Program-made: the position numbers and the translations under genes
Assembly (NCBI GenBank): GCA_030278955.1
Contig: JAOANR010000003.1
Location: 57,591,628-57,655,627, forward strand
Length of the DNA: 64,000 nucleotides
Source: Hygrophila difformis
Lineage: Eukaryota; Streptophyta; Magnoliopsida; Lamiales; Acanthaceae
Direction: 5' to 3'
In this document: positions 1-64,000 of the stretch, in pieces
Layout: each line of letters begins with the position of its first letter
Position numbering within the stretch: the first letter of the stretch is position 1
The notes under the pieces: generated by a model
Told to the model about the DNA's origin: nothing
What the model saw: the letters and a program-made list of their open reading frames with translations, nothing else
The model's database searches: none

Positions 1-1091
1 GCAGGTAATCTAAAGTCTAAATATCCAATATAAGTGGGCATCACATAGGGAAACTTAAACACTTACAATTGAGGGCAAAAGAATTCTCAGGCAATTAACA
101 CAATAAAAACAAGAATTAGTCATTCTAAAAGGTCATTAATTAAACCAGAAACCCTCTAGAACATTCAAAAGTAAAGGTCCACTGTGTGCATTCTGATTCA
201 GGTCATACCCATTCTTACTGCTCTAAATCTTTTAAGCTCAGATTTCTAGGAATCATTGGCCCCAATTTAAAAATTTAAAAACAAGATCAAATAAGAGAGA
301 GAAATACATAAATCTTTATTACTATGTGTGAAGTATAAACTTACTAAGAAAAACAGAATACACAGCCCAACACCAAGTAGGGAAGTACCTAATTACACTC
401 TGGTAAGTGTGATTTAATTGAGCCCAATCCAGGAGGTATTCACACACCAGCGCAGTTAGAAACCTTCCTGTAAGCTCACAAAGGAGAGAATCATATTAGC
501 TCAAGGAAATCTCACAGAGCTTAATCATTCTTACTAACTCCAAATGTACTCATTTACTATGTTGCACTAAATTAATGTTCTGCAACTGTTGCGGATAGCC
601 CTAAAGGATGGCATTAAATCAGGGAACCGGGGCCGGGCCAATATAAATGCATGACGTCATGCTATTCCAAAGATTGTCTTACATTAGTTATACCATACGA
701 TCAAGTTCCATTATCCTCCTTACAAGTTTGCGAGGACGACGATGGAAATGACCGATAATCAAATCCATGAAAAAATGTAAATTTAATAAAGTAAGAAACT
801 TTTGAAATGACAGCATTTGTGTAAATATATATAAATTAAAAAGCTTAATTGAAGTACGACAAAACGTGAAAGAAACCAGACATGTTAAATCAATACAGGA
901 TAGATAAAAATGTAGTACTATAAAATTTCAGAAAACATAATTTTGTTTGTTGATAAATTTGGACCCAAAATATTGTTCCAATAATTAAAAGATCGAAAAG
1001 GAAAGGCACGCGTGTAAAATTCCAATTTTACCCCTCACCGTCCATCCAGGCAGCATCCACGACCAATCGACCCCTACACAGCGTCCCAAGT
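1..1091. other. Upstream intergenic region of the kinase gene
   Basis: AT-rich non-coding DNA. I see no ORF with recognisable similarity, no tRNA-like structure and no transposon end. The last part runs into the promoter of the plus-strand kinase gene. Confidence 0.6.
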
Positions 1092-1093
1092 CG

Positions 1094-1105
1094 CTATATA
1101 TAAAG
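1094..1105 (+). promoter_or_regulatory. Probable TATA box of the kinase gene
   Basis: CTATATATAAAG is a near-ideal plant TATA box. A leader of about 140 nt follows, and then a good donor (ACCG|GTAACC, about 1240), so transcription would start around 1130-1140. The placement is inferred from sequence only. Confidence 0.5.
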
Positions 1106-1129
1106 ACGCGTTCTTAGATGGTTACTGAC

Positions 1130-3061
1130 AAAATATCATTGTAAAATCATAAATTAAAGGAACAACGAAGGAGGGTTCAGAGAGATCGAGGATTGGCATC
1201 TCTGGGTTTCGTTTCCATTGGTTATGCCGTTTATTCTACCGGTAACCCTAATTTATCCCCGCCTTGTGTTTTTGCCCCTTTTTTTTGTTTGATTTTCGAT
1301 GATATAATTGTGGTTTTCATTATTGTGCGATTGGCTTGGATGACTTTTTGGAATTGCAAAAGTTTTTTTAGTCGGATTTGTCCCTGGTTCGTTAATTTAG
1401 GGTTTGGAACACTCAAAGACGTTTATTGATTTCTTTGCTAATCGTGATTGAACGGTTGTAGCATTATTCAGCTCGCTCGAATTTGGTTACTTTTATTTGG
1501 AAGTATTTTGTGGATTTGGATTAGGGCTAGGTAATCTTGATCTTTCGGATATTTTTGCACGGGGATCTTTTGAATTGTGTATGATTTATTTGTTTTGAAC
1601 GAAATTATGAATATAATATTCTCTGGGCGGGTGTAAGAGGTGAGGTTTGATCTAGTGTTATGTGCAAAGCTGTTTTGTTTTAGCTGTTTCCATTTAATTA
1701 GCGTGTCTTTAGGTGTGGTAAATGAATCATCAATTTTAATTAGAATTTTCTCCTCAATTCTTCATAATCATCTATTATGCATATATCCTCAAGCTTGGGG
1801 TGTGGTGGTGTTGGTTTAAAGTTAGGGAATGGTTTGCTTTTCAGTTACATACTATACTAAGAGCTCTTGCATGCACGCAACTGAGATATGGCATTAGGTG
1901 GAATGAACTTCGAATGATGGAATAATATAAGGGTGTATTTGTTTATGTGTGAAGCAACACAGTCATCTCTATCCAATGTTTATGTTTATACTTTTTCCTC
2001 CTCTTTAATATTGGCAGGTTGTTTTAGCTTCTGATTTAAAAAGATTAGCATTACCTAGGACATGGAGCCAGTTTGCCTCTGGTCAGATTGCTACCAGCGT
2101 CGGGTTGTTTCATTTCAGGAAGTTTTCGATTGGCGGTTTTTCAACATTGGAGATTTTCTTATTTCCTTTGTCAATTGCACTTAGTGGGAATCTTCTTGTA
2201 AGTGAGTGCTAGACTACTTGTGTTGAGCCTGAACTTAGCCTTTATATATAAGCTTATATGCACATTATATTAATATTTTTGGATGTTGGTTTTGCTTATA
2301 ATTTGGGGGATATTCTATTAATTAAGACATACAATTTTATTGTTGATAGTGCATGCTTGATGGTACACCTGTTTTTGGATCCTTCGGAAATCAAGTTGTG
2401 AGGTACTTTGTACTCTTTTAAGTTCTTGTATACATTTTTATGATTTGATTATTGACTGCAGTATGACAGGGTTTATCTCCTTCTTTACACCAGATCGGAA
2501 ACCTGCAAGTACTCCGTGGGAGTTTTTGACTAATGACGTCTTAGGGTTTAGGAAGTACTAAAGATCTCGTTCACTGCATTTGTTCAGAGCCCTAGTCTGT
2601 AACATCTGTGATCTTTTCTGTTCTCCCCAATGACCTGTTGATAGTAATGAGGTTTGGTATAGGATTTGCTTCAGATCCATATATTGATAGTAGGATAATG
2701 TCTTGAACTTCAGTTAACTTTTCCTAGGGTCCGGTGCTTGTTAAACTAGTCAAGAATCAGTATTGCTTCTTTCTTCACCAATATCAACATGCTCTTCAGT
2801 TCCGCCTGCTGCCTTCTTTATGTTTCAAGTTCTTTGAGTTGGTCTACTTTGTGAATAAGGCTGTGACACGTGTCCATCACAATCTCATCGGTCTTCTTGC
2901 ATTATAGGACAGTGGAATAATTAGTGATGGATTTTGTTGGATCAGCCAGGCCCTTAAATAGCCATTTTCTCTTATAGAGAATTTATTAAAAGCGATATCT
3001 TTTTACCCCTTTCTTCCTGTTTTACAATAAGTGCTGTTGACACGCAGTTGAAGTCTCAAGA
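1130..3061 (+). other. 5' leader of the kinase gene with probable UTR introns
   Basis: This is about 1.9 kb between the TATA box and the start codon. A donor near 1240, an acceptor near 2017 (TTGGCAG|GTTG) and an acceptor at 3047 (ACACGCAG) suggest at least two introns in the untranslated leader. No coding potential was recognised, and the exact exon structure is uncertain. Confidence 0.4.
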
Positions 3062-4218
3062 ATGGAAAGGTGCGATACTATGCTATGCAAGCTTTTTATA
3101 AATGCTGCTGGGTTTTCCCCACTTCTAATTCAGCTGTCATAATGGCTAGCGCAGGTACAAGGTTATTGAGGAAGTTGGTAATGGCACATTTGGAAGTGTG
3201 TGGCGTGCTCAAAGCAAGCAATCTGGTGAAGTGGTATGTGTTTACTTATTATCACCCCTCAATGTTAATAAAATTTCTTTAAAGTACTTAGATGCGAACA
3301 CATTACTTTTTACAGGTTGCAATTAAAAAAATGAAGAAAAAATATTATTCGTGGGAAGAGTGTATAAATCTCAGAGAAGTGAAGGTGACAACATTTTCAC
3401 TATATTGATTCTACTACTAATCTTTTATTGGATATAATTCATAAATTACAAGTTTCTTCATGGCAGTCACTGAGGAAAATGAACCATCCAAATATAGTTA
3501 AGCTGAAGGAAGTCATCAGGGAAAATGACATTTTATACTTTGTGTTTGAGAACATGGTAAGCATAACTTCCATATGTATCCCTTTTTATTGTGTTTTTAA
3601 TGATCATTCTACAGTTCTTCAATATAATTTTTTCTTGGTTTTGTGATATTTTCGTAGGAATGTGATCTATACCAGCTTATGAAGGACCGAATAACTCATT
3701 TTTCAGAAGCTAAAATAAGAAAGTGGTGCTTCCAAGTGTTTCAAGGTCTTGCATATATACATGGACGTGGATACTTCCATCGTGATCTCAAACCAGGTTT
3801 GTTGTCACAATTTGAGTATCTGATTTTAGATGAACGGAAATTTGTCCCATTCTTTCAAAATTTGCTTGTCTGGCTGGTTCGCTGTTTAGTTGCTGGATTT
3901 ATGGAGAATTTGAATTCTGTAAGCAGAGTTTTTTATATACTACAACTCTGCAGTTTGCGCCTACTTATCATTCCTGTGGCTATAATTGTGCTTGAATGCT
4001 CCTATGAGACTATTTTATTACCTGTTTGCACTCATTAACATTAAATGCGCGACATCATGTTTATGTTGTCTCCTGTTGTATTTGGCTTACTTGTTGATAC
4101 TGTAACAGAGAACTTGCTAGTATCAAAGGATATCATTAAAATTGCTGATTTTGGTCTTGCTCGTGAGATTAGTTCTCAACCTCCATTCACTGAATATGTC
4201 TCAACCCGCTGGTTGGTG

Positions 4219-4255
<37 letters not shown>

Positions 4256-6708
4256 TACAGTTTCCTTCTTTTCCCCCTTTGTGTCTTAATTCCTGTGGCA
4301 TTATATGTTGGTTTTTCAGGTACCGAGCCCCTGAAGTGCTTCTCCAATCTCCTGCATATGGTCCTTCAGTCGGTGGGGATAACGATATCATTTCTGCAAA
4401 CTATTTTCCGTATTACTTTATTTATATGTTTCTAATTTCTCTTTCCTTTCAGACATGTGGGCTATGGGTGCCATAATGGCCGAATTATTCACACTTCGTC
4501 CTTTATTTCCAGGCTCAAGGTATAATGCTGTTCTCTCATGATTTTTTATGGAATAGATTTTATTGTCATTTTTGTGATGTGACTTAATTTTCTTGGTGCA
4601 GTGAGCCGGATCAGATTTACAAGATATGCTCTGTAATAGGCAGTCCAAACGGCACTGTATGGTCTGAAGGTCTGAAACTTGCTACTGCCATCAATTACCA
4701 GTTCCCACAAGTGAGAATTCCTGGCCCTTTTACACTTTTTTTTTTTTTTTTGGAGCAATGCAATGTTAATGCAGTGTTTTATTTTCATATGGTCAATGGT
4801 AATGGTCTAATGGAGAATGACATGATTCCTTCTGTATATGATGTGTAAGGTATTTCCAAGAAGGCTTGAAAAGACCATCTACCCTTGATTTTAGATCCAC
4901 ATCATGCTTGTTTCTTTATTAATGATATTTGCCATCGCTTAATAATTTTATGCTCCTAAGCATTTTCAATTTGGTATTTATTTATTTATTGTGTTTGAGG
5001 ACATAATTTAAGATACTGTCTATTGGCACGACAGGTTGCTGGGGTTCATCTTTCTGGGTTGATGCCAGGTGTTAGTGCAGATGGAGTCAATCTTATCAAG
5101 GTAAGTAAGCACAATTCTTCTCAAATATGATTTTTCTTATTTTGTCTTGGAAACTAACCAAACTTATATGTGTGCTCTTCCAATGATTTGTGAAATTTAG
5201 TCCCTTTGTTCATGGAATCCATGTAAGAGGCCAACTGCCATGGAGGTGCTTCAACATCCATTCTTCCAGGTAAACTACTTTTATTTTTGATGTAATGAAA
5301 GGAGTTCAGATGAAAAATTTGACAAAATTCTTGACAATGCTGCAGAGTTGCTTTTATGTTCCACCATCACTACGCAATAAAGCTGCTGTTGCAAGAACTT
5401 CTCCTGGTTAGTTTTATGCATCTTCTCTTTATTTGTTGATGATAATAATAAGCAAGCAATAAAGCATTATGGTTTTGAGTTCTGGCAGATAGAAGTGTGG
5501 GAACTTTGGAGCTAAACTACAGTGAGAGATGCCCTGGTAATTCAACAATCCAGAGGCCCCCAAATGATTTCCGTTCTGCCAACCCAGAGACTTTCATGAG
5601 TGCAGGTACAATGTTTAAAAAATGTTAGAATTTGGATCTTTACTAGCATACTATTATGGGTTTGAGTTCTCTTGGTGAGATGTTATAACACATTCATGCA
5701 TCTGTGCAGTAGCTATTCCTTCTAAATTATGGAACGAATGTTTAACTTAGTGCATCCTTCCCCTATATCACCATGTATCCACAGATGTGTGCAATTAGCT
5801 AGGTCTTGCTGAACTTGTGGAGCTTTTATTTCCTTAAATACATCTTTCAGCACGAGTTGCTTGTATGATTAAAATATATCATTGCTGTGCAAGTTTGGGA
5901 TGATCAAAAGAATTGAACCATTTACCTGTTTGTTCTTGATTTAGGTATGCAGAAGAAGTTGGACTCGAATAATCAGGTCAGCTGAAATAGCTGATTCTTT
6001 TACCTAATTAATTATTATGGGATACTTTTGGCAAGATATTGAGTGACACAAGTTTTAATCGTTGTGTTTGGATTGTTTCCATGTTATTCACTTGATATAA
6101 ACTATTTATGGGGCAGGGTGTTAATAAAATTGACCAGGACCTGAGGCCCTATGTGAAGCAGCAGCCAAGATATCGCCCACCTGGACTTAGGCCAAGTAAG
6201 GATCTATATTACTTAATTTTCTGGAAATTATTGTGGCTTGTAATATTTCTTACTGGACAATACATCAATTATTGCTGCTACGATATAGGTCAATTTTGGG
6301 ATTAATTGAGATTACTTGGTATTTGTGAGATATTGTTCAAGGCCCAAAGTGGTAGTCGGTAGTTGCATATTTTTTCATTATGTTGTAAACTAAAATGAGA
6401 ACCTCAGTTTTGGTCCAGCATAGCTACCTGAATTTACATACAGGGTTGCTATATCTGTGCTCTATTACTATGTATTGATTAAAAGTTTCTTGACAGATGG
6501 TAACCTGCTGAAAACAAACGGATCATATGGATATGATGCAGCCGAGAAGCTAGCTAACAAGGCAGCTGGCAATGATAGGCCCACGGCGAAGCCTTCTGTG
6601 CCGCCACCTATGAAGGCTGGAGGATGGCATCAGCAGTCCAATTTGTTCTTTGGACGACCACAAGATGGTATTCCTGGGAGAACTTACACCAGGAAGTTGG
6701 CTGGATGA
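3062..6708 (+). CDS. RCK/MAK-type CMGC serine/threonine protein kinase (At4g19110-like), 16 coding exons
   Basis: The joined exons give 450 aa: 3062-3069, 3155-3233, 3316-3384, 3467-3556, 3658-3796, 4109-4211, 4320-4372, 4453-4519, 4602-4710, 5035-5100, 5201-5269, 5346-5406, 5489-5605, 5945-5976, 6117-6195, 6497-6708. The total is 1353 nt and all borders are GT..AG. The kinase domain covers about residues 1-285. It starts [20 protein letters not shown], with the Gly-rich loop GNGTFGSV, Lys in VAIKKM, catalytic HRDLKPEN, DFGLA, and the activation segment [14 protein letters not shown] with a TEY dual-phosphorylation motif. The C-terminal about 165 residues are Pro/Ser-rich and end in [10 protein letters not shown], a tail shared by plant MAK/MHK-like kinases. 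In animals this family (MAK/ICK) acts in ciliary and cell-cycle signalling; the plant role is poorly defined. The start codon is chosen because MERYK opens the family's kinase domain, although the first coding exon is only 8 nt. Confidence 0.93.
4219..4254. repeat. Compound TC/AC microsatellite in kinase intron 6
   Basis: An uninterrupted (TC)n run passes directly into (AC)n just after the donor at 4212. It is a likely length-polymorphic site. Confidence 0.95.
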
Positions 6709-6755
6709 ACACATTGTGGTATTTTAGTTGTATGATTGCTCGTATTTTTATGTGT

Positions 6756-6909
6756 TATGCTTTTTGTCTGAACAAAACTCTTTGCTCTCAACTTACTATG
6801 CTATGTGAGAAATAATGAATAATGTGTTTTTCTGTTTTATGCATTTTGTCTGAATAAAACTCTTTGTTCTTCTCAACTTACTTTGCTATGTGAGAAATAA
6901 TGAATAATG
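6756..6909 (+). repeat. Tandem duplication in the kinase 3' untranslated region
   Basis: Two adjacent imperfect copies (6756-6824 and 6838-6909) share TATGC.TTTTGTCTGAA.AAAAC and end in GTGAGAAATAATGAATAATG. Each copy carries AATAAT or AATAAA-like poly(A) signals, so the gene may use duplicated polyadenylation sites. Confidence 0.85.
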
Positions 6910-7053
6910 GCCGATGTTGAACTTTATGTGTTGAATCTTTTGGCAGTTTGAACCATTTTGTTACTTTCTTTTGAATGAAACAAAAAATCAATAAAGGCAC
7001 GCAGATGCGTGTGATTTCCCAACCTGTTCCATTTACACTTTCTCCAATGTGTG

Positions 7054-9637
7054 TTAGCTAAGGTATTGATTTTGTATTCTGTCTCTGTTAGTTTCCCACC
7101 ACTGTTTGGCATCCACCTCTCCAAATTTTTCGCGGCTGCAAGACAGTACAATTTAACATATTAATGCAAATTATAAGTTTCTGGTGACAATCAGGAAACA
7201 ATTTAAGGCAAATGATATACTATATACACAATGATTGTGTAGTTTTGTTACCTGAACCTGACACGGCGAAGTTCTCTGGTCCCATCAACAAGTTGTCTGA
7301 TGGTAATATAAACGCCAGGTTCGTCTTCTTCAATCCACTCTGCCTCAATCTCGCTTGCATTGCTTATAGAAATTGATGGCTCATCTCTGGATGAGGTTGT
7401 GGTTCTGGATGCTTCCATATAAGAAGCCTCCCCCCTTTGGCCCCCACTTGGGCGGGGGATGTCCGGTGGAAAGTAGCCTTTACCTCTGTACCTTGGAGTC
7501 CACTCTCTGTTCATGCTCTCTCTAGCAGACTCGAGTCTTGAGTAAGTCGAGTCTCTCTGCCATGGGAGCTAGAATGTGTAAGAGAGACTGTGATTTAAGT
7601 CGGCTAAATAAGTTTTATCACTTTCAATTTTAGATGACATACTCCATCCTCTGATCTTCCTGGTGTGTAGGGAACTTGTTGGTTGAATTTCTGCACATTG
7701 TATAGCTCCGTGATTCTGTCAAAATTTTCGCCCCACCATCTCTGCGCTTGCCATTTGTCAAACATCTCCCGACTTTTTTCATATTAGATGATCAAAATCT
7801 CAGATTACAGTATAGAAAAGTTGAAATACGCAGATGAGAATCTGTTTAGAACTAGCGTACCTGAAACGGATTCGTTTGAGATCATTCCCTCCACGAGGGA
7901 GGGACAAAAAGGTAATTTGAACACCAGGCTCAACTTGTGCAATCCATTCTCTAGGTTCATCTTCATCTTCGAGCACCACTTGATCAAGATCATGACCTCC
8001 GGGAGTCATGTCACCCCCGAATGAAGTGAATCCTGAGTCTCGTCGTGCAGCATAATGGCCTGCACTTGCATAGTTCCAAGCTGGTGTGGAACTTGAGCTT
8101 CCTGGAAATGCGTTGTAGTTGGGATAAGATGTTGGACGTCTCCTGAATCTTCCATCATCGGTCTCTCCAGATTTGCCTTTATGACTTCCAGAGACCTTCA
8201 GTGCCATGTCCTTGATCTGCTCAAGATAAAAGGAAATTCTTTTAACAAATGCAGTAATAAAGTGGCCATGTACAAATGAATTGATAAGAACCCAACCTCG
8301 GCAGTTTAATTTAACGCCCTCTCATTTTCGGGTTGATGTGCAGTCAGAATAGTGTGTTAACTTACAAAAACCTAATACTGCTATTTCAATTTCCACTCTT
8401 ATTGTTAAAATAATAAAATAACAAAATTTATAAGTACTATTACACATCGATTCAACAAAGGCCTTTGTAGTTTATATCATAAGTAGTAATTTTTGTGTTG
8501 ATATTACAAATTAAAGCGAAATACTTGTTTAAAAGGCTGTGTTTGATCTTGCACTAGCAAGGAATCTATTCCCGTTGATATGCCATGTTGTACATTGTTG
8601 TTTCACTTGGATTGGATGGAATTTTGGCACTAGACATTCACCTAGTCCCGACCCCAATGAGATGATATGTTCATTAATGACATATACACCTAAATTTTCC
8701 CAATATCCTTACATAAATACTTACATTATACATGGGATCTTTGTTTCTTCTGGAAATCACGGACATATCATATGACAATTGACAGGGTGGGAAACGGAGA
8801 AAGAATAAAATTAAAGTGGGTAGAACTTAGAAGATCAACATGTTGGGACCAATTGAGATTTGGACGCATGATCCAAGGCCAGGAACGCCTGTCACCCTCC
8901 AATTTAACTCCTTTGCCTTTTCTTACCTCTTTACTTTTGTCCCACAATATTACCCTATGTTAAAGTGTCTAGCAATGTAGCATACTGTGTCTGCTTCACT
9001 CTAAAACCCTAGACAAGAGACTCACACTAATCTCATTTGAATCAAACCTAGACACTCTCCCCAAAACCTTTTTCGTCCTACTAGTTTTTCCATCCTCCAT
9101 CTTGCCAAACAAATGACGTGACACCAACAGAGCATGCCAACCCCAAAATGCACCAATGAACAAAACCAGGATTTTCATTCAACATCCTTATAAAAAGAGG
9201 CTGATCAAGAGTGGACCCCACAGCAGGACATTGGGATGTGGGAACAAAAGCAACAAAAGTTGTGTTGGCAAGGATAATAAAAAGACAAGATGACAGATAA
9301 AAAAGAGCAAAGCAAGATTACCACACTCACAATTCTGCCACAATGCTGCCGCACACTAACAAACATTTCATGCATAGTAAGTAGTAGTACTAGTAGTATC
9401 TGATATCTATCACATAAGTATAATTTAAAGGCCTACTTGATTGATTATCAGCTACAGGTACACCACCACCCGCAATTTATAAAGGAGGCTTGCATTATTA
9501 GGTATCGTACGTACCTGTGTGGTCAGGCTTTTGACGGCATCTTTTCTACGGGGAGTCCCACGCGAGGCATCCTCTTCTTCCTCCTCCTCCTCATCTTCTT
9601 CTATTTTTTGCTTTGAGCAAGTGATACACGTCAACAT
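7054..9637 (-). CDS. BRX: BREVIS RADIX family protein, 5 coding exons
   Basis: Exons in transcript order are 9515-9637, 7861-8216, 7643-7772, 7252-7556 and 7054-7135 (996 nt, 331 aa). The N-terminus MLTCITCSKQK plus an acidic run and AVKSLTTQIKDMALK is the conserved BRX leader. A first BRX domain (about residues 130-200) runs from EPREWIAQVEPGVQITF through RIRFSREMFDKWQAQRWWGE. A second (about 270-330) runs from EAEWIEEDEPGVYITIRQL to the C-terminal NRDRIQNQYLS. BRX proteins are plasma-membrane and nuclear regulators of root protophloem growth that work with PROTEIN KINASE ASSOCIATED WITH BRX and auxin signalling. Length fits the family (about 340-380 aa). Intron 1 is 1.3 kb and holds nothing recognisable. 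The Cys pair near the N-terminus fits the palmitoylated anchor known for the family. It is convergent with the kinase gene, with 345 nt between the two stop codons. Confidence 0.94.
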
Positions 9638-11100
9638 CTTTACCTTGCAAACAACTTTCTTCTCTGTTAGTTGTTACCTGCCATGGGTATAAAAGGATAT
9701 TTATGACTACGAGTACTGAGTACTGAGCTTGGGGTCTGTTGAGTTCATTCGTCAGCTAATTACATGTGCCATATTCTTTTTTCACATATATTATTACTAT
9801 ATGATAGCAAAAAATGTGGGCTCAAAAGGCTACCCATCCCAAAAACGGCAAATTGCAATTACATACTAGTAAACCAAACGCACAATGGCTTACTCTATAT
9901 AAATGTGTTTGGGGGTAGGTTGGTTTGTTATGTTAAATAATCCCAGGAATGCAAGAGAAAAAGGAGAAGGGGCAATATGATATAGTACTACTAGTATTCA
10001 ATTAAAAGAAGTAAAAGAGAGAATCAAAATATCAATGGTCAATAATTGAAAGCAAAAATCCCTCACGAGTGGGTTGCAATGCTCCCCTCTGTGGTGTACA
10101 CCAGAATAAAGATGTGAAGATTTCCTGCCGAATTTTCTGACAAAATTATTTTAGTAATATGCAAATGAGCCACCAGACAAACACAAAGGAAAGCAATAAT
10201 CACTCCTTTTCGTCTCTGTAGTCTGTACAGCACAATCATTCCCTTTCTTGTTTGTGAATAATAATAATATAGTAGTTCCAAACTACTAATCCCGAGTTAC
10301 TGTTTCTTCATTATACTCCTACTACCTTATGTCAAAGTAGGCAATTACTGACTCTAGAAATGATGTAGAAATTTGTCATTTTGTGATCAATGCTTGGCTT
10401 GCATAGACAACTGAATAGAATTTGATAACTAATCCAACGCTGATTTTCACTCTTTAAACCTTAACTTCTTCAACAACAGTTTACACACGAACAAAATTAA
10501 ATTCACAAACCAGAACGACTCAATCAATCGGAAACTCCCAAATTAAACCTTTCATCACAAATAATAAATCAATGGCGGGCGATATAATTCAGCTTTGATA
10601 TAAATTCATTGTTTAATTTTACCTCAGGTATGGATCATCGATGAAAAATTGCGATGAATTTCGACGGATTCCTCCAACTCCTGAGCTTGCCGATCAAAAA
10701 AGCATGCAGAATGAAACGAAATTATCATATGGAATGCAAATTAATCTCCAGCTAGACAAGGAGGCGGAGGCGGAGGCGCCGCCTGTACCGACGCTTCCCT
10801 TTCCTCCTCAAAAACGACAAAAATACCACTGGTTCCTGGCTTTAGACTCCACGTTTACAAATCAAAAACAGAAACAACAATCAATCGCTTGCGAAGTTGA
10901 ATGAAGATGCTCGCAATTGCTTAGAAAAAAATCAATGCAAATGCAGAAATTTGAATTCATCCTGTGCGTGGTGGGAATTCACAGAAAATGTGGAATGGAA
11001 GACGAGGAAAGTGAAACACGGCTGAGGTTTTTGTTGTGGACATTTATAAAGCGACGTGACGGCGTCATCTCCCGTCGTTATCTAACGGAACACTGTGTAT
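9638..11100 (-). other. 5' leader and promoter region of the BRX gene
   Basis: On the minus strand an acceptor about 40 nt upstream of the ATG (CATGGCAG|GTAACAAC, near 9678) implies a spliced leader. A plausible matching donor lies near 10624 (CCTGAG|GTAAAATT). A leader exon would then span roughly 10.63-11.1 kb. Small ORFs here show no family features. The leader layout is inferred. Confidence 0.4.
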
Positions 11101-11486
11101 TTAGGCATAGTACTGGACCCGGTGCATCAGGAGTTGTACTGTATGCTTCGTTCGCTGTACGTTCCCCGGCATCATGATTGTACGTGGACATCCCCACAGC
11201 TAAGGGCTGAAAATTTATGGCAACAAGGAGGGCCCACATGTCCGGTTCATTCATGGAATGACACGTGTCATCTTGTTATGGGATGGGAATTTAACTTGGT
11301 GGATTGGACGGCAATGATGGCATGGTTGGTCCAATTTTTGTTTTTTTTTTTTAAAAAAAAATTCATATTTTAGGGTAGGAACTTTTCAGTGTTCACAGTT
11401 GTCCAGCAAGAGATTCTATTTTTTTGGGGTATTAAAATAATTTTATACTTTAAAAAATATATATATTTTTAATTATACATTATATA

Positions 11487-11614
11487 CCCTACTAGAAAAA
11501 ATCTGAATTTGGTAGCTAAAGTTGTAGTAGCTAACGAATTTCGGTAGCTAAAATAGTGGTCGCTAACAAATTTGGTGGCAAAATTGGTCGCTAAAACAAA
11601 ATATTATTGTAGTG
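11487..11614. mobile_element. Miniature CACTA-type element (MITE), 128 bp
   Basis: The left end is CCCTACTAGAAAAAATCTGA and the right end, read in reverse, is CACTACAATAATATTTTG. Both match CACTA termini (CACTAC.AGAAAAA). The 3-bp ATA at 11484-11486 is repeated at 11615-11617, as expected for CACTA target duplications. The interior contains repeated GGTAGCTAA/GGTCGCTAA subterminal motifs. There is no coding capacity. Confidence 0.75.
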
Positions 11615-11776
11615 ATATTCTTTGCTTTGTTCTTAAATTTCATTCTTTGATTATATTTTTGCATAATTTAATGTTATTTTTTAAACATTGACACTTATGT
11701 ATGATAAAGGTGTGTGAGAGCCCCAAATAACATAAATTACAAAGGAGAATAAAGGGTGAGGGATAAGGGCTGGGGT

Positions 11777-11785
11777 TGGGGTGAT
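11777..11785. repeat. Left 9-bp target-site duplication of MULE copy 1
   Basis: TGGGGTGAT is present here and again at 23622-23630. A perfect 9-bp duplication is the hallmark of Mutator-like insertion. Confidence 0.9.
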
Positions 11786-12075
11786 GGGTCCGGTTATGGT
11801 GCGATTGCACAAATCCGCAGCACATCAAGGCGAAAATCTTGATCGTCCAATTAAAATCCAAGGGTTGTAAATGCAAAAGGGTAAAGTTGTCCAATTAAAA
11901 TATGGAACGGTTTTATTAATTACGAAATTAACGGATTAGTACGTATCTTTAACGGATTTATTGCATATCTTAAACGGATTTGTATCCTAAAATATCTTAC
12001 AACAGAAAAAATCACTAAAAATCACTATGCTTTTATTTTTAGCGAAATTATTAATTCCTAATTAAAACATTATTC

Positions 12076-13045
12076 TTTTCAGCGATACATCACTATGCTT
12101 CATTTCATCGAGAGTGTAACATTATTTTCAGCGATACAACGTAATTCTTTTCAGCGAGGGAATGTTATTCATTTCAGCGAGAATGCCACATTATTTTCAG
12201 CGATGACTTCAAATTCCTTTCTCCGAGATGTGCATCTAATACACTTTGCAGAGATATTATATCTTTTCAGCGATGCAGAATGCAGGATGCATCATATGTT
12301 TTTATTTTTAACGAAATTATTAATTCGTAATTACAACATATTACTGTCACAAATTATATTAATTTGTATCATTATTTTCAGCGATACAACATTATTCTTT
12401 TCAGCGATGGATGTCGCTTCATTTCAGCGAGAGTGCGTCATTATTTTCAGCGATGACTTTTGAAAAATAATTGTACACTCTCGATGAAGTGCAATTGTTT
12501 TCATCGAGATACTACACTTTGCAGAGATATTATATCTTTTCAGCGATGTTTACTACTCTTTTCAGCGATGAATGATATACTCTTTAAGCGATTTCACTTT
12601 GTACTTTTCAGCGATACATCATATGTTTTTATTTTTAACGAAATTATTAATTCCTAATTACAACATATTACTGACACAAATTATATTAATTTGTATCATT
12701 ATTTTCAGCGATACATTGTTATTCTTTTCAGCGAAATAAGTTACTTCATTTCAGCGAGAGTGTGCCATTATTTTCAGCGATGACTTGAAAAATAATGGTA
12801 CACTATTGATGAAGTGCAACTGTTTTCTTTAAGATACTATTTTTAACGAAATTATTGATTCCTAATTAAAACATATTAATTTGTATCATTATTTTCAGCG
12901 ATATAACATTATACTTTTCAGCGATGGTATGTGCTTCATTTCATCGAGATTGTTCTATTATTTTCAGCGATGATTGAGATTCCTATTCTTTTAAGCGATG
13001 AACAACTATTCTTTTAAGCGAGTTCACTATGTACTTTTCAGCGAT
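12076..13045 (+). repeat. Left subterminal array of TTTTCAGCGAT motifs
   Basis: By eye there are about 21 matches to TTTCAGCGA plus three TTTAAGCGA variants in 970 bp, all reading on the plus strand and mostly followed by TG, TAC or GAG. They sit in a larger repeat of roughly 320 bp (compare 12290-12440 with 12608-12760) marked by TTTTTAACGAAATTATTAATTC. The ORFs that run through this array are repeat translation, not genes. Confidence 0.9.
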
Positions 13046-13300
13046 AGAGCATAAAAACCGCAAATCACTGAAACAATTCGTAGACACTAAAACCAGTTAA
13101 ATCCATTCAAAGTCATAAAACATTCAACACCATAAAATCAAACCATAAATCAAAATCACATTCCATTCAAAATCACAGTCATAACACATCCAAAAACAAT
13201 ACAAAAACAGGTTCAACACCACCATTCAAAAAAAGTCATAAAAACATCCAAAAACTTCACAAATTCAAGAGTCATTCCAAAAACACATTCCAAAAACATA

Positions 13301-14339
13301 TTAAACAGCCGGGATATTAGCTGGATCAGAGATGGCTTGATGCATCGCCCTAAGCCTATGAATCAGATCTTCCCACATATTTGTAAAAGCCTTTTTGCGT
13401 TCTCTCAACTGCGCTGGAGTATTTGCAAATGAGACTTTCACGCTGCGATAGTGATTTGACATTTCACGCAGCTGTGTGGGATCAAATGAACGTCTGTTGA
13501 CATCAGCACCATTAGATCTGCCTTCATTTTGGAGGACACCAATATGAATATCCAGAGCTTCAAAGTGGGGATACATGATGTTATAAGATCTTTCAGCAGC
13601 CTCAATATCAGGATACTCAGTTATAATTTTCAACAGAAAATCCTGTGTTTCAACATATAAGAAAGATAGCTTATTAATATATAAGATGTAAATATAAGAT
13701 ACAAAGCAATTCATAGCACTGAAACAATAAGTACAATTGAGAGAACAAAGTAAATATAAGAAAGAAAACCATAATCAGTACAAAAGCAAACATAATCAGT
13801 TCAAAACAATCACTAAAACAACCATAATCAGTACAAAAACAATTCATATCACTAAAAAACAACCATAATCAGTTCAAAACAAAATCATTAAAACAACAAT
13901 AATCAGTAAAAAAACAATTAATAACTAAAACAACCATAAAACACTTAAAACAACTCATAACCCTAGAACAACCATAATCAGTTCAAACAGTTCAAACATA
14001 AAACACTGAAACAATTCGTAACCCTAGAACAACTATAATCAGTTCAAAAAAGCATTAAAAACCATAAATCAGTTCAAAACAATTCCAACCAAAAGGTTCC
14101 TAAGCATACTCAGTTGTAATTTCAATAAGAAATACCTGTGTTTCAATAAGAATATCCTGATGCTTCTTCGGCACATACCCAGCGTTTAACATTTTTTCTA
14201 TCAAATCATTCAGTCCGCGCGCATTGTCACACGTGGGATGTGTGTCCTTCAGATAATTCCCGAACATCTCCCAGCATTGTGTGAACAAGTCGGATGTGCG
14301 ACTGGAACTCTCTTCCGTGCATCTTCTTTTGGACGACAT
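13301..14339 (-). CDS. MULE-borne 181-aa protein of unknown function
   Basis: Two exons, 14136-14339 and 13301-13642, join in frame (546 nt, 181 aa). The protein starts MSSKRRCTEESSSRTSDLFT with a basic, Ser-rich head. It continues as a largely helical, charged chain with Trp, His and Tyr residues (WEMFGNYLKDTHPTCDN, SFDPTQLREMSNHYRSVKVS) and ends SDPANIPAV. I see no catalytic motif, signal peptide or membrane segment. It is kept in frame in both element copies, which suggests a real gene. It lies between the left motif array and the next motif block. The intron is flanked by a duplicated stretch of about 50 bp. A DNA-binding or regulatory role is possible but unproven. Confidence 0.7.
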
Positions 14340-14537
14340 TTTTGAGAAATGAAGGTGATTCCGATTACGGTTTTGAGAAATTAGGGTTTTGAGAAACGGT
14401 TTAGAAATGAAGATTCGAGAAATGAATGTGATTCCTTTTATAAGGCTCACAATTTAAAAAATTTTCCGAGGCCCATTTAATTTTATTTAGGCCCATTTCA
14501 TTTAGGCCACTCCATAAAAACGAAATATATTTCCTTC

Positions 14538-15126
14538 CATCGCTGAAAACAACATAGACCCATCGCTTAAAAGACTTACCAATCATCGCTGAAAACAATA
14601 TAGAACCATAGCTTAAAAATGCTATATTCACATTTACAAACATTTTGTCGCTTAAATGAATGTATAAATATGAAATTTTCAGAAAACTCAGAAAAGAGAA
14701 AACATATCCCAAAATGCTTGATGTCCATCGCTCAACATAACTCAGAACTCAGAAACATACATACAAAATCAAAAAACGACGATCTATCACCATCGCTTAA
14801 AATGCTTGCTCTATGTCGCTGAAAAACATACAAAACCATCGCTTAAAATGCCATTTACACATCGCTGAAAAAATTGCTCTTGACATCGCTGATAATCACA
14901 TGCACAAACATAACTCAGAACTCACTTAAATGAATGTATAAATGTGAAATTTCAGAAAACTCATAAAAAGATAAACATATCACAACACATACATAAAATC
15001 GCATAAAATGCTCATATACAAATCGTTGAAAAATGCTATATACACATCGCTGAAAAGAATACATTTTCATCGCTGAAAAGAATATTCAACCATCGCTTAA
15101 AATGCTTACAACTAATCGCTGAAAAA
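14538..15126 (-). repeat. Motif block TCGCTGAAAA/TCGCTTAAAA between the two small genes
   Basis: The same motif as in the left array, but now on the minus strand: repeated CATCGCTGAAAA and CATCGCTTAAAA, often followed by TGCT. This spacer includes the promoter region of the 181-aa gene. Confidence 0.88.
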
Positions 15127-15169
15127 TTGATAATCACATCTACAAACGTTTTAACAAAACTGTTTTCTT

Positions 15170-15763
15170 CTACTTTTGGCCAAACTGTTTATCTACAAAC
15201 CTCAAGTAATCTCTCACAAATTGTGGATTGGTGATCCTCACCAGCATCAGTTCCCATGCTCCTTTTATACGTTTGCAGATTAGACTTCTGAATTTGTAAT
15301 CATAATGCATGATCTTCTTTTTGTTTCCTGTGTTACAATAATCCAGGGCCTTCTGATCCATTTCCATGAGGAGTTCGAGATAAGAAATTCTGTAACGCTC
15401 CATCATGGCGGACACCATGTCTCTTTCCAGGGCTTCTTTTAAATAAGACATATCTTGTGCCAGATCATATTTCAGATACTCCTCTGCCTCAGCCTTGTTC
15501 ATCAATCTGTACTGTCTTGCATTCTTTCTCAGCACTGGCCAGTTCTTACGCGTTATCTCATGTAGCACTTTTTCCCTTAGAAGTCTGATGTGCTCAGCAT
15601 GTTCAGGATCCACATCAGTTCCTTTTTCAGCTATCCCAACCTCAGGATCCACATCAGTTCCTTTTTCAGCTATCCCAACCTGACCGAATCGCTCCAAATC
15701 AGCCAAATAGAGAATAATACTCCATAATTTACAATGCCCATGTAAGAATAAAGAGATGTACAT
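15170..15763 (-). CDS. MULE-borne helical protein of about 197 aa, unknown function
   Basis: An open frame of 197 codons ends in YLRFVDKQFGQK and is preserved in the second copy. The body is strongly charged and helical (LLREKVLHEITRKNWPVLRK, AEAEEYLKYDLAQDMSYLKE). A 13-residue unit, VGIAEKGTDVDPE, is tandemly repeated near the N-terminus, encoded by a 39-bp direct repeat. The true start is unclear: the first about 25 residues are hydrophobic and could be upstream non-coding sequence, and an acceptor (ATTCGGTCAG|GTTGGG) could begin the exon. A TATA-like TTATATATAT lies just upstream. It follows the Ulp1 gene stop by 167 nt, so it could also be spliced to that gene. Confidence 0.6.
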   Translation of the reverse strand: MYISLFLHGHCKLWSIILYLADLERFGQVGIAEKGTDVDPEVGIAEKGTDVDPEHAEHIRLLREKVLHEITRKNWPVLRKNARQYRLMNKAEAEEYLKYDLAQDMSYLKEALERDMVSAMMERYRISYLELLMEMDQKALDYCNTGNKKKIMHYDYKFRSLICKRIKGAWELMLVRITNPQFVRDYLRFVDKQFGQK

Positions 15764-15930
15764 TTAAGCGATCACAAAAAGTGCAATATATATAACCGAT
15801 TAAACAATAGACATTTAACAGATGAAACAATGTACATTTCAGCAACGAAAAATTTACATATACATTTAAGCGATGTCATCCATCGCATAAAAAAAACAGT
15901 TCATTCATTCATCAAAAACACTTCATTTCA

Positions 15931-18900
15931 TCATTGTTTCTTTTTCCGACTCTTTTTTGGCTTAGGTGGTGCTGGTTTCTTTACCTCAAATGACTGACTA
16001 TGCTGGGCAACCAACTGCATCTCTCTACTCACTTCTCCTAGCACAAAATCTTTCTTTTGATTGACATCTGACATCAATATTTCAGCGCAGACCTTGGCTC
16101 TTTTTGCCAGATTATACCTCTTGTTCTTCATTTCTGCCAACATGTCATCCATAATTAATCCTTCCCAATAATCCATATAAGACATGACAAAAACACCGCA
16201 GCTGTGCTCATCTTTCTGCTCTGCAAGCGGCGAGAAAAGCATGCGATATGATGCAAACCATTTTTCAGATTTCATCAGTGTATTTCCCAGCATCCTCAAG
16301 TTATACCATATCCTATTCAAAACATTATAATCAGCTGTCCACCCGCCTTCAGCATTCTTGCTGTTGAAGTAAAAAATTCTTCTCTTTCTCATATCAACAG
16401 AAAAAGCAACCCAGTGGTTTTGTCGACAATATGGGAAGAAGAACTGGAACATTGAGAAAACATATAATTAGAATCTAAAAATGATCAACAATATAAACAA
16501 AATGTATCTTACACTCTCTGCATTCAACACCACATCAATCATTTCTTCAGGAAAAAACTTGAAATCTTTCACGAATGCATCAACAAGTTCTGCACCATCT
16601 TTTAATGGTAAATCTGCATCCACCTCTGCCTCTGAAAATGTCTGTTTCAAAAGATACAACATATCATGCATCAAAAAGAAGTTAAATATATATATATATA
16701 TGTATGTATATATATATCAGACTCACAGCAAATAATGATGAAAAATAATATTTCAGCATTGGTTTCCCATTGGCTCTTTCGAATTCACGACGGTTGATCA
16801 CTTTCGCGTAACAGTTTATAACAATATCCGCAATATCACTATCAACCCTCAGTGTTTCGATGTCAAGCTTCGACAAGTTCATTTCTTTATCATCATAAAC
16901 AATTGTGTTCTTCGCTTCAACCTTTCCTAGAATATTTGTAATGATTGCCCAAATAGCCACATTCAACTCTTCTGGAGTACAGGTATATGACGCCTTAAAT
17001 TCTGGATATTCTTTAAATCGGGTATAAGTCATATCCATGAATGTAAACTTGTTGCATTTTTCAATAGGCTGGAGATCAATCATCATCACTCTAGGAGGCA
17101 TATACTTCTCCTTCAATTTCTCAATTGTCTTAGCTCTATGAACTGTCTTAGCTTGTTCCTGAAAATTACAGATGATATATCAATCATCGCTGAAATATGA
17201 ATAGGGTCATCGCTGAAAAACATATAAATTATCGCTGAAAACTATTGACATACCTCTGGATTCTCATCTCTTACAACATTCTCATTCTCGGATAAGCCCA
17301 AAGAAAAGGTTGGCACATCTTCTCCATGCATCTATACACATACTAGAGTAAATTAGAGAAAATACCTCTATTTACATCACAATTGATATAGCTAAAAACT
17401 ATTAAAACCTAAAGTCACACAAGAAAATATATCAATCACCATATCCAAATCGCTGAAATGTGAAAGATTTGATCGCTGAAAAACACAGAAACCATCGCTG
17501 AAAACTATTAAAGTACCTCTGGATTCTCAGCCACATCATGTGCTGCATCTTTATCAGCCCCATCATGTCCTACATCTTTCTTAGCCCCATCATGTGCTAA
17601 CTAAAAAATCACACAAGGAAAATATATCAAAACATTTTGTTACATCACAATTGATATAGCTAAAAACTATTAAAAACTAAAGTCACAAAAGAAAATATAT
17701 CAATCATATCCAAATCGCTGAAATGTGGTCAATATCATCGCTGAAAAACACAGAGACCATCGCTGAAAACTAGTACAGTACCTCTGCATTCTCAGCCACA
17801 TCATGTGAAGCTTCTTTCTCAGCCCCGTCATGTGCTACATCTTTCTTTGCCCCATCATGTGCTAACTAAAAATCACACAAGAAAAATATATCAAAACAGT
17901 TTGTTACAGTAACCCCTATAGCAAACATTTTGTCACTGTACATACATTCAAGGAATCGAAACTGAAAGGGATTCGGAATCGAAATAAAGATCTCTGCAAT
18001 AAAAATAAACAACACAGAAAAAGCAAAAAAGAAAAAAGAATGTCAGAAACTACCTTCAAAAAATATTATGAAGTACAAAATTTATAAAACTACCTTCGGT
18101 ACATTTTCAGGTAAATTTTCAGTGTCCGGGGCAACTCTCTCTTCAGTTTTGTCTTTTACATTCCCAACATCTGCATCACCTCCTTCCAGCAAACTTGTCA
18201 CCTCCGGACCCCCTTGACTCATCACAACATTTCCTGCTCCTGCTAATATACCCATCAAGATTTCTCCTTCGCTTGCAGTTATATCAAGATTATTTGACTG
18301 TTCTCCTTCACGACGTCGACCCACATTAATCAACAGTTCACCTGCATCTTGATCACAAGGGGGGTGTGGGGAAGGTTCAACATCATTTCTGGATGCTTCT
18401 ATGAGAGGATCAACATTGCCTGAAGCATCAGCATCCATATATTGGCAAGCAATCTTCACAATAGAGTCCATTGTGTGATCAGAAAGATGAACAACTGGTT
18501 CAGAATCAGTTGTCTCATTTGCATTAGCTTCATGGACAACAGGTGAATGCATAGGCTGCAAGCTAGAAAGATTGGCAGCTTCTTCATTTCCACTAGCATT
18601 CAAATCCACATTTTCTCCTAACTGCTCATCTCCTCCTCCATCCACACTCCTAGAAAGATTGGCAGTTGGTTCATTTGCAGTAGAATTCAAACCCTCATCT
18701 TCCACTTCTTTCCCACCCCTCCTTTTCTTCTTTAGACCAGAAACAAAAGTGCTAAGTCGATCGTCATCTTCCTCCACAGTCCTTTTCGTAGCCCTCGATT
18801 TCTTCTTAAAGTCAATATCTGGATACTTTGCATTAGGGAAAACCTTCCAGATATCAACCATCTCCAAGTATCGATCCTTTTTACAAGTAAATCCAACCAA

Positions 18901-19741
18901 ATGAAGCTCTTCACGCTCATAGAAATCAAAAAACATGTGCTGAAAAAAACAAAAACAAACAAGATACATAATCAACAAACAATGACCATAATCAACAATA
19001 TATATCACATAACAAATATAAATTGCATAAAAAACACAAAATTAAAATTACCATTAAGCAAAACAGGTCTCCACAGGGGCGTGCTTGAGCACTGGTTCCC
19101 TTATCCAATTTTGCCTTATACTCATTCAGAGATTTGATAAGAAATTGTCTAATATGAAGACACCAATTGTACCTTAAAGCTTCTTCCGGAGATCTAAGAA
19201 ACTGAAGATACCTCTTGTTTACAACCCTCCCTGAGTTAGGAGTAAAGACTTTCTGCAGAGCAAACAAAACATACATCCTCCAGTAGTCATCCAATGGAAT
19301 TTCATTATTCTCCGTATTCTCTAAAATAGCTCTAAGATCCTTAACAGGTATCCGATTAGGCTCCTTCTTATTCGTAATAAGAGAATACTTTTCACAAAAT
19401 TCATCAGCAAAATCATAACCAATTTCATTATTCTTCAAATCTATTATAAACTTATCGACTCCCCATGGCAAACCATATACTTTATGAATGTCTTCATCTG
19501 TAAACCTCCATCGACGGTTTTTATCAATAATAAAGCATTCCTCCTGAATGCTCCACTGATTAATCAAAGTTATAACAGGATCAACCTTGAGCATGCACAT
19601 TTTGAACATGAGCAGACAACTGAAGCAAGTATCGTGAATAAACTCTTTCTTCCCATCTCCGTCACTCTCGTTCAGGATATTATTTAAAAGACAAATGCTA
19701 GATGGAACGCAACAGACCTGAGTATGCACTTTTTCAGCCAT
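15931..19741 (-). CDS. MULE-borne Ulp1/C48-like cysteine protease, 8 exons, 951 aa
   Basis: Exons in transcript order are 19052-19741, 18094-18939, 17782-17865, 17517-17600, 17254-17331, 16727-17158, 16513-16641 and 15931-16443. Every intron is phase 0 and the sum is 2856 nt. The N-terminal domain (about 1-230; WRFTDEDIHKVYGLPWGVDK) resembles the region that precedes the protease in plant Ulp1-MULE proteins. An acidic, low-complexity linker with basic clusters (KKKRRGGK) follows (about 231-512). The C-terminal protease-like domain (about 700-930) has NHWVAFSVD (His791), an Asn at 808 in FYFNSK where Ulp1 has Asp, and Gln857/Cys863 in EQKDEHSCGVFV. A Lys-rich tail (PKPKKSRKKKQ) suggests nuclear location. 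Ulp1 enzymes process or remove SUMO; here the substrate is unknown, and the Asp-to-Asn change makes activity uncertain. Confidence 0.85.
17375..17903 (-). repeat. Tandem exon-plus-intron duplication in the Ulp1-like gene
   Basis: Two units of about 265 bp (17375-17638 and 17641-17903) each contain a 28-codon exon (17517-17600 and 17782-17865) and the adjacent intron with three TCGCTGAAA motifs. The exons differ by few residues and encode His-Asp repeats (LAHDGAKKDV...). Confidence 0.9.
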
Positions 19742-20318
19742 TCTTGATAAACAAAAAGTAAAGTATCACCGTTCGCCGTTCGCCGTAGAAAAAAAATCGC
19801 CGTTCGCCGTAGACGCAGAGAATCGCTAAATCGCTGAAAAGCCCTAGAGAAAGTATCGACAGTGATAAATTGAAAATTGGCGGTTAAATTGACATTAAAT
19901 ACTACACGGTGAAATCTCGACGGTTATTTCTTATTAATTACTTAGACGGTTATTTTTTATTAATTACGCGAATTCTGAAAAAACATTGTAAAATTTTTAT
20001 TAACTACTACACTGTTATTTTTTATTAACTCATCTCCATCGCTGAATTGCACTATGACGATCGCTTTTTATCATTTGTAATCATCGCTGAATTGCATTCT
20101 TTACGCGATTTTCTGAGACATTGTAACATTTTCTTATTAAATACTACACGGTTATTTTTTTTATTAAAACTAACTTTCATCGCTGAATTGCATAACGATC
20201 ATCGCTTTCATATATAAGTAATCATCGCTGAATTGCATTAGTTATCACTGAACTAAGTCGATCAATACAATATTAATGAACAATACACTTCATGTCATTT
20301 CTAAAAAAACAAAAAACT
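19742..20318 (-). promoter_or_regulatory. Spacer upstream of the Ulp1-like gene
   Basis: This 577-bp gap separates the transposase stop from the Ulp1 start. It contains short CGCCGTTCGCCGT repeats (about 19770-19816), several TCGCTGAATTGCA motifs (about 20040-20240) and repeated TTATTTTTTATTAA tracts. It must hold the Ulp1 promoter and the transposase terminator; no clear TATA box was fixed. Confidence 0.5.
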
Positions 20319-23300
20319 TCATTTCTGCATCCGTTTACGATGTTCTAACTCTTTCTTTTTCCGAACAGCTTCAGAAATAGAGACCATTCTCTTGTTCGAT
20401 TTCTTCCGCCCTTTACAAGTTTCTCTTTCCCTTAAATGCAAATTTGAGTAATCTGATGTACTTCCAATCTCTGCAAAAAAAAAAAAACAAAAACATTGAG
20501 AAACACTAATTTCAAAAAAAGCAAAAACATAAATATGTCTTTGATTAGAAATTACCCGACTCTTTGTTAATATCAATGTTGTCATACTTTGTTTTCATCA
20601 ATGTCTCAAAGTCATACATAAACGATTCACAAGCATCCTCATTTCGTGACAACACAATTGCTGATTTCAAAAACAAGCCACACAATTTCCGGTATCTAGA
20701 TGCTGCATTGACCACATTTGTTTCTTTTCCAACACCAACATCAACATAACTAAGATCACATTTTGCATTCCTTGACCACCGCCGCAAAATATATTTATCT
20801 GGAATAGTATGAAACACTTTTGCTCCACTTCCTGACAGAATATCCATCACCCTCAGAGCATGACAACATAAAATCCCCATATTCTCAAACATATTGCAAC
20901 TGCATCCAATTGTACCATCATCAATGTTAACATTCACATGATCACCAATCAACTTTGAATCTGCATCTTCTCTCTTGCAAACACGATAAATTAATGCATC
21001 TGGTTGAAGCTCAACCACATACCCAAATGACAAATCATACTCATTGTTGAAAATATTGAACACATTTGGTGTATACTTCTCAGCTATATATTTCAATAGT
21101 GGATTCATAATAAACCTGGCAGAAACTTGTCTATCATCTGCCTTAAAATCTTCCATCCGTTCATTATCCCTCCTTGACTCCACAACCCTTTCAAAATGTG
21201 CAAAGAACTCAACATAGTTATCAACTGGCCTTAAGAACCTGTGAAATGTCAACACAATATGGGGATGTGAAAATCAAATTCTCAACTACATAAAGCAAAC
21301 ACACATCGCTGAAATAAATAGAACCCTCTCGCTGATCAAAACAGTATTGTCTCGCTGAAAATAACTATTCAACTATCGCTGAAAATGAAATTTATTCATA
21401 CCGTTTCACAACTGAGTTAAAAGATTCACTTAGCTGAGTAGTCCTCATTCCTGCAGTAAAATGATTTTTAACCCAAGCAGCGGACCATTGACTTCTCAAA
21501 TTATAAGTAGTCGACAACCACCTATGTTCAGATTGTGAGAAACAAGTTGATAGCATGTATTCCCATTCCACCTCAAATTCCATCTCTGTCCTCACATCAT
21601 ATACCAAATGATGAAATAGCTTATCAAACCTAAAAAAATGAGTTCAACATGTACATATCAATATCCAAATCGAAAAAACAATTGAAAGTAAAAATAACTA
21701 AATATTTACCTTGGTGTGTACAGTTGACTCAAATTTTTTTTTCGCATTTTCTATAATGTGCCAACTGCATAAAGCATGATAGGTATTAGGCAAAATTTTC
21801 CTAATTGCCGGTGCCATCGCACAATCTTGATCTGTGAAAATCGTTTGAGGTGCCTTATCCCCCATACACTTCAAAAATGTTTTAAATAGCCACTCAAATG
21901 ATCTTTGAGTTTCATCAAGCATCAATGCAACTCCAAAAATAGAAGTCTGTCGGTGATGATTGAATCCAACAAAAACAGCTAATGGTCTGTAATTTTTATT
22001 TGTCCGATACGTTGTATCAAAGGTCACACTATCACCAAAAGCTTGATAATCCATCCTCATTTCAGCATCTGACCAAAAGATATTTGTAATTCTCTCATCA
22101 TCATCCAGATCATACTCATGGAAGAAAAATGGATTACTGACACATTTCTCAGAGAAATACTTCAATACAACACCAGCATCCCCTACTTTTAAATTTCTTT
22201 GCCGCCTTCTAACAAGTGCATTCTTCAAATCGTCCTTTAAAAATCCTACAAGTCCACTACCTCCAGCACCCATACTCAACAAGTCATACGATGACTTCAA
22301 TGACAATCCAACTTCTTCATGTATACCAGCAACAACACTGTGTAACTCATCAACTCTTCTATTCGATTTCAACATATGCTTCCTTGATGGTCCATGCAGA
22401 TCATGATTATGATCACCACAGAAAAACACAACTCTATAAACTTTTTCATCAGTTTTATAATGTAACCTCACCTTTGCTTCACAACCAGTTCGGGTTTCAT
22501 CACTCCTACGAAATTTCAGACTCTTAGAACGACAAGATGAATCACTATCCAACAAACAACCACGACGAAAACCTTCCTTATTGCACGCATATTGTAAATA
22601 GAACAATCTATCAACTTCATGTGGCTTTGGTCTCTCATACATTTTCCTTACCGAGAAACCTAAACTATGAGCATAATCACAATAAAACCTAAACGCATCA
22701 TCAGCTGTAACAAAACTTAACTCACTCCAATTTATGTTGCCTGTGAAGAAATAAACAAAGAATTCCCATTAAAATAATAAATACACGTAGCTGACATAAA
22801 CCATCGCTTAAAATGCTTAACGTCCATCGCTGAAAATGCTAGACAGTTCTCGCTGAAAAAGCTAGAAATGCATCGCTGAAAATGCTAGGCATGCATCGAT
22901 GAAAATATAATGGTTCTATCCCTCATAATCACATGTACAAACGTTTTGACGCTTAAATGAACATATAGATATGAAACTTCAGAAAACACAAAAAAAAAGA
23001 AACATATCAAAGAAGAACTCAAAAACGCTAGACAGTTATCGCTGAAAATGCTAGTGATGCATCGCTGAAAATGCTAAGGTACATCGCTGAAAATATAATG
23101 GTTCTGTCCCTCATAATCACATGTGCAAACGTTTTGACGCTTAAATGAACATATAGATATGAAACTTCAGAAAACACAAAAAAAGAGAAACATATCAAAA
23201 GAAGAACTCAAAACTCAAAAAACATACATAAAATCAAAAACGACGATCTGCGATAAAAATACTCAAAATTCGAAAATGCTAAAAAGTACCATTGGACGCA

Positions 23301-23356
23301 GAACTCGAATCTGAAAACGTTGCCGACGCATTCAACGACATGCTAATCGCATTCAT
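20319..23356 (-). CDS. FAR1/MULE-type transposase, 5 exons
   Basis: Exons are 23290-23356, 21710-22740, 21402-21619, 20556-21238 and 20319-20470, 2151 nt in frame (716 aa). An upstream in-frame ATG at 23497 is possible but adds a low-complexity Phe-rich leader. The FAR1-type zinc-finger domain (about 27-138) runs from DDAFRFYCDYAHSLGFSVRK to CGDHNHDL. The MULE DDE core has Asp264 (TFDTTYRTN), Asp326 (FTDQDCAM), CSWHIIENAKK, and Glu431 (LSESFNSVVKR). The SWIM zinc finger is at 551-565 (CSC...CCH). The C-terminus is basic (RKKKELEHRKRMQK). The enzyme should cut and insert the element. The acceptor of exon 3 at 21619 is chosen because it keeps the frame; a nearer acceptor gives a stop. Intron 1 is full of the TCGCTGAAAA motif. 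Confidence 0.9.
22838..23215 (-). repeat. Tandem duplication of about 189 bp in transposase intron 1
   Basis: 22838-23026 is repeated at 23027-23215. Both start GCTAGACAGTT.TCGCTG and contain three TCGCTGAAAA-type motifs, then GTTTTGACGCTTAAATGAAC and a run of A residues. The second half resembles parts of the 14640-15000 spacer. Confidence 0.88.
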
Positions 23357-23621
23357 AATTGCCAACAACTTCCTCACACCGCCGCAACACGTACAGAGCA
23401 AACAAAACACAGAAGAGAACTTGTCACCAAAAAAAAAAAACAGAAGAGAACTCGGAAATCCAAAGAAGACGACGTCCAACGGCGAACAATATGGCAAATA
23501 TATGAAATTACTTTTCTACCCTTAGAGTTAATCTCAATCGTCGATTTTTAAAGACAATCAACGGCTGTAAATGCCCACAGCACATCAAGTCAAAAAGGGT
23601 GATTGCACCCTAATGAAATTG

Positions 23622-23630
23622 TGGGGTGAT
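23622..23630. repeat. Right 9-bp target-site duplication of MULE copy 1
   Basis: TGGGGTGAT, identical to 11777-11785. Removing the element joins GGGGTTGGGGTGAT to AATCGAATCCCC. Confidence 0.9.
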
Positions 23631-24071
23631 AATCGAATCCCCAACCATAAATTGAAGGGAACATGACCATTAGGGAAATTTCCCATTCCCATAAAAAATT
23701 ACTTTTCAACTTGTATTTCATATATAGTATATTTTATATATATAAATACTCCCCGTAATTTAAAGAATAACATTGTATAATAAACATTATTCACTCAGTA
23801 AGTTTGATTCGATTTTTCAACACAATTACATAAGATAAAACTTAGTCAAGTGGGTTGTTAGATTCGTCTCATCACATAGTTTTATAATTTTTTTATATAA
23901 AATATGAGATATAACTCTTTAAAAATGTATATTAAGTTGTGTAAAAATAAGGAATGTTAACTTATAGTACCTGTTAAAATTGAAGTTTTAACTTTTTATA
24001 ATCTTACGAAACTCTCTATATACATTACATCTCATACTAATTTTATATAATCATCACAATATCATTATATG
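23631..24071. other. Intergenic AT-rich DNA between MULE and hAT MITE
   Basis: No gene was seen. Part of it (about 23820-23920, with TTAGATTCGTCTCATCACA) resembles the interior of the Stowaway-type elements elsewhere in the window and may be an older, decayed copy. Confidence 0.5.
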
Positions 24072-24511
24072 AAGTAGCGGATTTAAATGGGGGCTTGGGG
24101 CCGCCGCCCCCGAGTTCAATATTTTTTATTAATTTTTTATATAGCTACATATGTGTATTTTAGTTATGGTATAAACTATTTTTCTATAGTTTCGCTCCCC
24201 CGAACTCAAATTTTTGTCATAATTTTTGTATAGTTGTGTGAATTTTAGCTCTAATACAAGTATAATTTACGGAATAGGGAAAGACAAAGGGAAAAAATAA
24301 GGTACCATCTTTTGTTTGTGGGAAAGACAAAGGGAAAGACAAGTATAATTTAGCTATAATAGAAGTATATTTTTTTTGGCTACTATATAAAGTTGTAACT
24401 AGACTAGGGAACTTGTTTTTTATCCTAGCAGAAGCAAATTTTTATTCGATATACGGGTTATAGTATTAGAGCTTGCCCCCGACCTTAATTAAGATTCTGC
24501 GTCCGCCATTG
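24072..24511. mobile_element. hAT-type MITE, 440 bp
   Basis: ATTATATG occurs on both sides (24064-24071 and 24512-24519), an 8-bp target duplication typical of hAT elements. The ends AAGTAGCGGA and, in reverse, CAATGGCGGA match imperfectly, followed on both sides by a GGGGGC-rich stretch. The inside has no coding capacity and contains a small duplicated GGGAAAGACAAAGGGAAA tract. Confidence 0.75.
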
Positions 24512-25121
24512 ATTATATGTACTCCAAATTTATTCTTCACATATACTCTCTATATACATTATTTTTATTAAGAATAAAACATGACCGAAAATACTTTCAA
24601 AATACCCATTCGAACGTTGTTGGTTGTAATTACTTATGACAATTCAATTCATGATGTGACATCTAACTATAATATTTATGAAATTACGTTTGGCATCATG
24701 TAAAACGAAACCCATTATGTCAATTTAAAACTAGATAGTCTGAGGAGAAACGAGAAAATCGATTAAACAAAACACAAGAAAGATTATGCAGGAACAAATA
24801 TTGTCCATAAAAACATAATGGTTCGATCTAATTGTGGTTCAACATTTTAACTACTTTTAAATATTACTACAACTTTAGCTTATTATTGTATCACAATATC
24901 ATCCTTCAATAATTCAAGAGGGCGTTAAAAAAGATACGGTTTGGGTGCAGCTGGCTGCATGTGCAGTTGTGAGAGAGGGGGCTTTTTTGTGATGCACGTA
25001 CATTAAAATTGTGATGACTGCAATCATTTCTGTGATAAATACTGTATTAGGTTTCTTCTGATAACACTCACATCCCAAAGATGAATTATTCTATAACATT
25101 TTGCACACTTTTTAAATACTA

Positions 25122-25381
25122 CTCCCTCCGTTTTGCTAAAATTGAAACGTTTGAAAATTGGGTACTATTCACATACGCATTTTGACTTAAAGTTTTATCA
25201 TAGTTATACTAGTTTAAATATAATCAAGTGAGATCTTGTTAGATTCGTCTCATGGAGTAGTTTTTAAGTATCGAACTTTTAAAAGTTTTACTAATACCGA
25301 ACTTGAGTTATTAATGATTTAAAATGTGCATTGGACTGCGTGCACTGTGGGTCCGTTTCAATTTTCTAAAAATGGAGGAAG
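25122..25381. mobile_element. Stowaway-type MITE, 260 bp
   Basis: It starts CTCCCTCCGTTTTGCTAAAA and ends, in reverse, CTTCCTCCATTTTTAGAAAA, with AATTGAAACG following on both sides and TA target duplications at 25120-25121 and 25382-25383. This is the standard Stowaway (Tc1/mariner) terminus. Confidence 0.88.
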
Positions 25382-25383
25382 TA

Positions 25384-27427
25384 CTATATACAAATTCCTA
25401 TTTTTACCACATTGTCTCAAATAAATGTTATAGGAATTGAGAAACTTGTATATTTAGGATTTAGGAATTGATGATGAGGGAGTAAGCTTTTATTTAATTG
25501 GGAGATTTAACACACCCACATGCATGATGTTGATTTAGTGGGATATGATTGTTATATTTAATTAGCCGGATAAATTCCATCTCATCGATTTGGCCAAAAC
25601 TATAATCACAGCAAATAAGATTAATAATATCGATCCATAATTAATGATGATGATGATGATGGGTTTTATCCTACAAAGTGAATATGAAATTAGGTTGGAT
25701 AAATTAGTTTATTAATATAATCTTTCAAGTGAACACTCCCAAATATATCAAATTAGTTAAATAATAGTCTACTCCATATACACAGTACATATATGCTTAC
25801 ATATGCAGGGGTTGGCAGCATATACAATATAGATATCATTCTTGAAGTGCTTTTATAATTAGTAGCTTAGCTTTAATAGTATCTATTATGCAATTGCTTT
25901 TTGTTTGTTGTAGCTTTATTCCATTGAGGGGCCTTGGTGCTAAGTGCACAACCCCCTTTTTGCAAAGAAAAAACAAAAATTGCTAAGAATAACAAGATCG
26001 GTACAAACAAGATTTCCCATTTCAACCCTAAGAATACTTTAACCCTTTAAATCCTTTGTCTCTGCCTTATATTGGACAAATGGCAATGCATGAGGGCTTA
26101 CCTTCGCATTTATTCCCTTGTAAAATAAAAGGGGATAAAGGTTTCTGAGCAAAAAAATGGAAAAACAAATATAGAATAAGTTAAAGCAATTGTTTTTCAC
26201 ATTATCATTTATGCATATCTTTTCATTTTTTTGAACGAAATGATAAAATCCATTAAAAAGTTATAAACAGTGCAATTACAAGAACTAAAACCTTCAAATT
26301 AAAAAGAATTTGAACATTCAAACCAACAACTTTATAAAGAGAAATTTGTGTTAATTTTCCCACCTTCGCTTTCTTTATTTGTTTGTTGTGCACATTTGCC
26401 AGAAGTACTGTGGTATGGAGTATATTATATAGTTTATTTGTACTGTATATTTAAATGGTAAGGAGGCATATGGGACCTTTCTGCTGTCATGACTATGGGC
26501 AGCCGAAATTTATTCAAAATTTGGAGTCTAATGGCTTAAAAGCAGTATTTAATTACTTCAATATTTGGATGGAGAAGAGAATCAAGAGTTAAGACAAACT
26601 ATGAACTTTTCTTTTAATTACTTCAATCTAGGTGTTCTTTTTTTTTTTAAAAAATAATTTTTTCAGATAATCTTTTTTATTAGTATTTGTTTCAAGTATT
26701 GTGAATGGTTAAATTTGGCACCATTCTTGAATTCACTGAGACATCCAAACCCTAAGTATGCATGTATTGCACGCAGTCCATAATTAAATATGGAACTACC
26801 TGCAGTTCAGTGGTTGGGCTTAATGTTTAATTCTCCAGTGGAAATATATGAGTTATGTCATCGGAAGTGAAGGCCCAATAATTTCTTAACGATGAATGGA
26901 TCTTGTTTCAGGGCAGAGTGTTCGTAATTGACTTATTGTGTGGGGCATATTTCTCCATTCATTTCTCCTTTTGTCTCCTACCTACATACATTAAACCAAA
27001 CACTACTCCAAACTGCATTATGGGTAGATCATAAATATTCTAAAAAGGTCTTATAAATCATCTGATATGTTCAACACATCAGAACTAGATGCTGAACTTG
27101 AGCTTCAGCCTTCAGTGCCACTGCCATATTAATCGAGCTCCATTCGTATTCATATTTTGACTAAAAAAAGAGAGGTTATTTTGCTTAAAGAAATATCCGA
27201 CCCACTTCTATTATCTATGATCAAATTTCAGTCCTAATTTTCTACCCTTTTAAACCAAAGAAGTCCAAGGCCAAGAAAAATAACCTCGTCCTATGATGCA
27301 AGATTTCCATTGGGATTGGATCAAACATGGAGCACAATTACAGCAGTATTGTAATATAATCATTAGAGAGCAAAAAAATCTGAACAAACCACAGAAAACA
27401 GAGGCAAAATATAGCACAAAGAAAATC
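25384..27427. other. Intergenic region without genes
   Basis: About 2 kb of AT-rich DNA. A short GATGATGATGATGATGATG microsatellite lies near 25646. I see no ORF with family features. The last 200 bases should hold the 3' end of the PAM68 transcript. Confidence 0.6.
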
Positions 27428-28027
27428 CTACTTCTTCTTGGAACCCCCACCCCAGATTGATTCCCAGAAAACAGGCCAATTCTTCTGAGCCTCATTCCAA
27501 CCCAAGAGTGAGCCTTCCCTCAAAGGATCCCAACTTGCCGACACAATTCCATAGCTCACTCCTAGAAGGGCTGTCCCAAAAAAGACAAACGACACGATGA
27601 CGGGTAACCAAGTGGGAATATCGATTTTCAGCCCAACTTTGAGGTAGTAAAAGAATGGGAAGAACAGCAAGCCAATGAAGAGTGGGGTTCCTACAGAGAT
27701 TGCCATTCTGCTCATCATACGGTTTGTCACAATCTCTGGAATAACCCCTTCCTCCCTGCTGTCGTTTTCCTCATCCTCCACTTCATCTTCTTCCTCATCA
27801 CTGTCGTATTTCTTTCTTGATTTCTTGGACTTCTTGGCCTTCTTTGGGGTGGGCCCGAAGCCTTTGGGAGAGTTTAGTGTGGCCGAGACTGGATTGAGGT
27901 GGATTAGGAAGGATTGGGATTTGCTGAGTGTTGGAAGAAGGGTTGGGAATTGAGTTCTTTGTTTTGGGGAGAGGAGTGAAGGTGGAAATGGGAAAGGAGA
28001 GGCTCTTACGTTGGTGTAGACTCCCAT
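27428..28027 (-). CDS. PAM68: PAM68, chloroplast photosystem II assembly factor
   Basis: A single-exon gene of 199 aa. The first about 50 residues are rich in Ser, Pro and Thr and poor in acidic residues, as in a chloroplast transit peptide (MGVYTNVRASPFPFPPSLLS). Next comes a Lys-rich then acidic stretch (KKAKKSKKSRKKYDSDEEED, about 62-87). Two membrane segments follow (about 118-133 and 141-163) in the conserved DUF3464/PAM68 core, with MMSRMAISVGTPLFIGL between the acidic stretch and the first segment. The C-terminus LREGSLLGWNEAQKNWP is family-typical. PAM68 is a thylakoid protein needed for early photosystem II assembly and chlorophyll loading of core subunits. The ATG at 28027 is used because the transit peptide begins there. 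Confidence 0.93.
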   Translation of the reverse strand: MGVYTNVRASPFPFPPSLLSPKQRTQFPTLLPTLSKSQSFLIHLNPVSATLNSPKGFGPTPKKAKKSKKSRKKYDSDEEEDEVEDEENDSREEGVIPEIVTNRMMSRMAISVGTPLFIGLLFFPFFYYLKVGLKIDIPTWLPVIVSFVFFGTALLGVSYGIVSASWDPLREGSLLGWNEAQKNWPVFWESIWGGGSKKK

Positions 28028-28787
28028 GATTTGTAGCTAAGGGGGTTTCCTTAGAATTTTGTGTATTTTGAAATGGTTGGATGAAAGGAAGTCCTTAGAA
28101 TTGGTAGCAAAAGAGAAGCCTTATCTGGTTCAGACATGCGTACATTTACCAAGATACCCCTAAATCAATTTTGATGGCTATGTACTTGTGTATATAACCC
28201 CAACCCCAACCCCCATATCTCAGAAGATCCCTTCTCCTAACTAGTAAATGTCCTAAATATGAAGGAAGCAATTACGTTAGCAGTTAGCACGCTGTGGTTT
28301 CTAATAGGAGATACTTTCCTTTTGGCCCCAAGTAAACGTGAGGAAATATCATTGATGCTACCCAGCGTCCACTAATATGATCGATCAGCTGTACAACTAG
28401 CAAGGATGATATTTCATTGATCTAAGCTAGGAAAGTTCTACTAGTTCAATTCAAAGTAATTGTCATGGCATATTGGCATGTAATAATTGTCAGAAATATT
28501 TCACTCACAGATGAATGGATTTAAGCAGGAAAAGAAGTAACAGGAACACTGAAATCCACTTACTATATATGTTCATAAGTAGCTATATTAGTATATGCTT
28601 GATCATGAAAGCTGCTTGTATATCACATGGCCTCTACCAAGCTCAAATTATTCTGATTTAAGATACCGATTTCATGCCCAATAATTCTGCATCATCTAGA
28701 TTTAATATAACCACCAAACAGCAGAGTAGCAAGAAAGCCTCAAAGACCCTTTACCTTGGACAGAAATATGAACTGCGAACCAGTTTG

Positions 28788-30363
28788 TCAAGTTTTAGTT
28801 GATGAGATCCCAAACCGACTCCTAAGTGATTCAATGCCTTTCTCGGAAGTCTTTGCAAGCTCAGGGATTGATACTTTGCAAACTGAAGAAACCATGCCAT
28901 CATCAGAAATGAACATAAAATAAAATGTTAGGTTTTACAGGGTGAAGAGATTATATCCGGAATTGTCAAACAAATTGCACGGGACACAAAAGATATTGTG
29001 GAGTCGACTAAAATGATGACAGGATTATTGTTCGACTTCAAGTGTGGTCAATCAAGGATAAATGAGGGTCGGTAGGATTCTTACTAAGGAGTAGGAACTT
29101 ACGTCGAGATGCAGTGAGCTGTGCTTCTGCTATAAACTCTGTATATGAAGTCTGGAAAAAACTTGTCATTTTAGATTAGATATCACGGTATTGGAGTTTT
29201 TATCGCAGCAATATTAGTTGTTAAGGTATTAATTTTCTGAATCAAGTAACCGACAAACCTTCATTGCTTTTCGACCTTCATTGACTTGATCCGACATGTT
29301 CTTATATTCTTTCTCTGCTTCATCCATTACTTGCTGGCAGGCTTGAGTCTGAATCTGTTTCAGTAAAAAGGTGTGGATAACTTTCTTCTTTAAGAGAACA
29401 GCGAGTGCTGAAACCACAAGATGTTAAAATGGTTCTCATGCCAAGAATTTGGAGATGGACTGCTCTAGAAGATGACATTCACACCTTGACACCAAATGAG
29501 CATCATTTGAGATCAACAAACGGTTTAGGCTTCCATAATAGATGCTATATAAGTGTCAATTAGTTGAAATCTCTCATTAGAGAACAAAATGAAAAGGAAA
29601 TTCCTATGCAACACAAATATTGCACTACTCGATGGATATGCAAGCATTCAGAAGTCAGATGAATGTTATGGTTTCTGATAACCTATCAAACTCCTACCAA
29701 ATGCATGAGTTTCAGCTGTTTATCAATGCTAGTATGCTACCTGAATTAGTACTATGGAAATTAACAGAAACATAAAAAAATATGAATCACGAATCAAAGT
29801 AAATATCCAGTAATTTGTCAAACGATAATCACGTCACTACCATCAGAAATAATAAACTAAGTACATATTTCCGTCCGAAAATGAAAAGAAAAAATGAATA
29901 GAGATATACGGTATTCAACTATGAATTCTATGAGATACAGCATACAGGAAGATCAATATAGAACAACCTTTAACCGCTTCTGAAGGCGACAGCGAGACGC
30001 CTCAATATCCTTCAAAATCTCAGAATGCGATCTTTCCCTTTGGCGCTTGATCGAGTCCAGATTAGTTGACGCCAGATCCTTCAGATCGGAAATCGTGTTT
30101 ACGCTTTTCAGCGACGGGGAGAATCCAGCAGGTTGCATCCGTTTCGATTTCGACGCACCCGCGGTGTTGTTTTTGCTGCTTTTCGTCAACGACTTGGCAA
30201 TATCAGGGAATCCATCGAAATTGAAACTGAATTGCACAGCGGGAGATTCCGCCGGCGATAGAGTGGGACTTCCCGCCTGCGCCGCCGCAGCTGGCTTCGC
30301 CGATGGAGGAGATGCTAGAAACGCTCCCGCTGCTGTTGATTTCCTCGTTGATCTCCTCCTCAT
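28788..30363 (-). CDS. Conserved plant protein of unknown function, helical, 4 exons, 211 aa
   Basis: Exons are 29968-30363, 29259-29354, 29103-29151 and 28788-28882 (636 nt). The N-terminus is Arg/Ala/Ser-rich (MRRRSTRKSTAAGAFLASPP). From about residue 90 a long charged helix runs to the end: SDLKDLASTNLDSIKRQRER, ACQQVMDEAEKEYKNMSDQV, AEAQLTASRLCKVSIPELAK, ending GISSTKT. The pattern fits a coiled-coil nuclear or chromosome-associated protein. I cannot assign it to a named family. No signal peptide or membrane segment is seen. It lies 760 nt upstream (by strand) of PAM68, and its 5' end is 487 nt from the stop of the resistance gene. Confidence 0.82.
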
Positions 30364-30849
30364 CTCTCAGTCTCAGAGTGCGAAATATCAGAACTTAAAG
30401 ACGCGCCAAATTTCACAGATTGAAAATGTCAAAAAAACAAAAGAAAAAAATTGAATTATACTAGCGGAAGGCGGAAAGCTTCTGTGACAAGCAACACCAC
30501 TGCACCGCCACCATTCCGTTACGTATGGTTTTGCTTCATTTCAAAATTTATTGATCAATAAATGGCTAACATTTAGTAACATTTTATTTCACTGATACTG
30601 ATTCTATTTTGTGAAATTGCATTCTTTAGAATATTGCCAATAAAAAGTTACTATTACAAATTCAATAAAGTAGCACATTTAAAAGGTTAAAATACAAGAG
30701 AGAAACACAAAATTCATCACTGGCTTGGAAGTTTATTTGCAAGAGGCATTATTCGATGGAAGTATATTACTATTGAATAACATGTACTATGATGCAGCAA
30801 ATGCAACAAAAACTGGAGAATAATTAAGGTATAAATCCGGAGAAGAAAT

Positions 30850-33582
30850 TTAAACTCCATAAAGGGTTGAGGAAGTTCGATCATAGACTTTGCTTGGGAT
30901 GAGTTTCAGCTTCGATGAAACAGCAATGCAGTCATCTGAATAGATATTACTGATGAGTTCTTCCGATACATGTTTCAGCTGAAGCGTCCGCAGGTTTTGA
31001 AGATTTTCAACTCCCTTGGGAACCCGTTTCATCTTCTTGCAATTATTTATGAACATCCTTACAAGATTTGGCATCGCTCCATCGCGGATTACGATCTCAG
31101 CCAATTCCGGGAAATGACCGAGATGCAAATCCTCAAGCCGCGGGAAGCCTGTGGGGAAACACAATTGCTTCTTTTCATGGCTGCAGGCGTTGATCAAAGT
31201 GAGGCGCTCAAGGACCGGGAGTTCACTCAAGCACGGAATGGGATCGTCGGTCAGTTGGCTCCAGTGCAAGTGCAAACACATTACATTGCGAAGTAAACCG
31301 AACCAACGAGGAATGTCCGTTAATCTCCCTGCCAGAGTGAGTTTCCTGAGGACTGAAGGAGCGGACGATAAACGTTCCACTTTGAGGTACTCATTCTCGT
31401 CTTTTGCTACGAGGAGAAGGTGGTGCAGCCCTTTCATTTTCTCAATAGAGGCGCACAGGGGAATCCCATCGTCTTCTTTCAGATTTGTCAGCCCGAGTCT
31501 TCTGAGCTGTGTCAACTTCCCAAGACCTTTTACTATGTCCGGATTTGCCATGAGGCAATTCACAACCTGTAAGTGTTGTAACTTCACGATGGAATCTGGA
31601 CCCTTCATTCCTTTTATGTAGTAAAATACTTCTTCATCAGACCCAGCATAGATGAGAAGATGCCTCAGATTTCGCAGCTTCCCAATCTCTGTGGGAAGCT
31701 CCTTTATCCGTGTTCTTCTGATGTCGAGTGTCTGCAGATTCCGCAGCCTGCTTATAGACAGAGGAAGCTCACTGATCTTGGTCCTTTTTAGGCCCAGATA
31801 TCGAAGGTTGAACAACTTACCCAAAGTTTTCGGTAAGTTATCAACTGGAGCACCGATCAACTCCAACACTCTCAACAATCTAAGTTTCTGCAAAATATTG
31901 TCCATGGGGAAGGTGTCTTGATTTTTAACGAAGGCGTGGAAAGAACGAAGATATCGCATGTCCTGCTCCGGATGAGGCAATGATTCAACAGCATGAAGAG
32001 ATATTCGTCGCGCCTTGATTTCAGCCTCCAGATCTTGTGGTGCACAGACAGCCAAGAAGTGCTCTTTGTCGGACACAAAACGCGCAATCTCCCACATGAG
32101 ATCGTGTAGCTTGCAGAGCTTTGGCCTCAACAAACTGTCGTGCTTCTGAACTTGAAGAAGATTCCGGTGGATTAATTCTCTCAAGTAGTTCTTGCCTACT
32201 TCTTCAGCGGGAAGACCTTTTTGTACCTCCAAAAACCCTTCAGCCATCCACGTCCTGATCAGGCGTCCGGCGCCAACCCAATGCTCGATTGGAAAGCAGC
32301 AACAGTACAGAAAACAGTTCTTCAGAAAATACGGCAGCTCCTTGAAGCTAAGCAACAAGATTGTTTTCACCTCATCTAGCAAAGGGTTCTCACTTATATG
32401 CCAGTTTAGACTGTTGTAGACTTCACGCCATTTTAGTTCTGTCCTATCCTTTGAAGCCATTAAGCCACCAAGCGCAAGAATAGCAAGCGGCAGACCGCCA
32501 CACTTTTCGACCAGAATCGAAGCTATATACTCGAGATCCGGCGGACAAGCTTCGCCGCAGAAGGCCTTCTTGTTGAACAGAGTCATTGCCTCATCCCCTG
32601 CCAATGGCTTACAACGGAGTATATGGCTTCCTGCGCCGTATGGGTAGCATGCAATGTCTTCCTTGCGGGTTGTGATTATTATCCTGCTTCCATTTTTGTG
32701 ATCTGGAAGGGCAACGCTCACCTGCTTCCACAGAATATTGCACCATACATCATCAAGAACAATTAAGTATCTTTTACCTTCCAGCAAGTTGACGATGGTT
32801 TCCACCAGCTGTTTGTAATTTGTCTCTGAGAGGGGAAGCGAGGCGGATTTCGCATTCGATAACTCGTTGATTATCGATTTGAGGAGATCTTCGATCATGT
32901 AATTCTGGGAAATGGAAACCCAGGCGAAGCAATCGAAGGATTTCTTCACGGCACGGCTGTTGTAGGCGTGAGCAGCTAGGGTTGTTTTCCCGGAGCCACC
33001 CATGCCGACGATGGACGCGACGGACCGCTGCTTCTCTCCGTGGATCAACCAATTCAACAGCTGGCTGCTTTCCTCCTCAATTCCGACGAGAGCAGTGGCG
33101 TCGACGAAGAAGGACGTTTCCCCAATATTTTGTGCATAATTGAGGGAGTGATGCGAGCTAGGGATTTGGTCCCTGTGACTGAGATCGTACCGCTTGCTCC
33201 TCTTGGCGATTTCCTTGATTTCCTGTTTGAATTCCTTCAATTGAGCCACCGTCTGGTAGCGCTTCCACATCTCCCTGGGGAAAACCGCAGCTCGCCGGAG
33301 GCACCCAAGGAATCCTTCACGTTTGACGCTGCACAAATGGTAGAGAAACTCATCCAACACGTCTTCCGCCTTGAGCGCCGCATCCCTGACCTGCGCGACC
33401 CAGCAGCAGAGACCTTCGTTCCCGTCCTTGTAGCGCTCGGCGTCCCTGAGGAAGGACTGCATGCTGTCCAATTCGAGCTTGATTTTAGAAACCTGTTGGC
33501 GGACTCCTTCAAAGTCGAAGCCAGGGGAGTAAAGGATGAAATCAATAGTGAGTTTGAGGACCTCCACAGCAGCTTCCGCCAT
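30850..33582 (-). CDS. CC-NB-LRR disease resistance protein, RPM1-like
   Basis: A single-exon gene of 910 aa from the ATG at 33582, where the family's N-terminus MAEAAVEVLKLTIDF begins. Coiled-coil domain about 1-150 with the EDVID-type motif AEDVLDEF. NB-ARC about 165-490: P-loop GMGGSGKTTLA, RNBS-A FDCFAWVSISQNY, kinase-2 KRYLIVLDDVW, RNBS-B GSRIIITTRK, GLPL as CGGLPLAILAL, and the MHD site as KLHDLMWEIA (Leu-His-Asp). LRRs follow from about 540 (LGKLFNLRYLGLKRTKISEL and similar repeats) to the C-terminus. Such proteins are cytoplasmic or membrane-associated immune receptors that trigger cell death on effector perception. All motifs are intact and the frame is unbroken, so it looks functional. 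The frame stays open upstream to an ATG at 33741, which would add 53 residues lacking family similarity. Confidence 0.94.
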   Translation of the reverse strand: MAEAAVEVLKLTIDFILYSPGFDFEGVRQQVSKIKLELDSMQSFLRDAERYKDGNEGLCCWVAQVRDAALKAEDVLDEFLYHLCSVKREGFLGCLRRAAVFPREMWKRYQTVAQLKEFKQEIKEIAKRSKRYDLSHRDQIPSSHHSLNYAQNIGETSFFVDATALVGIEEESSQLLNWLIHGEKQRSVASIVGMGGSGKTTLAAHAYNSRAVKKSFDCFAWVSISQNYMIEDLLKSIINELSNAKSASLPLSETNYKQLVETIVNLLEGKRYLIVLDDVWCNILWKQVSVALPDHKNGSRIIITTRKEDIACYPYGAGSHILRCKPLAGDEAMTLFNKKAFCGEACPPDLEYIASILVEKCGGLPLAILALGGLMASKDRTELKWREVYNSLNWHISENPLLDEVKTILLLSFKELPYFLKNCFLYCCCFPIEHWVGAGRLIRTWMAEGFLEVQKGLPAEEVGKNYLRELIHRNLLQVQKHDSLLRPKLCKLHDLMWEIARFVSDKEHFLAVCAPQDLEAEIKARRISLHAVESLPHPEQDMRYLRSFHAFVKNQDTFPMDNILQKLRLLRVLELIGAPVDNLPKTLGKLFNLRYLGLKRTKISELPLSISRLRNLQTLDIRRTRIKELPTEIGKLRNLRHLLIYAGSDEEVFYYIKGMKGPDSIVKLQHLQVVNCLMANPDIVKGLGKLTQLRRLGLTNLKEDDGIPLCASIEKMKGLHHLLLVAKDENEYLKVERLSSAPSVLRKLTLAGRLTDIPRWFGLLRNVMCLHLHWSQLTDDPIPCLSELPVLERLTLINACSHEKKQLCFPTGFPRLEDLHLGHFPELAEIVIRDGAMPNLVRMFINNCKKMKRVPKGVENLQNLRTLQLKHVSEELISNIYSDDCIAVSSKLKLIPSKVYDRTSSTLYGV

Positions 33583-33640
33583 GATGTTTCCGGGATCGAG
33601 CCGAGGCGTTCGGAATTTCTCAGCAGCAGGCCAGGGAGCG

Positions 33641-33665
33641 GAGAAGAGAAGAGAAGAGAAGAGAA
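33641..33665. repeat. GAGAA microsatellite in the resistance gene leader
   Basis: Five tandem GAGAA units lie 59 nt upstream of the chosen start codon, in what should be the 5' untranslated region or promoter. Confidence 0.9.
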
Positions 33666-33741
33666 ATGAATGATTAGGGTATGATTGATGCTGAGAATAA
33701 TGGCAGTTTTGAGTGGGATATGAGTAGGAGTGGGAAGCCAT

Positions 33742-35483
33742 GGATGAATCATACTATACGAGTATTGTAGCATAGTGCCAGTAGACAACAGGTTTTTTAG
33801 TTTTCGCTGGCCGTACATTCTGTCACGTGTACTATTATGTTCAGTTTTTCTTTTCTTTCTTTTCTCTTACTAGTATTACTTTTAACAAAATTTATTTATT
33901 TTCCCTGGCCTGTTGGCTTTACCAAAAAAAACAAAATTTATTTATTTTTAACCAAAGAAAAAACAAATTTATTTATTTATTTCTTTTTTAATAAAAGTTC
34001 TTTCACTTCTCTTCCTCTCACTCACGGTTGGTTGTCCCTACCAAAACGGTTGGTGAATGTCCACCCAATTCTTGAACAATTAATTTTGTGTAAAATGTGG
34101 CAAGGCGAAAATGGATAATCACAAAAACAAAAAAACTTATCATGTATCTTTCAAATTATAGATGATTAACGAGTTAAACTATTCGAACTTAATTTGGAAC
34201 TCGGCTCGAAAAAATTCTACTTGTATTAAAATTCTAGTCGAGACGGCTAAAGAGTTTGGGCTCGAGCTCAAATACATGATACTCATCAAGTATCAAGTAC
34301 TCATTTTTTATTATTATTTTATATATTTAAAAGGAAAAAATGAAAAAAAAACTAGAAAAGCTCAAATACTCGAGCTACTAGATTACTCGACTCAATTAGC
34401 AAAAAAAATAAATAAATAAATAAAAATTTGTTCTTTGATTTTGGCTACTCTTGAGCTCAACTCGACTCGTCCACAACCATTAAGCCTACCTCAAAGCAAC
34501 ACGTTGCATAAATATTTAATTTATATTTATTTTAAATATTAAAATACCTTTAATCTAAATATTTCCACTCAACTTAAAAAATTTGATTCATAAATAATGA
34601 AGCAGAAAAAATATTTTTAAATGAACCGGATACGATTAGAGCTTAAAATCAATTTTATCAAAAGTCAATTTTTAAACTACCCCACTTCTCATTATAATTC
34701 AAAATTTTTTAAAACGTGTATTAGTATGGCATTTAAAAAATGATTTAATTTATACATTAATATATGAATTTATAAATTAAAAAATATAGTACTTTGAAAG
34801 AAATATAACAATACATTATTGGTTGTGTAGCAGTGGAAAAATATTGCTCTCCGAAAAAAACCAATGGAAAAAGATTGGACTCAGAAATACTGGGTAATGC
34901 AAATTATATACAACCAAAGAAAATATAGCTAGTACTTCCTTCGTTTTTTTCGTTTTTTCAGTGACATGTTTTTATTACTTATGCTTTTTTAATAATTTTT
35001 ATTTTTAATTCCCCTTACATTCTCCATTTTTTTGGGTCTATTATACCGTCCTTGTCTCTTTGTTCAAAATTCAAATCGTATTTTCGCACATCAATATTTC
35101 AGAAATTTATCAATCTTGAAATCAATAATTGTTTTACAAAATAATTTCCCATTTTTGAATGAAAAGAGCATGATCAGATCAGATTCAGATCCATGCTTCA
35201 CCATACCCTCTCTGTCATTATTTTTTTTAAGGACTCGAAGTCAAAGAAAGAGTGGTGGAAATTCATGCTACACAAATTACAAAGGAATGAAGATGAAGGA
35301 TATGGGACTAAATGGAGAATCGAACCCCCAAACTATAAAATTAGAAGGTATAAACTTTGCCGCTTCGGCAAATCCTCATCCCTTCTCTTTTATTATTTGG
35401 GAAACATAATTATTCCAGAAAAGGAAAAAGAATCCGATGCGCCTAGTAAAACATACACAAGGGCAATCGTTTTTCTCGGGAAG
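33742..35483. other. Intergenic region upstream of the resistance gene
   Basis: AT-rich DNA with decayed repeat sequence. 34160-34500 contains CGAGCTCAA/ACTCGAGCT words typical of old dispersed repeats. No gene was recognised. The first 200 bases should include the resistance gene promoter. Confidence 0.55.
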
Positions 35484-35501
35484 CACACAAAGGCAATTGT
35501 T

Positions 35502-35754
35502 TTTTTTGGGTGACACAACCTAAAAAGGCTAGCAAAGAAGAAATGAAAAAAGAAAGAGCAAAGAAAAGGAAAGCATAACAAAAGCACGGATCAGGAAAAA
35601 ATCAATGCCGAAGCAAAACTTAATGTCTCAGGAAGACCTTGCCCGCAGCATCTTGGGCAAGGAGAGGAGCCAAGTCGTCAGGTGGAAAAACCCAAGTAGT
35701 ATAGAACTCTTCACTCCCAGCAGCCCTCTTAGCCAATGCATCCGCCGCATGATA
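35502..35754 (-). mobile_element. 5'-truncated LINE fragment (RNase H tail and 3' end)
   Basis: Read on the minus strand, the start encodes ADALAKRAAGSEEFYTTWVF, the end of a plant LINE RNase H domain, then a stop, a short 3' tail and an A-run (CACCCAAAAAAAA). An 18-bp duplication with one mismatch flanks it: CACACAAAGGCAATTGTT at 35484-35501 and CACACAAGGGCAATTGTT at 35755-35772. This fits target-primed insertion with strong 5' truncation. Confidence 0.8.
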
Positions 35755-35858
35755 CACACAAGGGCAATTGTTGATAAACTTTCAACAATTATATATTATT
35801 TGAGAATTATAAATTTAACAACTCTGACTTATCTTTGATGGTTTCAACAAAACAACTA

Positions 35859-36114
35859 CTCCCTCCGTCCCAATTGTAATGTCCCATTTGGACTTTTTAC
35901 ACTGTTCATTATGAATGTGTGATCTAAATTTTTGTTCTAGTTATATAAAAAAATATCAAATGAGATCTTATTGGATTCGTCTTTTCGCATAGTTTTAGAA
36001 TATATATTTTTATAATTTTTTTACTTGTCTACATTCTAAGATATTAACCGTTAAAGAAATGCATTGGATTGAGTGTCCAAAAGTTTTGAGACATTTCAAA
36101 TTGAATAGAGGAAG
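35859..36114. mobile_element. Stowaway-type MITE, 256 bp
   Basis: It starts CTCCCTCCGTCCCAATTGTA and ends, in reverse, CTTCCTCTATTCAATTTGAA, with TA at 35857-35858 and 36115-36116. The interior word GGATTCGTCT is shared with the other Stowaway element. Confidence 0.85.
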
Positions 36115-36491
36115 TACTATATAAGTTTTTTGTTTTTTGTTTGAAATTGGCCAGAGAAATCGAAATCGTAGTCAGGCCACGACACACATACAATAATATT
36201 TTTACAGACATGTAACAGTTAAATTAGCATTTAGCAAGACTTAATTTGGAATATTAGTACGTTGAGCTGTTAAGCAAGCCGAGCGATGCCAAGTAATGGA
36301 TACTTCGAGTTCAACTCAGTTAATAAACGAGCCAAGTCGAACTTACCTCGTTTATTAAACGAATATTAAAATAAGCTTAACTTGGCTCATTAAGCCAAAC
36401 GAATCAGAGTTTGAGAGTTTAACGAGCCCAACTAGCTCAATTTCAAAAAAAAATAACTTCTCACGTTGAAACACACGGAGATTGGATAACT

Positions 36492-36979
36492 GTGAAACGG
36501 CCTTCTCGGAAGCCTCGGTTTGATCAGACCAAGGCTAGGGTTTCTAATCTAGTTACACCAAATCCTCCACAGAACCGCACATCATTAGATGATCGGACAA
36601 CTAAACATGGAAAAGAATTAGTGGTTACAGCCCCCACGGAGATAAAGGTTGCGACCTTGGGCACAAACTCGGAGCTCGCATCGGATCTCACTAATCGAAA
36701 GATAAAGGGGAAGCGGCAAGCCGGCAACGTATCTCTAAAAGGGATGATGGCTCTACATCGACGAGTAATTCATTCCATGCACTAGAATATGTTGATAGTA
36801 CAAGGGAAATTGTTCTCCCAACTCACCAGGGTTCACAGGATCAAGACTTTGTGCCTAGAGAAAAGTTTAAGCTACTGGATAACTCTCTTTTTGATTTGGC
36901 GGAGGATGACCCACACATGGACACTGAGGATGCTGAAGCGCGGGGACTGGTCACTCTTAAACCCGCTATTAATGTTTGA
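36492..36979 (+). pseudogene. LINE ORF1 C-terminal remnant
   Basis: Lys/Arg-rich sequence with at least one frameshift near 36720-36740. The final frame ends at TGA 36977-36979, overlapping the ORF2 start ATG (36972), an arrangement common in LINEs. The N-terminal gag-like part and zinc knuckles are missing or unrecognised. Confidence 0.55.
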
Positions 36980-37784
36980 GTTCAACAATTTCTCCGTCCT
37001 CTCATGGAATGTGCATGGAGCCATGAGTAGGTATAAACAACGCCACATCTCGGATGTGCTTAGACAAGCTAGACCTTCGGTTTTTGTCGTGTTAGAACCG
37101 CAAGGATTATTTGATCGATTGAGAGTCATGCTCTATCGCCTTGGGTATGAAGCTCTGCACATTATTGAGTGTGAAGGTAGGGCAGGCGGACTTTGGGTCC
37201 TCATTCAGATGGGCTCGCCCTTCACATACAACGTTATCCTTCACCAGTCAAGATTGGTTACACTGGGTATTCACTGTGGCTCTTCTTCTTGGACTTTGAC
37301 TGCCATCTATGCTAGTCCTTGCTTACGGGATAGGGAAGCTGATTGGAATAATTTAAGGCATGTTAGCAGTATTATTCAAGGGCCATGGCTAACAATAGGC
37401 GATTGGAACGCTATTGCTTTTGTTTCGGAATCAGTAGGCCTGGCGGAACATCCACGCCAGTGTGAGCACTTTCGAGCGGTTCTGGATGATTGTGGACTTG
37501 AGACGATTCATACTATTGGTGACCCTTTCACTTGGCAGAAAAACAATTCGGGAGGTCCTCTTGCTCGTAAAAGGCTTGATCGGGCAGCCGCCAATGTTGA
37601 ATGGATCACTGCGTTCCGTAATGGATTTGTGGAAGTTATGCAGCGTCGATCATCTGACCATAATAGCCTCCTGCTTATATGTGCCGCCAAGGACAGAATT
37701 CAAGGCTCTCGCCCTTTTAGGTGGGAGATGGCTTGGTCTACTCACCCACTTTACTCTAATATTGTGGATGCAGTGATAATGACC
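36972..37784 (+). pseudogene. LINE ORF2, endonuclease domain
   Basis: An AP-endonuclease-like domain with LSWNVHGAMS, VVLEPQ, TAIYASP, TIGDWNAI and a final SSDHNSLLL, the expected catalytic order of a plant LINE nicking enzyme. The frame is cut at about 37785 by the 4.5-kb insertion; downstream codons no longer match a LINE. Confidence 0.85.
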
Positions 37785-40700
37785 AGAAATGTCCATTATT
37801 TTCAATCCATTTCCGTGTCTGAAACGGGCATTTGATCGCATTCTGGTCTTATATTAAATAAGAAAGCAGTTAAATTGGACTGATTTATGCATATTTTGTA
37901 AAAATAATAAGCTGGTATGAAAAATGCATAAATATGTAATTTTATTACGCATTTATGTTAGAAAAATCCAAAAACATGAGAAAAAGAAAAGAAAAGAAAA
38001 AGGAATGAAAAAGATGGGCAAAATAATAAAATAGGCCCACGAAATACAAAAGATGGGAAAAGAAAGAAAAACCCACAAAAATATATGTTTTGGCCCACCA
38101 GGCCCAATAAGGCGAGCCAGTCGCGGGACTGTGCCCTGTCGCGAGACGTGACCTCGCGACTGGGGGCAGTCTGGCGACACAACACCCCAACTGAAGAGAA
38201 GGCCAGTCCTGGAACATCCTGTCGCTAGCCCCGTGGCGCGAACCATGGTCTAGCGACACACGAAGGTTCCGCGCCACAACTCGCAGATGGAGAAAGAACC
38301 CTGTCGCTAGCCACCCGTGTCGCGATACATGGCCTCGCGACAGGGAGGTTTCTCGCGCCACAGAAGGAGAAATCAAAAGAAAGCCAAGACCCAGTCGTGA
38401 AGCTTTGCAACATAAGGCCTCGTTTCGCGCCACAACGCGTGATCCCGCGACATGGCTGAGATGTGTGTGATGTCTTGCGACACAATGGGCTTCAGACCAA
38501 GGCCCATGGGCCTAGGGTTTCACCTCTATAAATATGTGGTGATCCCAAGGTGCCAAGGAGTTAGAAATTCATTTTGCTTGAAGACAGATTGGAGAAACTC
38601 TCTCTATGTAGTTCTTAGTTTAGGTTTATTTTTATTTTTTTTGTATTATTTAATTTGAGCCATAGTTTAGCTTAGTTTAATTTAATTTTATGTTGTTTTC
38701 TTGTTTAAGCAGCATAGGTAGCCACTGTTCACAGTTTCATTTTATGTTATTTAGTTTGATTTTAGGGTTTGTAATACTCAAATGATGGGTATTAACAAAC
38801 CTCATTAATAAAGTGGAAAAATATTCACCAAGTTGTGTCCCAAAACCATGAAATGGGTCTCACAACCCATGGATTTAATGCTTTCCTCTTTATTTTTGGG
38901 TCATTTGACCTTTATTTTTGTTTTTATGCTTACTGTTCTTATTTTCTTGGATAATGGAGCATGTTTGGGTGTAATCAACCCTAGATTAGGATTTGCCTTA
39001 TTTTAAATATTGTCTAGTTTATTTCATTTTTATGCAAGCATGTTCTAGGTAGATTTAAATTCTTGTTTGGTTATTTTGGGCTAGAATCACTTTTTGATCT
39101 GAAATAGGGTAAATCACGCTGTTTGCATGCTACTGTTCCACTTTTGCTTTTCTGACTCGTGTCCTGAACCACCCATGTCGCCAACCTCTTCCTGTCGCGA
39201 GGCCACGTCTAGCGACAGGAAGGTTGTTTCGCGACATGGATGCTTAGGGACACTTGTCTTCATATTTTGAAAACCTCAGTCGCGAGGCACTCCTGTCGAG
39301 AACCCACAGTTCGCGACACAACCCCTGCTTAGCGACTGAGAACCAAAACTCTTGCATTTTTTTGTGATAAGGCTCTGTCGAGAAACCCCTGTTGCGAACC
39401 CACGGTTTGCGACACACTTTTGTTTCGAGACAGGAAATTATGCCTTGTTAAAATCTTTGAAAATCCAGTCGCCAGACCATCCTGTCGCGAGGCCACGTCT
39501 CGCGACACAATCCCCAACTCTAGCGACTGGGACCCAAACACTTAGAAAATTTTCAGCTAAGCTTTGTGGCGCCAGACTCCTGTCGCGGGACCATGTCTTG
39601 CGACACAACCCCAGTCTAGCGACATAAAGCCTAGTCTGCCAAAATTTCTAAATGCCATCCTGTCGAGATACCCATGTCGCGAGCCTAGGCTCGCGACACA
39701 AATTATGGTATCATGACAGGACCCTCATCTGTTTTAAACCTCAAATTTCTGATCTTTAATCCTCTATTATACTGCATCACTCACATTTTAACCCCACGGG
39801 TTAAGATGTAATATCCCAAGATTGCAGTATAAGGCGTTATGCTGCCAAAATTTTGATTCTCCATTTTCTCCACTTACATAATTGAACCCTTAAATCAATG
39901 ATTAGAGATCATGATTAGCAATAATTAAGGTCAATAATTACCATGATTAAAGGATTTTTGTTCAATTCTCACTAAAACACTTTTCTATAAACAAACTTGA
40001 ATGCCTTAAGCAGATAATCTGGACTATAATTAATTATGGCATGAAGGATTATTTAAGTCATTAATTATAGATTAATTCCATGTCCATGCATGAGAAACCA
40101 ATGTCTCTCATGCAAGGAATCCCTTTTTATTATTTTGTCTTTCTCGTGCTTGCGTGAAACAACTAGTAAGGAATGTATCATACTAATGTTGGCGGGTCCC
40201 ACACGGATAAACTAGCTCGTAGTCTGAATATTACTTACTAGCTGTTATTTTGCATGGTCTGGGTAGTGGTCAGTGGAAGCCTTGGCGGTTCGTCCATCCG
40301 GGATTATAATAGCTGCTCAGCTGACCCCTATCCGGATACAATTTTATTTTCTTATCTTAATTTAAAACCTGAATTTTGAGCTGTAATATTATCAAATAAT
40401 GTCGATCAACATTATTTGAATAATACTACAGTAAGAAAACATGTAGGTCTTTCTCTCAGTTCACAGATAGCACGAGTCTGGATAACAGCGATCACTGTTA
40501 TTCTAGGCAGTTGCTATCTAAAAACTTCCCATCTTGAATAACCAGGAACTGGATAGTAGATGTTTGCAGTCCAGGTTATCCTGATTATTTCAGTCATATT
40601 TTAGCCAACCAATTCTTCTCATCTCCGGCTATTTCATCTCTGTGTTTCGCATTCTGTCTAAACCCGCCTTATATTTTGGGTTATTTTAATTTTACACTTC

Positions 40701-42275
40701 TCCTATAAATTTATGCATGATATTATTATGTAAATATTGTGGTCAATATTATTTTGGGATCCTTCCCTTGGACACTAGAAGTCTTGATTTTTAATCAGAT
40801 ACTGCGTGTTAAATCTCCAACAAAAATTCATTTATGAAATCCGGATCTAAGTAAGGGATAAATTCCTCAGTTATGACTAATTCATATTCCACCGGGGGTT
40901 GATTTTGGGAAATTAGAAGCAGAGTCAGCGATTAGGTCTCATCTAGACTGAAAGGATCTGTGTTCTTATTGAGAGTCTAGTACCTGTTTAGGGAATGATT
41001 TTCAAAATCCTTTATTTTCCAAAATTACTGTGTATTGAGAATTTAGTCTTAACTATCACACCGAGATGGGATCCACTTGGATTCAAATACAGTGTGTTAG
41101 ATATTTCTAAAAGAACAATGCGTAGGCCTTGGTTATTTTCTAAAGATAGGGTTGAGTTCCTTTCAACTGCTATTCTCTTCTGCCAAAGCCTATTTTCGAG
41201 TCCTGAGTGAGTGCATCCGGAACGAATTAATTTATTAATTCGTTTCATTAGTTTGTATCTCATAACCACCCAGAAGGAAGTGAACGCTGTATGTAGTTCA
41301 CCGAGAGTTGGGAATTCTTGATCCACATCCGGTCATCCTGACTGGGGGCTCTTCTTATACTACCAGGGTAACTCTTTCAAAACCTCCGAGTGATAGAATT
41401 TAAAATGCTTTCTTTACCGCTTTCTTTTAAATGTTTTCTTTAGAGGTCACTCGGTTGTATTGAGAGTAGTGGAACTGCTTCTAGGTTTGAGAGTTATGGG
41501 ATAGTTCAGGCTTGATTAGAATCTTTGGGTGTGACATGGGAGAATGATATCAGTACTTGACACTTCAACTAATGAATTATCAGGTGTTGCTTATCCACCA
41601 CAGATAAATGACACGTTCCGACGGGAGCAGTCGTAAGTCTGTGGTATCTTAGAATCTGTTTTCTTAAGAGCATGTAGACTCACACTGTAAGTACCTGGTC
41701 AAAGGGAAAACAGTGCTGAGAGCATGAGAATTAGCTATCTGACATAAGTATCCCAAGCAAAGATCTGTGTATAAAAACGGAAGTTTAATAGTGCTTTATC
41801 TGAATCTTGTCCAATTTTGATTCTTTTCTTCCTGTCTCATTTTATCTGCTTTCATAGAGTAAAATTACCTGCTTTCTAGACCTAATTTTAATTGCTTTGT
41901 AGCTTAACCTTATCTGCATTATAGAATAGAATTTTACGTGTTTTGTAGAATAGCCTTAATTATTTTCTCGACTAGCTTTATTTCAGTAAAGTAGTTGTTA
42001 GTCAACTTCTCAAACTTATTCGAGTAACCGAGTTGAAAATCTTATAAAATGACATGGGCCATGCTTCTATCGCACATCCTCCAGTGAACGATCCGGTCTT
42101 ACTATAAATTACTGCAATTTTTGACACCGTGCGCTTTCGGGCCACAGTTTCTTAACACGAGTAATAAAAACGTGACAACCTATACATATATCCCTAATCC
42201 CAACTTCATCTTCATAATCGATTTTCATTAAATAAAAATAAAAAACTGGGATTATCTTACTTTTTAGAAAATACT
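37785..42275. mobile_element. 4.5-kb LTR-like insertion inside the LINE
   Basis: The LINE reading frame breaks after IVDAV and resumes at QGNCQKFHAAW near 42277. The inserted block starts near TGATAATGACCAGAAATG and has a TATA-like CTCTATAAATATG at about 38523. It lacks gag and pol domains, which suggests a long solo LTR of a Ty3-type element. Two GC-rich arrays of TCGCGAC/GTCGCGA words occur at about 38110-38500 and 39165-39720. I could not find a clean target duplication, so both the boundaries and the class are uncertain. Confidence 0.55.
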
Positions 42276-42276
42276 C

Positions 42277-43404
42277 GTGCAAGGAAATTGTCAAAAGTTT
42301 CATGCAGCATGGTCTTGGGATAATACTACTCTCAATCAACGTCTTACTCAAGTTAAAGATTCTTTAATATACTTCAACACCCACACTTTTGGTAACATCA
42401 CCAAGAGGAAAAACAAGCTCTTGCGCCGCATTGCAGGGTTCCAGCGTGTGCTGCATGGTATTGATTCAGCCTGCATGCATCGTCTTGAAGCTCAACTCTT
42501 AAAAGAATTGGATGACGTGTTAGCTCAAGAAGAGATTTTATGGTTTCAAAAGTCTCGCGACAGACGTATATGGCTGGGGGATCATAACACCCGCTATTTT
42601 CATGGACAGACTTGTATTCGTCGGCAAAGAGGTAAAATACTGGGGATGGATATTGACGGTCAGTGGGAGACGGATGATCATACCCTCCAAACTCATGTCA
42701 GAAATCATTTTTGTTGGCTTTTTAGGCAGTCTGATCAGGGCTCACCCCATAATGGATCCCTCTCGTCCCTGCCACCTTTGGTCAATGCTGATAGCTTGGA
42801 CAGGGAAGTCCATATTGGTGAAGTTGAAAGGGCAGTCAAAGATATAAATGGATGTTCGGCCCCTGGACCCGATGGCTTCCCCGCCAAATTCTACCAACTC
42901 TATTGGAATACGGTTGGTCATGATCTATGGGTTTTTGTTCGCCAAGCTTTTACTGAAGGCTCCTTTGATCAAGCTATTTCAGCTACTTTCATTTGTCTGA
43001 TTCCGAAGACGGCTATCCCGAAAGAAATTCGTCATTATCGTCCCATCATCTTGTGCAATGTGTGTTATAAGGTGCTTACCAAGGTCATTGTTAATCGCAT
43101 GCGGCCTTTGTTGAATGACTTCATTGGGGAGTCCCAATCAGCTTTTTTGCCCGGGCGAGGGACCGCGGGAAATTCTATAATTCTTCAAGAGACAGTAACG
43201 GCTTTCAAAAATCCTAGGCGTCGCTCCGAGGATTTCATTATTAAAGTCGATTTGGAGAATGCCTACGACAACATTTGTTGGGATTTTCTTGACACATGCC
43301 TTAGAGATATGAATATCCCGGATCAGCTTAAAACCATCATCATGTTTTGTATCCGGTCCCCTACGTATGCTATTCTTTGGAATGGCACGACCTTGCAGCC
43401 TTTC
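42277..43404 (+). pseudogene. LINE ORF2, linker and first part of reverse transcriptase
   Basis: After the insertion the frame is open and encodes the LINE linker (WFQKSRDRRIWLGDHNTRYF) and the first reverse transcriptase blocks: APGPDGFPAKFY, SATFICLIPK, YRPIILCNV, SAFLPGRG, KVDLENAYD with a catalytic Asp. It is cut at 43405 by the solo LTR, before the (F/Y)ADD block. Confidence 0.88.
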
Positions 43405-45881
43405 TGTAATACCCGAGAATTTTGCAACATAAAATAAATAAATAAATAAATAAATAAATAAATATAATAAACATGAGAAAGGGATAAAGAATCATAAAAG
43501 ATGAGAAATGAAATTTAAATTAAAAAGGAAACAAAATTCCGAGAACGCGGGAATCCGAAGGCAATTTAATTGAATAAATGGTTACAGGGGGACCCGACAC
43601 CGATAGACTCAATAACTCGAGTCCAAATATAAATTTAGGTCCGAGTAAAATTAAGATAGGAAATCGGAGCCCGAAGATACCCCGGAAATCGGAATTCGGG
43701 AGCATAGAGGGATAGAAATCCGAAAGAGAGGAGGAAAGGCACGACGGATCGCACGACCCGCCCGGACCGAAGTCCAGGCAAAGTCGGCGCGGTGGCCGCG
43801 CGGTCCATAGGCATTGGGCGCGCCACGACCGCGCCACGCGACAGATTCGCCCGTTGCGTGAATCTCTCGCCCGAACGCGGATTTTTCGACTTTCGGTTGA
43901 ACATCTTTCGACTCTAGACTCTTAGGGTCAGATCTTGGAGGCCCTAGGTCTTAGTTATCTATAAATAAGACCTTCTAAGAGCTCCGAATACATTTGAAAC
44001 CCTACGAAATCTCTCTATACACATCAAACCCTAATCCCGGAGTCGTCGAAGGCACGAAGGCATTCAAAGACGGAATCTTGGACGAATTTCGGAGATCCCC
44101 GTCGCTGTGGAAAGCCTTGATCCATTCTTTTCCATATGTGATTCGAAAACGAATCCTAATTCGATCTTTTTCTATTCTAAACCCCGATCCGGATCGAGAG
44201 CGAAGAACCCGACAAACGGAGAGGATAAACGGAGGACTGGAAGCCACGTCTCCGAATCGACAGTCCCGGACGCTCAAACAATCTGTAAGTTAACACTTAC
44301 ATGGTTTTGGGATTAATTAAAACACGAAACCTAAAAGCTTAATCGAATCTTGCAAAAATCTGTCAACGTATGTTTTCTACCGGTGCAACAGTTTTGTCTA
44401 ATTTTTCCGAACGTTAAAACAACTTCGAACGGAAAAACTTAAAACACGAAAAACATTCCTAAGGCTTATATCTATCTACTGTAAAAGTTTTAGAATTTTT
44501 AGAGACGATTTGATATGTGAAATCTACCCGAAACCGAACTGCTAAAACTTGGACCTTGAAATTCTTGACAGAACTCAGGTCCGATCTTGATCACGCTTTT
44601 GACATTAGTTCCAGACCGATTTAGATCTTTAGCCGAACATGAAAGTTGTAGATAAATGTCTTAAGAAGGTTTCTGTAAAATTTCATTAAGTTTGGAGTTG
44701 ATTTGCTATGGTAGATCTTGATAATCTTGAACTGCTGTACACGAAATTCGGACAGATTAATGATATGACGAAAATTGATGTTTTTGACCTGTTTCGGTAT
44801 CTCGCATTGAAAAAGTTAAAACACGAAAGTTGTTCATCTCGATGTTTCTGAGTAAGTGGTAAACTTTCAGAATTTTTGGAATTAAACTCGATTTTTAATG
44901 AATTTCAGAGTAAACAGTGGCTTACCAGGAGTTAAATCTTGAAATCTTGTTGAAACGGTGAAATTAGCCTTTAAGGTTGAAACGAGTAGAAATTCTTTGA
45001 AATAAGATACACGAAACGAGAAGGTTAAAATATTGCGGGTTATGACTAAGCTAGACACTGTCAATGTTCTCTGCGGCTTGGGACATAAGAGCCCAAGTGT
45101 ATGTCTAGGTTGACGTAAGAGCCCTGGCGAAACACTGATCGTATGGCTAGCGGACGGATTAACTCTAATTAAAAGATCGACCATGATACTTACGGACATA
45201 AGAGCCCAGGCGTAAGGCTGGCGGACATAAGAGCCCTAGCGATGGTGATCTCTAAAAGATATGAAACGAGAAGTTTATGAGAATTCCAAACTTAAATCCG
45301 TATTACATTGTGTTTTTAAATTATGGCAATTTATTTAATTACTTTGCAAGCTATATTTATGATCTTATGAAATCCATGACTTTTAAATTATGCGATTAAA
45401 TGAATAGATTAAATTATGCACATGTTTTCCTTAAATTTAATTAAAGGCTTTGAAACCTCATAAACATGTACGTGTTAACTTACTCAGCACGTAGTGCTGA
45501 CCCAAACCATATTTTCTTTTTCCTTATTCTACAGAGTGTGAAGAATATGCATCCACATATGCATACATGGGAATTTTGGGGAATTACATTGTATTTTAAA
45601 TTTTGTTTAGACTAGATCTTGCATGAACGGGCCTGTTTAACTCGTGTACTGGCCATGTTGGCCCTATTTTTAAATTCCGCTGCATTATATATGTAAATAT
45701 TATTTTCCGCTGCAACTCTGATGTAATATTTTTAGATTATATATAAATGGGCTGATTGAATGTTTTAAATTCTGAAAACCATAGCCTTGCATCTCTTTAG
45801 CGAGCTCGGAGAAACCGTGTCTTGCTAGGGAGGTGTGGCGGTGACACCCCGACCTGGGTGACCAAAAACCTGGGTGTTACA
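43405..45881. mobile_element. Solo LTR, 2477 bp
   Basis: It begins TGTAATACCCGAG and ends ACCTGGGTGTTACA, so TG..CA with inverted termini TGTAAYACCC. The 5-bp CTTTC at 43400-43404 is repeated at 45882-45886. Removing it restores the LINE frame (LQPF|SPGRGIRKGDPLSP). It has a TATA-like CTATAAATAAG at about 43961 and no coding domain. An (AATA)n microsatellite starts at about 43434. The long LTR suits a Ty3-type element, class not proven. Confidence 0.88.
45081..45235. repeat. Short minisatellite inside the solo LTR
   Basis: Four imperfect units around GGACATAAGAGCCC(A/T)GGCG are spread over about 150 bp with spacers containing GGCTAGCGGAC or similar. Confidence 0.75.
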
Positions 45882-45886
45882 CTTTC

Positions 45887-48080
45887 TCTCCTGGCCGGGG
45901 TATCCGAAAAGGGGATCCTCTTTCCCCGTACTTATTCTTGATCGTCATGGAGAAACTCTCTAAAACGATTACCTCTAAAGTTGAGAACGGACAGTGGCAG
46001 CCTGTGAGCCTTTGTAGAGGTGCCAATCCCTTGTCTCACCTCATGTTCGCAGACGATCTTATTCTTTTCTCTAAAGCTACTGTGGAAAGTGCTCAATGTA
46101 TGGACGAAATTCTCTCTTCATTTGCTAACCACGCAGGGCTGCGCATCAATCTCAGTAAGTCCCAAGCGTTTGCTTCAAAAGCTGTATCTCAAGATAATAT
46201 TAGAGAGCTCTCTTCAATCCTTGGTATTAATTTCACGGTGGATCTTGGCAAGTACTTGGGTTTCCCAGTTTTTCATGGTCCTATGCGTGATAATCATTTT
46301 GGCTTCTTGATTGATAAATTACACATGAAATTGGGTAACTCGAAGCGTGGCCTTCTCAATAAGGCCGGACGCATCACATTAGCCCGATCGGTCCTCTCGA
46401 CAGGCTCTTCTTACATCTCTCAATTAATATGGTTACCGTCTACTACTTGTAATAGGGTGGACCGCCTCATCAGGGACTTCATATGGAAAGATATTAGGGG
46501 CCATGGTCTCAATCTTGTCAAGTGGAGCAAGACTGCAGCCCCGAAGAATATAAGAGGTGTGGGGATCCGTATGTGTAGAGACTCTAATATGGCAATGCTT
46601 GGGAAAATTTATTCGGACTTTGTTGGCCGAGCTACGAAACCTTGGGTGACGATCTTGATAGGCAAGTATGGGCTGACGATCTTGATAGGCAAGTATGGGC
46701 ATCAAGGGCGCTACATTCCATCTCGGCCGGGGGCTTCTCCTACTTACCGCGCCTTGTGTAAGGCTTGCGAGCTTCTCATGGACGGATTCAGTCTTCGCAT
46801 TGGTTCAGGCACCAGCGACATGTGGAACAGCCCTTGGCTCCCGGGAGGCCCCATTGCACCTCGGTTGCCTTATGTGCATATTAATGATGATGGGATTCAA
46901 ATCTGTAAGCTTTTTTTACAAAGGTAAATGGACTTGGGACAACCTTTATACAGTGGTGCCAGACTTGATCAAAGCTGAAGCTCAAAGTTTGGGACCGCTG
47001 ATTCTTCATCCTCTCGCTCAAGATAAGCTTTGCTGGATGGGCACAGTTACAGGAGATTACACAGTCAAGACCGGCTACAAATGGCTTCTTGAACAGCGTG
47101 GCTGCATGCATGACAAATATAAAGCTTGGGTTTGGAATATCAAAGCTCCAGAAAAAATTAAAGTGTTGCTTTGGTTGGCTGTCCATGAGGCGCTTCCGAC
47201 GAACGAGATGCGGCATAAAAGAAATTTGGCTGCATCCACCCTCTGTCCCATATGTAATGTGAGTGATGAATCAATTGGTCACTTATTCTTCACCTGTGCT
47301 ACCGCAGCAGCGGCTTGGAGAAGCCTAGGAGGGTTGCCTGCTTTAGCCGAGGGTCTCTTCTCCCAACCGACTGATATGGTGCTATATGAACTCTGCCGGA
47401 GTTGGTCAGGCAATCAGTGGGCTCTTTTCTGGACCCTTTGGTGAGCCAGGAATGGTGTTTGCTTTCGGGGGGAACATCTGTCGGTTGATTCCATAGCGCA
47501 CAAAGCAAAAAGGATGGGTGAGTGTATTGATAGGGTTTTTGTGAAACCTCCTCGGCATGTGGAGCTGTGCATGGTAAACTGGAACCCTCGGGCTTACCAC
47601 GGTACAGTCCTTCATGTCGACGGGAGCTCCTTAGGGAATCCGGGGAGAGCCGGTTTTGGCGGTGTGATTCGAAACGAGAATGGCCACTAGGTTCAGGGTT
47701 TCTCGGGATTAGTTGGTATTAATTCCAACCTTGTTGCTGAGCTTCATGGCATTTGGAATGAGATGAAACAACTTAGAAGTTTGGCGGTCTCTCAAGCTTG
47801 TTGTTACTCGGATTCCTTGGAAGCTCTTCGGCTTATTTGGACTCCCTTGAAGACTAACCATCGCCTCTTTCCCCTTGTTAAAAACATCACTGACATCTTG
47901 GATGAGCTGCCTGGGATTGGTTGGTTTCATATTCTTAGGGAAGACAATTCTGTTGCTGACTGCTTGGCCAAGCGTGGCTCTAGTGCGGAGGAATTCTTCA
48001 CGAATTGGGCTTTTCTTCCCGATGAAGCTCGCTCTCTCCTGAATTCGGATTTGGCGGGGGTGTGGTATCCCCGTGTTTAG
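45887..48080 (+). pseudogene. LINE ORF2, rest of reverse transcriptase, zinc motif and RNase H
   Basis: RT resumes with GRGIRKGDPLSPYLF and the catalytic box LMFADDLILFS. A 25-bp tandem duplication at about 46649-46700 repeats TILIGKYG. The frame shifts near 46910. The next frame has the LINE zinc motif CPICNVSDESIGHLFFTC. Stop codons interrupt it at about 47443 (TGA) and 47688 (TAG). An RNase H domain (VDGSSLGNPGRAGFGGV ... DNSVADCLAKRG) follows and ends at 48080. Confidence 0.85.
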
Positions 48081-48189
48081 TTTATTTTCTTTGTTTCTTC
48101 CCTGCTTTCCCTTCCCTTCTATTTTTCTGTAGTTTTTTCTAGTTTTCCCTTTGCCGACGCTTTGGCGTCTCGTTCACCAAAAAAAAAAT

Positions 48190-48804
48190 ATTAAAAATTT
48201 GAGTTTGAAAATAAAAAAAAAAGATCATTTTTGTGAATTTCTTAAGTAATTTAGCACATACTCAAGAAAAGTTTAACAAATATCTAATCTAATAATGATT
48301 AAATTTATTAAAATTTTATTGAATTTAACGAGTCAAGCCGAATTGGCTTTTTTTTTTCGATTACTAAAATATGTGTAAGTTTGACTTATTTAGTATATTA
48401 AACGAAAGAACCAAACCCGAACTTATTTCAAATCGAATCGAACCAAACCGAGCTCAATCCACTAATTTATTTTTACAGCTCTATAATAGCATGAAATATT
48501 TGTTACATCTTTTTATATGTACTTTTTGGGTAGTTTAGACTGTTAGTGTTAGGGTTTTAAATTTAATAACAAACTACAATAAATTGTACTTGTGCTCAAA
48601 GCAAAATTTTGGATTCGAACGTTGTAAATGCAGAAGATTATTTTAGAATAAGTAGAAAGTCTAAATTCAATCACAATGTTGGAAGTTTGAAAACTTAATA
48701 TTAAATCAAGCTCCGATCTGGCTATCCCCTACCATAGAACTTTGTAAGGCGCCTATGAGTGAAGATTTTTATTTTTATTTCCGAATAATTCAACCTAAAT
48801 TATT
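48190..48804. other. Intergenic spacer between LINE and copia element
   Basis: AT-rich DNA. 48290-48470 has words such as AACGAGTCAAGCCGAA that resemble 36300-36430 on the other side of the LINE, so the LINE may have landed in, or next to, an older dispersed repeat. No gene was seen. Confidence 0.5.
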
Positions 48805-48809
48805 AATGT

Positions 48810-49024
48810 TGTAAAATATTGTGTATGTGTATGTATAATAATGAAAAAGAAAACAGAGAGTAGACTGGAGATAGAGTAAATAATGATTTAATTATAATAT
48901 AGAAAGATAGGTAATTGACACATGTTTGATCAAGAGATAATCAAACACATGTTTGATTTCGTCTCTAAAGTCAAGAGTCAAGACATTGACAATGCATGTA
49001 TTTAATACGCATATATCTATAACA
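48810..49024 (-). repeat. 3' LTR of the copia element, internally deleted
   Basis: 215 bp versus 341 bp in the other LTR. The segment corresponding to about 54111-54240 is missing, with junction sequence CACATGTTTGATCAAGAG. Confidence 0.88.
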
Positions 49025-49129
49025 CTCCCCCTTGATGTCTCCGATATAAGAATATGCTTCGTTAAAACCTTACTAGATAAAAACCCTTTGGGAAAAAAAA
49101 TCTAATAAAGTAAAAAGAGTACATAATTC

Positions 49130-52100
49130 TTGTATGTTTATTTCTCCCCCTGATCAAAACATCAGTTGAGATTCTTTAGTTGGCGCATCCCGATACTTTT
49201 CACTAACTTCTCGAATGTTGTTGTTGTTAGTGTCTTGGTAAACAAATCTGCAAGATTATCAGCTGAATGGATTTGCTGCACATCTATTTCACAATTTTTC
49301 TGTAAATCATGAGTGAAGAAAAATTTTGGTGAAATATGTTTCGTTCTATCTCATTTAATTTACCCTCCCTTTAATTGAGCTATACAAGCTGCATTATCTT
49401 CATATAGTGTTGTTGGGGGTAATTTTTCTTCAGTAGCTATGCCACAATTTTTTTAATATATGGTGCATCAAAGATCGCAACCATACATATTCTCGACTGG
49501 CTTCATGGATTGCTAAAATTTCAGCATGAGTTGAGGAAGTAGCAGTCAATGTCTGCTTCATTGATCTCCATGAAATTGCAGTACCACCACATGTAAAAAC
49601 ATAGCCAGTTTGAGATTTGGCCTTATGTGGATCTCATAAATATCCAGCATCAGCAAAGCCAATTATTTCATGTCGAGAATCATTTGGGTAAAATAACCCA
49701 AGATTACTAGTTCCTTGAAGATAGCGAAATATATGTTTAATTCTATTCCAATGTCGTCTTGTAGGAGATGAACTAAATCTCGCTAATAAATTTACTGCAA
49801 ATGATATATCTGGTCTAGTGCAGTTGACGAGATACATTAAAGCACCTATGGCACTTAAATATGAGACCTCTGGTCCAAGAATTTCTCCATCTTCCTCTTG
49901 TGGTCTAAATGGATCATTTTTTATATCAAGTGACCTTACGACCATTGAAGTACTAAATGGATGTGCTTTATCCATATAAAATCGCTTTAATACTCTCTGA
50001 GTATAAGATGTCTGATGGACAAAAGTTCCATCATTTAAATATTCAATTTGCAGACCAAGGCATGATTTGGTTTTACCAAAATCTTTGATTTCAAACTCCT
50101 TTTTCAGGTATTCAACAGCCTTTTAGAGCTCCTCTGGAGTTCCAATTAAGTTGAGATCATCAACATAAACTGCAATTATTACAAACTCTTGTCCATTTTT
50201 CTTAATGAAAATACATGGACAGATTGGGTCATTTGTATAACCCTCTTGTACCAATGACTCCCTGAGTCAGTTATACCATATTCGCCCGGACTGTTTCAGT
50301 CCATTTAGGGATTTTTGTAATTTGATGGAATACATATGTCTAGGATTTGATTCTTATGTCTCTGACATTTTTAATCCCCCTGGGATCTTCATATAGATAT
50401 ATGTATCTAAATTTCCATATAGATACGCAGTAATAACATCCATCAATCTCATTTCAAAATTTTGATGGCCTGCTAAACTGATAAGATATCTAAATGTTAT
50501 TCCATCCATTACCGGAGAATATGTTTCATCATAGTCAAATCCCGGTCTCTGTGAGAACCCTTGGGCGACTAATCTCGCTTTGTATGACAATTTCATTTTT
50601 GTCATTTCTTTTTCTTATAAAAACCCATCTGTATCCAACTGGCTTTATATTCTGTGGTGTTTTGATAATCGGTCCAAACACATTTCGTCTAGCCAGGGAA
50701 TCTAATTCAGATTGGATTGCATCTTTCCATTTTGGCCAATCTTTTCTTTTCCGACATTCATCAACTGATTTTCGTTCATGATCCTCGTCATCATTTATGA
50801 TGTCAAGTGCTTTGTGGTACAAGAATACATTATCTATGATAATTGCATATCGATTCCAAACATTTTTTGCTTGTGACAAAATTGATTGATATTTCATTAT
50901 TTTCAAGTTCATGCTCCTCTGGAGCTGCAAGTTCCTGCTCATCTGGAGCTGTTTGATCTTCAAGAGCTTCTTTTTCCTCTGGAATATTTTCTGTAATTTT
51001 ATCACTTTCAATGATTTGTGATCCTCTTTTCTTTCGAGGATTTTTAACTATGTAAGTCTACCACGCTTCAAGCGTGCAGTAGATTCATCTTTAGCACTTG
51101 TAATTGGTCCCTCTGGTACATTAATTTAGATGGGAACATTTGCTGCCGGTATATGGGATTTAGTTACTCTTCTAGAGTCGCATAATGCATCCGGCAATTG
51201 ATTTGCAATATTCTGTAAATGTACAATTCTTTGTACTTCTAGTTCACAATTATTTGTAAGAGGATCAAAGAAATCTAACGGTGTTTTCTAGTTGATTTAT
51301 TTTTCTTTCTTTGGTTGATTTTTATCTCCCCCAATGTCGGGAAATTAGACTCGTCAAAATGACAATCTTTAAATTTCTCAGTAAATAAATCATCAGTTAA
51401 TGGTTCAAGATATCGAATAATCGATGGTGATTCATACCCGACATATATTCCCAATCTACGTTGTGGACCCATCTTTGTGCGCTGGGGTGGTGCAATCGGG
51501 ACATATACATTGCAACCAAATATTTTGAGATGGGATATATTGGGTTCATGCCCAAATATTAATTGTATATGGGAGTATTCATGATAATGTGTCGGTCTTA
51601 TCCACACTAATTTTGCTGCATGTAATATTGCATGCCCCCAAGCTGTCAATGGCATCCATATCTCATTAATAATGGTCTGGCAATTAGTTGTAAACGCTTT
51701 ATAAGCGATTCAACAAGTCCATTATGTGTATGGACATGAGCAACATGATGTTCAACTGTTATGCCAACTGACATGCAGTATTCATCAAACCTCTGGGATG
51801 AATATTCACCAGCATTATCCAATCGGATATTTTTTTATTGTATAATCAGGGAACTGTGCTCGTAATTTAATGATTTGAGCAAGTAATTTTGCAAACGCAT
51901 GGTTGCGAGATGATAATAATGATACATTGGACCATCGTGTTAATGCATCAATTAACACCATAAAATATTTAAATGGCCCACATGGTGGGTCTATAGGTTC
52001 ACATATATCGCCCTGAATTTTCTCAAGAAAACTAGGGCTTTCAGTTCCCACTTTTGTTGGTGAATGTTTGGAAATCAATTTTCCTTGGGAGCAAACACCA

Positions 52101-53932
52101 CATATATAATCATTATGTTGCAGCAATTTTTGGCCCTTTAATGAATGACCATGACTATTTGTAATAATTTGCCTCATCATTGTAGAGCCAGAATGGCCTA
52201 GGCGATCATGCCATATCATATATTCATCATTAAGCCTATGGCTTCCAATAGACCTCTGGCCTATTTTGGGATGATATTCATTAATGGGCCTGTGGCCATC
52301 AATAGACCTCTGGTCTATGGGGGGAATATTGGACCTGTGGTCCAAGTGATAATTTTCAATTGTATTTATCTTTGAAAAATACAATCCATATGACAATGCT
52401 GGTAAATTTTCCAATATATATTTCTTACCATGAGTGGTATTTATAATTAATAAATATTCGACATTCTCTGAAGTCGATGTCTCGAGATGATATCCATTTT
52501 CTCGGATATCTTTAAAACTTAATAAATTTCTTCGAGACTTAGGAGATAGGAGTGCATTTTCACAATTAATTTTGTTCCCTTTGGGAAAATAAGGTTGGCT
52601 GTGCCAATTCCTTGTATAATATTTGCACTACCACAAATTGTGTTTATGTTTGTATCTCCCATTTTCAAATTGGAAAAATACCTTATGTCTTTTAGTATCG
52701 TGTGCATTGAAGCACTATCAATAAGACATATATTATCACTTTTAAAGTTCCCCATTTTGCTGGAATTGAAACAAGATAATCATTAATATTAAAACAAGAT
52801 TTAATATAAGTAAAATATTACAATACATAGACAATAATATAGCACACATGCAAAAGTAAAAGAAAGATACATAAGTTCAAAGCATAATAAAAACAATAGT
52901 ACAACAAAACAATTAATTAAATCATTATATAAATCATCAACTTGAAATTTTGGGATATTGGGCATATTATCCTAAGAATTCATTATGTCAACATGGTTTT
53001 TTTCAACCACCCTTTTTCCTTTCTCCCTCTGGGAGTCTTGGTAGAGTTTTACCCAATGATCTCTGGTACGATAATTTTTGTACCAGTTCCCTTTTAGGCC
53101 ACATCTGTTGCATTTGGCTTCTTCATAACTCTATTTTTGGACATCATCTCTGGTGTTACCCTGATTCTGATTACGTGTGTCCGTCATGGGTCTAATATAA
53201 ACATTGTTGTGGAAATGGCTATTCCCACGGCCTCGATTATGTCCACGACCACGAGGTCTCTGACCTCGGCCACGACCACTACCACGACCACGACTAGAAG
53301 ATTCAGTCACATGTGTATTTGGCAATGGACTACAACCAGTTGGTCTCATTTCATGATTTTTTTAATAATAAATCATTATTCTTTTCAGTCAATAACAAAG
53401 AAGTAATCAGATCAGAATATTCAGTGGAACCTTGTGCTTGGTATTGTTGCCGTAACACCGAATTGGAGGGGTGGAATGTATAGAATGTCTTCTCTAGCAT
53501 TTGTTTATCAGTAACTGTTTCACCACACAGTCGTAATTGTGATACGATATTAAACAGAGCAGAATTGTAATCATTTACTGATTTAAAATCCTTGAATCGT
53601 AAGTGTAACCAGTCATACTGGGCTAGAGGGAGACTAATTGATCTTAAATGATCATATCTTTTTTCTAAATTCTCCCAGAGTTCAATTGGGTCTTTGACCG
53701 TTATATACTGTGTTTTCAATCCCTCATCAAGATGATGGCGGATGAAAATCATAGCTTTCGCGTGGTGTTGGTTTGAAGCCTGATTATCTTTTTTAATTAT
53801 TTTTTCAAGACCTATTGATTCCAAATGGATTTCAACATCCATTTTTAAAGATAGATAATTATCTCCAGATACCATCAGTGGTCTGAAATCCTGCTTTGTC
53901 AAGTTATTCACAATAAAATTATTGAAATACAA
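49130..53932 (-). pseudogene. Broken copia gag-pol
   Basis: Gag starts at 53932 with a UBN2-type domain. A frameshift in an A-run near 53355 precedes an Arg/Gly-rich segment (RGRGSGRGRGQRPRGRGHNR). The zinc knuckle is degraded, with His and the last Cys replaced (CNRCGLKGNWYKNY). The protease site reads LIDSASMHTI (about 52720). GAG-pre-integrase and integrase core lie at about 51815-52414, then a frameshift. Reverse transcriptase (ARLVAQGFSQRPGFDYDETY) is at about 50354-51011 and the RNase H side at about 49634-49975. Multiple stops and shifts make it non-functional. Confidence 0.88.
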
Positions 53933-53998
53933 AGATTAAATATTACCTCAAAAGAAATTCCGGCAGAACTCCGTCAGTGGCTCGTGCTAATAATGTGT

Positions 53999-54339
53999 TG
54001 TAAAATATTGTGTATGTATATGTATAATAATGAAAAAGGAAACAGAAAGTAGACTGGAGATAGAGTAAATAATGATTTGATTATAATAATATAGAGAGAT
54101 AGGCAATTGAGGAAGTATGTAGAGAGAGAATGAGTTGATCGGAATGAGTGGACTGAGAATAACAATACGAGTGAATACATTTTACATACTACTCGGTTAT
54201 TTATAGAGAAGAAACAACTGCTACTACACACGCTGAGGATAAGATCAAGAGATAATCAAACACATGTTTGATTTCGTCTCTAAAGTCAAGAGTCATGACA
54301 TCAACAGTTCATGTATTTAATTCGCATATATCTATAACA
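53999..54339 (-). repeat. 5' LTR of the copia element
   Basis: A full-length 341-bp LTR. It contains GTTATTTATAGAGAAG (a TATA-like box on the minus strand lies nearby). The primer binding site next to it (minus strand ACACATTATTAGCACG) is not the usual initiator tRNA-Met match. Confidence 0.85.
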
Positions 54340-54344
54340 AATGT

Positions 54345-54996
54345 ATTATGTCCTATGTGTTTATTTAAGTTTCAAATATAATAGTAGTATATAATTATCA
54401 TCATGACAAACGTTCTGGCTTATGGAATAAACATCATGAAGACATGAACATGCATGCCTCACTCCCCTTATCTGAGAAAAGCTTAAAACCCTACGTGATG
54501 TGTGAATTACAATTAAAATAAAATAATAAATATAACAATTACATTTTTACCCTTATCTAATCTATACCGTACGACTAATATAATTTTTGATCCAACGGTT
54601 AAAGTTGACTCAGCACAAACCGGAAAAACAAGTTCCAGCACAATTGGAAAAACAAGTTCCGGCACAGGAATCATATCGGGTGAGGTAAATATTTTCTTTG
54701 CCTCGACCTTTGCACTCCAATCACAAAGTGAGATTCAAATCATGTGGTTGTTTACAATTTCCTTTTTTAGTACGGGATGCACATTGCTTTTTGTTCAAAT
54801 TAATGGCTTGTGAGTTTATTTGACAAATTAGAAAGAGGAATAAGAGAAGCGGCAAGGAAGGTGAAGATTCAAACATAAGATGGTAAAGTTGGAAGTTAAA
54901 AACTATTCATTAAATCAAATCCCGATTTCTAGATTTCACAATTAAATAATCGTAGTTTGTAATTTATTTTTAGTTATTTTGTACTCATATGTTTAA
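54345..54996. other. Intergenic spacer before the second MULE copy
   Basis: AT-rich unique-looking DNA without a recognised gene. A GAAAAACAAGTTCC..CACA word is repeated in tandem near 54623-54665. Confidence 0.5.
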
Positions 54997-55286
54997 GGGT
55001 CCGGTTATGGTGCGATTGAACAAATCCGCAGCACATCAAGGCGAAAATCTTGATCGTCCAATTAAAATCCAAGGGTTGTAAATGCAAAAGGGTAAAGTTG
55101 TCCAATTAAAATATGGAACGGTTTTATTAATTACGAAATTAACGGATTAGTACGTATCTTTAACGGATTTATTGCATATCTTAAACGGATTTGTATCCTA
55201 AAATATCTTACAACAGAAAAAATCACTAAAAATCACTATGCTTTTATTTTTAGCGAAATTATTAATTCCTAATTAAAACATTATTC

Positions 55287-56286
55287 TTTTCAGCGATACA
55301 TCACTATGCTTCATTTCATCGAGAGTGTAACATTATTTTCAGCGATACAACGTTATTCTTTTCAGCGAGGGAATGTTATTCATTTCAGCGAGAATGCCAC
55401 ATTATTTTCAGCGATGACTTCAAATTCCTTTCTCCGAGATGTGCATCTAATACACTTTGCAGAGATATTATATCTTTTCAGCGATGCAGAATGCAGGATG
55501 CATCATATGTTTTTATTTTTAACGAAATTATTAATTCGTAATTACAACATATTACTGTCACAAATTATATTAATTTGTATCATTATTTTCAGCGATACAA
55601 CATTATTCTTTTCAGCGATGAATGTCCCTTCATTTCAGCGAGAGTGCGTCATTATTTTCAGCGATGACTTTTGAAAAATAATTCTACACTCTCGATGAAG
55701 TGCAATTGTTTTCGTCGAGATACTACACTTTGCAGAGATATTATATCTTTTCAGCGATGTTTACTACTCTTTTCAGCGATGAATGATATACTCTTTCAGC
55801 GATTTCACTTTGTACTTTTCAGCGATACATCATATGTTTTTATTTTTAACGAAATTATTAATTCCTAATTACAACATATTACTGACACAAATTATATTAA
55901 TTTGTATCATTATTTTCAGCGATACATTGTTATTCTTTTCAGCGATATAACTTACTTCATTTCAGCGACAGTGTGCCATTATTTTCAGCGATGACTTGAA
56001 AAATAATGGTACACTATTGATGAAGTGCAACTGTTTTCTTTAAGATACTATTTTTAACGAAATTATTGATTCCTAATTAAAACATATTAATTTGTATCAT
56101 TATTTTCAGCGATATAACATTATACTTTTCAGCGATGGTATGTGTTTCATTTCATCGAGATTGTTCTATTATTTTCAGCGATGATTGAGATTCCTTTAAC
56201 CGAATACACTTTGCAGAGATGTTATAACTTTTCAGCGATGAACAACTATTCTTTTCAGCGAGTTCACTATGTACTTTTCAGCGATA
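55287..56286 (+). repeat. Left subterminal TTTTCAGCGAT array, copy 2
   Basis: The same array as in copy 1. Some sites that read TTTAAGCGA in copy 1 read TTTCAGCGA here (for example about 55795 and 56253), and one segment (about 56195-56235) carries a different spacer with TTTGCAGAGATG. Confidence 0.9.
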
Positions 56287-56566
56287 GAGCATAAAAACCG
56301 CAAATCACTGAAACAATTCGTAGACACTAAAACCAGTTAAATCCATTCAAAGTTATAAAACATTGAACACCATAAAATCAAACCATAAATCAAAATCACA
56401 TTCCATTCAAAATCACAGTCATAACACATCCAAAAACAATCCAAAAACATGTTCAACACCACCATTCAAAAAAAGTCATAAAAACATCCAAAAACTTCAC
56501 AAAGAACAAGTCATTCCAAAAACATCACAAATTCAAGAGTCATTCAAAACACATTCCAAAAACATA

Positions 56567-57606
56567 TTAAACAGCCGGGATATTAGCTGGATCAGAGATG
56601 GCTTCATGCATCGCCCTAAGCCTATGAATCAGATCTCCCCACATATTTGTAAAAGCCTCTTTGCGTTCTCTCAACTGTGCTGGAGTATTTGCAAATGAGA
56701 CTTTCACGCTGCGATAGTGATTTGACATTTCACGCAGCTGTGTGGGATCAAATGAACGTCTGTTGACATCAGCACCATTAGATCTGCCTTCATTTTGGAG
56801 GACACCAATATGAATGTCCAGAGCTTCAAAGTGGGGATACATGATGTTATAAGATCTTTCAGCAGCCTCAATATCAGGATACTCAGTTATAATTTTCAAC
56901 AGAAAATCCTGTGTTTCAACATATAAGAAAGATAGCTTATTAATATATAAGATGTAAATATAAGATACAAAGCAATTCATAGCACTGAAACGATAAGTAC
57001 AATTGAGAGAACAAAGTAAATATAAGAAAGAAAACCATAATCAGTACAAAAGCAAACATAATCAGTTCAAAACAATCACTAAAACAACCATAATCAGTAC
57101 AAAAACAATTCATATCACTAAAAAACAACCATAATCAGTTCAAAACAAAATCATTAAAACAACAATAATCAGTAAAAAAACAATTAATAACTAAAACAAC
57201 CATAAAACACTTAAAAACAACTCATAACCCTAGAACAACCATAATCAGTTCAAACAGTTCAAACATAAAACACTGAAACAATTCGTAACCCTAGAACAAC
57301 TATAATCAGTTCAAAAAAGCATTAAAAACCATAAATCAGTTCAAAACAATTCCAACCAAAAGGTTCCTAAGCATACTCAGTTGTAATTTCAATAAGAAAT
57401 ACCTGTGTTTCAATAAGAATATCCTGATGCTTCTTCGGCACATACCCAGCGTTTAACATTTTTTCTATCAAATCATTCAGTCCGCGCGCATTGTCACACG
57501 TGGGATGTGTGTCCTTCAGATAATTGCCGAACATCTCCCAGCATTGTGTGAACAAGTCGGATGTGCGACTGGAACTCTCTTCGGTGCATCTTCTTTTGGA
57601 CGACAT
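56567..57606 (-). CDS. MULE-borne 181-aa unknown protein, copy 2
   Basis: Exons 57403-57606 and 56567-56908. The protein differs from copy 1 by a few residues near the C-terminus (RKEAFTNMWGDL versus RKKAFTNMWEDL; MHEAI versus MHQAI). The frame and the intron with its flanking duplication are preserved. Function is unknown. Confidence 0.7.
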
Positions 57607-58479
57607 TTTTGAGAAATGAAGGTGATTCCGATTACGGTTTTGAGAAATTAGGGTTTTGAGAAACGGTTTAGAAATGAAGATTCGAGAAATGAATGTGATT
57701 CCTTTTATAAGGCTCACAATTTAAAAAATTTTCCGAGGCCCATTTAATTTTATTTAGGCCCATTTCATTTAGGCCACTCCATAAAAACGAAATATAGAAC
57801 CATCGCTGAAAACAACATAGACCCATCGCTGAAAACAACATAGACCCATCGCTGAAAACAACATAGACCCATCGCTTAAAAGACTTACCAATCATCGCTG
57901 AAAACAATATAGAACCATAGCTTAAAAATGCTATATTCACATTTACAAACATTTTGTTGCTTAAATGAATGTATAAATATGAAATTTTCAGAAAACTCAG
58001 AAAAGAGAAAACATATCCCAAAATGCTTGATGTCCATCGCTCAACATAACTCAGAACTCAGAAACATACATACAAAATCAAAAAAACGACGATCTATCAC
58101 CATCGCTTAAAATGCTTGCCCTATGTCGCTGAAAAACATACAAAAACATCGCTTAAAATGCCATTTACTCATCGCTGAAAAAGTTGCTCTTGACATCGCT
58201 GATAATCACATGTACAAACATAACTCAGAACTCACTTAAATGAATGTATAAATGTGAAATTTCAGAAAACTCATAAAAAGATAAACATATCACAACACAT
58301 ACATAAAATCGCATAAAATGCTCATATACAAATCGCTGAAAAATGCTATATACACATCGCTGAAAAGAATACAATTTCATCGCTGAAAAGAATATTCAAC
58401 CATCGCTTAAAATGCTTACAACTCATCGCTGAAAAATTGATAATCACATCTACAAACGTTTTCACAAAACTGTTTTCTT

Positions 58480-59073
58480 CTACTTTTGGCCAAACTGTTT
58501 ATCTACAAACCTCAAGTAATCTCTCACAAATTGTGGATTGGTGATCCTCACCAGCATCAGTTCCCATGCTCCTTTTATACGTTTGCAGATTAGACTTCTG
58601 AATTTGTAATCATAATGCATGATCTTCTTTTTATTTCCTGTGTTACAATAATCCAGGGCCTTCTGATCCATTTCCATGAGGAGTTCGAGATAAGAAATTC
58701 TGTAACGCTCCATCATGGCGGACACCATGTCTCTTTCCAGGGCTTCTTTTAAATAAGACATATCTTGTGCCAGATCATATTTCAGATACTCCTCTGCCTC
58801 AGCCTTGTTCATCAATCTGTACTGTCTTGCATTCTTTCTCAGCACTGGCCAGTTCTTACGCGTTATCTCATGTAACACTTTTTCCCTTAGAAGTCTGATG
58901 TGCTCAGCATGTTCAGGATCCACATCAGTTCCTTTTTCAGCTATCCCAACCTCAGGATCCACATCAGTTCCTTTTTCAGCTATCCCAACCTGACCGAATC
59001 GCTCCAAATCAGCCAAATAGAGAATAATACTCCATAATTTACAATGCCCATGTAAGAATAAAGAGATGTACAT
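58480..59073 (-). CDS. MULE-borne 197-aa helical protein, copy 2
   Basis: The translated frame is the same as in copy 1, including the 13-residue tandem VGIAEKGTDVDPE; only silent base changes were seen. This conservation supports coding function but may also only reflect recent duplication. The start is uncertain, as in copy 1. Confidence 0.6.
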   Translation of the reverse strand: MYISLFLHGHCKLWSIILYLADLERFGQVGIAEKGTDVDPEVGIAEKGTDVDPEHAEHIRLLREKVLHEITRKNWPVLRKNARQYRLMNKAEAEEYLKYDLAQDMSYLKEALERDMVSAMMERYRISYLELLMEMDQKALDYCNTGNKKKIMHYDYKFRSLICKRIKGAWELMLVRITNPQFVRDYLRFVDKQFGQK

Positions 59074-59240
59074 TTAAGCGATCACAAAAAGTGCAATATA
59101 TATAACCGATTAAACAATAGACATTTAACAGATGAAACAATGTACATTTCAGCAACGAAAAATTTACATATACATTTAAGCGATGTCATCCATCGCATAA
59201 AAAAAATAGTTCATTCATTCATCAAAAACACTTCATTTCA

Positions 59241-62200
59241 TCATTGTTTCTTTTTCCGACTCTTTTTTGGCTTAGGTGGTGCTGGTTTCTTTACCTCAAA
59301 TGACTGACTATGCTGGGCAACCAACTGCATCTCTCTACTCACTTCTCCTAGCACAAAATCTTTCTTTTGATTGACATCTGACATCAATATTTCAGCGCAG
59401 ACCTTGGCTCTTTTTGCCAGATTATACCTCTTGTTCTTCATTTCTGCCAACATGTCATCCATAATTAATCCTTCCCAATAATCCATATAAGACAAGACAA
59501 AAACACCGCAGCTGTGCTCATCTTTCTGCTCTGCAAGCGGCGAGAAAAGCATGCGATATGATGCAAACCATTTTTCAGATTTCATCAGTGTATTTCCCAG
59601 CATCCTCAAGTTATACCATATCCTATTCAAAACATTATAATCAGCTGTCCACCCGCCTTCAGCATTCTTGCTGTTGAAGTAAAAAATTCTTCTCTTTCTC
59701 ATATCAACAGAAAAAGCAACCCAGTGGTTTTGTCGACAATATGGGAAGAAGAACTGGAACATTGAGAAAACATATAATTAGAATCTAAAAATGATCAACA
59801 ATATAAACAAAATTATCAAAACAAAAATGTATCTTACACTCTCTGCATTCAACACTACATCAATCATTTCTTCAGGAAAAAACTTGAAATCTTTCACGAA
59901 TGCATCAACAAGTTCTGCACCATCTTTTAATGGTAAATCTGCATCCACCTCTGCCTCTGAAAATGTCTGTTTCAAAAGATACAACATATCATGCATCAAA
60001 AAGAAGTTAAATATATATATATCTATGTATGTATATATATATCAGACTCACAGCAAATAATGATGAAAAACAATGTTTCAGAATTGGTTTCCCATTGGCT
60101 CTTTCGAATTCACGACGGTTGATCACTTTCGCGTAACAGTTTATAACAATATCCGCAATATCACTATCAACCCTCAGTGTTTCGATGTCAAGCTTCGACA
60201 AGTTCATTTCTTGATCATCATAAACAATTGTGTTCTTCGCTTCAACCTTTCCTAGAATATTTGTAATGATTGCCCAAACAGCCACATTCAACTCTTCTGG
60301 AGTACAGGTATATGACGCCTTAAATTCTGGATATTCTTTAAATCGGGTATAAGTCATATCCATGAATGTAAACTTGTTGCATTTTTCAATAGGCTGGAGA
60401 TCAATCATCATCACTCTAGGAGGCATATACTTCTCCTTCAATTTCTCAATTGTCTTAGCTCTATGAACTGTCTTAGCTTGTTCCTGAAAATTACAGATGA
60501 TATATCAATCATCGCTGAAATATGAAAAGGGTCATCGCTGAAAAACATATAAATTATCGCTGAAAACTATTGACATACCTCTGGATTCTCATCTCTTACA
60601 ACATTCTCATTCTCGGATAAGCCCAAAGAAAAGGTTGGCACATCTTCTCCATGCATCTATACACATAATAGAGTAAATTAGAGAAAATACCTCTATTTAC
60701 ATCACAATTGATATAGCTAAAAACTATTAAAACCTAAAGTCACACAAGAAAATATATCAATCACCATATCCAAATCGCTGAAATGTGAATGATTTAATCG
60801 CTGAAAAACACAGAAACCATCGCTGAAAACTATTAAAGTACCTCTGGATTCTCAGCCACATCATGTGCTGCATCTTTATCAGCCCCATCATGTCCTACAT
60901 CTTTCTTAGCCCCATCATGTGCTAACTAAAAAATCACACAAGGAAAATATATCAAAACATTTTGTTACATCACAATTGATATAGCTAAAAACTATTAAAA
61001 ACTAAAGTCACAAAAGAAAATATATCAATCATATCCAAATCGCTGAAATGTGGTCGATATCATCGCTGAAAAACACAGAGACCATCGCTGAAAACTAGTA
61101 CAGTACCTCTGCATTCTCAGCCACATCATGTGAAGCATCTTTCTCAGCCCCGTCATGTGCTACATCTTTCTTTGCCCCATCATGTGCTAACTAAAAATCA
61201 CACAAGAAAAATATATCAAAACAGTTTGTTACAATAACCCCTATAGCAAACATTTTGTCACTGTACATATATTCAAGGAATCGAAACTGAAAGGGATTCG
61301 GAATCGAAATAAAGATCTCTGCAATAAAAATAAACAACACAGAAAAAGCAAAAAAGAAAAAAGAATGTCAGAAACTACCTTCAAAAAATATTATGAAGTA
61401 CAAAATTTATAAAACTACCTTCGGTACATTTTCAGGTAAATTTTCAGTGTCCGGGGCAACTCTCTCTTCAGTTTTGTCTTTTACATTCCCAACATCTGCA
61501 TCACCTCCTTCCAGCAAACTTGTCACCTCCGGACCCCCTTGACTCATCACAACATTTCCTGCTCCTGCTAATATACCCATCAAGATTTCTCCTTCGCTTG
61601 CAGTTATATCAAGATTAGTTGACTGTTCTCCTTCACGACGTCGACCCACATTAATCAACAGTTCACCTGCATCTTGATCACAAGGGGGGTGTGGGGAAGG
61701 TTCAACATCATTTCTGGATGCTTCTATGAGAGGATCAACATTGCCTGAAGCATCAGCATCCATATATTGGCAAGCAATCTTCAAAATAGAGTCCATTGTG
61801 TGATCAGAAAGATGAACAACTGGTTCAGAATCAGTTGTCTCATTTGCATTAGCTTCATGGACAACAGGTGAATGCATAGGCTGCAAGCTAGAAAGATTGG
61901 CAGCTTCTTCATTTCCACTAGCATTCAAATCCACATTTTCTCCTAACTGCTCATCCCCTCCTCCATCCACACTCCTAGAATTCAAACCCTCATCTTCCAC
62001 TTCTTTCCCACCCCTCCTTTTCTTCTTTAGACCAGAAACAAAAGTGCTAAGTCGATCATCATCTTCCTCCACAGTCCTTTTCGTAACCCTCGATTTCTTC
62101 TTAAAGTCAATATCTGGATACTTTGCATTAGGGAAAACCTTCCAGATATCAACCATCTCCAAGTATCGATCCTTTTTACAAGTAAATCCAACCAAATGAA

Positions 62201-63037
62201 GCTCTTCACGCTCATAGAAATCAAAAAACATGTGCTGAAAAAAACAAAAACAAACAAGATACATAATCAACAAACAATGACCATAATCAACAATATATAT
62301 CACATAACAAATATAAATTGCATAAAAAACACAAAATTAAAAATTACCATTAAGCAAAACAGGTCTCCACAGGGGCGTGCTTGAGCACTGGTTCCCTTAT
62401 CCAATTTTGCCTTATACTCATTCAGAGATTTGATAAGAAATTGTCTAATATGAAGACACCAATTGTACCTTAAAGCTTCTTCCGGAGATCTAAGAAACTG
62501 AAGATACCTCTTGTTTACAACCCTCCCTGAGTTAGGAGTAAAGACTTTCTGCAGAGCAAACAAAACATACATCCTCCAGTAGTCATCCAATGGAATTTCA
62601 TTATTCTCCGTATTCTCTAAAATAGCTCTAAGATCCTTAACAGGTATCCGATTAGGCTCCTTCTTATTCGTAATAAGAGAATACTTTTCACAAAATTCAT
62701 CAGCAAAATCATAACCAATTTCATTATTCTTCAAATCTATTATAAACTTATCGACTCCCCATGGTAAACCATATACTTTATGAATGTCTTCATCTGTAAA
62801 CCTCCATCGACGGTTTTTATCAATAATAAAGCATTCCTCCTGAATGCTCCACTGATTAATCAAAGTTATAACAGGATCAACCTTGAGCATGCACATTTTG
62901 AACATGAGCAGACAACTGAAGCAAGTATCGTGAATAAACTCTTTCTTCCCATCTCCGTCAGTCTCGTTCAGGATATTATTTAAAAGACAAATGCTAGATG
63001 GGACGCAACACACCTGAGTATGCACTTTTTCAGCCAT
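59241..63037 (-). CDS. MULE-borne Ulp1-like protease, copy 2, 941 aa
   Basis: Exons are 62348-63037, 61419-62234, 61107-61190, 60842-60925, 60579-60656, 60052-60483, 59838-59966 and 59241-59753, in frame (2826 nt). Compared with copy 1 it lacks ten residues in the acidic linker (a 30-bp in-frame deletion near 61978) and has Leu for Met next to the catalytic Cys (SCGVFVLSY). The Asn replacing the catalytic Asp is also present here. All splice sites are kept. Confidence 0.85.
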
Positions 63038-63607
63038 TCTTGATAAACAAAAAGTAAAGTATCACCGTTCGCCGTTCGCCGTAGAAAAACAATCGCCGTT
63101 CGCCGTAGACGCAGAGAAATCGCTGAAAAGCCCTAGAGAAAGTATCGACAGTGATAAATTGAAAATTGGCGGTTAAATTGACATTAAATACTACACGGTG
63201 AAATCTCGACGGTTATTTCTTATTAATTACTTAGACGGTTATTTTTTATTAATTACGCGAATTCTGAAAAAACATTGTAAAATTTTTATTAACTACTACA
63301 CTGTTATTTTTTATTAACTCATCTCCATCGCTGAATTGCACTGTGACGATCGCTTTTTATCATTTCTAATCATCGCTGAATTGCATTCTTTACGCGATTT
63401 TCTGAGACATTGTAACATTTTCTTATTAAATACTACACGGTTATTTTTTTTATTAAAACTAACTTTCATCGCTGAATTGCATAACGATCATCGCTTTCAT
63501 ATATAAGTAATCATCGCTGAATTGCATTAGTTATCACTGAACTAAGTCGATCAATACAATATTAATGAACAATACACTTCATGTCATTTCTAAAAAAACA
63601 AAAAACT

Positions 63608-64000
63608 TCATTTCTGCATCCGTTTACGATGTTCTAACTCTTTCTTTTTCCGAACAGCTTCAGAAATAGAGACCATTCTCTTGTTCGATTTCTTCCGCCC
63701 TTTACAAGTTTCTCTTTCCCTTAAATGCAAATTTGAGTAATCTGATGTACTTCCAATCTCTGCAAAAAAAAAAAAAAACAAAAACATTGAGAAACACTAA
63801 TTTCAAAAAAAGCAAAAACATAAATATGTCTTTGATTAGAAATTACCCGACTCTTTGTTAATATCAATGTTGTCATACTTTGTTTTCATCAATGTCTCAA
63901 AGTCATACATAAACGATTCACAAGCATCCTCATTTCGTGACAACACAATTGCTGATTTCAAAAACAAGCCACACAATTTCCGGTATCTAGATGCTGCATT
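63608..64000 (-). CDS. MULE transposase, copy 2, C-terminal part only
   Basis: Last exon 63608-63759 and part of the preceding exon from 63847 to the window end. The sequence matches copy 1, including the C-terminal RKKKELEHRKRMQK. The rest lies outside the window, so it is not known whether this copy is intact. Confidence 0.85.

Follow-up and report, generated by a model that had tools for sequence, protein, structure and literature searches.

Oriented arrays of a short CpG-containing word in the non-coding DNA of a Mutator-like element of Hygrophila difformis: candidate sites for a VANC-like anti-silencing protein

Results

The window analyzed here, a stretch of 64,000 bp from Hygrophila difformis, contains one whole Mutator-like element (MULE) and part of a second copy. 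The left edge of the whole element was set where the match between the two window copies begins, and a 9-bp duplication abuts both ends. The genes and boundaries are as follows.

11777..11785, no strand: left target site duplication TGGGGTGAT, a perfect 9-bp pair with the right one
11786..23621, minus strand: whole Mutator-like element, 11,836 bp, with four genes on the minus strand
13301..14339, minus strand: p181, two exons, 181 aa, with nothing in Pfam above the cut-off
15170..15763, minus strand: p197, an open reading frame of 197 aa without a Pfam match
15931..19741, minus strand: Ulp1-like gene of 952 codons, stop included, in eight exons, with the C48 domain at the C-terminal end
20319..23356, minus strand: transposase gene, five modelled exons, with FAR1, MULE and SWIM domains
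23622..23630, no strand: right target site duplication TGGGGTGAT, a perfect 9-bp pair with the left one
54997..64000, minus strand: second element copy, truncated by the window end and continuing in L009

The second copy was absent from the original prediction. No clear terminal inverted repeat was found in the whole element, as its end-to-end similarity was matched by 188 of 1,000 shuffles. In the transposase, Pfam recognized FAR1, MULE and SWIM but no MuDR-type N-terminal domain, and this FAR1 is the sole DNA-binding domain that Pfam recognized among the proteins of the element. Transposase exon 2 has a dN/dS of 0.15-0.67 across five copies, and exons 2 and 3 are mutually out of phase in the window copy.

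The Ulp1-like protein has a Peptidase_C48 match that exceeds the cut-off (E 2.1e-8). Compared with one sister copy, its dN/dS is 0.34 at the N-terminus, 0.90 with indels in the middle and 0.32 in the C48 part; the rate for exon 4 was left out because this exon aligns poorly in the sister L063 (where the acceptor is AT). The variable part of the gene is built of 265-bp tandem units, each an exon plus an intron, that bear the motif described below. Neither DUF1985 nor DUF287 was found in this protein by hmmscan against Pfam at E up to 10, a search in which the HMMER filters may lose weak matches. The N-terminal 300 residues matched none of 1,816 candidates at E<=1e-3 in a database that is possibly poor in plant proteins, and NCBIfam gave no match for p197 or for Ulp1-like exon 1. 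Sequence searches of the PDB returned 1, 1 and 2 weak matches (E 0.02 to 1.2), which were discarded, as were single-sequence AlphaFold models of p197 (mean pLDDT 39.6) and Ulp1-like exon 1 (38.9).

The exact word TTTTCAGCGAT occurs 35 times inside the element (16 on the plus and 19 on the minus strand), and all 35 sites lie within its 5,680 bp of non-coding DNA, with none in the 6,156 bp of modelled coding DNA. In 200 first-order Markov simulations the mean was 0.01 and the maximum 1 per class (coding, non-coding). The original prediction, that dozens of copies fill the non-coding DNA with nearly none in exons, is therefore borne out and in a stronger form than was claimed. A related word, TTTTAAGCGAT, occurs exactly six times in the element, and the one variant that had been placed in Ulp1 exon 8 is indeed there, as TTTCAGCGC at 16080. 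Three sites with one mismatch touch coding DNA, at 15624, 15663 and 19731. In an unbiased count of 9-mers in the non-coding DNA, the top seven were all fragments of the motif, with TCGCTGAAA present 47 times. The predicted occurrence in gene spacers holds for several of them and not for all, since sites with at most one mismatch are found in 8 of the 17 non-coding segments and some spacers are without the word. The part of the window outside both element copies (43,160 bp) contains no exact site and two one-mismatch sites, and three additional copies of the element have 40, 41 and 39 exact sites, with 0 of these 120 inside exon matches. The word may be missing from exons because its spread there would damage the proteins.

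Within the element the sites are gathered in the following arrays.

12076..13045, plus strand: left-arm array, 16 exact sites, every one on the plus strand
14539..15125, minus strand: array separating p181 from p197, 6 exact sites and 13 at up to one mismatch, each of them on the minus strand
15762..15874, plus strand: weak array of two-mismatch sites separating p197 from the Ulp1-like gene, bigger in sister copies
17186..17241, minus strand: three motif sites within a Ulp1-like gene intron
17449..17504, minus strand: three motif sites within a Ulp1-like gene intron, part of a 265-bp tandem unit
17714..17769, minus strand: three motif sites within a Ulp1-like gene intron, part of a 265-bp tandem unit
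19830..20234, minus strand: spacer between the Ulp1-like and transposase genes, one exact site plus two 141-bp units with weaker sites
21305..21385, minus strand: motif sites in transposase intron 3
22803..23093, minus strand: transposase intron 1 array of 5 exact sites and 8 with at most one mismatch

Adjacent sites are mostly 22-24 bp apart and the linkers between them are not conserved. At up to one mismatch in non-coding DNA, the left arm has 19 sites on the plus strand and none on the minus strand while the remaining arrays have none on the plus and 34 on the minus strand, the exception to this rule being the weak plus-strand array that separates p197 from the Ulp1-like gene. Both the spacing and the orientation are additions to the original prediction. 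The left-arm array is the densest, with 16 of the 35 exact sites. The intron arrays at 17186-17769 sit more than 5 kb from either end, so that the sites are not confined to subterminal regions, and the final 265 bp at the right end (segment 23357-23621) are free of sites at up to one mismatch.

In the 915-Mb genome the exact word is found 9,647 times, versus 79 for the reversed word, and close pairs of it number 2,118, versus none for the reversed control. A variant of the word that ends in GAC gives a further 2,083 close pairs, such that the exact close pairs of the GAT and GAC types together come to ~4,200. In the literature searched, the string TTTTCAGCGAT turned up in 10 papers, which by their titles and abstract openings deal with unrelated subjects. 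Among the matches listed, 87 of 100 GAC-type pairs are spaced 22 or 23 bp apart, with highly varied linkers. A genome search for other motif-bearing transposable elements yielded sister copies of the element and two small elements of 611 and 565 bp that bear such arrays. The ends of the small elements match those of the window element, to which they otherwise have no blastn similarity at 1e-8, and no gene was seen in them. Deletion derivatives of the element likewise retain arrays. Two further families of MULE, L068 and L069 (each 3.8 kb), lack the 22-24 bp array in the parts sampled, which suggests that such arrays are not general to MULEs, as judged from two families that were each sampled in part.

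A host protein, rather than one encoded by the element, could bind it, for example for transcription or as a chromatin boundary, and the word is dense both upstream of and within the element genes. We know of no host factor that has the motif as its site, and the concentration of the word in one element family and its small relatives, with its lack in the flanks and its genome-wide excess over the reversed word, makes this reading improbable. The arrays could instead bind the transposase, through FAR1, or an accessory protein, for synapsis or excision and with no role in anti-silencing. FAR1 is the one DNA-binding domain to be recognized, the left arm has the densest array, and small elements and deletion derivatives have kept their arrays as if these were needed for mobility. 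Nevertheless, the intron sites far from both ends and the empty terminal segment on the right do not fit a purely mobility-related function, and we regard it as rather unlikely.

Sister copies retain the word even though their left arms fail to align end to end. Across six diverged copies, identity is 94.0% at motif sites, 86.0% in other non-coding DNA, 63.2% in linkers and 95.2% in coding DNA, in a test anchored on sites picked in the window copy and thus one that favors the motif. Units have nevertheless turned over: the intron arrays of L063 have 3, 4 and 4 sites versus 3, 3 and 3 in the window copy, and the 141-bp site pairs number three in L063 versus two in the window copy. Arrays that are tandem, and whose numbers vary among copies, are what neutral growth of tandem repeats in non-coding DNA would produce with no reader at all. 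We consider this decidedly improbable given a conserved core with free linkers of fixed length, the same core in small elements that are dissimilar by blastn, and the regular spacing of the listed GAC-type pairs despite their varied linkers.

A last possibility is that the word works in RNA, with TTTTCAG as a mimic of a 3' splice site, or that the arrays feed or mislead a small-RNA pathway. At up to one mismatch, the intron arrays do show TTTTCAG in the sense direction, and tandem repeats can be both sources of siRNA and targets of RdDM, as stated in the part of PMC10398659 that concerns them. Yet the word is antisense in the left arm, it is also present in the small elements where no gene was seen, and its CGA half is conserved equally with its CAG half at sites with at most one mismatch (which is partly an effect of site selection). 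An action in RNA therefore seems very improbable.

Loss of methylation might be expected to leave a footprint of lower CpG decay. The counts of low-frequency C>T changes over CpG site-copies were 5/980 at motif sites, 15/2,029 in other non-coding DNA and 15/3,260 in coding DNA, and in this low-power test no lower decay at motif sites was found. The alignments had 28 and 12 rows, and L032 and L034 were excluded beforehand as too diverged.

Discussion

We propose that the arrays are sites for a DNA-binding protein encoded by the element and that its binding spares both the element and the small non-autonomous elements related to it from host silencing, a reading to which we give a probability of about 50%. 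That some protein reads the word TTTTCAGCGA(T) is very likely from the pattern of sites. Given such binding, the outcome would rather probably be a loss of methylation and not only an aid to transposition, although the evidence is largely compatible with a transposase-binding role too. With one word per ~two helical turns, an array could be occupied cooperatively by such a protein, which would then ignore lone words scattered elsewhere.

The nearest known counterparts are VANDAL21/VANC21 and VANDAL6/VANC6 of Arabidopsis, for which both binding and demethylation have been demonstrated (Hosaka et al., 2017, PMC5735166). According to the parts of that paper that describe them, those elements and the one from Hygrophila are both Mutator-like, carry a short word in their introns, their spacers and the non-coding DNA of their ends, form dense one-way arrays with tandem gain and loss among copies, and have an accessory gene of tandem exon/intron structure that combines conserved domains with variable peptide repeats (PMC5735166). 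Two related word types occur in both, C- and T-type in VANDAL and GAT and GAC in H. difformis (PMC5735166). The 9-bp target duplication and the absent or degenerate terminal inverted repeats are also VANDAL-like. The words themselves differ, as those of VANDAL are YAGTATTAY and AGTTGTCC/AGTTGTAC while that of the Hygrophila element, TTTTCAGCGAT, contains a CpG, and VANC has DUF1985 and DUF287, for which the Hygrophila Ulp1-like protein gave no detected match (PMC5735166). The FAR1-type transposase of the Hygrophila element also appears to set it apart from VANDAL, and the element has two further small genes. The VANDAL/VANC analogy that was originally drawn thus stands for the non-coding restriction, one-way arrays, unit turnover, lack of clear terminal inverted repeats, small elements and tandem-unit accessory gene, and fails for DUF1985/DUF287.

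The original prediction also held that the system is independent, which is unsupported, since the relevant part of a review already describes Ulp1-bearing VANC genes, termed KIU, that induce hypomethylation of related elements, with Ulp1 conserved in eudicots (PMC13317346). With such genes already published for eudicots (PMC13317346), we take the Hygrophila system to be one form of an established type. Genes for ULP are also reported in grapevine MULEs, Jittery-like ones included, and in melon, rice and grapevine they occur in both orientations relative to the transposase; in the KI-MULE of Arabidopsis the ULP gene runs opposite to mudrA while in Hygrophila it is on the same strand as the transposase (sections of PMC2528002 on these elements). 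As in KIU/Kaonashi, the accessory gene of this MULE encodes an Ulp1 (C48) domain. Work by Sasaki and colleagues in 2022 is reported to have found that specificity depends on the sequence, density and helical periodicity of the motif and that non-autonomous VANDALs are important. If so, phased motifs and motif-bearing small elements would be a further likeness to KIU and VANDAL. Spm TnpA and MuDR MURA have terminal or subterminal binding sites, and the Hygrophila arrays differ from these in also lying deep within introns. Both of these maize proteins are tied to the loss of DNA methylation from their own families, and the effect of MURA extends to non-autonomous copies, according to the passages on them in PMC10398659.

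On the best reading of these comparisons, the Ulp1-like gene would be the likeliest source of a reader in a VANC-like system, and the chances that its protein reads the word appear evenly balanced. In this protein a conserved N-terminal part is combined with a hypervariable middle assembled from tandem exon units, the organization reported for VANC. The middle differs in the sister copy, yet the word is identical, and the middle is therefore not an obvious determinant of specificity. Other possible readers are the 197-aa and 181-aa proteins. More tentatively and less probably, a VANC-like code may have arisen or been carried outside VANDAL, in a FAR1-type MULE with an Ulp1 protein whose N-terminus is not DUF1985-like and with an 11-bp CpG word per 22-23 bp, where GAT and GAC dialects serving different sets of elements would represent at least two specificities in one plant.

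If the proposed anti-silencing role is correct, H. difformis would offer a system of high copy number, and one that seems to have been active recently, in which to study whether self-recognition depends on the word, its density or its helical spacing. It would also give targeted methylation loss in plants a candidate protein and a short phased tag, and open a route to testing whether Ulp1 activity has a part in anti-silencing.

Organization and copies of the element

The motif arrays described here lie in a Mutator-like element whose 9-bp target site duplication, TGGGGTGAT, is perfect and which has small relatives elsewhere in the same genome.

11786-23621: Mutator-like element (window copy), 11,836 bp, with four modelled genes on the minus strand
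54997-64000, continuing past the window end: second copy in the same orientation, ~43 kb from the first
L014: small element, 611 bp, with a 10-bp duplication (ATACTTATAC) and an array of 23-bp units
L015: small element, 565 bp, with a 9-bp duplication (CTCAATTAA) and an array of 23-bp units

The second copy is 97.6-99.1% identical to the first over the aligned stretches. A search of the genome with transposase exon 2 produced 1,574 first-look candidates, of which 117 were scored as matches (96-100% identical); the equivalent search with p197, a small gene encoding 197 aa, produced 2,156, of which 150 were scored (86-100% identical). We infer a recent amplification of the element family. The transposase has FAR1, MULE, and SWIM domains, and its exons 2 and 3 are out of phase in the model of the window copy (21605-21745), where a homopolymer run is one base shorter in 15 of 30 sampled rows, a sample biased towards the copies most like the window copy; an assembly slip is a possible source of the phase break. 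The p197 coding sequence contains a perfect 39-bp tandem duplication (15603-15681, 13 residues twice) with a near-motif, TTTTCAGCTAT, in each unit, and a 184-aa p197 frame present in several genome copies fits one such unit.

A phased word in non-coding DNA

The element contains 35 exact copies of the word TTTTCAGCGAT, compared with a Markov expectation of 0.01, together with six of TTTTAAGCGAT. The original observation that the word is hardly found in exons is borne out, as none of the 35 lies in modelled coding sequence (6,156 bp) and all are in non-coding sequence (5,680 bp), while three sites with at most one mismatch touch exons. Because duplication multiplies sites, a more cautious measure is the number of segments, and sites with at most one mismatch occur in 8 of the 17 non-coding segments. 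The bases after the core are barely conserved, with the next position mildly G or A, and among the gaps of <130 bp between neighbouring sites (at most two mismatches) 31 are exactly 23 bp. Such free linkers of fixed length suggest a protein that reads one word per approximately two helical turns. Sites within an array share a common direction (19 plus and 0 minus in the left arm; 0 plus and 34 minus elsewhere), the exception to a simple left/right rule being a weak array on the plus strand, between p197 and the Ulp1-like gene, that is larger in the sister copies.

Four diverged sister copies (L059-L062), which differ from the window copy by 10-15% in other non-coding DNA and whose left arms are no longer alignable end to end, retain both the word and its register, with 24, 17, 13, and 12 exact sites, respectively, in ~4.5 kb each. 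Across six diverged copies (these four plus L032 and L034), identity is 95.2% in coding sequence (8,845 positions), 86.0% in other non-coding sequence (6,613), 63.2% in linkers (481), and 94.0% at motif sites (671), the last value being somewhat flattered by the design of the comparison, whose motif sites come from the window copy and can serve as anchors for the aligner. Numerous individual sites are altered between copies, and L061, for example, is exact at 3 of 12.

Distribution of the word in the genome

The FAR1-type MULE and the gene structures point to a plant genome, and in the 915 Mb searched (246 contigs) exact words number 4,831+4,816, compared with 39+40 for the backwards-read control, and pairs separated by 0-30 bases number 1,064+1,054, compared with 0+0. 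Among 100 pairs listed, which stem from few copies, the spacing judged by eye is 23 bp in 61, 22 in 29, 24 in 8, and 26 in 2. A second word type, TTTCAGCGAC, which ends in GAC rather than GAT, forms phased pairs at many places in the genome, including L064 and L067. Its pairs number 946+1,137 (control 0+0), and the 100 listed come from many places with differing linkers, the spacing by eye being 23 bp in 54, 22 in 33, and some other value in 13; both lists cover only the first part of one contig, C1. The hosts of GAC pairs look like diverse small elements, and an autonomous carrier of the GAC word was not found. No 22-24 bp arrays were seen in two other MULE families, each sampled in part.

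Among the small relatives, the arrays span roughly half the length of L014 and of L015. Neither locus matches the element by blastn at E 1e-8, and the ends of L015 match both ends of the 11,836-bp element over 47-48 bp (0/500 shuffles as good). GAC words outnumber GAT words in L064 and L067, which are related small elements, and two further loci, L065 and L066, retain the left arm and resemble deletion derivatives.

Candidate readers and possible function

FAR1, in the transposase, is the only DNA-binding domain in the element recognized by Pfam, and transposase exon 2 has dN/dS values of 0.15-0.67 against five copies. Binding by the transposase would account for much of the same pattern, but it leaves arrays lying >5 kb from both ends unexplained. 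The other candidates are p197 and p181, the latter encoding 181 aa, which have no Pfam matches above cut-off and dN/dS values against four sisters of 0.43-0.95 and 0.25-0.44, respectively, and the Ulp1-like gene (eight exons, minus strand). In L063, the only sister read across the Ulp1-like gene, there is no stop among the exons compared, and dN/dS is 0.34 for the N-terminal 280 codons, 0.90 with indels for the middle, and 0.32 for the C48 part. The protein has the His and Cys of the Ulp1 catalytic set, with Asn at the usual Asp position. Part of its middle is encoded by tandem 265-bp exon-plus-intron units with motif triplets in their introns. This conservation and tandem-unit pattern resembles that of VANC anti-silencing genes, for which Hosaka et al. 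(PMC5735166) describe conserved domains, a variable part, and a tandem exon/intron pattern.

Two results count against a VANC-like, anti-silencing mechanism, namely that Pfam found no DUF1985 or DUF287 match in the Ulp1-like protein and that a low-power test of CpG decay across the sampled copies showed no footprint; the alternative of transposase binding also weighs against it. Low-frequency C>T changes are ~3-5-fold more frequent per site than A>G-type changes, even outside CpG (20201-23621 and 13673-17263, sampled copies), as expected if this DNA carries methylation in several contexts.

The logic of such anti-silencing is already known, with precedents in VANC21 and VANC6 (PMC5735166), the Ulp1-bearing KIU genes of eudicots (PMC13317346), and TnpA and MURA, which are linked to methylation loss (PMC10398659). 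A literature search covering few subscription journals found no report of this word or of phased arrays in a FAR1-type MULE. Sasaki and colleagues reportedly concluded in 2022 that motif sequence, density, and helical periodicity set specificity in a eudicot system, and the close fit of that claim to the phased arrays lowers their novelty. Most likely, a candidate protein encoded by the element binds along the phased arrays, possibly in a methylation-dependent manner given the CpG and CAG in the word, and this putative binding would, again most likely, prevent or reverse the silencing of every array-bearing element.
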